This document shows, one piece after another, positions 1-40,401 of a stretch of DNA of 40,401 nucleotides. Made by a program: the position numbers and the translations under genes. The DNA comes from a virus: the IMG/VR virus record IMGVR_UViG_3300037264_000908, positions 1-40,401 of that record. The stretch is one strand, 5' to 3'. Numbering within the stretch: the first letter of the stretch is position 1; each line of letters starts with the position of its first letter. Below the pieces are notes generated by a model. The model saw only the letters and a list, made by a program, of their open reading frames with translations, was not told the origin of the DNA and ran no database searches.

Positions 1-497
1 TAAAATCCAAGTTCTTTTTTTATTTTCTTCTGAACATCCATTTGGACACCATATGTATACAATAACTCCAAAATTTCTTGCTTCCCCTCATCATTACGTA
101 ATAACATGAAGAAATACTCTTTTGCTTGAGACTCACTCACCTCAAAATGTGTCATTAAAATGGGTGCCAAATCATCGGGTACGCGTCGGGTTTCACTTGA
201 CTTAACATACTTGAGGAAAACCCCACTCTTTGGGATAAACTCGTTATATAGACGGAACACATCCCGTTTTGATAGTAGTCCTACCGTTAATCGTTGTAAA
301 TCGTCCACAAATTCTACCCACTCGGGGTTCATTGATAAAAACCGATTCACCATGTAAGGTTGAAATGTCTTTTTATCTTCATCGGATAGTTCGTTCCAAT
401 AACCCAAATCTCCCTTTTTGGTAATTTGGTTTAAGTGGTCGAATAGCGATTTTGACTTAATGACTTTCTGTTTCTTTTGTAATTTTTTCCGTTTCAT
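1..497 (-). CDS. 62: Clamp loader small subunit, gp62-like
   Basis: By family, this is the small subunit of the T4-type clamp loader, which works with gp44 to place the gp45 clamp on DNA. Translation from ATG at 497 gives 165 residues, and the window ends two bases (TA) into the next codon, so the stop is almost certainly the first base outside the window. Residues 47-56 (PYMVNRFLSM) match the motif typical of these subunits in T4-like phages, preceded by a Lys-rich start and a WNELSDEDKKTF stretch. The length is close to T4 gp62 (187). It overlaps the previous gene by 41 bases, with AAGG 7 bases before the ATG. In T4, 62 directly follows 44; here an HNH gene, two zinc-ribbon genes and two small genes lie between. 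The assignment rests on motif and context. Confidence 0.75.
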   Translation of the reverse strand, partial: MKRKKLQKKQKVIKSKSLFDHLNQITKKGDLGYWNELSDEDKKTFQPYMVNRFLSMNPEWVEFVDDLQRLTVGLLSKRDVFRLYNEFIPKSGVFLKYVKSSETRRVPDDLAPILMTHFEVSESQAKEYFFMLLRNDEGKQEILELLYTYGVQMDVQKKIKKELGF

Positions 498-827
498 TTA
501 AAACCTTTTGTACAAAATAATGTGGTGGTACTAAAAAGTGGTCTATAACATAATGTTCAAATTTTTCTGGCCACACATATTCACCATCACTCATATCCTT
601 AGTTCCAAGTGTATCTCCGCACAAGCGACATGCTGAATATCCCCTCCAATGTTCTATGGGTTTTCCGTTTTTCAAATATGATACGATAGCATCTACCTTT
701 TCTGGAAAAGTTTTACACCATTTTGGGTCTACATAATCTTCTGCCAGTCATATTCTTGATTTTCATCAAAATAATTGTATTTTTGACTTCTCCAAAACCC
801 AATCTTTTTCAAATTATCATTTTTCAT
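457..827 (-). pseudogene. Conserved small phage protein, frameshifted
   Basis: ATG at 827 directly follows the upstream stop. It reads about 28 residues (ending near EYDW) and then hits TAG in frame. Shifting by one base near 743-744 restores a continuous reading: EDYVDPKWCKTFPEKV, then YLKNGKPIEHWRGYSACRLC, then DGEYVWPEKFEHYVIDHF. One extra C after the TGG codon would give D-W-P-E-D-Y and an intact protein of about 123 residues. The N-terminal FWRSQKYNYFDENQEYDW and the C-terminal GYSxCRLCG...DGxYVWPE...HY segments belong together in a small family of unknown function found in phages and bacteria. A TTG at 675 could only make the C-terminal 72 residues. The break may be a real mutation or a one-base sequencing or assembly error. 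Confidence 0.7.
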
Positions 828-1304
828 TTAATCCGTCTCACTCATTGTTTCGATTTCACCTTTGTCTTGCGTTCCAGTTTTGTCCCTAAATGTTCTTAAT
901 GTGTAATCACCGGCAAAACATTCCCTACACCTAGTAAAATAAAATGCCCCATCAAATGCACTACCAATCTTTTCTATTTTTCCACATCGTTCACAAATAG
1001 AATTAGATAAAAGTTGTGCAAAATCTGTTACTGCCTGTATTCGTTTTCCTCGTTCTTCGTCAAATTCTTTATATTCTGCCATATTTGAAAAGTATATTTT
1101 CAATACGCCTTGTGATGAACGAATTTGATGTACTCTTAGAGGAAACACACATCCATAACTGATATTAAAAATCATCATAAGTGTTTTATCTAACAACCAA
1201 TACCAACCATCACCACATTCTATCCCACTACCAGTTGTACCAAATAACGTTTCTAACAAATTTGGATTTTTATTTTGTAGTTCTATTTCATGTTCCTTTG
1301 TCAT
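828..1304 (-). CDS. Hypothetical phage protein with Cys pairs
   Basis: This 158-residue protein has an N-terminal GIECGDGWYWLL motif (about 27-38). It also has two Cys pairs, CERC (104-107) and CREC (126-129), spaced like a treble-clef or zinc-ribbon site. The combination of an xCGDGWY start and a C-terminal Cys4 site is recurrent in small phage proteins of unknown function, so I infer it is a full-length member that probably binds zinc. The start codon overlaps the end of the upstream HNH gene by 17 bases, and the stop is immediately followed by the ATG of the frameshifted gene, so translation is probably coupled. No enzymatic role can be assigned. Confidence 0.7.
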   Translation of the reverse strand: MTKEHEIELQNKNPNLLETLFGTTGSGIECGDGWYWLLDKTLMMIFNISYGCVFPLRVHQIRSSQGVLKIYFSNMAEYKEFDEERGKRIQAVTDFAQLLSNSICERCGKIEKIGSAFDGAFYFTRCRECFAGDYTLRTFRDKTGTQDKGEIETMSETD

Positions 1305-2028
1305 TCTTATGATGCCCTTGTTGTTGTAATTTTATATTTTTTATCCAATTAACAAAATCAACATAAATCATATTTGATTTGGCTCGATTACATATCTTAC
1401 AACACGATACACAATTCTTATATACATAACCACCATTCGTATTTTTTCGGTCTATACCATTATATAAAAACTTCCCACCACGAGCGACCACTTTAATGTT
1501 GGTCGGTGGAGAACCACAATAAAAACAATTATTCAATACCATTTTATAAAACTGTTTTTTTGATAAATGAAAGGGTATTTTTCTAAAATTAGATTGGCAT
1601 TTATATGATATATATAATCTATTTTTAGCAATTTCATTTGGATTTTTTTTGTATCTAATATTTTTTTTAACCACACCACCACATAATTTAACACATTTTA
1701 ATGCAGTATAAACACTGGTGTTGTATTTTATAGAAAGTTTTTCACTAGATATTCCAGAATCGTAATCAAGTTTTATTCTTAACCGTTCTGGTTCAGTTAA
1801 AATAGAAAGTTTTCGTTTCTTTTGCTTTCCAATGCTTCCATTTTTTGAACAACCCACACACGATTCGGAATATTTCTTTTTTAGATTTGATGATATAACA
1901 TTACTTTCGGTACCACATTCACATCTACATAAATATAATAATTTCCCCTCATCAGTCGAACCATTTTTACGTAAAACTGTCCATTTTCCAAATTTTTCTC
2001 CATCATTAAATAACAATTTGTTACTCAT
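1288..2028 (-). CDS. HNH homing endonuclease-like protein
   Basis: This 246-residue protein has a mosaic build typical of phage HNH homing endonucleases. Residues 10-60 form a GEKFGKWTVL...CRCECG...SCVGC Cys-rich DNA-binding domain seen in front of many phage HNH nucleases. Residues about 78-120 look like a helix-turn-helix/NUMOD-type segment. The HNH-type nuclease lies at about 165-230: CFYC (168-171), NGIDRKNTNGGY (190-201) and CCKICNRAKSNM (209-220). I do not see a canonical His in the first HNH position, so activity is not certain. ATG at 2028 has GGAG 7 bases upstream. The leader forms a hairpin that pairs with the start codon (see separate entry). It is free-standing and not inside an intein or intron, and it sits just before a gene it overlaps by 17 bases. 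Confidence 0.85.
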   Translation of the reverse strand: MSNKLLFNDGEKFGKWTVLRKNGSTDEGKLLYLCRCECGTESNVISSNLKKKYSESCVGCSKNGSIGKQKKRKLSILTEPERLRIKLDYDSGISSEKLSIKYNTSVYTALKCVKLCGGVVKKNIRYKKNPNEIAKNRLYISYKCQSNFRKIPFHLSKKQFYKMVLNNCFYCGSPPTNIKVVARGGKFLYNGIDRKNTNGGYVYKNCVSCCKICNRAKSNMIYVDFVNWIKNIKLQQQGHHKNDKGT

Positions 2029-2058
2029 ATAAATTCTCCGTTTTATATAAGTATATGA
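2025..2058 (-). promoter_or_regulatory. Start-codon hairpin and promoter-like motif of HNH gene
   Basis: The inverted repeat TCATATA (2025-2031) / TATATGA (2052-2058) is perfect over 7 bases with a 20-base loop. In the minus-strand RNA the 3' arm contains the AUG of the HNH gene (2028-2026), and the SD GGAG (2039-2036) lies in the loop. A one-mismatch version of the TATTTATA motif (TACTTATA on the coding strand, 2046-2053) overlaps the 5' arm. Function is inferred from the layout shared with the other two endonuclease genes. Confidence 0.45.
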
Positions 2059-2062
2059 AATA

Positions 2063-2248
2063 TTATTTTTTTAACGGGTAATCATTAGAATAGAATCCAC
2101 TACCCTTAAATATGAAATCTGCTGGGCCAAACAACTTTTCCATTTTCGCATCACATTTTGGGCAATTCGGACACCCATCATTTTTTCCAAATAAATGATT
2201 TGGTTCGGTGTGTCCACACTTTGGACATTTCAAATCAAAGATGGGCAT
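2063..2248 (-). CDS. FmdB-family zinc-ribbon protein
   Basis: This 61-residue protein matches the FmdB/CxxC-CxxC-SSSS zinc-ribbon family. It starts MPIFDLKCPKCGH (C8, C11), has a second pair CPKC (C29, C32), and ends with the FKGSGFYSNDY motif characteristic of the family. The members are probable zinc-binding proteins whose role is unclear; in bacteria they are often labelled putative regulatory proteins. Its start overlaps the stop of the previous gene as TAATG, so the two are translationally coupled. The pair of zinc-ribbon genes sits between the clamp-loader halves and the HNH gene. Confidence 0.9.
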   Translation of the reverse strand: MPIFDLKCPKCGHTEPNHLFGKNDGCPNCPKCDAKMEKLFGPADFIFKGSGFYSNDYPLKK

Positions 2249-2565
2249 TACTTACTCAAAAACTTCTGATTGTCCGATTCTACTGTTGGTGTAGATGCAA
2301 CTGCATCACCAAGTGATTCACCAGCACTTGCAGGAATTTCTTCTGTATCTGCAAGGTTTCCGAAAATCTTTGGGACATTTCCACACTTATCGCAGGCAAA
2401 TACTTGGATTGGGACGAGGGCTTCTTTGCCCGTTGGTGATATCAACGCAGAAATTCTTTTTACGATATACACCACTTTCAGTAATCCGTGACCGCAATTA
2501 TCACACTTTTCATTTGGCACTTTTTGTAAGTCTACGTTTATATTTTGCAATACGTCTTTTGCCAT
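2248..2565 (-). CDS. Zinc-ribbon phage protein of unknown function
   Basis: This 105-residue protein carries two Cys pairs, CDNC (21-24) and CDKC (58-61), separated by a strand-rich segment containing RISALISPTGKEALVPIQVF. The SPTGKExxVPxQVFxCxKCG pattern recurs in small proteins of T4-like phages. The C-terminal 40 residues are acidic and Ser/Thr-rich, probably disordered. ATG at 2565 has AAAGGAGA upstream. The stop overlaps the FmdB-like start. A zinc-binding structural or adaptor role is inferred; no specific function is known to me. Confidence 0.75.
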   Translation of the reverse strand: MAKDVLQNINVDLQKVPNEKCDNCGHGLLKVVYIVKRISALISPTGKEALVPIQVFACDKCGNVPKIFGNLADTEEIPASAGESLGDAVASTPTVESDNQKFLSK

Positions 2566-2582
2566 AATTGTTCTCCTTTAGA

Positions 2583-3317
2583 TTATCCTTCTTTTATTTC
2601 TGTAAGTATTTTTATAATTAAAGCACACACATGAATCTCTTTGTCTATTGCAAATGTATCTGTAGATTGTGCGTCGGCTATCAACAAAATGCACGGCGCA
2701 ACATGTCCTTTTGCATAATCCTCTACTTCATCATACAGCAACTTATACAGGTCTGTGTAGTCCTGTATCTGGGAGTCTGCTAGAAGTTGTCGAATATTCT
2801 TAAATGCATTAACTTTCGTATCTGTTTTGAGATGTTCAATGACTTTGAGTTTGTAATCATTTGCTATCATTGCATACACATCTACTTTCAACACACCATT
2901 AACAGTTTGGCGTTGTACAGAATTGATAATTCGCCTAATGTCAGGATACCCACTGTTTATAATGGTAACAATATCTTCTGGTTTATATTCCGTATTTTCT
3001 TGTGATAGAATTTCCGACACCCTTACTGCAACGTCTTTTTTGGATGGTGGAATTACCTTAAAAACCTGGCAACGACTTTGTATTGGGTCTATAATGCGTT
3101 CACTGTGGTTGCATGTTAATATAAATCTCGTGTGCCGAGAAAACGTTTCCATGATATTTCGTAGTGCGGCTTGTGCATTGGGTGATAGGAAATCGCAATT
3201 GTGCGTTAATATACCAGTTTTCCCAATCATAAAATTATTATTTTCTTTTACCGTTAAATCATAAACAACACGTTTTTTATTCAATTTCGTGATTTTTGTA
3301 ACTTTTAATAACTTCAT
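2583..3317 (-). CDS. 44: Clamp loader large subunit, C-terminal half with split-intein C fragment
   Basis: Residues 1-40 are an intein C fragment: block F (VYDLTVKENNNFMIG, about 18-32) and block G ending GILTHN before Cys41, the +1 extein nucleophile. Residues 41-244 (204 aa) continue gp44 from just after Walker B. They include DFLSPNAQAALRN, sensor-1-like FILTCN and the clamp-loader signature SRC (81-83). The N-terminal half is encoded at 4315-4947. Trans-splicing would join ...LIILDE to CDFLSPN... and give about 310 residues, close to T4 gp44 (319). The product is the ATPase that opens the gp45 clamp. The ATG at 3317 has AAGG 8 bases upstream and overlaps the endonuclease ORF by 41 bases in another frame, which suggests coupled translation. 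Confidence 0.93.
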   Translation of the reverse strand: MKLLKVTKITKLNKKRVVYDLTVKENNNFMIGKTGILTHNCDFLSPNAQAALRNIMETFSRHTRFILTCNHSERIIDPIQSRCQVFKVIPPSKKDVAVRVSEILSQENTEYKPEDIVTIINSGYPDIRRIINSVQRQTVNGVLKVDVYAMIANDYKLKVIEHLKTDTKVNAFKNIRQLLADSQIQDYTDLYKLLYDEVEDYAKGHVAPCILLIADAQSTDTFAIDKEIHVCALIIKILTEIKEG

Positions 3318-4257
3318 TCGGTATGCCTTTTAGTAGTTTTTGATATTGATTTATATTTTTTGAACATGCGTCTTTTGATATGTAATCCAATATATTAAAT
3401 TCATTAATCCAAATAAATTTCAACCCATTTTTCGAGCAATATTCGATTATCGAATCCATTTTGTGTTTGTACTTAATAAAAAAACTCTTCGGTTTTATTT
3501 CATATAAAAGTTTCTTTTTATTGTCAAAAAAATCTCCAATATATGTTTTAGATATTCCAAATTCTGTAATATGCGGAATCCTAATCGTTTCGTAATCTAG
3601 ATGTTGATTGGACAACCAAAAACACGCCTCCCATGAACTTCTAAATCGTTTTTTCATTTTCCCTACTTTAACAGCGGCATCCCAATGTGTAAAAGTATTA
3701 GTTATATTTGGTGTAAACGTTCCATCAGCAATCATTTTTTTTATAATAACGGATATTTTTTTTCCTCCATTTTTTAATGATTGTTTTCCTTCTTCTGTCT
3801 GATACCACCGTTTTAAATGCTTAGAATTATGTTTTCCTAATCTTTCGTAAAATAGTTTTGCATCATCTGATGCGAGCCATTTCTTTTTTGTTTTCTGAAT
3901 TTTCTTAGCAATTTTAATATTGTCCCGTTTTGATATCCATTTATATTCATACTGACATTTTTTGCAATATTTTAAGAATTTGTTTTTTGCGCCGGCTCTA
4001 TAATTATATTCAACTATAGTCAATTTATCTCCGCACCCAATACAAATTGGAATCGCGTTATTCTTTTCTTCTAATAAAAAGAAAAATTTATTAGAACTTT
4101 CTACATCAAGTCTTCTAACAACATCATTTATCCATTTATTTTTACTTAAAAACGTTTTTTCTGAGAACAGTGATTTGAAACCATTTACAGAATTCACAAA
4201 ATTTATTATTTCAACATCAGAATACTTTTTTCTATCATATCTCGATTTTGGATGCAT
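3277..4257 (-). CDS. Free-standing PD-(D/E)XK-like homing endonuclease between gp44 halves
   Basis: This 326-residue protein has a Cys4 zinc-binding site (CIGC 72-75, CKKC 98-101), a long basic helical middle, and a C-terminal nuclease-like core. In that core SSWE (E210), YIGDFF (D242) and YEIKPK (E253, K255) give an E...D...ExK pattern of the PD-(D/E)XK fold. The start is ATG at 4257 (MHPKSRYDRK), chosen because GGGAG lies 8 bases upstream; an ATG at 4272 has no such site. It lies between the two fractured clamp-loader genes, the position expected of a free-standing homing endonuclease linked to a split intein. It is probably expressed late through its own promoter (see leader hairpin). The nuclease family call is from motifs only, and it differs from the EDxHD nuclease in the gp41 locus. 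Confidence 0.82.
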   Translation of the reverse strand: MHPKSRYDRKKYSDVEIINFVNSVNGFKSLFSEKTFLSKNKWINDVVRRLDVESSNKFFFLLEEKNNAIPICIGCGDKLTIVEYNYRAGAKNKFLKYCKKCQYEYKWISKRDNIKIAKKIQKTKKKWLASDDAKLFYERLGKHNSKHLKRWYQTEEGKQSLKNGGKKISVIIKKMIADGTFTPNITNTFTHWDAAVKVGKMKKRFRSSWEACFWLSNQHLDYETIRIPHITEFGISKTYIGDFFDNKKKLLYEIKPKSFFIKYKHKMDSIIEYCSKNGLKFIWINEFNILDYISKDACSKNINQYQKLLKGIPNEVIKSYKNHEIE

Positions 4258-4307
4258 AATCAATTCTCCCATTTGATATAAATATCATTATTTTGAGAAT
4301 TGTGCAT
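4252..4307 (-). promoter_or_regulatory. RBS-sequestering hairpin with internal TATTTATA promoter motif
   Basis: The perfect 8-base inverted repeat CAATTCTC (4261-4268) / GAGAATTG (4295-4302) is extended, across a 4-base bulge, by ATGCA (4252-4256) / TGCAT (4303-4307). In the minus-strand RNA the 3' side contains three bases of the SD GGGAG (4270-4266) and the UG of the start codon (4257-4255). The 26-base loop holds TATTTATA on the coding strand (4277-4284), a candidate late promoter. RNA reading through from upstream would fold and hide the ribosome site. RNA starting at the internal motif would lack the 5' arm. Confidence 0.65.
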
Positions 4308-4314
4308 AAAATAA

Positions 4315-4947
4315 TCACTCTGTGGTAACAATTTCCATATAGTCGCCTTTGATAATGTCTTTTGATGTTACTACAATCGTTTCATTTGATTTGTTTTTTA
4401 CATACCATTTGTGGGTATCTGTACAAATCACCCGTTCCCCATTCTCAAATTCAAATTCATAAACCCCGGCCTCTCCGATTTCATGTAAATCAAACGGTCT
4501 CCACTGTATTTGATTCAGTTTTATATTAAAAGATTTGACTAAATCGGTTTTTTCATTTAAATCTTTAATTTGAATGGTCTGTTCTTTGCCATTTCGTAAT
4601 ATCCACACCAGCGTGGTCTCGTCTAAACACTCATCCAGTATGATAAGTTTGAATGACTTAAATCCCATTGTACTTGCAAAGTCTGTAATTTTATTTCTCA
4701 TAATATCAACACTGTTCTCACTTGACGCATTGATATACATGTAATCACAGTCCGTGTTAGTTGCAAGAATTTTTGCAAGAGATGTTTTTCCTGTGCCTGC
4801 AGGTCCTGACAGTAACAAATGTGGAATATCACCACTCTCAAGATAAATTTTGACCTTTGCTTTGATGAGGTCGTTTCCTATAAATTCGTCAAGTGTTTTT
4901 GGTCTATATTTCTCAACAAGGAGCGTGTTACTTTTGTTCATCAACAT
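4315..4947 (-). CDS. 44: Clamp loader large subunit, N-terminal half with split-intein N fragment
   Basis: Residues 1-106 are the N-terminal half of the gp44/RFC-type clamp loader: LVEKYRPKTLDEFIG, Walker A GPAGTGKT (48-55) and Walker B LIILDE (101-106). At residue 107 the sequence becomes an intein N fragment of 104 residues. It starts with Cys (CLDETTLVWIL, block A) and includes block B GERVICTDTHKWYV with the TxxH motif, then ends at a stop. The matching C fragment is at 2583-3317. The ATPase site is therefore incomplete until trans-splicing. The start is ATG at 4947, because GGAGG lies 6 bases upstream. It overlaps the previous gene by 20 bases. Confidence 0.95.
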   Translation of the reverse strand: MLMNKSNTLLVEKYRPKTLDEFIGNDLIKAKVKIYLESGDIPHLLLSGPAGTGKTSLAKILATNTDCDYMYINASSENSVDIMRNKITDFASTMGFKSFKLIILDECLDETTLVWILRNGKEQTIQIKDLNEKTDLVKSFNIKLNQIQWRPFDLHEIGEAGVYEFEFENGERVICTDTHKWYVKNKSNETIVVTSKDIIKGDYMEIVTTE

Positions 4948-5359
4948 GTTGTTCCTCCGGTTTCAAATCCTTTGTGAGTGTATCTAACCACTCTTTATTC
5001 ATATTCTCTCTAATTGATTTTAATACGTCTTCTTCTGCGTCCACCGCATTTTCTATTGCAGTCAATTCCATGTTATTCAAGGGTCTATATTCAGAAAACC
5101 ACACTTCCCCCATTTTACTTTCTAAAAGTCGAGAGAAAAAGCCTTTATATATCACATCTCCACGAGTTGTTTTGTTTGCAATATACATGCGTTCTAATTC
5201 TATTCCGAAATCACAGAAATCTCTTAATGTAATCGTATTACGACTCACATGTTGTGTCAACACCGTAAAGAAAGTGTTATTATCAATATATAATTCATTG
5301 CGTTCTAAAAAATCCAACCGTTTTTTATCGGTGTGTTTTTTAGCTTTATGATAGTTCAT
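4928..5359 (-). CDS. Hypothetical phage protein
   Basis: This 143-residue charged, mostly helical protein resembles nothing I can name. It has a basic N-terminus (MNYHKAKKHTDKKRLDFL) and an acidic C-terminus (KDLKPEEQHVDEQK). The middle contains RDFCDFGIELERMYIANKTTRGDVIYKGF. There are no Cys clusters or membrane segments. The start overlaps the MazG stop as ATGA, with GGGGA 6 bases upstream, and the end overlaps gp44 by 20 bases. It is thus embedded in the replisome operon between mazG and gene 44, and a role in nucleotide or replication functions is only a guess from location. Confidence 0.75.
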   Translation of the reverse strand: MNYHKAKKHTDKKRLDFLERNELYIDNNTFFTVLTQHVSRNTITLRDFCDFGIELERMYIANKTTRGDVIYKGFFSRLLESKMGEVWFSEYRPLNNMELTAIENAVDAEEDVLKSIRENMNKEWLDTLTKDLKPEEQHVDEQK

Positions 5360-5685
5360 CTGTTATCCCCACTTCCATGTAATTTGTTTTCTTGTTGTCT
5401 CTTTTGCAATTTTTCTATGTTCCCACTTGCAACCGCGTCCATGTTGAGACCAAGTTCGTTACACAACGTTGCGTGATACCACAAAATATCACCCAATTCT
5501 TTTGCAAGTTGTTGTTTGATTTCTTCTGTTAACACACCACCGTTGTCTCGTAGAACCTTCTTTATTTTTTCTGCAACCTCGCCCGATTCACCACATAATC
5601 CAAGTGTTGGATAAATGAAATTGTCTCCACGACCTGGATAAATTGCGGTCTTCGATGCAAGTATTTGATATTCACTAAAGTGCAT
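5356..5685 (-). CDS. mazG: MazG-like nucleoside triphosphate pyrophosphohydrolase
   Basis: This 109-residue member of the MazG/all-alpha NTP pyrophosphatase superfamily hydrolyses nucleoside triphosphates to monophosphate and pyrophosphate. The metal-binding pattern is visible: GLCGESGEVAEKIKK (ExxE) followed by LAKELGDILWYHA (ExxD), about 20 residues apart. The C-terminal GLNMDAVASGNIEKLQKRQ segment is typical of phage MazG proteins. The start is ATG at 5685 (MHFSEYQILASK), because GGTGGAG lies 6 bases upstream; ATGs at 5700 and 5712 lack a site and would extend into the previous gene. Phage MazG proteins are often proposed to modulate host nucleotide pools or alarmone levels; which substrate applies here is unknown. 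Confidence 0.93.
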   Translation of the reverse strand: MHFSEYQILASKTAIYPGRGDNFIYPTLGLCGESGEVAEKIKKVLRDNGGVLTEEIKQQLAKELGDILWYHATLCNELGLNMDAVASGNIEKLQKRQQENKLHGSGDNR

Positions 5686-6043
5686 TTGAGTCTCCACCAT
5701 ATTGTTTAACATATTCGTCTGTGGCTACTACACACAGTTCCGCCTCGGCGTCTACTGCAAGATATGACTGTTCTAATAATTGTTGATAGTATCTTTTTTT
5801 AACAAACCCCATTACTGACAATAAGCGTTCTGGCCAAATATCAATAACTGGATTTTCTCTGAATATCCTTGTTGCGAGCGGCAGCATCATTCCGATTTCA
5901 AATTCTTTCTGTTTGTCTACTTTACGTGTATCTATTATAAATTCATAGACATTTTCAAGAATACAACTTAGGGTTTCTTTCTTTTCATCATCGATACCTG
6001 TTAACAAACCGGTCTTTTCCCATTTCTTAACTAATTCTGTCAT
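5675..6043 (-). CDS. Hypothetical protein between clamp and MazG
   Basis: This 122-residue protein is of unknown function. It starts MTELVKKWEKTGLLTGIDDEKKETLSCILENVYEFI and has a hydrophobic FEIGMMLPLATRIF segment in the middle. I note a faint resemblance of the layout (LVxKWxKTGLL...LLENxxxx...LPLxxRIF) to N-terminal regions of T4-like major capsid proteins, but it is too short to be one and lies in a replication operon, so I do not rely on it. AGAGG lies 6 bases before the ATG. It starts 1 base after the gp45 stop and overlaps mazG by 11 bases. Confidence 0.75.
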   Translation of the reverse strand: MTELVKKWEKTGLLTGIDDEKKETLSCILENVYEFIIDTRKVDKQKEFEIGMMLPLATRIFRENPVIDIWPERLLSVMGFVKKRYYQQLLEQSYLAVDAEAELCVVATDEYVKQYGGDSNAL

Positions 6044-6044
6044 A

Positions 6045-6782
6045 TTATACCTCTTCGACGGCTACTATATTGTATGTGGATTCGTAATCATCTTCTTTGA
6101 AGATAACTCGTGCAAGTCCCTTTTCAGAAACATGTAGCAATGTTTCCTTTGCATTTTTATTCGCAGATAACACTTCTTTGAACAATGCAGATGGGAATGT
6201 CACTTTACTAATTGGTTTTACATCTTCAACATTAACATCAAATACAATGTTGTTTGATTCAACGGATGTGTATCCTAATGTCAATGTTGTTTTTGTCTTT
6301 TTTACATCTAGTGTAAACGTTCCTACTTCAGGTAAAGCGGCACAACCCTTAATAAATCGTTCGATAAAGTCTTTGTTAATTACCAACGTCACATCAAAGT
6401 CTGGCAATTTCGCTTTATCAGGAACTTGTGGAATTACATCTAATTTCGACAAGATGTAATGTACATCAATCTTCTTGTCTTTGACGTGCAAGGCCTTTGC
6501 AACACTTTCTGTAGAAATAACATCAAGTGAAATGTCTGGCTCCAAAATACCAATCATTTTCACAAGTTTTTCGGTGTTGTAAATGCCGATATCAAATGGG
6601 TCTTTGTATGAAAACCCTGCCCACGAAACGTTTCCCAACAAAGTACGAGTTTCCGATACAAATTTCGTACTTAGGGTTTTTCCGTTATAATTCCATACTA
6701 CCTGATTGATTAAACCGCCCAAATGATACTTCGAAATGAATGTTTCTAATTTACTGCGTTCAATTGTAGTTTTGTTCGACAT
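6045..6782 (-). CDS. 45: Sliding clamp DNA polymerase accessory protein, gp45-like
   Basis: At 245 residues this is close to T4 gp45 (228). The protein forms a ring that tethers the DNA polymerase and, in T4, also activates late transcription. Features of the family are visible: N-terminal KLETFISKYHLGGL, paired strand-rich domains without enzymatic motifs, and an acidic surface. The start ATG at 6782 has AAGGA 7 bases upstream. It follows the two polymerase genes directly, with the clamp-loader genes further downstream, as expected for a T4-like replication cluster. The gene is intact, unlike its partners 43 and 44. Confidence 0.88.
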   Translation of the reverse strand: MSNKTTIERSKLETFISKYHLGGLINQVVWNYNGKTLSTKFVSETRTLLGNVSWAGFSYKDPFDIGIYNTEKLVKMIGILEPDISLDVISTESVAKALHVKDKKIDVHYILSKLDVIPQVPDKAKLPDFDVTLVINKDFIERFIKGCAALPEVGTFTLDVKKTKTTLTLGYTSVESNNIVFDVNVEDVKPISKVTFPSALFKEVLSANKNAKETLLHVSEKGLARVIFKEDDYESTYNIVAVEEV

Positions 6783-6801
6783 AACTGTTTCCTTTTATTG
6801 T

Positions 6802-7707
6802 TTAAAATTGAAAAAACTTCGATAGATTCTTTTCTGATTCTGATGGTTGTGACCATTTCATTGCACTATACAAATCCATAAGTTTACTCCATAACTCTCG
6901 TTCAAAAATTTTGTTTGCGTCAATATACTGTTCAACAAACTTTGTTACTTCTGGCGGGTCGTCATATCCACGAAACGCTATTTCTTCTAGTCCCAATGGA
7001 TTTTGTTTCAGATATGCCCACTTAATCTTATCACTTTCTACTAATGGAACATACTGTTTATCAAGTCCCATATATTTCAAGAAGTTGTTGTAATTGATAG
7101 CCGCTTTCACATGTGCAGGCGTTCCTTTAATTGCATTGCCAAATGGTGATTTTGTTTTTCCTAACATCACGTTGGTACTATGTTTTGTGTATTTACCAAT
7201 ACCTTTAACACTTGTAGGTTTTGCAACCTCATCAATTCCTAGTTGTAATAGGTTCTTTTTGAATGATAAAACTTTTTCATCAATGTCCACTTTTGTTGCA
7301 TTTTTCAAAATGTCTTCCAACGACTGTTTAAGAAACTTTCTAAACGCTTTTGGAAAATTTGAACGGACGGAATCTATTCCTTTTACATCAATTTTGTTAA
7401 CTTGAATACCATTCTCGTTAATAATCCATAACACGTATCGTTTCTTTGCAATCCACAACCCCGATTTTGCAATCACTTCTTGCTTTATATGAAACCTATG
7501 TTCATCTATATTCAAAAATCGTTTCGCAAATAAATCAAATGATTTGTTTAGGAATAATTGAACTTCATTCGCAATTTCCTCGGTTGCCTTTTCCATACTC
7601 GGCGAGTCATTGATGCTTATATTAGGATATCGTTTATTAATTATAGGTAACGCAGAAACATATACAGAATCCGTGTCCATGTATATGATATGGTCAATTG
7701 GTTTCAT
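6802..7707 (-). CDS. 43: Family B DNA polymerase, C-terminal part (gp43B)
   Basis: This 301-residue protein carries the C-terminal part of the T4-type replicative polymerase. Motif C YMDTDSVY is at residues 9-16 and supplies a catalytic Asp. KSGLWIAKKRYV (palm/thumb, KKRY motif) and the thumb follow. The extreme C-terminus KNLSKFFQF resembles the clamp-binding peptide of such polymerases. I choose ATG at 7707 (MKPIDHIIYMDTD), because AAAGGA lies about 10 bases upstream; ATG at 7728 would add 7 residues but has no SD. The N-terminal part is the gene immediately upstream. No intein fragment is present at either end, so the parts must associate non-covalently. Confidence 0.92.
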   Translation of the reverse strand: MKPIDHIIYMDTDSVYVSALPIINKRYPNISINDSPSMEKATEEIANEVQLFLNKSFDLFAKRFLNIDEHRFHIKQEVIAKSGLWIAKKRYVLWIINENGIQVNKIDVKGIDSVRSNFPKAFRKFLKQSLEDILKNATKVDIDEKVLSFKKNLLQLGIDEVAKPTSVKGIGKYTKHSTNVMLGKTKSPFGNAIKGTPAHVKAAINYNNFLKYMGLDKQYVPLVESDKIKWAYLKQNPLGLEEIAFRGYDDPPEVTKFVEQYIDANKIFERELWSKLMDLYSAMKWSQPSESEKNLSKFFQF

Positions 7708-7742
7708 ATAACAAATTTTCCTTTTCATTATAACGATAAAAA

Positions 7743-9407
7743 TTAATTCGATAATATTTTGTTATAATAGTGATTTACCATTTGTTCGCAATATTTTATG
7801 ATTGCTACCCCAGTAGTGGTTGTAGCTTCCGCACAATCTCTATCATAAAACCTACAGGTGGGAAGACCAAGCACACCATATACACTATTCAATAGAATTT
7901 TTTGCACATGTTGTCGCATTCGGAAATATTCGAATTTGTCTGTATCACCACTCTTTCCAAACTTTGTCATAAGATTTCTATATTCTACACGTTCTTTAAA
8001 CCACGCGTCAAGAATTGATGGAATCAGACCGGTATTCTCCATTTTATACATCACGCCATTAACTGCAATTGAGTATTTATGTTGTTCAACAAAATCTCGT
8101 ACTTCATCAGTTGTAATTTTTCGTGGGTGTTTTTCGTTCACCTGCATCATGTGCGTTGTAGATTTTCCCATCACAAATGTTTCAGGTACCCAATCTTCTA
8201 TCTTTCCTATTTTTGTTTCTGGTGATATATTCAACGACATGATAACAGACGGATACAACGAAGTCATATCTAAATCATAAATCCAAAAATAACGACCGGG
8301 AATCGGTTCTTTTACATATGCACCAGTAAACGATTGTACACCATCTTCTTCTGCGTCCTCATTGCTCTTATATTTTTTATTTGGAGCAACAATACCTAAT
8401 CGTTTCAAATATGTTAAAATTGCACCATCAATAACTCGTGATGAATAATACACATCTTCATATGGAACGTGCGCTCTGTGACAAATAGATTTTACCAAAT
8501 CCAACAATTTCATTTTCTCGTCAATCTTCTTAACAATGATAACGTCGCCCATGTTGTATTCAATAAACTTTTTGATATCATTCTTAAACAGATTATCAAG
8601 CGTTCCACCATATTGCAATTTTCCATGATTGACTTCTTTGCGCCCAATTGCGTCCAAATTATATGAGGACTCTTGTGTGTACGTAAACTTTTTATATAGA
8701 CCAAGATAGTCTAATACCGCCACCCCGGCTATCTTATACATCTGTTTGTAGTCATTCCACAATATCTTTTGAATCGGACTCAACATTAACGAAATCTCTT
8801 TGCCTAACACAACGGTAGCCCGATGGTATAAATACGGAATATCGAATCGCTCTACGTTCCAACCGCTTACAATTGTTGGTTGTATTTCTGTCCATTTAAG
8901 AAAAAATTTACTCAACAATTCTTCTTCTGTCTGAAAGAATTCAACAACCGTATCGTCTTCTAATACAAAATTTTCATATTTCAGTGTTTTGTCGAGGACA
9001 TATACCCCTTGCATTTTAGCCGCTTTATCGTACCACGCAATAGACAAGATTTCGTTTGTTGCAGATTGAACATCAGGAAAACCATTCTCTGATGAAACTT
9101 CAATGTCGAATATCAATTCTTTGTGACCTATTGATACTTCGTCCGAATCTGTATATTCATCAATAAGAATACGAGTTAATACAGGAATATCTGATTCAAA
9201 CACCAACCCATTTTCTTCATCTTGTCTTGACCACCTCTTGACTTTTTTTAGCGGTTCGCCATAAACAGAAAATACAGTGCTTACACTCGATTTGGATTTG
9301 ACATATGCATAAGGCGTGTGTTTGAATGTATAATGGCCTTTTTGTGGATTATCGTCCCAAATGTGTATTTCGTTATTTTCTCTATCGTAATATGCGTTTG
9401 TATAAAT
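7743..9407 (-). CDS. 43: Family B DNA polymerase, N-terminal part (gp43A), ATT start
   Basis: With the start used here the product has 554 residues. It has exonuclease motifs (FDIEV about 100-104, SGWNVERFDIPYL 181-193, YNMGDVIIV 284-292), polymerase motif A DLDMTSLYPS (378-387) and motif B KILLNSVYG (503-511). It ends ...HYYNKILSN, just before where motif C should follow; motif C is in the next gene. The reading frame stays open upstream of the first usual start (TTG at 9206) and encodes conserved N-terminal polymerase sequence (YTNAYYDRENN, VFSVYGEPLKKVKRW). The only well-placed start is ATT at 9407-9405, 8 bases after a perfect AGGAG (9420-9416) that overlaps the methyltransferase stop. 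No ATG, GTG or TTG lies between. Confidence 0.9.
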   Translation of the reverse strand: MYTNAYYDRENNEIHIWDDNPQKGHYTFKHTPYAYVKSKSSVSTVFSVYGEPLKKVKRWSRQDEENGLVFESDIPVLTRILIDEYTDSDEVSIGHKELIFDIEVSSENGFPDVQSATNEILSIAWYDKAAKMQGVYVLDKTLKYENFVLEDDTVVEFFQTEEELLSKFFLKWTEIQPTIVSGWNVERFDIPYLYHRATVVLGKEISLMLSPIQKILWNDYKQMYKIAGVAVLDYLGLYKKFTYTQESSYNLDAIGRKEVNHGKLQYGGTLDNLFKNDIKKFIEYNMGDVIIVKKIDEKMKLLDLVKSICHRAHVPYEDVYYSSRVIDGAILTYLKRLGIVAPNKKYKSNEDAEEDGVQSFTGAYVKEPIPGRYFWIYDLDMTSLYPSVIMSLNISPETKIGKIEDWVPETFVMGKSTTHMMQVNEKHPRKITTDEVRDFVEQHKYSIAVNGVMYKMENTGLIPSILDAWFKERVEYRNLMTKFGKSGDTDKFEYFRMRQHVQKILLNSVYGVLGLPTCRFYDRDCAEATTTTGVAIIKYCEQMVNHYYNKILSN

Positions 9408-9420
9408 GGTAGTATCTCCT
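9405..9420 (-). promoter_or_regulatory. Ribosome binding site and ATT start of gp43A
   Basis: The coding strand shows AGGAG (9420-9416), an 8-base spacer and ATT (9407-9405). The SD shares bases with the stop codon of the preceding methyltransferase gene (9421-9419), which suggests translational coupling. Conserved polymerase sequence begins directly after the ATT. Confidence 0.7.
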
Positions 9421-10033
9421 AAAACCGTATTTGTTGTGTTGTGAATATTTTGTTTTTATTCTTGTCAACATAAAATGTCAAATTGGATTTATCACAATCA
9501 TCTTGACATAATCCATTTTTTTCAAATAGAATTGGTTTGTTTCGTTGTGCAAATATCCAAATATTACGACCGGATTTCGTTGACTTATCATAAAACAATT
9601 TATGTGTAGACTTCGCAATCTCACGTGGATTCAATTTTACTTCTACATGCCCTGGGTCGTCATGAAACGACTTGTGTAATGGTGTCGGAAATGTAAATAC
9701 CACATTTTTACAAATACGAAGAATCTCTTTCACAACAATTTCTTTTAATTCTGTAGGAATGTGTTCAATTACTTCTGAACACCACCCCCAATGCCATTGA
9801 CCTTTTTTGAACGTCGTACCTTCTGTCAAATCCACCACATGGTCAATTGAACCTTTATTGTTTTGTCGAATGTCTAATGATGCATATTTATTGGTTCGAT
9901 ATTGTAACACGCCTTTATAAGGCATACTTCTACCCGCACCAATGTCTAATATACTTTTACATCCACGTGGTGGTAAAAATAACAGGTAGTAGCGTATGAC
10001 ATTTTCTATATTTTTGTGTGCATCTACATTCAT
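9419..10033 (-). CDS. Class I SAM-dependent methyltransferase
   Basis: This 204-residue protein has a Rossmann methyltransferase fold. Motif I is SILDIGAGRSMPY, the acidic end of strand 2 is YASLDIRQ, and WGWCSEVIEHIP is the typical xxEVIEHxx segment of small-molecule or glycan methyltransferases. There is no DNA-methylase DPPY/NPPY motif, so a nucleic-acid target is not indicated. The start is ATG at 10033, which overlaps the glycosyltransferase stop as TAATG, with AAGG 8 bases upstream. The coupling suggests both act on the same glycan or modified molecule. The substrate is unknown. Confidence 0.82.
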   Translation of the reverse strand: MNVDAHKNIENVIRYYLLFLPPRGCKSILDIGAGRSMPYKGVLQYRTNKYASLDIRQNNKGSIDHVVDLTEGTTFKKGQWHWGWCSEVIEHIPTELKEIVVKEILRICKNVVFTFPTPLHKSFHDDPGHVEVKLNPREIAKSTHKLFYDKSTKSGRNIWIFAQRNKPILFEKNGLCQDDCDKSNLTFYVDKNKNKIFTTQQIRF

Positions 10034-11523
10034 TACCAAAACCTTGATTTTTGTGTGGTAAATTCGGGGTCTTTTAATGTTTCAGGCAAATCCAAACCAT
10101 CAATTAGTTTTCGTGCTTCATCTTCTTTTGGAAACCACAATCTCGTATACTTAGACTTCGGGTCGTCTACAGCACCATTGTTCATACACCAACTACGCAA
10201 TCGTTCCCACGAATTTCCTGCATGTAACTTTGGATGTGTATTGAATAACAAATGCCTTTTGTATGCGGAATCACCCAGTTCCAAAATGTGTTTTACCCAC
10301 TCACGAGAACCTTTTGGTTCTTGCTTCATTACATGTATATTTTCTATCATCGCCTCAAACAGATTTTTCTTAAACCGTTCATCATGATTTGGTAACTTCC
10401 ATACTAAAGATGGTATTGTACTTAATGAATTGAGTTTTGCGTCAAATTCGCCTTGATTACTAAAATACCACAAATAACCAGTTCCCAAAATCCAATCCAT
10501 AACAGGATGATTCATTACTAAACCAGGTGTACCTAATTCCAACCCATCTTGCACGCTCATGTTCCACGTTGCATATTCGTCCAAAAACGTCAACGTTGCA
10601 TACGCATGTTTAATAAGATATTTGTATTTGTCTGTAGTAAGATTTTCTACGTGCATCCACGTTGGCGCTGGGTCACCAGATTTAGGACGTTTTGCGTCTT
10701 TATCTGTAACCCAAACTAAGTATTTATCCCTATCCAACTTTTCAGTAAATTTAATGAGTTTTGAAATTCCTGTTGAATTGTTCCATCTATGATTGAATAC
10801 AAGTATTCGTTTTCCGTTGGGTAATGGAATCGGCGTTTCTTCTGTTTCATCCCATCTCATTACACTTGACAATGGCATATACGTTACTTTTTTATCAAGA
10901 TACTCATTATTCAAACCTTGTGTGATTTGTGGTTTCTTCCAATTTGATGCAAGATATTCTTTTGATGCTCCACAATGGAAAAACACTTTATCGGATAGTG
11001 TGATTGCTTCCAAATGACGAAAATATCCTTCTGGATAATCTTCGATGGGTTTTGATGCGGGTGAATCAATCCAATGGAAAAATGAAAACTTTTTGAGACA
11101 AGGCCCAATCCTTGCGACTTGTAATGCAGCTTCTACATTGTAGAGTAATTCAGGTTGGTGTATTAATACGAAATCTATATCAATTTCTCTAAGATGTATT
11201 TGAACGTATTTGAGAAATGATTTACTATCAAAAAATGAACGATTATACAGAACACTTGCTGGATATGGATGTTTGATATACGTGATGTTATCAACGGTCA
11301 TGTCTTCTCCCCACTCCATACTATCTCCCACAATATCATTTGATGCAGGTAAAAGTACGTAGTGATGGCAGAATGGGAGCCAGGAAATTGTTTTTTCTAC
11401 TACCCTATAATTTGAATCTGCGGAATGTATAAATTTTTGACCACTCCATCGCACGGGAGAAAGAACGTGTAATACACGCCTTCCATACAGTGGGTGGAAT
11501 GTTGTTTGTTTTGATAACGGCAT
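10033..11523 (-). CDS. GT-B type glycosyltransferase
   Basis: This 496-residue protein has a two-Rossmann GT-B layout. The N-terminal domain includes RRVLHVLSPVRWSGQ and DFVLIHQPELLYN. The C-terminal donor-binding domain starts near KRILVFNHRWNNSTG, continues with KYLVWVTDKDAKR, and has a late acidic/Gly region MSVQDGLELGTPGLVMNHP, equivalent to the nucleotide-sugar-binding ExxxxGxP region. It follows a P-loop gene by 9 bases and is coupled to a methyltransferase. Phage glycosyltransferases can modify phage DNA (as the T4 glucosyltransferases do), virion proteins or host surface sugars. I see no base-modifying enzyme in the window that would decide between these. Confidence 0.8.
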   Translation of the reverse strand: MPLSKQTTFHPLYGRRVLHVLSPVRWSGQKFIHSADSNYRVVEKTISWLPFCHHYVLLPASNDIVGDSMEWGEDMTVDNITYIKHPYPASVLYNRSFFDSKSFLKYVQIHLREIDIDFVLIHQPELLYNVEAALQVARIGPCLKKFSFFHWIDSPASKPIEDYPEGYFRHLEAITLSDKVFFHCGASKEYLASNWKKPQITQGLNNEYLDKKVTYMPLSSVMRWDETEETPIPLPNGKRILVFNHRWNNSTGISKLIKFTEKLDRDKYLVWVTDKDAKRPKSGDPAPTWMHVENLTTDKYKYLIKHAYATLTFLDEYATWNMSVQDGLELGTPGLVMNHPVMDWILGTGYLWYFSNQGEFDAKLNSLSTIPSLVWKLPNHDERFKKNLFEAMIENIHVMKQEPKGSREWVKHILELGDSAYKRHLLFNTHPKLHAGNSWERLRSWCMNNGAVDDPKSKYTRLWFPKEDEARKLIDGLDLPETLKDPEFTTQKSRFW

Positions 11524-11532
11524 AAATAACCT

Positions 11533-12051
11533 TTAGTGAATAAAATTTCCTAAAATTTCTAGTTCGAAGGCTTCTCTTGGTAAAGAAAGTAAATATCCAG
11601 ATACATCTCCAACGCTGTGTTTACATACATATGAAAAATCATTATGTCTAAGTAATACTGGTATAATATCTTGCGAAAGTGTCAATTCATTTAATTTATA
11701 CGATTTGTTTGCCGTGCTACAAAAATAACCCCATTCTACTTTTTCACTCTTTACATGATTCCAAAAGTTGGAATTAAAAAACGCAAATTCATCACAAAAA
11801 AGTTTATTACAAACAGGGTTTCCGTTGTGTAATAAATAAAACACGTCAACATCATTACACGATGCAAATCTAATCCCATTTAAAAATGCAGGCATTTCCT
11901 TTAAAACCCTATCTCTCAAATAATTAGAACTCGCGCGACTGTGTGATATCACATGTGCAATTCCCGTTGGGATTTCACACAAAAATGATTTAACGGATTG
12001 TAATAAACGAGTGGTTTTTCCTGTTTGACGTGGAGAAATTTCTAGATACAT
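11533..12051 (-). CDS. Small P-loop NTPase-like protein
   Basis: This 172-residue protein opens with a Walker A-like motif SPRQTGKTTRLL (about 6-17). It has a Walker B-like KLFCDEFAFF (about 83-92), the layout of terminase/helicase-type P-loop ATPases reduced to a single domain. The SPRQTGKTT form is common in phage terminase-like and packaging ATPases, but the protein is far too short to be a terminase large subunit. The start ATG at 12051 has AAGGAG 8 bases upstream and is the first gene after the promoter at 12087-12115. It leads the replication operon. Its role is unknown. Confidence 0.75.
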   Translation of the reverse strand: MYLEISPRQTGKTTRLLQSVKSFLCEIPTGIAHVISHSRASSNYLRDRVLKEMPAFLNGIRFASCNDVDVFYLLHNGNPVCNKLFCDEFAFFNSNFWNHVKSEKVEWGYFCSTANKSYKLNELTLSQDIIPVLLRHNDFSYVCKHSVGDVSGYLLSLPREAFELEILGNFIH

Positions 12052-12086
12052 AACCAATACTCCTTATGTGTGTATAATACGTGTAT

Positions 12087-12115
12087 AATATAACAAATTA
12101 TTTTGACAAAATCAA
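12087..12115 (-). promoter_or_regulatory. Sigma70-like promoter of the replication operon
   Basis: On the coding strand: -35 TTGATT (12115-12110), 17-base spacer, -10 TATATT (12092-12087). The spacer starts within the palindrome ATTTTG-T-CAAAAT. The 31 bases at 12087-12117 are repeated exactly at 31224-31254 and, with 6 differences, at 27252-27282. Transcription should start near 12080, leaving a leader of about 30 bases before the P-loop gene. Confidence 0.8.
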
Positions 12116-12118
12116 GAA

Positions 12119-12454
12119 CTATTTTTTCACTTTTGGAGATTTCACAGATATTCGAATACCTTTAATAACACCTTCTTTTATCTTTACTTTCACATCTTTT
12201 GGTGTCACCTTTACATCTTCGTTTACAATCTTTGTTCGAATGTATTTCTTTCCTTTGAATATAACCGTAACCTTAATTGTTTTCTTACGTTTCTTCTTTC
12301 TGTCGCCAACCTCTTCTGGAACACCCTTTCCTGTTTTTGTTACTTCTATCGGAAATTCTTCGATAAGAACATCGTAGATATAACCATGTGTAGAAAGTGT
12401 TACCGCCCGTGGCACTCCAACGAGTCCACCCGTTGTTAACTGTAATGCATCCAT
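12119..12454 (-). CDS. Hypothetical protein at the end of the structural block
   Basis: This 111-residue protein has a strand-rich N-terminus (LTTGGLVGVPRAVTLSTHGYIYDVLIEEF) and a strongly basic second half (DRKKKRKKTIKV, then repeated VKV-type strands ending KSPKVKK). It starts 2 bases after the stop of the preceding virion-like gene, with no clear SD, so it is probably translated by coupling. Context suggests a small virion or assembly protein. It is the last gene before the replication promoter. I recognise no family. Confidence 0.65.
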   Translation of the reverse strand: MDALQLTTGGLVGVPRAVTLSTHGYIYDVLIEEFPIEVTKTGKGVPEEVGDRKKKRKKTIKVTVIFKGKKYIRTKIVNEDVKVTPKDVKVKIKEGVIKGIRISVKSPKVKK

Positions 12455-12456
12455 GA

Positions 12457-13281
12457 TTAGAGGTTCACTACAACATAGTCAGAAAGATTTCCACTACCGT
12501 CATAACTAGCACTTACGGCAAGTTGTGCGGTTGGGTTTGAATTACTTTGTGCATCTGATGGATTTCCAAAAGAACGAATCGTAACCGTTTCCAATTTACC
12601 GTTTGCATCGTATGTTGGATTAACCAATCTAAAGTTTTTCTTGCCGGCCAACGACAAAATCAGTTGAACATCCATTGGAACTTGTGTACCTACTTTATAT
12701 CCAAATGTTGTACTTGTTGCATAACTAGCAGTAGGTTCGTTCCATACTGCAGCTGCGATTGCGGCCGGTGTTGCGCTCGAACTACCACTTACGTCAGATA
12801 ATGCTCGTCCTGATGTTCCTGACCCTGTATGTTCTGATAATGGTTCGTCCCACATTGCGTCTGCAAACGATTGTAATTGTTCAGGACTATTCGTTACAAC
12901 TTGTGTCAAACTTGAACGTTCATAGATAATCGTAACCGTATATGCGCCAGTTGTCGTTACAAAAAGTGATGCGGTTGGATTTGACCCTCGCAAATTACCT
13001 TGTAGTGCTAATTCGTGGTCTGCTTCATACGGTTTAACTTTCCAAACGTCATTACTAAGAAAGTAATCTGTTCCTGATAACACACCATTTCCCAAATCGA
13101 AACCACCAACTGCGAAAAATGGAAATTCTAGTTTAAATAATGTAGGATTCGATAACCATTGTCGTTTTGCGTCTGAATATATATCTCGTTTTACCTGAAG
13201 TGTTACACGATTATCACCATCTGGCGCTACTTGGTCGAGAACAAGAAGTTTGTTTGTCGTATCGTAAGTAACTGTTGCCAT
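12457..13281 (-). CDS. Putative virion structural protein
   Basis: This 274-residue protein is strand-rich. The N-terminal VTLQVKRDIYSDAKRQWLSNPTLF segment is similar in kind to TTLQAVYSKCKELWQSQTDLNKLKFP in the 540-residue protein at 13599-15221 and suggests related domains. The middle has a GSSSATPAAIAAAVWNEP stretch; the (A)xAxWxEP motif occurs twice (DAMWDEPLSEH and AAVWNEPTASY). Such a motif is common in phage tail or neck structural proteins. The C-terminus contains NGKLETVTIRSF strands. An exact position in the virion cannot be given. Confidence 0.7.
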   Translation of the reverse strand: MATVTYDTTNKLLVLDQVAPDGDNRVTLQVKRDIYSDAKRQWLSNPTLFKLEFPFFAVGGFDLGNGVLSGTDYFLSNDVWKVKPYEADHELALQGNLRGSNPTASLFVTTTGAYTVTIIYERSSLTQVVTNSPEQLQSFADAMWDEPLSEHTGSGTSGRALSDVSGSSSATPAAIAAAVWNEPTASYATSTTFGYKVGTQVPMDVQLILSLAGKKNFRLVNPTYDANGKLETVTIRSFGNPSDAQSNSNPTAQLAVSASYDGSGNLSDYVVVNL

Positions 13282-13306
13282 TGGTTATTGCTCTTCATGT
13301 TTATTC

Positions 13307-13576
13307 TTATCGTATAAATGTTACATGTTGTCTGACTATAGAATCCCATTCTTCTTCCATAGTAAATCTTCGTTTTACAACTTTTAGTGGAGTATCGGTA
13401 GCAACATCCCACGTTTCCGAAAAGTGTTCCCAACCATCAAATCCGGGTTGAGATGATATACAATCAATTAGTTGTTTATATACATCAGTGGTTTCTGCTC
13501 TACCATTTTTTAAACGATACAACATATAACGAACTTGCTGTCTATCTAATGATTTAATTTTTTCGCCAATTTTCAT
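13307..13576 (-). CDS. Small hypothetical protein
   Basis: This 89-residue, mostly helical, charged protein contains MKIGEKIKSLDRQQVRYMLYRLKNGRAE and RRFTMEEEWDSIVRQHVTFIR. GAGG lies 10 bases before its ATG. It sits between two virion-like genes with short gaps. No family is recognised. It might be a chaperone or minor virion protein by position only. Confidence 0.65.
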   Translation of the reverse strand: MKIGEKIKSLDRQQVRYMLYRLKNGRAETTDVYKQLIDCISSQPGFDGWEHFSETWDVATDTPLKVVKRRFTMEEEWDSIVRQHVTFIR

Positions 13577-13598
13577 AATTTAAATACCTCATCAACTA

Positions 13599-15221
13599 TT
13601 ATGGATTTGCATAGTTACGTTCTTCGGCAGCGTTAACGGGGAAGTTAAGACCTGTTGCGCGTGTTATTGTGAATTGTGCAAATACCCATTCTGCACTCGA
13701 CAAACCACTCGCCGCTACAACCACTGGCGCATTTGAACCAGATGAAGAACTACCACGTTGAACGTTAAAATCATAATCATATGTAAACGTTGTGTTTGTA
13801 ATCATATTACCATTCACAACCGACCCTGTAATTGGAGTTAGTCCATCTGATTTACTTACAATCATTGCATTGATTGTATCATAATCTCGGCCCAAATTAA
13901 CACCAGCATCATCATTCAAGAAATACATCTTGAATGCAGAAGACGCATCTCCGATTAATACAGAATTAAATACGATAGTACCAGCAGATACGAACGGGTA
14001 TACTCGTGCAGTTGATGTAGAACCACTTGTATTCACAGTAATATCATATTGCGTAAGATTGTTTGTATCGTTTAAATCAAAACCGTTTATTGCGACACCC
14101 GGTTTTGTATTCATGTTGTCGCCAACGAATGTTGCAAATAAGTCGGCCGTTGAACCTGTAATATATCCGTATCCATCGCCGGTCAAATTATCATTGATGT
14201 TGGTGTTTTGACGAAGTTGCCATTGCAACCATTCGTAAATTTTTTGTACAGTTCCACCACTACCACTCACAATTCTATCAAATGCATAATACGCAGTACC
14301 AATTTGTTTTTCGCCTGGGAATGATTGCCACTCAAGTGAAGACGATGGATTTGGATTTCCACCAGATGATGCGGCCGTTCCTTTCATTCTATACCAACGA
14401 GAACCACTATACACAACGTTCCACGGGTAATATGTTTTTGCTGGGTTTATATTTGGTGGTACATATGTTTCATAAATAGAACCACTAAGATAATCAATCG
14501 CCATGAATTTATATGGAGCGGATGATGAAATGTTAGTATCTGTTTCTGAAATTTTTGGGTCAGACGCATTTGATAGAGGAATTTTATACAGAGCATATGT
14601 AAGTGTGGTTAAGTCTTGGTCTGTAAGCAAATCCGACTCTGCATATGAATAACCCGCCGTAGAAGTTCTTTCTCTCAAGAAAATTTTGAAGAATGTTCTA
14701 TAATTAAATACACCATTGTTATAAATAAAAATTGGTTCGTTTACTTCTCCAGTTTTGTCAATGGATGCGGTTGGACCTGTTTTTCCATTATTGAGAGAAA
14801 CTTGTTGAATGTATGCTTTGTGTGAACCGGATGCAAACGAACCAAGAGTTGAAACGCCCATATATTGTTGTGTAATAATGTTCGCACTCGAACTCAAATA
14901 TGACCAACCACCGTCACGAAGTAAATCTTTTGTTTGTTGGTCAAACCACACCCAACCATTATATATGTCAAATTTCACTTCCGTAATTGCTTTAAGTGGA
15001 AATTTTAACTTGTTCAAATCGGTTTGTGATTGCCACAATTCTTTACATTTTGAATACACAGCCTGTAACGTAGTTCCAGACGTTTTTCCTGGTGAGTTAT
15101 CGTCCAAATTACCAGCAACACGAAGTGTTATTGATTTTTCACCTGTTGCAACAGAACCCGTTGTTCCATAATCAATTTCTGTACCCCGTGATAACGCATC
15201 TGGGTCGATGATTTTTGCCAT
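13599..15221 (-). CDS. Large putative virion protein
   Basis: This 540-residue Ser/Thr/Gly-rich, strand-rich protein begins MAKIIDPDALSRGTEIDYGTTG. Residues about 45-95 (TTLQAVYSKCKELWQSQTDLNKLKFPLKAITEVKFDIYNGWVW) form a segment also seen in degenerate form in the next gene. The C-terminal third (SGSNAPVVVAASGLSSAEWVFAQFTITRATG) looks like an Ig-like or carbohydrate-facing module. There is no signal peptide or catalytic motif. It lies in the middle of the second structural block, after a TATTTATA-type motif at 15267-15274. A tail or fibre component is the best guess. Confidence 0.75.
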   Translation of the reverse strand: MAKIIDPDALSRGTEIDYGTTGSVATGEKSITLRVAGNLDDNSPGKTSGTTLQAVYSKCKELWQSQTDLNKLKFPLKAITEVKFDIYNGWVWFDQQTKDLLRDGGWSYLSSSANIITQQYMGVSTLGSFASGSHKAYIQQVSLNNGKTGPTASIDKTGEVNEPIFIYNNGVFNYRTFFKIFLRERTSTAGYSYAESDLLTDQDLTTLTYALYKIPLSNASDPKISETDTNISSSAPYKFMAIDYLSGSIYETYVPPNINPAKTYYPWNVVYSGSRWYRMKGTAASSGGNPNPSSSLEWQSFPGEKQIGTAYYAFDRIVSGSGGTVQKIYEWLQWQLRQNTNINDNLTGDGYGYITGSTADLFATFVGDNMNTKPGVAINGFDLNDTNNLTQYDITVNTSGSTSTARVYPFVSAGTIVFNSVLIGDASSAFKMYFLNDDAGVNLGRDYDTINAMIVSKSDGLTPITGSVVNGNMITNTTFTYDYDFNVQRGSSSSGSNAPVVVAASGLSSAEWVFAQFTITRATGLNFPVNAAEERNYANP

Positions 15222-15266
15222 TCAAAATCTCCAAAGTTATATAGATAATATAGTCCTTTCATCTAT

Positions 15267-15274
15267 TATAAATA
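15267..15274 (-). promoter_or_regulatory. Candidate late promoter motif
   Basis: The coding strand reads TATTTATA, 46 bases upstream of the 540-residue virion gene. It is the same 8-mer found in the intergenic gaps at 4277, 23094, 29810 and 39297. Note that it is the reverse complement of the T4 late consensus TATAAATA, so the assignment depends on recurrence, not on the T4 sequence. Confidence 0.4.
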
Positions 15275-15291
15275 TGATAAAAAAGTAAAAA

Positions 15292-17601
15292 TTACGTTGG
15301 ATTGTAGTAATATAAATCTTCTTGTTGTTGAACTGGAATACTTACATTTGAGTTAGAAAGTGTTAAATCTTCCAAGTTTAACCACTGGTATCCCAAATTT
15401 GAAATGTATATATTAACAGTTCGGTCATATTCATAATTATAAGTGTACGATGTAGTTCCACCAACACCAACCGACTCCACATGATATATTTCTATTGGAG
15501 CATCGGATTCGGATTTTGATACATATGTGACCTCAGAACCCGATATTATGCCCGTTAATGTGTGTGTTATTGATGCACTTATTTCTGTCGTTGCTCCAGG
15601 GCCATTTCTATATGTAGGAATATCACCACCATTAACGATATTCAGTGACAAATAACCACCCGACTTATTGTATAATGATGCACTTGTAGAACCACTTGCA
15701 CCAAAATTAGTAAAAGTATTTCCTGCAAATGTATAACTACCCGTTACGGTAACTTCGATTCCATGTTTTGTTCCATCTGATATAAAATTACAATATGAAA
15801 TTAATGATGGGTTGTTTGATTGTAGTGATGAACTTTCGTGCGTAGTCGTTTGTATGATGCACGATGTTATTGTGGCACCATTTTGTTTAACAACATCGCA
15901 ATCAATAAATGACATATTATAAAATCCAGCATCAGACGCAGTTCCTATATTTCGCAACGTTGGTGTACCACCAATAACTGTTAATCCAGAAAAATTCCAC
16001 ACTGACGATGTATTTAGACTTGACGAAAATTCAAATCGCCAAGGGGAAGACGATTGTATAATACTGTCTTGAACTTTAATACTATCACCAGCTTTGCTCA
16101 TAAATGTAATACCGGCAAAATTACTATCTGCATGATAATCTAAATAACCAGATTGAGAAACCGCTATTCTCGGAAATTGAATAGCAAAGTTTTTCATTTC
16201 CATTTGTGTTGCTTTATTTTTATCACCAATTACCACAGGAACATAGATAAGAGAGGCACCATCGCCTTGTAATCGAGCGAATGGCATAACATATCCATTC
16301 AAAGTTCCTATGAAATCAGAAAACGATATTGGGTATGTAGAACTTCCCCCAACTACATTAACCACATTTGCCAATACAAATTGAGAAAATCTATCGGCGG
16401 CATTGCCAAGTGGGCATGTTGTTAAACACATTATTTTGTTGATTTGTGTTAGTGTCATTGCAACACTGCTCGTTGCAAATCCCGTAAAAACGGTTGCGTT
16501 GGGTTGGAATGCATAGTAATTTCTATAATCTGGGAAAGTTGTTTTTGCTCGTTGTGCGGCTATCATCCAACTTTTATACCCATTTTGTGGGTCTGCTAAA
16601 ACGACTTGTGTTCCACCGGTTTTAACGAATCCACAATCAATATAATCGCGAGGTGTAGCATACATGTGACTTCCAATTATAATACCATTTGTTACGTTCC
16701 AATAACTAGCGGTTGGTATATTAAACTGAGTACCGCCTAAATTACTTGTTATAGCGGGTGTGAGTCCAGAACTCGCATGAAATGGATTTACACCGGAATC
16801 GGCAGTATTACCGATGGCATCAAATACCGTTGTTTTAGAACCTATAGTACTAATTGTTAATGCCGTGCCCCACGAACCACTAACTGGATATGCTGTGCCA
16901 GTTAATGGGTTCAAATCATATGACATAGATACGTCTAGATTATGATATGCTGGTTTATATGAACCGGATGTATCATCTCTAACAGCCACAGCAAAAGATG
17001 ACCCAGAAAGTGGAACGCCTGCAATATAAAAACTGTGCGATGGTACTGTTGTAGCGGTGGGTGCAAACGTCCAACCAACACTCAACCCAACCGTTGCAGT
17101 ATCATCAGACATGATTCTTTGTATTCCTGGATATGGTGTTGGGCCTAATCCGTCGGATTCCACAACAGTATAAAAGACAAGTGAATTATTATAATTTGTT
17201 ATTATTCCAGGCGAACTTATTACACCACGTGTTACTATAGAACGGTTATTCATTCCATTTCCATTGGAATTGTCTATTGGTGACGATTGATGAACACCTC
17301 GGACACAAATTGCAATTCCTAATATAGAATCAATACCACTTTGTTGGAATACTGGCAAAACTTCTGCCGAAGATGATGCTATTTTATATCCCCAAACACA
17401 ACTACTACCAATACCGTCATTTCCTTGTCCACCAATAGTCCAATTAGATGCACTTGTGATGGTCCAGTTTCCTGAACTCGATACATCCTTTCCAACAAAC
17501 GCCAATAAAAGGTCTCCTACTTGATGTGTTGGTAGTTCAAGTTGGATACTACTAAATTCTGTTGTTAATTGTGTAATTTCATACCCCTGAATCGCCGGCA
17601 T
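15292..17601 (-). CDS. Large tail fibre/spike-like protein with beta-helix character
   Basis: This 769-residue protein is rich in Ser, Thr, Asn and Gly. The N-terminus, MPAIQGYEITQLTTEF...LPTHQVGDLLLAFVGKD, resembles a module at the start of many phage fibre proteins. From about 480 to 680 it shows irregular short strands with FAGITFMS, WNFSGLTVIGG, FYNMSFIDCDV, ISYCNFISDG and FAGNTFTNFG, the rhythm of a right-handed parallel beta-helix such as pectate-lyase-like spikes. It is probably a receptor-binding or glycan-binding tail component. The stop is 17 bases short of the TATTTATA motif that precedes the next gene. Confidence 0.72.
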   Translation of the reverse strand: MPAIQGYEITQLTTEFSSIQLELPTHQVGDLLLAFVGKDVSSSGNWTITSASNWTIGGQGNDGIGSSCVWGYKIASSSAEVLPVFQQSGIDSILGIAICVRGVHQSSPIDNSNGNGMNNRSIVTRGVISSPGIITNYNNSLVFYTVVESDGLGPTPYPGIQRIMSDDTATVGLSVGWTFAPTATTVPSHSFYIAGVPLSGSSFAVAVRDDTSGSYKPAYHNLDVSMSYDLNPLTGTAYPVSGSWGTALTISTIGSKTTVFDAIGNTADSGVNPFHASSGLTPAITSNLGGTQFNIPTASYWNVTNGIIIGSHMYATPRDYIDCGFVKTGGTQVVLADPQNGYKSWMIAAQRAKTTFPDYRNYYAFQPNATVFTGFATSSVAMTLTQINKIMCLTTCPLGNAADRFSQFVLANVVNVVGGSSTYPISFSDFIGTLNGYVMPFARLQGDGASLIYVPVVIGDKNKATQMEMKNFAIQFPRIAVSQSGYLDYHADSNFAGITFMSKAGDSIKVQDSIIQSSSPWRFEFSSSLNTSSVWNFSGLTVIGGTPTLRNIGTASDAGFYNMSFIDCDVVKQNGATITSCIIQTTTHESSSLQSNNPSLISYCNFISDGTKHGIEVTVTGSYTFAGNTFTNFGASGSTSASLYNKSGGYLSLNIVNGGDIPTYRNGPGATTEISASITHTLTGIISGSEVTYVSKSESDAPIEIYHVESVGVGGTTSYTYNYEYDRTVNIYISNLGYQWLNLEDLTLSNSNVSIPVQQQEDLYYYNPT

Positions 17602-17620
17602 TACTATCTCCGATTATAAC

Positions 17621-18247
17621 TTATTTTTCAGTAAGTCTCATGCAATATTTAGCAACCATAGTTGAAGAATCTTTAAACACTTTTGATGCCCACGACACTA
17701 TTGTTAACTCAGGGTCATATTGTTTTAATTCTTTCATCAACCTTTCTTTTTTGTTTTTTTGTAATTTAGTAAAATTCGACAACACAGTTTTAATACGATG
17801 TCTATCTTCAGGAGAACACGTTTCTTTCAAAATACCATCCAACAATTTCTTTTCTTTTTTTGATTCTGTAAGAACCGATTTCTTTGTTGGTTGAACATTC
17901 ACAACAATTTTTTTGTTGTTTGCAACCGAACTGATAGTTGCTTCGGATACAAGTTTAATACTCTTTTTGTTCTGTATATCGAACTGTGATTTCCAGGGTT
18001 CAAAGTAAGTATCGTCTGCAATGATTTCTAATATTGCTCGGCCACTCGACTTTTTGATTTCTTTCAAGGCAGGAATTGTTACTTTGCAGATGCCACCACT
18101 ATTTATAGTCCCATTGAACAGTAATGTGTGTTCATTGTCAAATTCTAAAAGTAATCTTGCTTTAGATTCATTTAATGATGCACCTTCAATTTTAACTTCG
18201 ACTTCAAATAAACTTGGACTATCTTTGTAGAATGTAATATTGTCCAC
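17621..18247 (-). CDS. Hypothetical virion-associated protein
   Basis: This 208-residue protein is in two parts. Residues 1-95 are strand-rich (LFEVEVKIEGASLNESKARLLLEF, ILEIIADDTYFEPWKSQFDI), suggesting an Ig-like or capsid-decoration fold. From about 125 onward it is highly basic and helical (KKSVLTESKKEKKLLDGILK... TKLQKNKKERLMKELKQYDPE). The start is GTG at 18247 with only a weak GAG upstream. It lies directly upstream of the fibre-like gene. A prohead-core or scaffolding-like role is conceivable from the helical tail, but this is a guess. Confidence 0.7.
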   Translation of the reverse strand: MDNITFYKDSPSLFEVEVKIEGASLNESKARLLLEFDNEHTLLFNGTINSGGICKVTIPALKEIKKSSGRAILEIIADDTYFEPWKSQFDIQNKKSIKLVSEATISSVANNKKIVVNVQPTKKSVLTESKKEKKLLDGILKETCSPEDRHRIKTVLSNFTKLQKNKKERLMKELKQYDPELTIVSWASKVFKDSSTMVAKYCMRLTEK

Positions 18248-18283
18248 TATAGTTCTCGATTGGTTAGATTAACAGAAACCCCA

Positions 18284-18303
18284 TATCTAATAAATATAAG
18301 ATA
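18284..18303 (-). promoter_or_regulatory. Candidate late promoter motif in small inverted repeat
   Basis: The coding strand TATTTATT (18296-18289) differs by one base from the recurrent TATTTATA. It is enclosed by TATCT (18284-18288) / AGATA (18299-18303). It lies about 40 bases before the GTG start of the 208-residue gene. Confidence 0.35.
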
Positions 18304-18310
18304 GTTTTGT

Positions 18311-20899
18311 TTAATTACACCGTTGCCAATCGCATTGTGTACAATGAGCGCATCCATCATTCCCATATTCTACCATCCCGTGACACACGGGGCAACTCAT
18401 ACCCGACATTGTTGTTCCTTCTTTGATATACTTCTTCAATACTCTACCGGCAGCCGCCGTCATTGAAAACATATCATCTGAAGCTTTTTCCAATTGTTCT
18501 ACAACGAAGTTCAATGGAACTCCATGCCTCAAACTCGTAGATACCAATCGAAATGTTGTTTTTTCCGTTGGAGTGAATTGTTTACTGAAATCTTCAATTT
18601 CAATATCTTCACCAATTTCCAATTTGTATTGACCACGTTTTACTTTTTCGATGTAACCCTTCTTATATTGGAATTTGAATCCTAATCCATTCAAATGACC
18701 ACAAAAAATTTCGTATGGTACGTTGTTGAGTAATCCGATGGCCACACAAAACTTTTCACCTTTCACCGTAACATTATAAATATCTGCATCTATCCGTTTC
18801 GGACGTTTTGGGGCGTTGTTCGATGCTGTAATACGAACATCGTAGATATTCATTTGTTCTTGTTCTTCTGGAGAGAAGTTTTGTGGGTGAATTTGTACAC
18901 CTTCGTTTTTCAAATTAGTCGCAAGTTCTTTGAATGGGATTTGAGAAATGATACCATACATCTTTCTATTTGGAAATGCGGCCAACGACTTTATCTCACC
19001 TTGATTTGCTTCCAAAATGAAATTATACACATCTTTCCATGTAGACTTTTCAGATAACATGTATGTAGTAGAAATAGAAGAATCTACCCACCTCATTAAT
19101 CGGGACATGAGTTTTAACTTATCAATGGCTTTAATATCAACTGCATCTGTAAATTTGATTCCTACTTCCTTTCGATGTTCGTCAATAAATTTTGCAATCG
19201 GTTTTCCGATAGAACCGTCCCACGTATCTTTCACCGTATCAGTTTCCATTGGTATCTTGAAACCTGCCATCTCAAACGTTTGTCGTACAATACTTGGAAC
19301 AATGAAATAGTATTCATACTTTCCAGAAATACGGGTTCGTTTCCACGAGTACATTCCTGTCCCTGGTTCTACACCATAACTAAATACCATATTTCGAAAC
19401 ATAAGTGATAATGTACCTGTTGGCGCTATCGAACTACATGTAACATTCCGCATTGTCTTAAAATCCAAATCAGGAAACATCTTCATCATTCGTTGTACAA
19501 ATGGTGATTCTATAAATTTACTATGTTTAAACAACCCAAAATTATTCTTTTCTTTACCTAATTCTTGAGATGTTTTGTACAATACATAATTGTACCACTT
19601 CATAAATTCTTCAACGTTTTCAGACGCACCATCAGAATCGTATTCGAGATTTAATTTAAACAACCACTCTCCAATATTTGTAACACCCGCACCCACTCGT
19701 CTTAATTTTTCAATAGCAAGTTTTTGATGTGCAGTTGCATATGTTTTATATTGTAATTCGCACTCGTTGACGTTATCCAAAAATCGTAATATAGATTCAC
19801 CGATTTTTGATAGTTCGGCCTGATACATATTTGGAATAACAGAAAATTTTCCCATGTTAATAGATGATAAAACACACAAACTTTCTCTAGAAAGATATTG
19901 TTCACTACATGCGTTTGTAGAAATAATTCTCGAATCATATTCATCATTTTCATCAAATACATAATCAGAATTTGAATACTTACGAGCTATGTCAATATTT
20001 TGAATACCCGGTTCTCCATTCTGATACATGTTCTTTGCAATCAATTCCAGAATCTTTTTTGCTTTAACTATCTTTGAAATTACTTCTTTTGATTTGTCAT
20101 GTGTTGCTATATAGTAATAACCAACTTTGTCCTTTTCACAAATCATTGTTGCAGAGTGTTCATCAACGTATATTTTGTCACCACGTTTGACGCCAGGAAT
20201 GACAAATTTCAATTCCCAATCTTCGTCCTTTTCAACGGCCTTATAAAAATCTTTCGTAATTTGAACAGAGATGTTGGCATTCTGAATTTTGGTATAATCA
20301 GATTTGACTGTAATGAATTGTTCTATATTTGGGTGTTTAATGGAGAGACTAAACAACATTGCGGGGATTCTTCCCTTCTGCCCGACATAATAACCAACCG
20401 AATCAACAAACTTCATCCAATGAACTGGGCCTGTTGATTCATTTGCTGAATTAAGAATTGTCGCACCACTCGGACGCAATCTTGAAAAATCCACACCCAA
20501 ACCTTGACGGTAAGCTGCGGTCTTTGCAACTGTATATGTCGTATTTCGTATGATGGACTCTAAATTATCCCACTCAACATCTTCGTCAATGAGACCCAAT
20601 GAGATGGTCGTGCAGTTGGCAAGGCTAATTTTTCTACCACTACCAGCCCCTTGCATAATAGAGCCCGCCGGGTGCCACCAATCGTCAAAAATTTCATCAA
20701 ACCAACGTTCTGACCAATACGTTCTTAATTCTTCTGTTTTTTCTACCGAGGCAATGTAATCACACACACGTTTAATAGCCTGAACATATGTTTCCTTGTC
20801 ATGTACGGTGTACTTTTTATTAAATGCGTCTATTGAAAACTGATTACCATTAAAATATTCATCTGTAGTTACATTCTTTACATCTTCAAATTTCACCAT
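18311..20899 (-). CDS. nrdJ: Adenosylcobalamin-dependent class II ribonucleotide reductase
   Basis: This 862-residue protein makes deoxyribonucleotides from ribonucleotides using B12. Family features: the N-terminal redox Cys in LANCTTISLGL, YRQGLGVDFSRLRPSGA, the active-site block NACSEQYLSRESLCVLSSINMG, PTGTLSLMF, and a C-terminal Cys-rich tail (MSCPVCHGMVEYGNDGC...CTQCDWQRCN), typical of NrdJ. There is no NrdB-type subunit and no glycyl-radical motif, so this is class II. It is contiguous; no intein interrupts it, although NrdJ is a known host of inteins. It follows the gp41 C-terminal half by 36 bases. The start ATG at 20899 lies in the arm of a small hairpin with GGAG in the loop. Confidence 0.95.
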   Translation of the reverse strand: MVKFEDVKNVTTDEYFNGNQFSIDAFNKKYTVHDKETYVQAIKRVCDYIASVEKTEELRTYWSERWFDEIFDDWWHPAGSIMQGAGSGRKISLANCTTISLGLIDEDVEWDNLESIIRNTTYTVAKTAAYRQGLGVDFSRLRPSGATILNSANESTGPVHWMKFVDSVGYYVGQKGRIPAMLFSLSIKHPNIEQFITVKSDYTKIQNANISVQITKDFYKAVEKDEDWELKFVIPGVKRGDKIYVDEHSATMICEKDKVGYYYIATHDKSKEVISKIVKAKKILELIAKNMYQNGEPGIQNIDIARKYSNSDYVFDENDEYDSRIISTNACSEQYLSRESLCVLSSINMGKFSVIPNMYQAELSKIGESILRFLDNVNECELQYKTYATAHQKLAIEKLRRVGAGVTNIGEWLFKLNLEYDSDGASENVEEFMKWYNYVLYKTSQELGKEKNNFGLFKHSKFIESPFVQRMMKMFPDLDFKTMRNVTCSSIAPTGTLSLMFRNMVFSYGVEPGTGMYSWKRTRISGKYEYYFIVPSIVRQTFEMAGFKIPMETDTVKDTWDGSIGKPIAKFIDEHRKEVGIKFTDAVDIKAIDKLKLMSRLMRWVDSSISTTYMLSEKSTWKDVYNFILEANQGEIKSLAAFPNRKMYGIISQIPFKELATNLKNEGVQIHPQNFSPEEQEQMNIYDVRITASNNAPKRPKRIDADIYNVTVKGEKFCVAIGLLNNVPYEIFCGHLNGLGFKFQYKKGYIEKVKRGQYKLEIGEDIEIEDFSKQFTPTEKTTFRLVSTSLRHGVPLNFVVEQLEKASDDMFSMTAAAGRVLKKYIKEGTTMSGMSCPVCHGMVEYGNDGCAHCTQCDWQRCN

Positions 20900-20925
20900 G
20901 TATATCTCCGATTTCCTGTATACAT
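20897..20925 (-). promoter_or_regulatory. Hairpin over the nrdJ start
   Basis: The inverted repeat ATGTATA (20898-20904) / TATACAT (20919-20925) is perfect over 7 bases. In RNA the SD GGAG would sit in the 14-base loop and the first two bases of AUG in the stem. It could modulate nrdJ translation. The stem is AU-only apart from one pair, so it would be weak. Confidence 0.3.
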
Positions 20926-20935
20926 ATAATTAGAA

Positions 20936-22165
20936 TCATTCTTCAAAACCAGAAAACTTATCAACAGGGCCAACTTTTACTCTTTCACCCAATTGAAGTT
21001 CATTGTTGCCATTGTTTAATTCATCATATTTTTTCTTCAATAATTTGCGAACATACAAATTACCTTTATCCATTTGTTGTTTTGTATCTTTACCAGATGA
21101 TGTACTTTCTTCAAAAATTTGAATACTACCCATTGATGTATTTATTTTCGATGGAAATGTCATACCATCTGGTCCGAATCTATTTTTTACAATGTGCCAC
21201 CGTCCTGTACCTGCAACTTTATCAGTAATTTTTCTTGACAGTGACATGATAAAATCTGCAACCATTATTTTACTGAACGCTTCTGCCACATTGTCTGCGC
21301 TAATGATATCTTGTTCCATACTCGAACGGTTTGATTGTGTTGCCGTCCACACTGGTATCGCACACTCACCTGCAAACGCTCGTAAATCTTCATAAATATT
21401 TTCTATTGTATGACGAACTTCTTTCATTGCAGTCACACTACGAAGTAAATCTGCATAATCCACAATGACCAAATTGGGTTTGAAACCTGTCATAATACAT
21501 TTGTCAAAATGGGCTCGAATCGTATTGACCGTTGCACCCTTTGGTGGATAGTATTTTACAATCAAATTACCTGAAACGTTGTCAATCGCTTTGACTATAT
21601 CTTCTTTGTGATATTTGAGATTTTGACCGGATATTCCACTGAGATGTGCGTCATAACGTTTACCAACATAATTTTCGTTCAACTCCATTGTATAATGAAC
21701 AACATTCAACCCACGTTTCATTGCATGAGCGCCAACTGTTACTAATGACCAAGAATTGTGTGATAGTATTTTGTTACTATAATAACAATTTACATCTTTA
21801 ACAGAAATATCATATAGAATTTCTTTTTTGTTTTTCACTATCTTCTTTTTAACTTTTGTTATCCCCACATCCGTTTCTACAAAATCACCAACATGTATAT
21901 TTTCTACAAATTCCCAATCACCATTTTTAACCAATCTATGTTTTTTTGAAGTTTTTAATGTTTTATTATTAGAAAAATACAACATTGTCGTTTCTTGTAA
22001 TTCTGTTCTAAATAAATTAACAATTTCATTATAACCATATGGAGTTTTTACTCTTAAACTAAAATTCGGAATTTTATTTGAATGTTCTTTGTTTTCTATT
22101 TTCAGATTATCAAATAAGTCTTTTATGGCCACCGTTTTACTAATTGTTCTTGTTATATATTTCAT
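20936..22165 (-). CDS. 41: Replicative helicase gp41, C-terminal half with long split-intein C fragment
   Basis: Residues 1-137 are an intein C fragment of unusual length. It contains KTPYGYNEIVNLF, a block B-like TLKTSKKHRLV (about 69-79), FVENIHVGDFVETD, block F ILYDISVKDVNCYYSN and block G KILSHN, followed by Ser138 as the +1 residue. Residues 138-409 (272 aa) are the RecA-like motor of the DnaB/gp41 helicase: the Ser completing Walker A, VVHYTMELNE, LVIVDYADLLR (Walker B) and TATQSNRS. The N-terminal half is at 23146-23868, and the spliced protein would have about 479 residues (T4 gp41 has 475). Its ATG overlaps the endonuclease stop as ATGA. AAGGA lies about 10 bases upstream. Confidence 0.93.
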   Translation of the reverse strand: MKYITRTISKTVAIKDLFDNLKIENKEHSNKIPNFSLRVKTPYGYNEIVNLFRTELQETTMLYFSNNKTLKTSKKHRLVKNGDWEFVENIHVGDFVETDVGITKVKKKIVKNKKEILYDISVKDVNCYYSNKILSHNSWSLVTVGAHAMKRGLNVVHYTMELNENYVGKRYDAHLSGISGQNLKYHKEDIVKAIDNVSGNLIVKYYPPKGATVNTIRAHFDKCIMTGFKPNLVIVDYADLLRSVTAMKEVRHTIENIYEDLRAFAGECAIPVWTATQSNRSSMEQDIISADNVAEAFSKIMVADFIMSLSRKITDKVAGTGRWHIVKNRFGPDGMTFPSKINTSMGSIQIFEESTSSGKDTKQQMDKGNLYVRKLLKKKYDELNNGNNELQLGERVKVGPVDKFSGFEE

Positions 22166-23076
22166 TTCAAAAAATTCCTTATTTTTTCAATCATCAACTC
22201 TCTTTTATTTTTCCAATCATATTCCCATATGATTAACACGCGATAACCACGACTTTTGAAATATTTTATTCTGGAACTATCTCGTTTCCAAATATCGCGT
22301 ATTTTTATTCCAAATTTATTTACATCAGAAGATTTAAAATATATAGGGTTTGCGTGCCAAAAATCTCCAAAAAATTCTATGATTTTTTTGCTAACAATCA
22401 TGTCAGGAATTTTATTTAGAATCGTTGGGTTCGCTATTACATTTGGATTTATATTTTCTTTTATATAAAGAAATAAATTATTCTCTCCCTTACTTCTAAT
22501 TCCTGATGGGAATCTTTGTATAAATTTATCTACACCGATATGATTAACCACCTCAATCATTTTTTGTGATATTTTTTGCTTCGATTTTATTGTATGATGT
22601 TTACCAAAAAATTTTCTTGACCTCTCAGAATCTAATCTGGCACGTTTTGATATTTTTTGTTCGGCTTCGATTTTCGAGTAGCCCCTATTTATCCAATATT
22701 CAATACAACGTGTTCTAAATTTTCTCCGTTCTAGTTTTGAATATTTATTCATAAATTTCTTTTGGTCTCTTTTAGCATTTTCTGACAATATTTTTTTTGC
22801 TGATGCTTTATCATATCCTTTAGCAATCCAATATTCTACACATCTGTTAGAATATTTTCTTTGTTTCTTTTTAAAATTTTCATTTGACCACAACTGTTCT
22901 AATGTTTTTTTTATTTTTTGAATACTGTCTATAGATAGTGGTGGTTGTAAATGAACAATATTTGTTTTATAAATTTTCTTATAATCTGATACAGATATTT
23001 TATGTACACGTGTTATGTGAGAAATTAATGATTTTAATTTATTTTTATTACATATTTTACAAGTTAACATCTTCAT
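22162..23076 (-). CDS. Free-standing Vsr/EDxHD-type homing endonuclease between gp41 halves
   Basis: This 304-residue protein begins with a zinc-finger-like CKIC...HITRVH (6-25). It then has two tandem copies of a CxEYWIxxGYxKxxAxxxxSxxA unit (79-101 and 124-146) and a NUMOD3-like KSKQKISQKM (164-173). The C-terminal nuclease domain has KKIIEFFGDFWHANP (E234, D238, H241), RIKYFKSRGYRVLIIWEYDW and an upstream SKGE (195-198). This is the Vsr-like pattern of the EDxHD homing endonucleases (I-Bth0305I type), described with fractured genes and split inteins. The start ATG at 23076 has GGAG 7 bases upstream. The stop overlaps the intein-C gene as ATGA. Confidence 0.9.
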   Translation of the reverse strand: MKMLTCKICNKNKLKSLISHITRVHKISVSDYKKIYKTNIVHLQPPLSIDSIQKIKKTLEQLWSNENFKKKQRKYSNRCVEYWIAKGYDKASAKKILSENAKRDQKKFMNKYSKLERRKFRTRCIEYWINRGYSKIEAEQKISKRARLDSERSRKFFGKHHTIKSKQKISQKMIEVVNHIGVDKFIQRFPSGIRSKGENNLFLYIKENINPNVIANPTILNKIPDMIVSKKIIEFFGDFWHANPIYFKSSDVNKFGIKIRDIWKRDSSRIKYFKSRGYRVLIIWEYDWKNKRELMIEKIRNFLK

Positions 23077-23115
23077 AATAATTCTCCATTTATTATAAAT
23101 ATAAAGAATTATTAT
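23075..23115 (-). promoter_or_regulatory. RBS-sequestering hairpin with internal TATTTATA promoter motif
   Basis: A perfect 11-base inverted repeat is formed by ATAATAATTCT (23075-23085) and AGAATTATTAT (23105-23115). In minus-strand RNA the 3' arm includes the AG of the SD GGAG (23087-23084) and the AU of the start AUG (23076-23074). The loop carries TATTTATA on the coding strand (23094-23101). Read-through RNA would block initiation; RNA starting from the internal motif would not. Confidence 0.7.
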
Positions 23116-23145
23116 TTTATATAGTCTTACTAATACTAGCCCCTG

Positions 23146-23868
23146 TTACGATGATAAATCCCACGGGTCATACCATTTTAGTATCCCGTCTACTTCTATG
23201 CCAATTTGTTCATATTGAATATCAATTTTGGTATTTGGGCCAACACATTTTCCAATACCTGGCGGGGCCATAATTACAAATAAATCTCCACCAGAAGAAC
23301 CACCTTGTGTGATATCATTAATCACATCCCACGGGGTAGGTACACACACTCGTGCAAGTTCACTCATTCGTTCTTCTAATGAATCTTTGTATATGTGTCC
23401 TATGTTTCTATCAGAACCGGCCTTAAACGCATTATTCATTCGAATACGCATTTGGTCATATTGTCTACCTTTAATCAAACCAACTGAATCATAAACAGCA
23501 GATACAAGTTCTTGATTTTTACAAAATTCAATTGCATTGTCTTTAATGAATTGTAATTCGCTCGTATCAGAATGTTTGTACGCATCTTTCAATGTCTCGA
23601 TAACCGATTTTTGCAATTCCTCTACAGTTATACCTTTCACCATAACCGCCATAACATCAACGGGTGGAGTAGATTTATATTCGATAAAATATTTGTAAAT
23701 CTGTTCGACAATCCATTGAGCCGCTTCGTCTTCAAAATATTCTTTTTTCATGATATCAATAATTTGTTGCAAAAACACCTTATCAAACAATAAAAGTGCA
23801 ATCAGTTTTATTTTGAAACCGCGGCCAAGACTATCAAAACTTTCTATGTTATTTACATCAACAATCAT
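23146..23868 (-). CDS. 41: Replicative helicase gp41, N-terminal half with short split-intein N fragment
   Basis: Residues 1-207 are the N-terminal half of the DnaB-like T4 gp41 helicase, ending in an incomplete Walker A, FVIMAPPGIGK. At Cys208 the sequence turns into an intein N fragment of only 33 residues (CVGPNTKIDIQYEQIG...), which contains block A and then stops. The Ser that completes Walker A is the +1 residue in the downstream gene. The start is ATG at 23868 (MIVDVNNIESF), with AAGGA about 8 bases upstream; a longer reading from 23898 would overlap the nuclease gene and has no site. The ATPase can only form after trans-splicing. Confidence 0.92.
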   Translation of the reverse strand: MIVDVNNIESFDSLGRGFKIKLIALLLFDKVFLQQIIDIMKKEYFEDEAAQWIVEQIYKYFIEYKSTPPVDVMAVMVKGITVEELQKSVIETLKDAYKHSDTSELQFIKDNAIEFCKNQELVSAVYDSVGLIKGRQYDQMRIRMNNAFKAGSDRNIGHIYKDSLEERMSELARVCVPTPWDVINDITQGGSSGGDLFVIMAPPGIGKCVGPNTKIDIQYEQIGIEVDGILKWYDPWDLSS

Positions 23869-23869
23869 A

Positions 23870-24940
23870 TTACATTTCCTTATGTGACAAAGCCGCAAAA
23901 CGGTCTAGTACTAAAAACTTACTTCGTAACCAAAAATCAAAATTTGGTATGCTTGACCACAATTTATCTTCGTTGAATAATCGTAAAATGTCCATTTTTT
24001 TCAATGTGTTAATTGGTTGTCTCAATTTTTCAAAGATTTTGGTTTTTGTTGTAGCAGAAATGTCTGAATCTGACAATTGCATCAATGCATGATTTCGTTT
24101 TATGATATCACCACTTTCATATACACGTTTGTACACAACATCATTTTCGTCCAAGTGGTCTTTTGCATAATTCAATACATCATCTATTGTAACAGATACG
24201 TTTTCGAACAACAATGGAAATTTCTTCAATAGCGTTTTTTCACCCACCCCACGCACACCTTTGATATTGTCCGATTTGTCACCCTTACTATTAATTGCTC
24301 GATACAAACACATGTTTTCGGCCGGGACACCATAATCTTCTTTTACTGCTTCTTTTGTATATATCTTTTTCTTCATTGGATTCCACACCTCAACATTATC
24401 AGAAACCAATTGTAGAAAATCTTTGTCAGTTGACATAATAAATGTTTTGTTTGTACCGTCCAACATGCCCGTAATGTATGCAATCACATCATCCGCTTCA
24501 ACGTTATCAACCGCAAACATGGTTACGGGCAAACAACTAAGATATTGCACCAATCTTAACATTTGTTTGTGCATGGATTCTTTTTCATGTTCGAGGTTTT
24601 GAAAAATATCCAATCGGCTAAACTTCAATGATGGTGACCTGCGTTCCTTGTATTCTGGGTATAGTTTCTTTCTACGCAACGAACCACCTTTACCATCAAA
24701 TACAACAATCACTCGGGTAGGTTTCATTACTTCAATTGCATACCCAAGTGATTTTAAGAAGCCACCAAGTCCACCAACATGAAATCCATCTTCATTGACA
24801 ACAGGAATAACTATAAAACAACTGATAAACCGATTGAGACCGTCCACTATGAGTACACGAGAATTTATGGAATCTTTGCTTGGAACTTCATTTAGATTCT
24901 CTTTTAACTGAGAAAAAAGTTCCATATATTTCTTTTTCAT
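23870..24940 (-). CDS. rnh: 5'-3' exonuclease / RNase H-like (FEN family)
   Basis: With the start at 24940 this has 356 residues. It belongs to the FEN/T4 RNase H family, which removes RNA primers and 5' flaps on the lagging strand. Visible motifs: VLIVDGLNRFI, RVIVVFDGKGGSLRRKKLYPEYKERR, VEADDVIAYI, FIMSTDKDFLQLV, and the H3TH DNA-binding region KGDKSDNIKGVRGVGEKTLLKKF. These give the cluster of Asp residues that bind two metals. ATG at 24940 has AGAGG about 9 bases upstream and overlaps the recA end; ATG at 24964 has no SD. It sits between recA and gp41. Confidence 0.93.
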   Translation of the reverse strand: MKKKYMELFSQLKENLNEVPSKDSINSRVLIVDGLNRFISCFIVIPVVNEDGFHVGGLGGFLKSLGYAIEVMKPTRVIVVFDGKGGSLRRKKLYPEYKERRSPSLKFSRLDIFQNLEHEKESMHKQMLRLVQYLSCLPVTMFAVDNVEADDVIAYITGMLDGTNKTFIMSTDKDFLQLVSDNVEVWNPMKKKIYTKEAVKEDYGVPAENMCLYRAINSKGDKSDNIKGVRGVGEKTLLKKFPLLFENVSVTIDDVLNYAKDHLDENDVVYKRVYESGDIIKRNHALMQLSDSDISATTKTKIFEKLRQPINTLKKMDILRLFNEDKLWSSIPNFDFWLRSKFLVLDRFAALSHKEM

Positions 24941-24944
24941 GGGT

Positions 24945-26105
24945 TTAATCCTCTTCTGTTTCATTTGAAATAGAAATATCCTCTACTTCAAACGATTCTT
25001 CTCCGTTATATTTCATAATATATTCGTCACAAATCAATTTGTATATTTTCTCTCTTGTTTCTGCATCCGTTTTCATTGTTTCTTCAAACTTCTTTGTCAG
25101 AATATTCAATTTCAACGAAGGAATTGTAACGGTTGGCGCTTTTCCACTAGAAACTTCTGCAAGACCTTTTGCTTTCAATCCATTAATCCACCCTGCATAT
25201 TTATCAACACCGCGATTGAAATACATCTCCACCGTACAATGTCGCAACGGTGGGCCTACACGATTTTTCTTAATATATGCTTTTGATTTCACACCAATCG
25301 CTTCTTTTGCACCGGTTTTTCCAACTTCCAACTTACCTAAATTCGACAATTTTATTCGTACTGATGAATGGAATCCAACAGCACGACCCCCTGGTGTGGT
25401 ATCCGGGTCACCAAACATTACTCCAAGTTTTGTACGAATTTGGTTCGTAACAACAAATGCAATTCTTTGTTTTGCAATAAGGTTTGTTACCTTTCTCATT
25501 GCTTTTGATAGAATTAACGCTTTTGCCGTTGCAAATCCTTCTTTATCAAAATCTTGTTCCATTTCAATTTTTGTTGATGCGCCTGCAATAGAATCTATTG
25601 CAATGAACACCAAACGGTCTCTGTTCTTCTCACGAACATTTGTGATAATGGTTGTTGCCGCTTCAAAGGCCTCTTCAACCGTATCTAATTGCAAATACAA
25701 TAAATTTGATAAGTCTACACCAATCGCTTTAAGAAATTCCGGTTGGGCAGACGATTCGGTGTCAATTAATACAGCAACACCACCACGTCTTTGTGTTTCT
25801 GCAATCATCTGTGAAAGTAACAATGACTTTCCAGAACTCTCTGCACCAAATATCTCTGTAATCTTCCCTACAGGAATACCACCATTTGGTCTATTGGAAA
25901 TTCGCAAGTCAAGAATATCATCACCTGTTGAAATCCAATCAACTACATTAGTGGATGCTGCCACTTCCTCCGAACCATCTAAGAAATGGGCAGCTTTAAA
26001 TTCTTTGAATTGTTTATTGAGATTTTCGGCGAGTGTTTTGGCTAACGCATCGCGTGTTGTTGTCGGTTTCGATACGCCCTTTCCACGCAATTTACTTTTC
26101 TTCAT
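24945..26105 (-). CDS. uvsX: RecA/UvsX-type recombinase
   Basis: This 386-residue strand-exchange ATPase has Walker A GAESSGKS (87-94), VAVLIDTESS, Walker B-like LVFIAIDSIAG, a loop 2-like region around GGRAVGFHSSVRIKL, and an acidic C-terminus ending NETEED. The FVVTNQIRTKLGVMFGDPDTTPGG segment places it with RecA-like phage recombinases. T4 UvsX is 391 residues. It lies between gp32 and the 5' nuclease. GGAGG is 4 bases before the ATG, an unusually strong site, and a terminator-like hairpin lies just upstream, so expression relative to gp32 may be attenuated. No intein interrupts it. Confidence 0.93.
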   Translation of the reverse strand: MKKSKLRGKGVSKPTTTRDALAKTLAENLNKQFKEFKAAHFLDGSEEVAASTNVVDWISTGDDILDLRISNRPNGGIPVGKITEIFGAESSGKSLLLSQMIAETQRRGGVAVLIDTESSAQPEFLKAIGVDLSNLLYLQLDTVEEAFEAATTIITNVREKNRDRLVFIAIDSIAGASTKIEMEQDFDKEGFATAKALILSKAMRKVTNLIAKQRIAFVVTNQIRTKLGVMFGDPDTTPGGRAVGFHSSVRIKLSNLGKLEVGKTGAKEAIGVKSKAYIKKNRVGPPLRHCTVEMYFNRGVDKYAGWINGLKAKGLAEVSSGKAPTVTIPSLKLNILTKKFEETMKTDAETREKIYKLICDEYIMKYNGEESFEVEDISISNETEED

Positions 26106-26130
26106 AAGTCCTCCAAAATGTAAAATGAAA

Positions 26131-26159
26131 GTGGGAATATAGTTTCACCATACTCCCAC
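26131..26159 (-). terminator. Hairpin between gp32 and recA, probable attenuator
   Basis: In minus-strand RNA, GUGGGAGUAU (26159-26150) pairs with AUAUUCCCAC (26140-26131) over 10 positions, one of them G-U, with a 9-base loop. The downstream sequence is U-rich but interrupted (UUUCAUUUUACAUUUU). This fits a weak intrinsic terminator that would let gp32 be made in excess over recA. Its strength is unknown. Confidence 0.6.
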
Positions 26160-26190
26160 AATCATCAATGAATGTAACTGAAAGTGTTGT

Positions 26191-27036
26191 TTACTTTTTT
26201 GAACCGTCTGCTTCTGCAAACAATTCATCGAACGCCGCACCAACATCTTCTACACCCTCAACAACCTTCTTTGGAGTCTTTTTTGTTGACCTTGCAGGAA
26301 CCCCATCATCATTACCTTCGTCTGTAGACGTATTTGGTGTTGGTACATCATCACCAGCGTCTTCTTCGGACGGTTCTGGATTCAACCATTTGAGTAAAAT
26401 GGCCTTTAATTCGTCATATGATGGTTTGGTATAAATATCGTTTATATCCTTCTGGTTTTCCAAAAGTTTCTTCATCAACTCTGCATTTTCTGTTAATGGA
26501 GTGATTTTTGGTTTTACCAAAATTTTTGTATCTGGATACGATTTACCAGTATCTTCGGCTGGGATAAATTCTATTGTTAAATCTCTCCCTTCTATTGGGT
26601 CATAAATCGTTCCATAGTCTGTATCATCAATAATGGTTAGTAATTCTTGATAAACCGTTTTACCAAATCCCCAAAACTTAGCACCATCGTTTTCTTCGCC
26701 TCGAATTACCACTGGAGCAAACACACGCATTTTTGGTTCAAGTTTTTTGGAAAGGAGCCAATCCTCTTTGCTTCCTGTTCGTTTCAACTGTTCCGCATAC
26801 TCAATGCATGGGTCTGGTTCACCAAAGGTTGATGGTGACAAAATCGGTTTCTTCCCCAAATCATAATGGAAAAACAATTCAATGAATGGGTAATTCGGTT
26901 GGAATTTGTAGGGAAGAATGCGAATTTGTGTTTTGCCAGGTTTCGGCTTGTATAAATTGGTTTGTTTTGCTGTGGAATTTTTGATTTGTTGCAATCGTTG
27001 ACGGACTTTTTCCAAGTCCACTTTGATATGTATCAT
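26191..27036 (-). CDS. 32: Single-stranded DNA-binding protein gp32
   Basis: This 281-residue protein (T4 gp32 has 301) has a basic N-terminus (KVDLEKVRQRLQQIKN) for cooperative self-binding. A core follows with KTQIRILPYK, PFIELFFHYDLGK, WGFGKTVYQELL and GRDLTIEFI. The C-terminus is acidic (EPSEEDAGDDVPTP... VGAAFDELFAEADGSKK), as in the T4 protein, which recruits partners. The zinc-ligand region of T4 gp32 is reduced to SPSTFGEPDPC, with a single Cys, so this form probably does not bind zinc. GGAG is 7 bases before the ATG. It is the first gene of the second replication block, with a long leader of about 210 bases from its own promoter. Confidence 0.9.
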   Translation of the reverse strand: MIHIKVDLEKVRQRLQQIKNSTAKQTNLYKPKPGKTQIRILPYKFQPNYPFIELFFHYDLGKKPILSPSTFGEPDPCIEYAEQLKRTGSKEDWLLSKKLEPKMRVFAPVVIRGEENDGAKFWGFGKTVYQELLTIIDDTDYGTIYDPIEGRDLTIEFIPAEDTGKSYPDTKILVKPKITPLTENAELMKKLLENQKDINDIYTKPSYDELKAILLKWLNPEPSEEDAGDDVPTPNTSTDEGNDDGVPARSTKKTPKKVVEGVEDVGAAFDELFAEADGSKK

Positions 27037-27245
27037 AGTAAATCTCCATATTTGTTAATTAGTAATGTTTAATTAGTAGTTGTCAGTCATAAACCTAATA
27101 TAACCACGTCCGATTTATTTAATGACGAACTGTACTAATAAGTATCTGCCAGTTTTCCAAAAATCTGTCAATGAATAAACAATTTTTTGTCTGTCAAATG
27201 TTGTAGGCTGGTAAAAGTAGCGGCGACCAGAAGTGTATAATAAGT
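27037..27245 (-). promoter_or_regulatory. gp32 leader, possible autoregulatory RNA
   Basis: This leader is non-coding. From its 5' end the minus-strand RNA has a small stem CUGGU/ACCAG enclosing a GC-rich loop, then two TTGACAGA copies. An AU-rich unstructured tract follows, with a direct repeat of the coding-strand 10-mer TACTAATTAA (27078-27069 and 27064-27055), just before the SD. In T4, gp32 represses its own mRNA by binding a folded 5' element and an AU-rich single-stranded tract over the start, so a similar role is inferred. Confidence 0.45.
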
Positions 27246-27251
27246 GGATAC

Positions 27252-27280
27252 AATATAACTAAAAATTTCGAGAAAGTCAA
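27252..27280 (-). promoter_or_regulatory. Sigma70-like promoter of gp32 and downstream block
   Basis: The coding strand shows -35 TTGACT (27280-27275), a 17-base spacer and -10 TATATT (27257-27252). It matches 25 of 31 positions of the element repeated at 12087-12117 and 31224-31254. It starts just after the stop of the preceding gene. Confidence 0.75.
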
Positions 27281-27293
27281 GATAAAAATGTGA

Positions 27294-27698
27294 TTACTCT
27301 CTGACTATTTTTATAACCTCTGCAATTTCTGTATTAATTTGTTTTAATCCATTTTCATTCGCAAGTAACAAACAATTTTTGTAATTTTCCCATGGCATGG
27401 GAAACGATTTATTCACAACACCATCGTTTAATAATGCGATTACGTAATTCAACGCATTGATTGTATACAGTGTATTGGTTTCCTTTTTTCGATGCAATGA
27501 AATGGTGTTTTCTAACATGGTTTGTGGTTGGCCATCGGCTACATCAATGTTGTATGTAACCATAAGTTCTTTTTGATTGTCAACGTTTTTCAATACAAAA
27601 ATTTTGTCAAATACTACTGCATACGTTTGCAAAATCAAATCCACCGTTTCTTGCACATCATTTTTTTTACAAAAAGAACACAATAATTGTGTTTTCAT
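27294..27698 (-). CDS. Conserved hypothetical T4-like phage protein
   Basis: This 134-residue protein opens MKTQLLCSFCKKND and has a block FVLKNVDNQKELMVTYNIDVAD. It continues with ENTISLHRKKETNTLYTINALNYVI, a strongly conserved segment in a small protein family of T4-like phages, in particular marine ones. Function is unknown. It lies between the large putative virion protein upstream and the gp32 promoter, and is the last gene of that block. Confidence 0.8.
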   Translation of the reverse strand: MKTQLLCSFCKKNDVQETVDLILQTYAVVFDKIFVLKNVDNQKELMVTYNIDVADGQPQTMLENTISLHRKKETNTLYTINALNYVIALLNDGVVNKSFPMPWENYKNCLLLANENGLKQINTEIAEVIKIVRE

Positions 27699-27717
27699 TC
27701 ATATTCTCCGTAACCCA

Positions 27718-29778
27718 CTATTCAACTTCTTTTGGATGAAATCGCGTAGCGTATGCGGTTTCTGGTTTTCCACTTTCTGGATTAAATTTACCAATATCCA
27801 ATATAAATTGAAGTTCTGATATAGAATGTATACCGTCTGTGATACTAAGGGACATTTCTCGTTTACTTTCTTTATATCGTTCGTTTGAAAATAACTGTAT
27901 ATCTATATCTTTATTGTAAATTTGTTCTATTAATTTTCCGCACACATTGTGTACAATCAATTGTTTTTTAAATACGTCTTTATTATGAATGGTGTTTTTA
28001 TATCGCCCAATGAGTGTATTGATTGTATTATTCGTATTTGGGTCTTTTAAAATTGAGTCAATATCAACACCAACCTCTTCTCCAATAGATTTTACAACCC
28101 CAAACGCAACATCAGGACTTTTTTCATCCCAAATTGATTTTGTTGTATCTAACAATCGTGATAGTTGTCTTCGAGTATCTTTAGATTTAAAGATACTTAA
28201 ATTTACTTTATTGTTTGTGGCAGATGCACCACCTTCACCTTTTTTAACCGACCTATAATCAAACGACACAAATATAGACTGTACTGCACTTACTATTTCC
28301 TCTGCGGTAGAACCGGCTGTTAATTTCAACGGTGACATTGAAATAATATCAGCGAGTGGAAAATTAGATTGTGCCGGTAAATATGCTATTTGGTCAGAAT
28401 TTAGTCTTCTAGTATATGTAAATATTTCCGCAATATCTGCCGCTCCTTTTGTAAATTCTTGTGAATTTGCAATTTTGGTTAAAATCTTTAATGAATCGGT
28501 TTCAAAGTTGTTGGACGCTTTTAATGCCGATATTCCAAGCATAATTTCTTGTATATCGTTTGATGGATTCTTGCCAAAAATGGTTTTTGTAGTATTTAAT
28601 AGTTTATCTAAAGTAGCGTCTACTATTTTTTTCCTATTCTCTGGTGTAGTTGGTTCTAATCCAGGAACTGGTTGAATGAATAATACATTTTCATTCAACG
28701 TTTCACTTAAACGATTTAATAATTCATTGTGTTTCCTAACCGCCCTCATAGTGAATTGGGCATCTCGTTGAGGATTCTCAGACCCACGTTTTTTATAAAT
28801 TTCAATCAACGACGTTTCTACTAACGTTTGAAATTGTGGTTCTGTCAATTTGTATACAGTATGTTCTCCCATTGATAATGAGGTTTCGGTTTTTTTAACA
28901 CCAATGGGGCCTACCTCGTTTTTTTCAGAAAACATTTTTCCTGCAGAAAACATTTTACTTTTAACCACCGACGCTTTACCACCAGTAGTGGTGGTTTCCG
29001 CAGACTTCATACCAAATTTTGTTAGTAACCCCCTCAATTCTTTTCCAATACTTTCTACTTTATGTCTAAATCCCTGATTAAAATTATTTGGCACCTTAGT
29101 TGCAATATATATTTTAGCATCTTCTGGATTTCCACCAACCCTAATATATTGGTTAACTATATTTGCATATTTTTTGAGTGGTTCAAATTCACCCTTTCGA
29201 ACACCATCTAACACCGATAATACAACCTTTTTATCAGACGCAGATTTAAATGGCACCGATTTTAATGACACGGCGATTTCTTTTACCTTCTTGTTTGCTC
29301 TTTCTACATCCTTTAATATAGTAGATGTTTTTGTGAAAATGTTTTGAGTTGGTTTTTGTGGTTTTTCTTTCCCAAGCGTCTTTTTCAATGCATCTTCTTT
29401 GGATTTCGCACCACTAGATTTCTTTTGTTGATGCATAGCCGTTCGAGTCTTACTTTCTTTCCCAGACAGTTTTATTAACTTACCTTTATCACTTTTATAG
29501 GTAACATTCCCACCTTTATCTGCATAGTATCCATATCCAACGTGTTTCAACCCAAGTTTTTTAGCTTGTACAGATACTTCCGAATTTTCGGTTTCCATTA
29601 ACTTAGACCACGAAACATACGCATTTTGTGTGTACTCATTGATAAATTCTTGTGATAAACCATTTGAGGCCAATACTTCTTTGAGTAATAAAATGTGTTT
29701 TTCATCAGAAAGGTCGATGATGCCAGTTTCTGTAAGGTAGGATATTTCTTGTATAACATCGTCTATGTTAAACTTCAT
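27718..29778 (-). CDS. Large putative virion or assembly protein
   Basis: This 686-residue protein contains AKKLGLKHVGYGYYADKGGNVTYKSDKGKLIKL (about 72-104), a motif that recurs near the N-terminus of phage structural proteins. A basic linker follows, then long helical regions with no enzymatic motif. The C-terminal part (DIDIQLFSNERYKESKREMSLSITDGIHSISELQFIL) is conserved-looking and mixed alpha/beta. It is preceded by TATTTATA (29810-29817), a candidate late promoter, which agrees with a virion role. No family name can be given with confidence. Confidence 0.7.
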   Translation of the reverse strand: MKFNIDDVIQEISYLTETGIIDLSDEKHILLLKEVLASNGLSQEFINEYTQNAYVSWSKLMETENSEVSVQAKKLGLKHVGYGYYADKGGNVTYKSDKGKLIKLSGKESKTRTAMHQQKKSSGAKSKEDALKKTLGKEKPQKPTQNIFTKTSTILKDVERANKKVKEIAVSLKSVPFKSASDKKVVLSVLDGVRKGEFEPLKKYANIVNQYIRVGGNPEDAKIYIATKVPNNFNQGFRHKVESIGKELRGLLTKFGMKSAETTTTGGKASVVKSKMFSAGKMFSEKNEVGPIGVKKTETSLSMGEHTVYKLTEPQFQTLVETSLIEIYKKRGSENPQRDAQFTMRAVRKHNELLNRLSETLNENVLFIQPVPGLEPTTPENRKKIVDATLDKLLNTTKTIFGKNPSNDIQEIMLGISALKASNNFETDSLKILTKIANSQEFTKGAADIAEIFTYTRRLNSDQIAYLPAQSNFPLADIISMSPLKLTAGSTAEEIVSAVQSIFVSFDYRSVKKGEGGASATNNKVNLSIFKSKDTRRQLSRLLDTTKSIWDEKSPDVAFGVVKSIGEEVGVDIDSILKDPNTNNTINTLIGRYKNTIHNKDVFKKQLIVHNVCGKLIEQIYNKDIDIQLFSNERYKESKREMSLSITDGIHSISELQFILDIGKFNPESGKPETAYATRFHPKEVE

Positions 29779-29798
29779 ACATACATCTCCAAAGTCGT

Positions 29799-29828
29799 AT
29801 TTCGTTATTTATAAATATCTATCGAAAT
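29799..29828 (-). promoter_or_regulatory. Candidate late promoter motif inside an inverted repeat
   Basis: TATTTATA on the coding strand (29817-29810) lies in the loop of ATTTCG (29799-29804) / CGAAAT (29823-29828). The gene starts 21 bases further on, so this stem does not cover the ribosome site. There is no U-tract after it, so it is not an obvious terminator. Confidence 0.45.
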
Positions 29829-31195
29829 CAAAACTTATTCGTAATGTTGACCAATGAGTGATAGTTTTTCCCCCCAAAAACCTTAGTCGGGAACTTTCCA
29901 CCACTTTCCAACGAATTTTTAATGGTGTTCACCAATTCAATTCCATCTTCTGTGCAGAAATCAATCAAAAGTGAGTCGTATGTGTATAAAACCGGTTTTG
30001 ATTTCATGTTCGTGAACAATAGTAGTGTTTGATTTAAATTTAACATATTTGTCTCTGTCTCGTGCAATTGAATGAAATAATTGAACAATTTTTGTGGATT
30101 CATGTCATGATATACATCTTTTCGAATTACTTTATTTCCAATCATCGAGTTGATTTTACCTTCTGACATAAACTTATTCCATAATGCGTGAATTAGGCCA
30201 TCAACTTGTTTGAAAAATGGTATTGTCATGTATTCTGGTCTGATTCCACCATACAGTAAAGAAAACGAAATCCGTTTGGATTCTTCATATTGTTCTTGTG
30301 TGAGTTTTTCATTGGTGCTGAAATAATATTGACCAAAATGTTCGTGTACATTACCAACCAAATTTTTATAATCAATCAAATCTGCAATGAGTCTCAAATG
30401 GTATGCATCATAATCAAATTGAACCAAAAAACCATCTGTTCCAAACCGACTTGTAAATATTTCTCTTGTCGAATCACCTTTATTCATGGCTGCAAAGTTG
30501 ATACCACCATATCTGTTTGAAGGCCTACCTGTAGTCGTATAGAGATTGTATTCGGAATACACCAAATTTTCTGGTGAAATGTGAATTAATTGTTCCTCCC
30601 CGAACCGTTCTTTAAACAATGATGTGTCTACAAACAATCCGCATCGTTCTATTATTGATAATACGTTGGTACTGATATCATTTAGAAACACAAACGATTC
30701 CAACGTTGAATTTTTTTCATACGTTGCAATGGTCTGTTTCATTTTTGATGATAAAACATCCATTTGTTCAACATGTTTCAATAGTGGAATGATTCGATTG
30801 ATATTATGAACGTTACGATTTTTTTGCTTTACAAATGCGTGTGCTCTGGTATCCAACACTGAATAATCATCCAGGTCATATCCATTTACATATTTTAGAA
30901 AATTGATATCAATAACGTTGTCTAACGGAATGGAGTGTAGCAACGACTTCTTATTGATTGTGTATCGTTTTCCAGTTCCACCATTTGAAACAAACTTTAT
31001 ATCAACTGGGAGTGTTTCGGAGTGATTGACGGGCACAATAATAACATCATCGTTATCTAAAAACCTCACATACAACGCACTTAATGTATTGTTCAGTGGA
31101 TGTTTTTGACAGTCGGTAAGAATTGGTAATACTATCGTATCGGTTGTTTCGAATCGTGTATTAAACCATTCGATTTGAGAGGTATGCAAAATCAT
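29828..31195 (-). CDS. Divergent family-A DNA polymerase-like protein
   Basis: This 455-residue protein's C-terminal 240 residues show the order of family-A polymerase motifs. TGRPSNR...INFAAMNKGDSTREIF (222-247) is equivalent to the TGRLSSxxPNLQN region. Motif A FDYDAYHLRLIADL (260-273), motif B KRISFSLLYGG (307-317) and motif C LYTYDSLLIDF (403-413) follow. The catalytic Asp residues of motifs A and C are kept, as is the motif B Lys. The motif A Glu is His, the motif B Arg is not seen, and the motif C HDE is YDS. No 3'-5' exonuclease motif is evident in the N-terminal 200 residues. It has its own sigma70-like promoter. Activity is uncertain. Confidence 0.8.
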   Translation of the reverse strand: MILHTSQIEWFNTRFETTDTIVLPILTDCQKHPLNNTLSALYVRFLDNDDVIIVPVNHSETLPVDIKFVSNGGTGKRYTINKKSLLHSIPLDNVIDINFLKYVNGYDLDDYSVLDTRAHAFVKQKNRNVHNINRIIPLLKHVEQMDVLSSKMKQTIATYEKNSTLESFVFLNDISTNVLSIIERCGLFVDTSLFKERFGEEQLIHISPENLVYSEYNLYTTTGRPSNRYGGINFAAMNKGDSTREIFTSRFGTDGFLVQFDYDAYHLRLIADLIDYKNLVGNVHEHFGQYYFSTNEKLTQEQYEESKRISFSLLYGGIRPEYMTIPFFKQVDGLIHALWNKFMSEGKINSMIGNKVIRKDVYHDMNPQKLFNYFIQLHETETNMLNLNQTLLLFTNMKSKPVLYTYDSLLIDFCTEDGIELVNTIKNSLESGGKFPTKVFGGKNYHSLVNITNKF

Positions 31196-31223
31196 AATAT
31201 AACCTTTTGAAATTCGTAGTTAC

Positions 31224-31252
31224 AATATAACAAATTATTTTGACAAAATCAA
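31224..31252 (-). promoter_or_regulatory. Sigma70-like promoter of the family-A polymerase gene
   Basis: The coding strand shows -35 TTGATT (31252-31247), a 17-base spacer and -10 TATATT (31229-31224). It is part of a 31-base element identical to 12087-12117. The transcript should start near 31217, giving a leader of about 20 bases with AAGG 8 bases before the ATG at 31195. Confidence 0.8.
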
Positions 31253-31260
31253 GACAAAAA

Positions 31261-31896
31261 TTATAATTGTAGGACTGGTTGTGGAAATCGGTTTGGGTCT
31301 CCAAATGGAACTCGTGGTGGTTTTTCTACTTCTCGTAAATCAAATGGTATTTCTTCGTTTTCATAATATTGTGTCAAATGATTCAAACGAAATCTTATCC
31401 CAGACATGTTTTTTTCCGCACTTAATACCGTACGTTTATTTGTATCTTCAACACCACTTTCTTTTATTTTTCCATTTTCAATCACATCATAGCGCGGGCC
31501 TGTTATTTTCCAACGCAATTTAACTGTCTTGTAAAGTGGATAATTAACCGTATCGTCGCTTTGTATATATTGTGAGTATTGTTTTTCATCCACTTCTATA
31601 ATCGGAGCGTTCTCATTGTTTTTTCTTTTCACAAAATATCTATAAAACCACCCGTTTGAATAGTCTGACGATTTTGGTTTAACTTCAACTGGGGTTGGAG
31701 AGTTACCTATCTTGCCTTGTTTTACTAAATTATACTCTTTCACATTTTCTGATATTGGTTGCAGTAATTCTGATTGTTCACTGTCATAAGAACGGCCTGT
31801 GTACAACACCCCATCGAATAGATTATAAAATCCAACATATGGTTTTCCATCCAATAAAAATTCACTACCATCTGTTATTTGATTGATTTTGTTCAT
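31261..31896 (-). CDS. Putative virion structural protein
   Basis: This 211-residue protein has DGKPYVGFYNLFDGVLYTGRSYD near the N-terminus. A PKSSDYSNGWFYRYFVKRKNNENAPIIEVDEKQY block follows, a recurrent arrangement in structural proteins of marine T4-like phages (a YxGxYNxxxG...YTG opener, then SSDYxxGxFxRYFVKR). The C-terminus is Pro-rich. It sits between the 797-residue virion protein and the polymerase-A promoter. The exact virion location is unknown; a baseplate or tail part is likely from the neighbours. Confidence 0.75.
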   Translation of the reverse strand: MNKINQITDGSEFLLDGKPYVGFYNLFDGVLYTGRSYDSEQSELLQPISENVKEYNLVKQGKIGNSPTPVEVKPKSSDYSNGWFYRYFVKRKNNENAPIIEVDEKQYSQYIQSDDTVNYPLYKTVKLRWKITGPRYDVIENGKIKESGVEDTNKRTVLSAEKNMSGIRFRLNHLTQYYENEEIPFDLREVEKPPRVPFGDPNRFPQPVLQL

Positions 31897-31906
31897 CGTT
31901 TGTCTA

Positions 31907-34300
31907 TTATGGTATTAAATACGAATCTTCACTCATAGATTCTTCTATTGGTTCATTAATTGATTGTTTTTGACCACCAAGAGAAAGTTGTCCGTCCAGC
32001 ACAGCTTCTGTACTTAGTAAATCACTACCACGCACAACTTTGGGCAACATTCGCATCTTTCCACCTATGGTTGTTGTCCACGAGTCGCCTGTTATTTCAT
32101 GACTAACATTAAATATCTGAAAAATTGTTCTGTCTTTATATTTAGGTGGCAATCCACTAATATTGAATGAATTTCCCCATGTTATTCCCGAAATACCGTC
32201 TATGGTTATTGACGCTTCGAGTGGTATTAGTATTGTGTGTGTAAAATCTTTTGAAAATTCACTTTCAACACTTTTAAATCTGTTCAAAAATCTAGTACAA
32301 ACCTCCATTTCTTCCGATGTTAAGTCTTCAAAATATGGTTTTTTCAACAATGATTTTAATAAATCTGCGTCTTTTTTTGTTGCATCAATTACACCCCGCT
32401 GTTTCTCCCATTGTATTTTGTTATAACTTGCCGCTTCCTTCACTTCTTCGTCTGTGTTTTTCTTTTTTTCAAGACTAGTGAGTTCGAATGAAAATCTATC
32501 TGTCCAACCTTGTGAAAAATTTCGCAACGCAGAAACTCGTTCGGTTTCTGCAGGTGAGGATTCTTCTATTTCTTTTGCGTTCGTTGCTATATATATAGTG
32601 GTTTTTAGTGAATTTGGTACAGAAAATGTTAATGAATGTTCTCTAACAATACTATCTTTCCTATATGGGAAGAATGAATATACATTTGTTTGTGTTGTAG
32701 ATACTTTTGTTTGTTTAATCCACCCATATGGGCAATTATAATCCACTACACGCATTGTGGTGGAATCGTTTCCATTATATAACAATTTCAAATCCCAAAA
32801 TCCACCAGATGCATTGTTCAGTCGAGTTAATAATTTGTTGATGGCCTCTTCAAGTGTGTCTGAATTTTCAAACGCATCTCTGACCAAAAGGTTGTAGTTT
32901 AAAAACACAACACTTAAATCACCAACAAAACTGCTTGCATATTCTCCTTGTTCTTGTACATAGAATTGCTTTCCATTTGCTTGTTCCTTCTCACCAAACA
33001 CATCACCACTGTTTACTTCTTTTACAAATCCCCCCTTTGGTATCGCGGGAATAATTATATCTTTTGGATAAAATGACCTCCACAGTTCTTGTATTCTACC
33101 GGTTATCTTATATTTCCCAGTTAATGGAAAATTTGGATAATAGACAGGTATTATATACGTATCCTTTTTCAGTGGTTCTGTATAATTACTGTCTATTACT
33201 ATTGATGGCAACCCATTTTTGTTTCCAAAATAACTGTTAATCGAATCTTCTATGAATTTCCACGTGACATATATGTTTGAATCTCTAGAAATTCCTACTA
33301 CATCACTTACCGCTTTCGTTGTAGCAAGCTTTGATGCAACTACAGCACTTCCGCCGGGGCCAGATGTTAATGCATCAAACAAATTACCAAGAGTGATATC
33401 ACCACCCGATGATTCTTTCACTTTTTCTTTTTGTAATTCTTGTTGTGGTGTTAATTTTGTTTCAAACGAAATATCGGGTTTTATTGCGTGAAATACCCAC
33501 ACTTCATTATGTTTGGAATTCTTATTTTTATCAATATATTGGTTCATTTTATTGTCAATATCTGAAATAAACGAGTCTCCCAATTTATTTGCAAATTGAG
33601 ACAGTGGAATTCCCGTTAATATTCCGGATGGGCCAACTACAGTAATGTTACATGCCCAACCACCATCATCTGTTCCATCTGCACTAAAATCTGTAATATA
33701 ACCAATCATAGCATCATAGTTTCCTTGTGACTTATCTATGTTTTTTCTTAAATGTTTTACCAAAAACCTATCTTCACTTGTTGGTATTATTGTAAAAAGG
33801 TTTGTAGATGATGTTGTAGATTTTACGGTAGACCATCCCCACTCCAACAATAACCCAATACCAGGTGTCATGTATAATGATTGCATGATAGAAAATTGTT
33901 CTGTAGTATAACATGTAAATGAAAATTTGGCTTCTCGAATTGTTCCGAGTGTACCTTTCATTTCAACATTTAGTTTATCAACACCAGGCATCGGTTTTTG
34001 TTGTTGATGTTCGCCCAATTCATAATTTGTATCCAATGAACTACGCAACTTTCCATTGTATAACGTGCCACCGAGCAAAACCCATTTTCTGGCCAACTTA
34101 CTCTCATTATCGTCAAGTTCTCCATTTTCTTTAACTTTAATAGCGTTGGATTGTATCATTACCCACGGGGTTTTCATATTATTCCACGCAAGTTCGCTCG
34201 TTGTTTTTTTGTCGGCAGATACAGCTCTTTGCCTATTGTACAATTCGCGTTGTACTCTTTCTTGAATTGGTTCTAGTAAAAATGGTTGTATCGTTGTCAT
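31907..34300 (-). CDS. Large baseplate/tail structural protein
   Basis: This 797-residue protein has a characteristic N-terminal region: KTPWVMIQSNAIKV, KWVLLGGTLYNG, MPGVDKLNVEMKGTLGTIREAKFSFTCYTTEQFSIMQSLYMTPGIGLLLEWGW. The PxPGVxxxxV...GTLGxxREAxxxFxCxTxEQ...LYMTPGIxxLLEWGWS layout occurs in large structural proteins of T4-like and jumbo phages. The C-terminus ends GKMRMLPKVVRGSD. I choose ATG at 34300 (MTTIQPFLLEP), with AGGA 5 bases upstream; ATG at 34363 would overlap the LysM gene. Baseplate placement is from context. Confidence 0.8.
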   Translation of the reverse strand: MTTIQPFLLEPIQERVQRELYNRQRAVSADKKTTSELAWNNMKTPWVMIQSNAIKVKENGELDDNESKLARKWVLLGGTLYNGKLRSSLDTNYELGEHQQQKPMPGVDKLNVEMKGTLGTIREAKFSFTCYTTEQFSIMQSLYMTPGIGLLLEWGWSTVKSTTSSTNLFTIIPTSEDRFLVKHLRKNIDKSQGNYDAMIGYITDFSADGTDDGGWACNITVVGPSGILTGIPLSQFANKLGDSFISDIDNKMNQYIDKNKNSKHNEVWVFHAIKPDISFETKLTPQQELQKEKVKESSGGDITLGNLFDALTSGPGGSAVVASKLATTKAVSDVVGISRDSNIYVTWKFIEDSINSYFGNKNGLPSIVIDSNYTEPLKKDTYIIPVYYPNFPLTGKYKITGRIQELWRSFYPKDIIIPAIPKGGFVKEVNSGDVFGEKEQANGKQFYVQEQGEYASSFVGDLSVVFLNYNLLVRDAFENSDTLEEAINKLLTRLNNASGGFWDLKLLYNGNDSTTMRVVDYNCPYGWIKQTKVSTTQTNVYSFFPYRKDSIVREHSLTFSVPNSLKTTIYIATNAKEIEESSPAETERVSALRNFSQGWTDRFSFELTSLEKKKNTDEEVKEAASYNKIQWEKQRGVIDATKKDADLLKSLLKKPYFEDLTSEEMEVCTRFLNRFKSVESEFSKDFTHTILIPLEASITIDGISGITWGNSFNISGLPPKYKDRTIFQIFNVSHEITGDSWTTTIGGKMRMLPKVVRGSDLLSTEAVLDGQLSLGGQKQSINEPIEESMSEDSYLIP

Positions 34301-34313
34301 GATTATCCTAAAT

Positions 34314-34622
34314 TTACCAAGATGATTGTAACTGTTGTAATTCGGACATAATTTCTGCAACATTCGATGGGATACGAATGATTGTTCCTGGTTCTACGAA
34401 TAAACTTCCATTTACAAGGTGGTTTGCCTCTGCAATAATCCACCACAAAGTTGAATCGTTATAAAATCTATGCGCTAGTAAATCCAATCTATCTCCTTCT
34501 CGAACAGTAATAACGGTGTCGTTTTCGTTCACATTAATTTGTGGAAATATTGTTGGTCGAAAAAACCGTTTTCCGTTTTCGTCTTTAATGACTTCTGTAT
34601 ATTGATATCTATTAATTGCCAT
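34314..34622 (-). CDS. LysM-domain baseplate protein
   Basis: This 102-residue protein has a LysM-like domain over most of its length: TVITVREGDRLDLLAHRFYNDSTLWWIIAEANHLVNGSLFVEPGTIIRIP. The (V)REGDRLDLLAxRFYxDxxLWWIIAxAN...PGTxxRIP form is the phage type found in contractile-tail baseplate proteins (like T4 gp53 or the P2 gpX/LysM tail protein). The short N-terminal extension includes NRYQYTEVIKDENGKRFF. It lies between two large virion proteins with gaps of about 12 bases, so it is probably part of the baseplate wedge or hub. Confidence 0.85.
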   Translation of the reverse strand: MAINRYQYTEVIKDENGKRFFRPTIFPQINVNENDTVITVREGDRLDLLAHRFYNDSTLWWIIAEANHLVNGSLFVEPGTIIRIPSNVAEIMSELQQLQSSW

Positions 34623-34634
34623 TTACTATCACTC

Positions 34635-36419
34635 CTATACAAGACCATTTTTCATTTTATCGTCCCACTCTGGTCTTCCAAATTTACGTTGTGCAAAATA
34701 ATATGTATCTTCTTTTGGCAAATAATCACCAATTATTGTAAAATTCACATCACATTGAATAACATGTGGTACTTTTAATAATTCTTCATCGTCAAATAAA
34801 TTAATTTCCCACGGCGTCATATCATCAATGGTTACGGTTAATGAGTTGAAAAATCCTGGAACTCGATGATACATGTCACCTAGTGTTAATTTTATTATCG
34901 GAGATATCATTCTGTTATATGTGTTATATGACGGATAACATAACCCAACTAATCTATTTAATTTAATCCAATTTGGCATTAATTCCTTTGCCGAATTTGT
35001 AAATATGTGGAATGAAAACCCAACCTGACGAGTTGCTCCTTTGTATGTATAAAATGTTAGTGGGTTTCCAATATATGTATACTCATTCCATGTTGGTGTT
35101 ATCGCATCATTTAATCCAGTTATTGTTGCTCGGAATGCTAAAAATGTTTTGGTTTTTATGTCGTAAATTATGAATGGTACTAAATCCTCATCTACTGTAA
35201 AATCTTCCTCTACACCAACTACCATTCCATATTGATTTATAGAGTCTTCTCCACTATCAATAGGATTTCCCACATCACCAAAACCACGATTCATCATAGC
35301 GTGACTTCGTTTTGATGGTCTTCGTTTGTTCAGTTTTGGAGAGTATTTGTAATTCTCACTTGGCCCAATCAATTCATCTCTTTCACCGGAAATATATTTT
35401 TTGTCTTCGACACCAAGTTCACCATACGCTAATGTTTTATATTTTGTCAAGTCTGCATGTGATATTGATGCATTACTCGAAACACTAGTGTCTTTTGCGC
35501 CTTTGGTTAATGCACTATTTTCATTAACATTTTCATGGATTTGTTTACCTGAAAAATCTATTTGTGTATTATAAACACGATTCATACCCCTATCTAATAA
35601 ATTCAAACCATATGCGGAATGAACTCTACTCAAATAACTTACTGGCCAAAATGGTGCAGACGCACCAGCTTGGTCTGGTGGTGCAGAATATTCATGCGTA
35701 TTTGCCCCAAGTAAATTGCCCAAACGTTGAAGACCTTCTGGTTTTTGAAACGAAGTTAATGTCATTTGGTCTAATTTTGACATATCTCGTGGGACAGGAA
35801 CAAAATCGTTTGCCGAAAAATCCCATCCGCCAATTTTATAATCACCAACCGTTGCATACGTACTATACCCACTTAGACTAAATGCACTAGGAGGCCCTTC
35901 CGTATTTTCGCGAAACGGATTTCCACCATGTCGTGGCCATCGTATACCTAAATGTTGCGTCCCAACATTCAAAAGTAATGTTGCGGGATTGAAAAACCTC
36001 GTCTCTGGTCGGGGATTCGTTAATTGCAATCCAATTTCTCGTGCTGTCCATAATGCTCCTTTTACAGATAACAATGACGTTCTACTAATTCTATATACAT
36101 CTTCTAATGCACGATTTGTCGATTGTAAAACACCACCACGAATAAACAAATCATCATAAAACGATGGTAAAAAGACAGGCGAAGATACAGTCCCCAATAC
36201 TGTATTTGAGCCAACTTCATGTGTTATCCAAGGCATTGCAGTTACATATCCCCTACTATCACCACCAATGACTATTGAATTTCGTTTTGCACTATAATCA
36301 ATTGTTTTCAATTCTATAGTTTTTGGTGTTGGTGGTGTAAATGTTTTTGCTCGTGCAAGTTGTGCTTGTGAACCACGAATATCACCCTTTCCAAGATGTT
36401 CAAACGGACTTGCCATCAA
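34635..36419 (-). CDS. Large baseplate/virion structural protein
   Basis: This 594-residue protein has a distinctive C-terminal block: DLVPFIIYDIKTKTFLAFRATITGLNDAITPTWNEYTYIGNPLTFYTYKGATRQVGFSFHI, followed by NRMISPIIKLTLGDMYHRVPGFFNSLTVTIDDMTPWEI and VNFTIIGDYLPKEDTYYF. This PFxxYDxxxxxFLxFRAxxxGxxDxxxPxWxE...YIGxPxxxYxYKGxxRxxxFxF pattern marks a family of structural proteins in T4-like and large marine phages. The N-terminal half is irregular and Gly/Pro-rich. A hub or tail-tube-adjacent position is possible but not shown. Confidence 0.8.
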   Translation of the reverse strand: MMASPFEHLGKGDIRGSQAQLARAKTFTPPTPKTIELKTIDYSAKRNSIVIGGDSRGYVTAMPWITHEVGSNTVLGTVSSPVFLPSFYDDLFIRGGVLQSTNRALEDVYRISRTSLLSVKGALWTAREIGLQLTNPRPETRFFNPATLLLNVGTQHLGIRWPRHGGNPFRENTEGPPSAFSLSGYSTYATVGDYKIGGWDFSANDFVPVPRDMSKLDQMTLTSFQKPEGLQRLGNLLGANTHEYSAPPDQAGASAPFWPVSYLSRVHSAYGLNLLDRGMNRVYNTQIDFSGKQIHENVNENSALTKGAKDTSVSSNASISHADLTKYKTLAYGELGVEDKKYISGERDELIGPSENYKYSPKLNKRRPSKRSHAMMNRGFGDVGNPIDSGEDSINQYGMVVGVEEDFTVDEDLVPFIIYDIKTKTFLAFRATITGLNDAITPTWNEYTYIGNPLTFYTYKGATRQVGFSFHIFTNSAKELMPNWIKLNRLVGLCYPSYNTYNRMISPIIKLTLGDMYHRVPGFFNSLTVTIDDMTPWEINLFDDEELLKVPHVIQCDVNFTIIGDYLPKEDTYYFAQRKFGRPEWDDKMKNGLV

Positions 36420-36428
36420 TTTTCTCTA

Positions 36429-38630
36429 TTATCCATAACTGAATGCTTTGGATATTTGTTTACCAACCGTCTTACCGTCCATTTCTATAATGATTGGCGT
36501 CATTTTATCTATTGATGCGTTAATCATATCCAATTTTTCAATAACGGTATCTAATTTATCTGCTTGTTTTGACTCCTTTGTATCACCACCAAATATAGAA
36601 TTAACTATACCAGCTATGGCCGCACCACCCGCAAATGCAGTTAATCCTGCACCTAATATTCCAAGTGCGCCTCCCAATGTTGCAAGTTTCAATGGGTCTA
36701 TACTTGTAAGACCTGTTAATAGATTTAACAACCCCTCAGAAGAATTTGAAATTTTTTCTAACGCATCTGCTAAAACCCACATCGCTCCGGCCATTACTAA
36801 AAATGCCGCCGCACCAATCAAAACAATAGGAGAAATCTTTGCTATAACCGCCATTGCAACTGTTAGTCCAATAAGTGCAGTGGCAGCAAATGCGAGACCG
36901 TCCCAAGTGACGCCTGTTGAAAATTGTTGCAACGCTTTTGCAAGTACCCACAATGCGGCCGCTATAATCATCATCGCAGCGCCAGCTTGGATTAATTTTA
37001 CCGGGTTCATATCTTTGACAAATGTTGTTAATGACCGCCCTGGTAAATCAGATGCTTTATCTGTCATAGTTTTTGCACCACCACCAAGCCCACCAAACGC
37101 CTTTTGAAATATGGTACCCAACCCACCTTTGATTTTGGCACCCAATCCAGTCACTAGATTTGAAACAACACCAAAACGCAATGCAATGAGTTTCAATGCG
37201 AGTGCGCCAGTTAGTAAATATGCTACCCAATTCTTAAATTCTTGATTTAACAATGTAATACCTTTACCAAGTATTCCCACCGTCCACGATATGCCTTCAA
37301 ATACAGGTTCTAATGCTTGCATTACAGGCAACATAACGGAAGATACCATTGTTACTATAGAAGTCCATGCGTTTTTCATTTTTGTCATATTATCTTGCAT
37401 TTGTTGCTGATTTACTAACTCTTGTTCTTCTGCGGACGCTATACCTTGTTTTACTCGCTGAGTTGCGTGTTCCAATTTCAACGTCTTTCCAAGTTCATCG
37501 GCCGTCATTCCGGCCGCACGTGCAAGTGCTTCTTGTTGTAATGGTAACATTTTACTGAATTTTTCCCAACTACCAACATTCTTTAATACCTCATCCAGTG
37601 CTTTTTCTGTATTACCAATTAATGCATAATATCGCGCTTGGTCTAAATTGATATTTTGACCTGTAAGAACTGCGGCTTCCATTTCATCATTAATAGATTG
37701 TTCAAAGTCTAATAACCCCTTCATCATCCCCACAACCTTTCCCATTGTTGTACCTAATGCATGAGCTCGAACTGCGGTTTTTAGAAATTCTTCTGGGTAT
37801 TTTGATAGATATGAATATCCTTCTGCAAACGATTCCTGAATATCGTTCATCACTGCGGCCGCACTTACACCATAGTTCTTTGACATGGATAATAGGTCGT
37901 TTGTATATTTACTTACTTGACCACTTGTTAAACCAATCGCATGTAACGTTTGAAGATATTGTGCAGAGGCTTCGTTTGCAACCCCCCAATTCTTATTGAG
38001 TTTTATCATCAATTCTAAATTCGTTTTTGTAATACCAACCGTAGAACCGAAGGATTTTTCAAGAGCGGTAGCGGCATTATATACATCTTCCGCTTGAACA
38101 CCAATATTACCATATGTTATAGAAAGATTCTCTGCTAATTTGTCTAATTCTTTTGTATTGTCTCTTGCTAATCCGGTTGCAACCCGAAATTCTCCCGCTG
38201 CAGCGTCTAACTGACCAAATCTTCGTGCGGCCAATACAAGTAATCCCAACATGATGGTAATCGGATTACTCAAAAATTTATCTATAGTTTCTCCAACCGC
38301 TTCCACTCTATCACGAGTCAATCCAAATATTTCTAATGTTTTTTCTTGAATATCCGCAGCCTTTGACTTTGCATTTTCTATCAACTCGTTCTGTAAACTT
38401 TCGACTTCTTCTAATTGTTTTCTTCTATTTTTGGCAGTTTCATTAATCCACGCATTTTGAACTTTCTTTGCTAGATTTTGCAACTCCATTGTCTCTAGTA
38501 AATTTTGTTCAAGAACGCTCAGTTCTGATATTAATTTTTTCTGTTCAGTAAGAAATTCCAATCTCTTTTTAAAAGAGTGGTCTAGTTCCTCTTTCGCTGG
38601 TAATTTTTGTTTAAGAATGTTTTTGGCCAC
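36429..38630 (-). CDS. Tail tape measure protein-like
   Basis: This 733-residue protein is predicted mostly helical. Residues 1-110 form a charged coiled coil (KKRLEFLTEQKKLISELSVLEQNLLETMELQ...). The middle (about 140-420) contains the conserved tape-measure pattern GLARDNTKELDKLAENLSITYGNIGVQAEDVYNAATALEKSF and YGVSAAAVMNDIQESFAEGY. The C-terminal third has several hydrophobic Ala/Ile/Leu-rich segments (ALWVLAKALQQF, AMAVIAKISPIVLIGAAAFLVMAGAMWVLADAL) like the membrane-active parts of other tape measures. The short length implies a short tail or a partial measure. It precedes large baseplate genes. Confidence 0.82.
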   Translation of the reverse strand: MAKNILKQKLPAKEELDHSFKKRLEFLTEQKKLISELSVLEQNLLETMELQNLAKKVQNAWINETAKNRRKQLEEVESLQNELIENAKSKAADIQEKTLEIFGLTRDRVEAVGETIDKFLSNPITIMLGLLVLAARRFGQLDAAAGEFRVATGLARDNTKELDKLAENLSITYGNIGVQAEDVYNAATALEKSFGSTVGITKTNLELMIKLNKNWGVANEASAQYLQTLHAIGLTSGQVSKYTNDLLSMSKNYGVSAAAVMNDIQESFAEGYSYLSKYPEEFLKTAVRAHALGTTMGKVVGMMKGLLDFEQSINDEMEAAVLTGQNINLDQARYYALIGNTEKALDEVLKNVGSWEKFSKMLPLQQEALARAAGMTADELGKTLKLEHATQRVKQGIASAEEQELVNQQQMQDNMTKMKNAWTSIVTMVSSVMLPVMQALEPVFEGISWTVGILGKGITLLNQEFKNWVAYLLTGALALKLIALRFGVVSNLVTGLGAKIKGGLGTIFQKAFGGLGGGAKTMTDKASDLPGRSLTTFVKDMNPVKLIQAGAAMMIIAAALWVLAKALQQFSTGVTWDGLAFAATALIGLTVAMAVIAKISPIVLIGAAAFLVMAGAMWVLADALEKISNSSEGLLNLLTGLTSIDPLKLATLGGALGILGAGLTAFAGGAAIAGIVNSIFGGDTKESKQADKLDTVIEKLDMINASIDKMTPIIIEMDGKTVGKQISKAFSYG

Positions 38631-38657
38631 ATACGGTCTCTTGATATAACAATGAAA

Positions 38658-38891
38658 TTATAATTGTGTTTGCGTATCCCACGCATCTAATTGAGCTTTT
38701 GTAACCCCCTTTTTTAACATACTCGCTTCCATATCATTTTTAATATCGTTTAGTTTCTTTATATAACCTTGAAATTCTGAGTCGTTTTTTAATTTTTTCA
38801 TCAATGCATCTTTTTTCCCTGCAGCCACCGCATTAAAGATACCAACAAGAAATCTCGTTACTAAACCCTCTTTTATGATGTATTTTGGCAT
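38658..38891 (-). CDS. Small hypothetical tail-region protein
   Basis: This 77-residue basic, helical protein begins MPKYIIKEGLVTRFLVGIFNAVAAGKKDALMKKL. The start ATG at 38891 is chosen because GGAG lies 8 bases upstream. A longer reading to 39011 would overlap the previous gene by 91 bases and add Cys-containing residues unlike the rest. The IIKEGLVxxFLxxIFNAVAxGK pattern occurs in small proteins beside tail genes of T4-like phages. Its place between gp26-like genes and the tape measure suggests a minor tail or chaperone protein. Confidence 0.7.
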   Translation of the reverse strand: MPKYIIKEGLVTRFLVGIFNAVAAGKKDALMKKLKNDSEFQGYIKKLNDIKNDMEASMLKKGVTKAQLDAWDTQTQL

Positions 38892-38920
38892 GAACCGTTC
38901 TCCACAATTGAATTTACAAA

Positions 38921-39253
38921 TTATCTTGGGTCTTCCAATCCTAATATGTCTATTATCTTCTTTTGATTTGACGGGCTTGTTTTTAAATAAACCCCACATC
39001 CAATTTGCCAACCTCTTTTGTATATAGACGCAGATTTTTCATCAATAGAAACGTCATATCCTGCGCTTTTTAATCTCTTTACAACTCTGTTAGCATTTTG
39101 TATTGCCTTTTGTTGAAATTTCATAACATCAGATACTTTAACATCCATTTGTGTCACTTCAACAAACAATTTACCGTCTAGCGCATATAGGCCATTTATT
39201 TCTTCATTTCGTTTAAGTTCATTTTCTTTCAATAAAGATGCCAATTGTTTCAT
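38921..39253 (-). CDS. Hypothetical tail-region protein
   Basis: This 110-residue protein starts MKQLASLLKENELKRNEEINGLYALDGKLFVEV and has an alternating strand/helix build, with VVKRLKSAGYDVSIDEKSASIYKRGWQIGCGVYLKTSP. The start ATG at 39253 has GAGGAG 7 bases upstream; the longer reading to 39295 lacks one. Upstream lie a terminator hairpin and a candidate late promoter, so it may be the first gene of a late transcript that continues into the tape measure. No family is recognised. Confidence 0.7.
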   Translation of the reverse strand: MKQLASLLKENELKRNEEINGLYALDGKLFVEVTQMDVKVSDVMKFQQKAIQNANRVVKRLKSAGYDVSIDEKSASIYKRGWQIGCGVYLKTSPSNQKKIIDILGLEDPR

Positions 39254-39281
39254 ATCAATTCTCCTCGCGTGGATATAAAAA

Positions 39282-39330
39282 TAGGACTTTATCAACTATA
39301 AATATTGAATAGTTACAAAATAAAGTCCTA
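39282..39330 (-). terminator. Intrinsic terminator with candidate promoter in its loop
   Basis: The coding-strand RNA has an 11-base perfect stem UAGGACUUUAU (39330-39320) / AUAAAGUCCUA (39292-39282) with an inner 6-base stem AACUAU (39314-39309) / AUAGUU (39299-39294). It is followed at once by UUUUU. This is a strong intrinsic terminator whose stem begins in the stop codon of the upstream gene. TATTTATA (39304-39297) lies in the apical part, so a new transcript could start inside the terminator. Confidence 0.75.
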
Positions 39331-39531
39331 CTTTGGTCGTACGGCTGGTCTTTGTATTGTAGATGGCGTTGTCTTTTTACCTATTTTCCCCACTTCAGAT
39401 TTCTTTCGTTCTAACCATCGTTCCAGAAGTTTTACATAATATTTACGCAAGTATACCGGCAGATTATATACGTCCGAGTACGTAAACGCCCCTTCTGATG
39501 AAATGATAATAGCAAATAATTCTTCATGAAT
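39328..39531 (-). CDS. Small baseplate-hub associated protein
   Basis: This small basic protein follows gp26 and shows KIHEELFAIIISSEGAFTYSDVYNLPVYLRKYYVKLLERWLERKK, the pattern of the small proteins that follow gp26-like genes in T4-like phages (YxLPxxLRxYY). With ATT at 39531 as start it has 67 residues; this places AGAGGA, at the end of gp26, 10 bases upstream. The only usual start in frame is TTG at 39570, which has no SD and would add 13 residues within the gp26 overlap. Start choice is uncertain. It may act in hub assembly. Confidence 0.65.
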   Translation of the reverse strand: MHEELFAIIISSEGAFTYSDVYNLPVYLRKYYVKLLERWLERKKSEVGKIGKKTTPSTIQRPAVRPK

Positions 39532-39538
39532 TTTTGAC

Positions 39539-40318
39539 TTATCCTCTGCCTGCAGGCCAAAAAAACTCAACGGTAAGTGGAACTCTCATAGTCTCAGAGT
39601 ATCCGCATTCTGACTTGTTCGAACATTCAAAATCGAACGACAAATCAACGTCAGGCTGAATATCATTCATATAACGTCTTAATGCTAATGAATCTCCAGC
39701 ATACATCGCTTTGTCTATAAAGTCGTTAATCGTTTTTTGGTCTCGTTTTCCATCCACTTCAACAATAACATGTTTAAGGCGTGAACTCAGTTCCGTACCA
39801 ACTTCTGGACTTGCGGAAATCTTTTTCATTGCCTTCATTTCGGTTGAAATCTCAGATTCGTCTCGCCCATTCAAGAACTTAAATTTGATTTGTTTTTTGC
39901 TCAATGGCAATTCGAAACCGAATTCATTCACCCCCTTTGGAAATTTGTCTACACCGACTTCTTTATGTTGAAGTTGAGATAAGTCAATCGTTACTTTAGA
40001 TTTTGTTTCACAATTTGGACATGTGATTTCTACAGGATAGTCCTTTCCATAACCTAAAATTCGTGTTGCAATCATAAGTGCATTTTTATCACCTATCAAC
40101 ATAGATTCATAATCAATAGGCGTAACAACAACTGATTTTAACACCATATCAATTGCAAGTCCCTTCTTGATTAAGTTCGTTGACGTTAAAATGTCTTCTT
40201 CTCTTGCGGTCATATATCGAACTTCTAGTTTACCGGAAGAAAGTGCATTCTCTTCTGGATAGAAATGTCCCTGTGATGGAAGTTCAATGACTTCCGTTGG
40301 GAATTTGTTTTCTGGCAT
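39539..40318 (-). CDS. 26: Baseplate hub protein, gp26-like
   Basis: This 259-residue protein starts with PTEVIELPSQGHFYPEENALSSGKLEVRYMTAREEDILTSTNLIKKGLAIDMVL, the conserved opener of the gp26-like baseplate family in T4-like phages. Next come GDKNALMIATRILGYGKDYPVEITCPNCETK with a CPNC pair, LNGRDESEIS, and a C-terminal Cys-containing block FECSNKSECGYSETMRVPLTVEFFWP. The Cys pairs probably bind zinc. It assists hub assembly in T4. The ATG at 40318 has only a weak GAGAGA upstream, and the final AGAGGA of the gene is the likely SD for the next one. Confidence 0.85.
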   Translation of the reverse strand: MPENKFPTEVIELPSQGHFYPEENALSSGKLEVRYMTAREEDILTSTNLIKKGLAIDMVLKSVVVTPIDYESMLIGDKNALMIATRILGYGKDYPVEITCPNCETKSKVTIDLSQLQHKEVGVDKFPKGVNEFGFELPLSKKQIKFKFLNGRDESEISTEMKAMKKISASPEVGTELSSRLKHVIVEVDGKRDQKTINDFIDKAMYAGDSLALRRYMNDIQPDVDLSFDFECSNKSECGYSETMRVPLTVEFFWPAGRG

Positions 40319-40401
40319 AATGTGTATCTCTCTTTTGATTAGTTGAACATAACTGTATTACATAACCACTTCATATACTATACATATCATTAAATTTGGT
40401 T
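40319..40401 (-). other. Right-edge segment, unassigned
   Basis: This 83-base piece precedes gp26. One frame is open from the window edge to a TAA at 40360-40358 and could be the end of an upstream gene. The other two frames stop early. I see no promoter or hairpin strong enough to call here. Confidence 0.3.

What the first reader, a model, noticed from the sequence alone, without database searches (positions are those of the whole stretch)
23075..23115. I-TevI-like translational lock on the gp41-locus nuclease
Seen: an 11-base perfect inverted repeat covers two bases of the SD and two of the AUG, with TATTTATA in the loop. Known: in T4, I-TevI is silenced in early and middle transcripts by a hairpin over its ribosome site and is expressed from a late promoter inside that hairpin. 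Inference: the same logic works here, on an unrelated nuclease. Chance of an 11-base repeat exactly at the start and enclosing the recurrent motif is low.
Basis: partly seen in the sequence, partly recalled or inferred. Interest (0 to 1): 0.85.

Follow-up and report, generated by a model that had tools for sequence, protein, structure and literature searches.

The report
Hairpin lock on split-intein nuclease gene
A phage gene for a DNA-cutting enzyme, wedged between the two halves of a split replication gene, starts inside an RNA hairpin that should keep it silent in long early messages and let it be made only from a late promoter inside the hairpin, and the same arrangement recurs on several different nucleases in related phages.

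Summary
An exact 11-bp inverted repeat (23075-23085/23105-23115) pairs two bases of the Shine-Dalgarno (SD) and two of the AUG, with ATATTTATA in the loop; it is the strongest RBS-covering stem among 37 gene starts in the window. (1) A homologous locus (L011, protein 34-38% identical) keeps an 11-bp stem in the same register with five consecutive double compensatory changes. (2) ATATTTATA is a strand-specific upstream motif; in two related contigs it precedes tail sheath, tail tube, portal and baseplate genes, so it is late-promoter-like. (3) A second nuclease in the window (gp44 locus) has the same hairpin and motif. (4) In a ranking of 456 gene starts the five strongest motif-bearing RBS hairpins all precede nucleases. 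All five such loci in these phages with a non-overlapping nuclease (gp41 twice, gp44, uvsX twice) have the lock. The principle is known (I-TevI, mobE, segB, T4 gene e); the split-intein setting, non-T4 motif and recurrence appear new. Transcript starts and translation are unmeasured.

The parts
23105..23115 (-). 5' arm of the hairpin (ATAATAATTCT), present only in read-through transcripts
   Evidence: five of 11 pairs doubly compensated in homologue L011
23094..23102 (-). ATATTTATA, late-promoter-like motif in the loop
   Evidence: top sense-specific 8-mer upstream of genes in the window and in relative G005; precedes structural genes in G005/G008
23088..23088 (-). predicted late transcript start, using T4 late-promoter geometry (motif at -13 to -6); inferred, uncertain by about 2 nt
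   Evidence: inference; the same motif-to-SD spacing occurs before the tail tube gene of G008
23084..23087 (-). Shine-Dalgarno GGAG of the nuclease
   Evidence: sequence; unpaired probability 0.01 in read-through RNA, 0.24 in predicted late RNA
23075..23085 (-). 3' arm of the hairpin (AGAATTATTAT), overlapping SD and AUG
22162..23076 (-). EDxHD/Vsr-type homing-endonuclease-like gene, 304 aa, N-terminal zinc-ribbon-like motif
   Evidence: phrog_22677 3.4e-11, phrog_13076 endonuclease 3.1e-6; 3-sequence profile matches Vsr structures at 1.9e-4
23146..23898 (-). gp41 helicase N-extein plus 33-aa IntN (23146-23247: C|VGPNTK...DLSS*)
   Evidence: phrog_19 2.3e-21; translation
20936..22165 (-). IntC (137 aa, 21755-22165) plus gp41 C-extein; start overlaps the nuclease stop by 4 nt and has its own AAGGA
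   Evidence: phrog_19 4.3e-42; intein splicing domain; gp41-1 intein 6qaz match at residues 39-137, E 0.005; junction
4258..4307 (-). second lock: hairpin CAATTCTC/GAGAATTG (4295-4302 and 4261-4268) with TATTTATA 4277-4284 in the loop
3277..4257 (-). second nuclease gene, between split-intein halves of gp44
   Evidence: phrog_15427 endonuclease 3.6e-17
4315..4947 (-). gp44 clamp loader N-extein plus IntN (IntN about 4315-4626)
   Evidence: phrog_168 7.4e-36; translation
2583..3317 (-). IntC (40 aa) plus gp44 C-extein
   Evidence: phrog_168 7.3e-38; translation ...GILTHN|CDFLSP

Best explanation
This is a translational lock with a built-in late key on a homing-endonuclease-like gene sitting between the split-intein halves of gp41. 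Read-through transcripts of the replication operon contain both arms, so the SD and AUG are buried, and gp41-N/IntN and IntC/gp41-C are made without the nuclease; gp41-C has its own, almost unstructured start. Late in infection transcription starts at ATATTTATA in the loop; that transcript begins around the SD, lacks the 5' arm and is translatable. Shown here by sequence: the hairpin, its compensatory conservation, the strand-specific motif and the genes it precedes in relatives, and recurrence on other nucleases including the gp44 locus. Inferred: hairpin formation in vivo, the transcript start, early silence and late translation, and the homing activity of the enzyme.
For: Exact 11-bp stem over SD and AUG (fold z -3.6; 19/3000 shuffles, 2/3000 with motif). 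In L011 the same locus has an 11-bp stem in the same register, with 5 consecutive pairs changed on both sides. SD unpaired probability 0.01 in read-through RNA against 0.24 in predicted late RNA. ATATTTAT is 6:0 sense:antisense in window upstreams and 12:0 in G005; in G005/G008 it precedes tail sheath, tail tube, baseplate hub, portal and head-tail adaptor genes. Ranking of 456 gene starts: the top 5 motif-bearing RBS hairpins all precede nucleases; 4/5 nucleases against 1/450 other genes, Fisher 1.4e-8 (hairpins of these members were already seen when the list was drawn up, so this test is partly post hoc). Five of five split-intein fractured loci with a non-overlapping nuclease have the lock. 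The same promoter-SD module precedes a tail tube gene without the 5' arm, and a GIY-YIG nuclease with it. T4 control: the same script finds e, I-TevI, I-TevII, soc and segB. C-half starts are among the least structured in the window.
Against: No RNA or protein data. The motif is TATTTATA, not T4's TATAAATA, and gp55 was not found in the window or the ATATTTATA relatives. In L011 the loop motif has become TATTTTTA, and that phage shows no ATATTTATA signal. The predicted late leader is only about 12 nt and its SD is still partly paired in the model. The stem is AU-rich, and the gp44 copy alone is weak (141/3000). Several related nucleases lack a hairpin. The word 'late' rests on which genes the motif precedes.
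Confidence: 0.76

Rival explanations
1. The hairpin is a constitutive translational damper: it lowers nuclease yield at all times and the loop motif is AT-rich coincidence, without a late promoter switch.
For: L011 keeps the stem with a changed motif; some related nucleases (L242 group, L247) have RBS hairpins without a recognisable late motif; L011 and L257 appear to use weak AUA/AUU starts.
Against: The motif is enclosed in both window locks, in two G005 nuclease hairpins and in one G001 nuclease hairpin; L229 carries T4-type TATAAATA in its hairpin and its phage encodes gp55; the same motif-SD module serves a late tail gene.
Confidence: 0.14
2. The inverted repeat acts at DNA level, for example as an operator for a dimeric regulator or the nuclease itself, and the RNA stem is a by-product.
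For: I-TevI binds an operator over its own late promoter (PMC2988022); compensatory changes also keep a palindrome.
Against: The arms differ between loci while pairing is kept and the 3' arm covers the SD in each; similarity between the upstream sequence and the rejoined gp41 insertion site is no better than shuffles (13/20).
Confidence: 0.05
3. Chance: an AU-rich stem and an AT-rich octamer falling together.
For: The start region is 15% GC; per-gene chance of such a stem is about 0.6%.
Against: Double compensatory changes in a 34-38% identical homologue, a second copy in the window, and the nuclease bias over 456 starts.
Confidence: 0.03

Closest known systems
mobE of Aeromonas phage Aeh1 (free-standing HNH homing endonuclease embedded in nrdA)
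   Same: Free-standing nuclease inside an essential early gene, SD sequestered by a hairpin, similar promoter arrangement (PMC2988022; PMC3014915)
   Different: Different nuclease family; from own knowledge the nrdA halves carry no intein, whereas here the gene halves carry a split intein
I-TevI, I-TevII, I-TevIII of T4
   Same: RBS hairpin in early/middle RNA and promoter placed so that late RNA lacks the 5' arm
   Different: Intron-encoded; GIY-YIG or HNH; TATAAATA promoter; I-TevI also has an autorepression operator, none found here
T4 gene e (lysozyme)
   Same: TATAAATA within an RBS hairpin, so late RNA lacks the 5' arm; detected by the same script
   Different: Not a mobile element; T4-type promoter
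Fractured genes with split inteins and an EDxHD/Vsr endonuclease (Dassa et al. 2009)
   Same: Split-intein halves of replication genes flanking an EDxHD/Vsr nuclease gene
   Different: Paper not held, known from memory and as cited in PMC12350094; I know of no hairpin or late-promoter lock described for these loci, and no held paper joins the three terms
Aeromonas phage Aes123 polB locus (JN377899)
   Same: VSR endonuclease between split-intein halves of a replication gene
   Different: Nuclease start overlaps the upstream ORF and has no hairpin
seg43 of Aeromonas phage 25
   Same: Stable hairpin just upstream of a nuclease RBS without covering it, as in relative L283
   Different: The window hairpin does cover the RBS

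Membership tests
I-TevI/mobE-type late-locked homing endonuclease gene | Hairpin in read-through RNA sequesters the SD/AUG | tested here: met
   Exact stem, fold, SD unpaired 0.01, compensatory changes; prediction only
I-TevI/mobE-type late-locked homing endonuclease gene | Late promoter lies so that its transcript lacks the 5' arm | tested here: inconclusive
   Late-promoter-like motif sits in the loop; start not mapped
I-TevI/mobE-type late-locked homing endonuclease gene | Translation only from late transcripts | not testable with these tools
   Needs infection RNA/protein data
I-TevI/mobE-type late-locked homing endonuclease gene | Product is a site-specific nuclease of a homing type | tested here: inconclusive
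   EDxHD/Vsr-like by profile; activity untested
I-TevI-type autorepression | Operator resembling the homing site over the late promoter | tested here: not met
   Best 20-mer 13/20, typical of shuffles, with 40 bp of extein on each side
T4 gp55-dependent late promoter | TATAAATA -10 element and gp55 sigma factor in the phage | tested here: not met
   Motif is ATATTTATA; phrog_234 absent from the window and from G001-G008; the window is a 40-kb fragment and most relatives are incomplete
Fractured gene with split intein (Dassa type) | Gene halves ending/starting with IntN and IntC, nuclease gene in between | tested here: met
   gp41 GIGK|C...* and ...SHN|SWSL; gp41-1 intein match 0.005
Fractured gene with split intein (Dassa type) | Nuclease of the EDxHD/Vsr family | tested here: met
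   EFFGDFWH motif, profile match to 1vsr/1cw0/1odg for gp41; the gp44 nuclease is a different family
Split intein | Halves trans-splice | not testable with these tools
   Not measured

The most novel reading that the evidence does not exclude
Late hairpin locks are a general solution for nucleases residing in split-intein fractured genes: the lock lets the polycistronic early message supply both intein-bearing halves while the nuclease stays silent. The lock is a swappable promoter-RBS cassette carried by unrelated nucleases (EDxHD, GIY-YIG, others), driven by a late promoter class other than T4's.
Probability: 0.5. Interest if true: 0.75.

Novelty: new variant of a known kind. Interest (0 to 1): 0.62.

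Why it matters
It links two subjects that the held literature treats apart: late translational locks on T4 homing endonucleases and split-intein fractured genes. If true it explains how an invading nuclease can sit inside an essential early replication operon without being expressed early, shows the same lock on several nuclease families, and gives a sequence signature (late motif plus RBS hairpin) for spotting such genes. It also points to an ATATTTATA late-type promoter in phages without a recognisable gp55.

Tried and rejected
T4-type TATAAATA as the late motif: the sense-strand motif is TATTTATA; TATAAATA is its reverse complement. I-TevI-like operator: no excess similarity between the upstream region and the rejoined insertion site (the first run used only the left flank). 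gp55 in relatives: only the L229 phage, and weakly G009. DNA pattern TATTTATANNAAATGGN{0,1}AGAA in IMG/VR: 107 stretches, mostly chance or late genes without hairpins. Relatives of the gp44 nuclease and of gp44-N/IntN in IMG/VR, and of the gp41 nuclease in bacterial genomes: none found. MAFFT misplaced the loop gap between window and L011, so the pair comparison was made in fixed register by script. Rfam: no intron or other RNA at these loci, only a tRNA next to the L257 nuclease, so the idea of a group I intron in L257 was dropped. Terminator reading of the hairpin rejected: no U-run follows the 3' arm. Dassa 2009 and the mobE hairpin paper are not held.

Full report
Observation. The minus strand at 23115-23074 reads ATAATAATTCT TTATATTTATAATAAATGG AGAATTATTAT G. 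The arms are exact over 11 bp; the 3' arm includes the AG of the GGAG Shine-Dalgarno and the AU of the AUG. RNA folding gives -12.1 kcal/mol, z -3.6. With the SD and start kept fixed and the 46 upstream bases shuffled, an equal stem appears in 19/3000 cases and one with the motif inside in 2/3000. Of 37 scored starts in the window, this is the strongest RBS-covering stem and the gp44-locus nuclease is second.

Setting. The gene (22162-23076, 304 aa) is phrog_22677-like (3.4e-11) with an endonuclease family at 3.1e-6. A 3-sequence profile matches the Vsr endonuclease structures at 1.9e-4, and the EFFGDFWH motif is invariant apart from one F/C change. The gene lies between gp41-N ending GIGK|CVGPNTK...DLSS* (33-aa IntN) and IntC-gp41-C starting at 22165 and reading ...ILSHN|SWSL. 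Intein character is supported by Pfam Intein_splicing 2.9e-6 (below its curated cut-off) and by the gp41-1 intein structure 6qaz at E 0.005. This is the 'fractured gene' arrangement. The C-half has its own AAGGA and is nearly unstructured (-3.2 kcal/mol), so it can be made from early RNA without translating the nuclease (inference).

Homologue. In L011 (contig IMGVR_UViG_3300025030_000051, G001) the same gp41 site holds a nuclease 34-38% identical, a 47-aa IntN, and the hairpin ATTTGTTTTCT...AGAAAACAAAT in the same register over SD and start. Pair by pair, 6 of 11 are unchanged and 5 consecutive pairs differ on both sides while still pairing. The stem is equalled in 4/3000 shuffles. The start there appears to be AUA, since no AUG/GUG/UUG lies in frame for 13 codons.

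Motif. ATATTTAT is the top sense-specific octamer in intergenic upstreams: 6:0 sense:antisense in the window and 12:0 in relative G005, with a cluster 22-31 nt before the start. In G005 and G008 it precedes tail sheath (phrog_23, 7.6e-75), tail tube, baseplate hub, portal and head-tail adaptor genes. In the window no recognised replication gene start has it within 60 nt. The tail tube gene of G008 has TATTTATAATAAATGGAG, the same motif-SD spacing as the gp41 nuclease, without the 5' arm. G001 does not show the ATATTTATA signal, and gp55 was found only in G010 (L229's phage) and weakly in G009. The word 'late' therefore rests on the genes the motif precedes.

Recurrence. The window's gp44 clamp-loader gene is also fractured by a split intein with a different nuclease between its halves, and that nuclease has an 8-bp RBS hairpin with TATTTATA in the loop. 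All 456 scored gene starts of the window and six related contigs were ranked by RBS-covering stem; among those with the motif enclosed, the five strongest all precede nucleases. Two of these, in G001 and G005, turned out to lie between split-intein halves of uvsX. So five of five fractured loci with a non-overlapping nuclease in these phages carry the lock. Excluding the nuclease found only through its hairpin, 4 of 5 nucleases against 1 of 450 other genes have motif plus stem at or below -11 (Fisher 1.4e-8). The nuclease list was settled after hairpins had been seen on its members, so this p value is descriptive.

Wider relatives. L229 has an 11-bp hairpin with T4-type TATAAATA and its phage encodes gp55. 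PA5oct and Vibrio phage 32 homologues have 8- and 10-bp hairpins. A GIY-YIG nuclease after a tRNA in L257 carries the same loop cassette with a 10-pair stem (one G-U) and an apparent AUU start. Counter-examples exist: several related nucleases have none; the gp41 loci L010, L012-L017, L051 and L052 and the Aes123 polB locus overlap the upstream ORF instead. L283, a uvsX locus homologous to G005's, has a 16-bp hairpin just upstream of the RBS that does not cover it, like seg43 of phage 25.

Positive control. The same script on T4 with TATAAATA picks out e, I-TevI, I-TevII, soc and segB, which PMC2988022 and PMC3014915 describe as under RBS-hairpin control. T4 also shows that other late genes can have such hairpins, so the feature is not unique to nucleases.

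Mechanism. SD unpaired probability in read-through RNA: 0.01 (gp41), 0.25 (gp44), 0.01 (L011), 0.00 (G005 uvsX), 0.04 (G005 phrog_3339). In predicted late RNA: 0.24, 0.58, 0.32, 0.07, 0.32, with far weaker folds. With T4 geometry the late start would be T23088, giving a leader of about 12 nt that lacks the 5' arm. Every kinetic step is inferred.

Novelty. The principle is known. The new elements are the split-intein setting, the non-T4 motif, the recurrence over several nuclease families, and the shared cassette. No held paper contains 'split intein', 'homing endonuclease' and 'late promoter' together; most subscription literature was not searchable.

Noticed in passing
window 1288-2028 (-): A third nuclease (endonuclease VII/HNH-like, phrog_1035 2.7e-14) whose AUG is paired in a local stem while its SD lies in the loop; no RBS-covering stem by the main score.
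   Followed up: partly
window 6802-7728 and 7743-9206 (-): gp43 DNA polymerase is split into two adjacent ORFs (...KILSN* and MKRKICYM...), with no intein seen.
   Followed up: no
window 39278-39334: Inverted repeat AAAATAGGACTTTAT/ATAAAGTCCTACTTT (I7) enclosing TATTTATA; terminator- or promoter-like, upstream of the 110-aa ORF starting at 39253.
   Followed up: no
L011 4995-4997; L257 1064-1066: Apparent AUA and AUU start codons of hairpin-locked nucleases at the position where the window has AUG; possibly a second brake on expression.
   Followed up: partly
L202 13617-13898; L194 5495-6232; L283 1-190: Very short IntN pieces (about 13-16 residues) on uvsX fractured genes, at two different insertion sites.
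   Followed up: partly
L193 162-3188: Portal gene of G005 carries an HNH-bearing insertion (phrog_213 portal with phrog_59 HNH inside), intein-like.
   Followed up: no
L011 3729-4181: TnpB-like N-terminal fragment just upstream of gp41-N (by eye).
   Followed up: no
L257 387-974: Another zinc-finger nuclease-like ORF directly upstream of the locked GIY-YIG gene, its end overlapping the tRNA.
   Followed up: no
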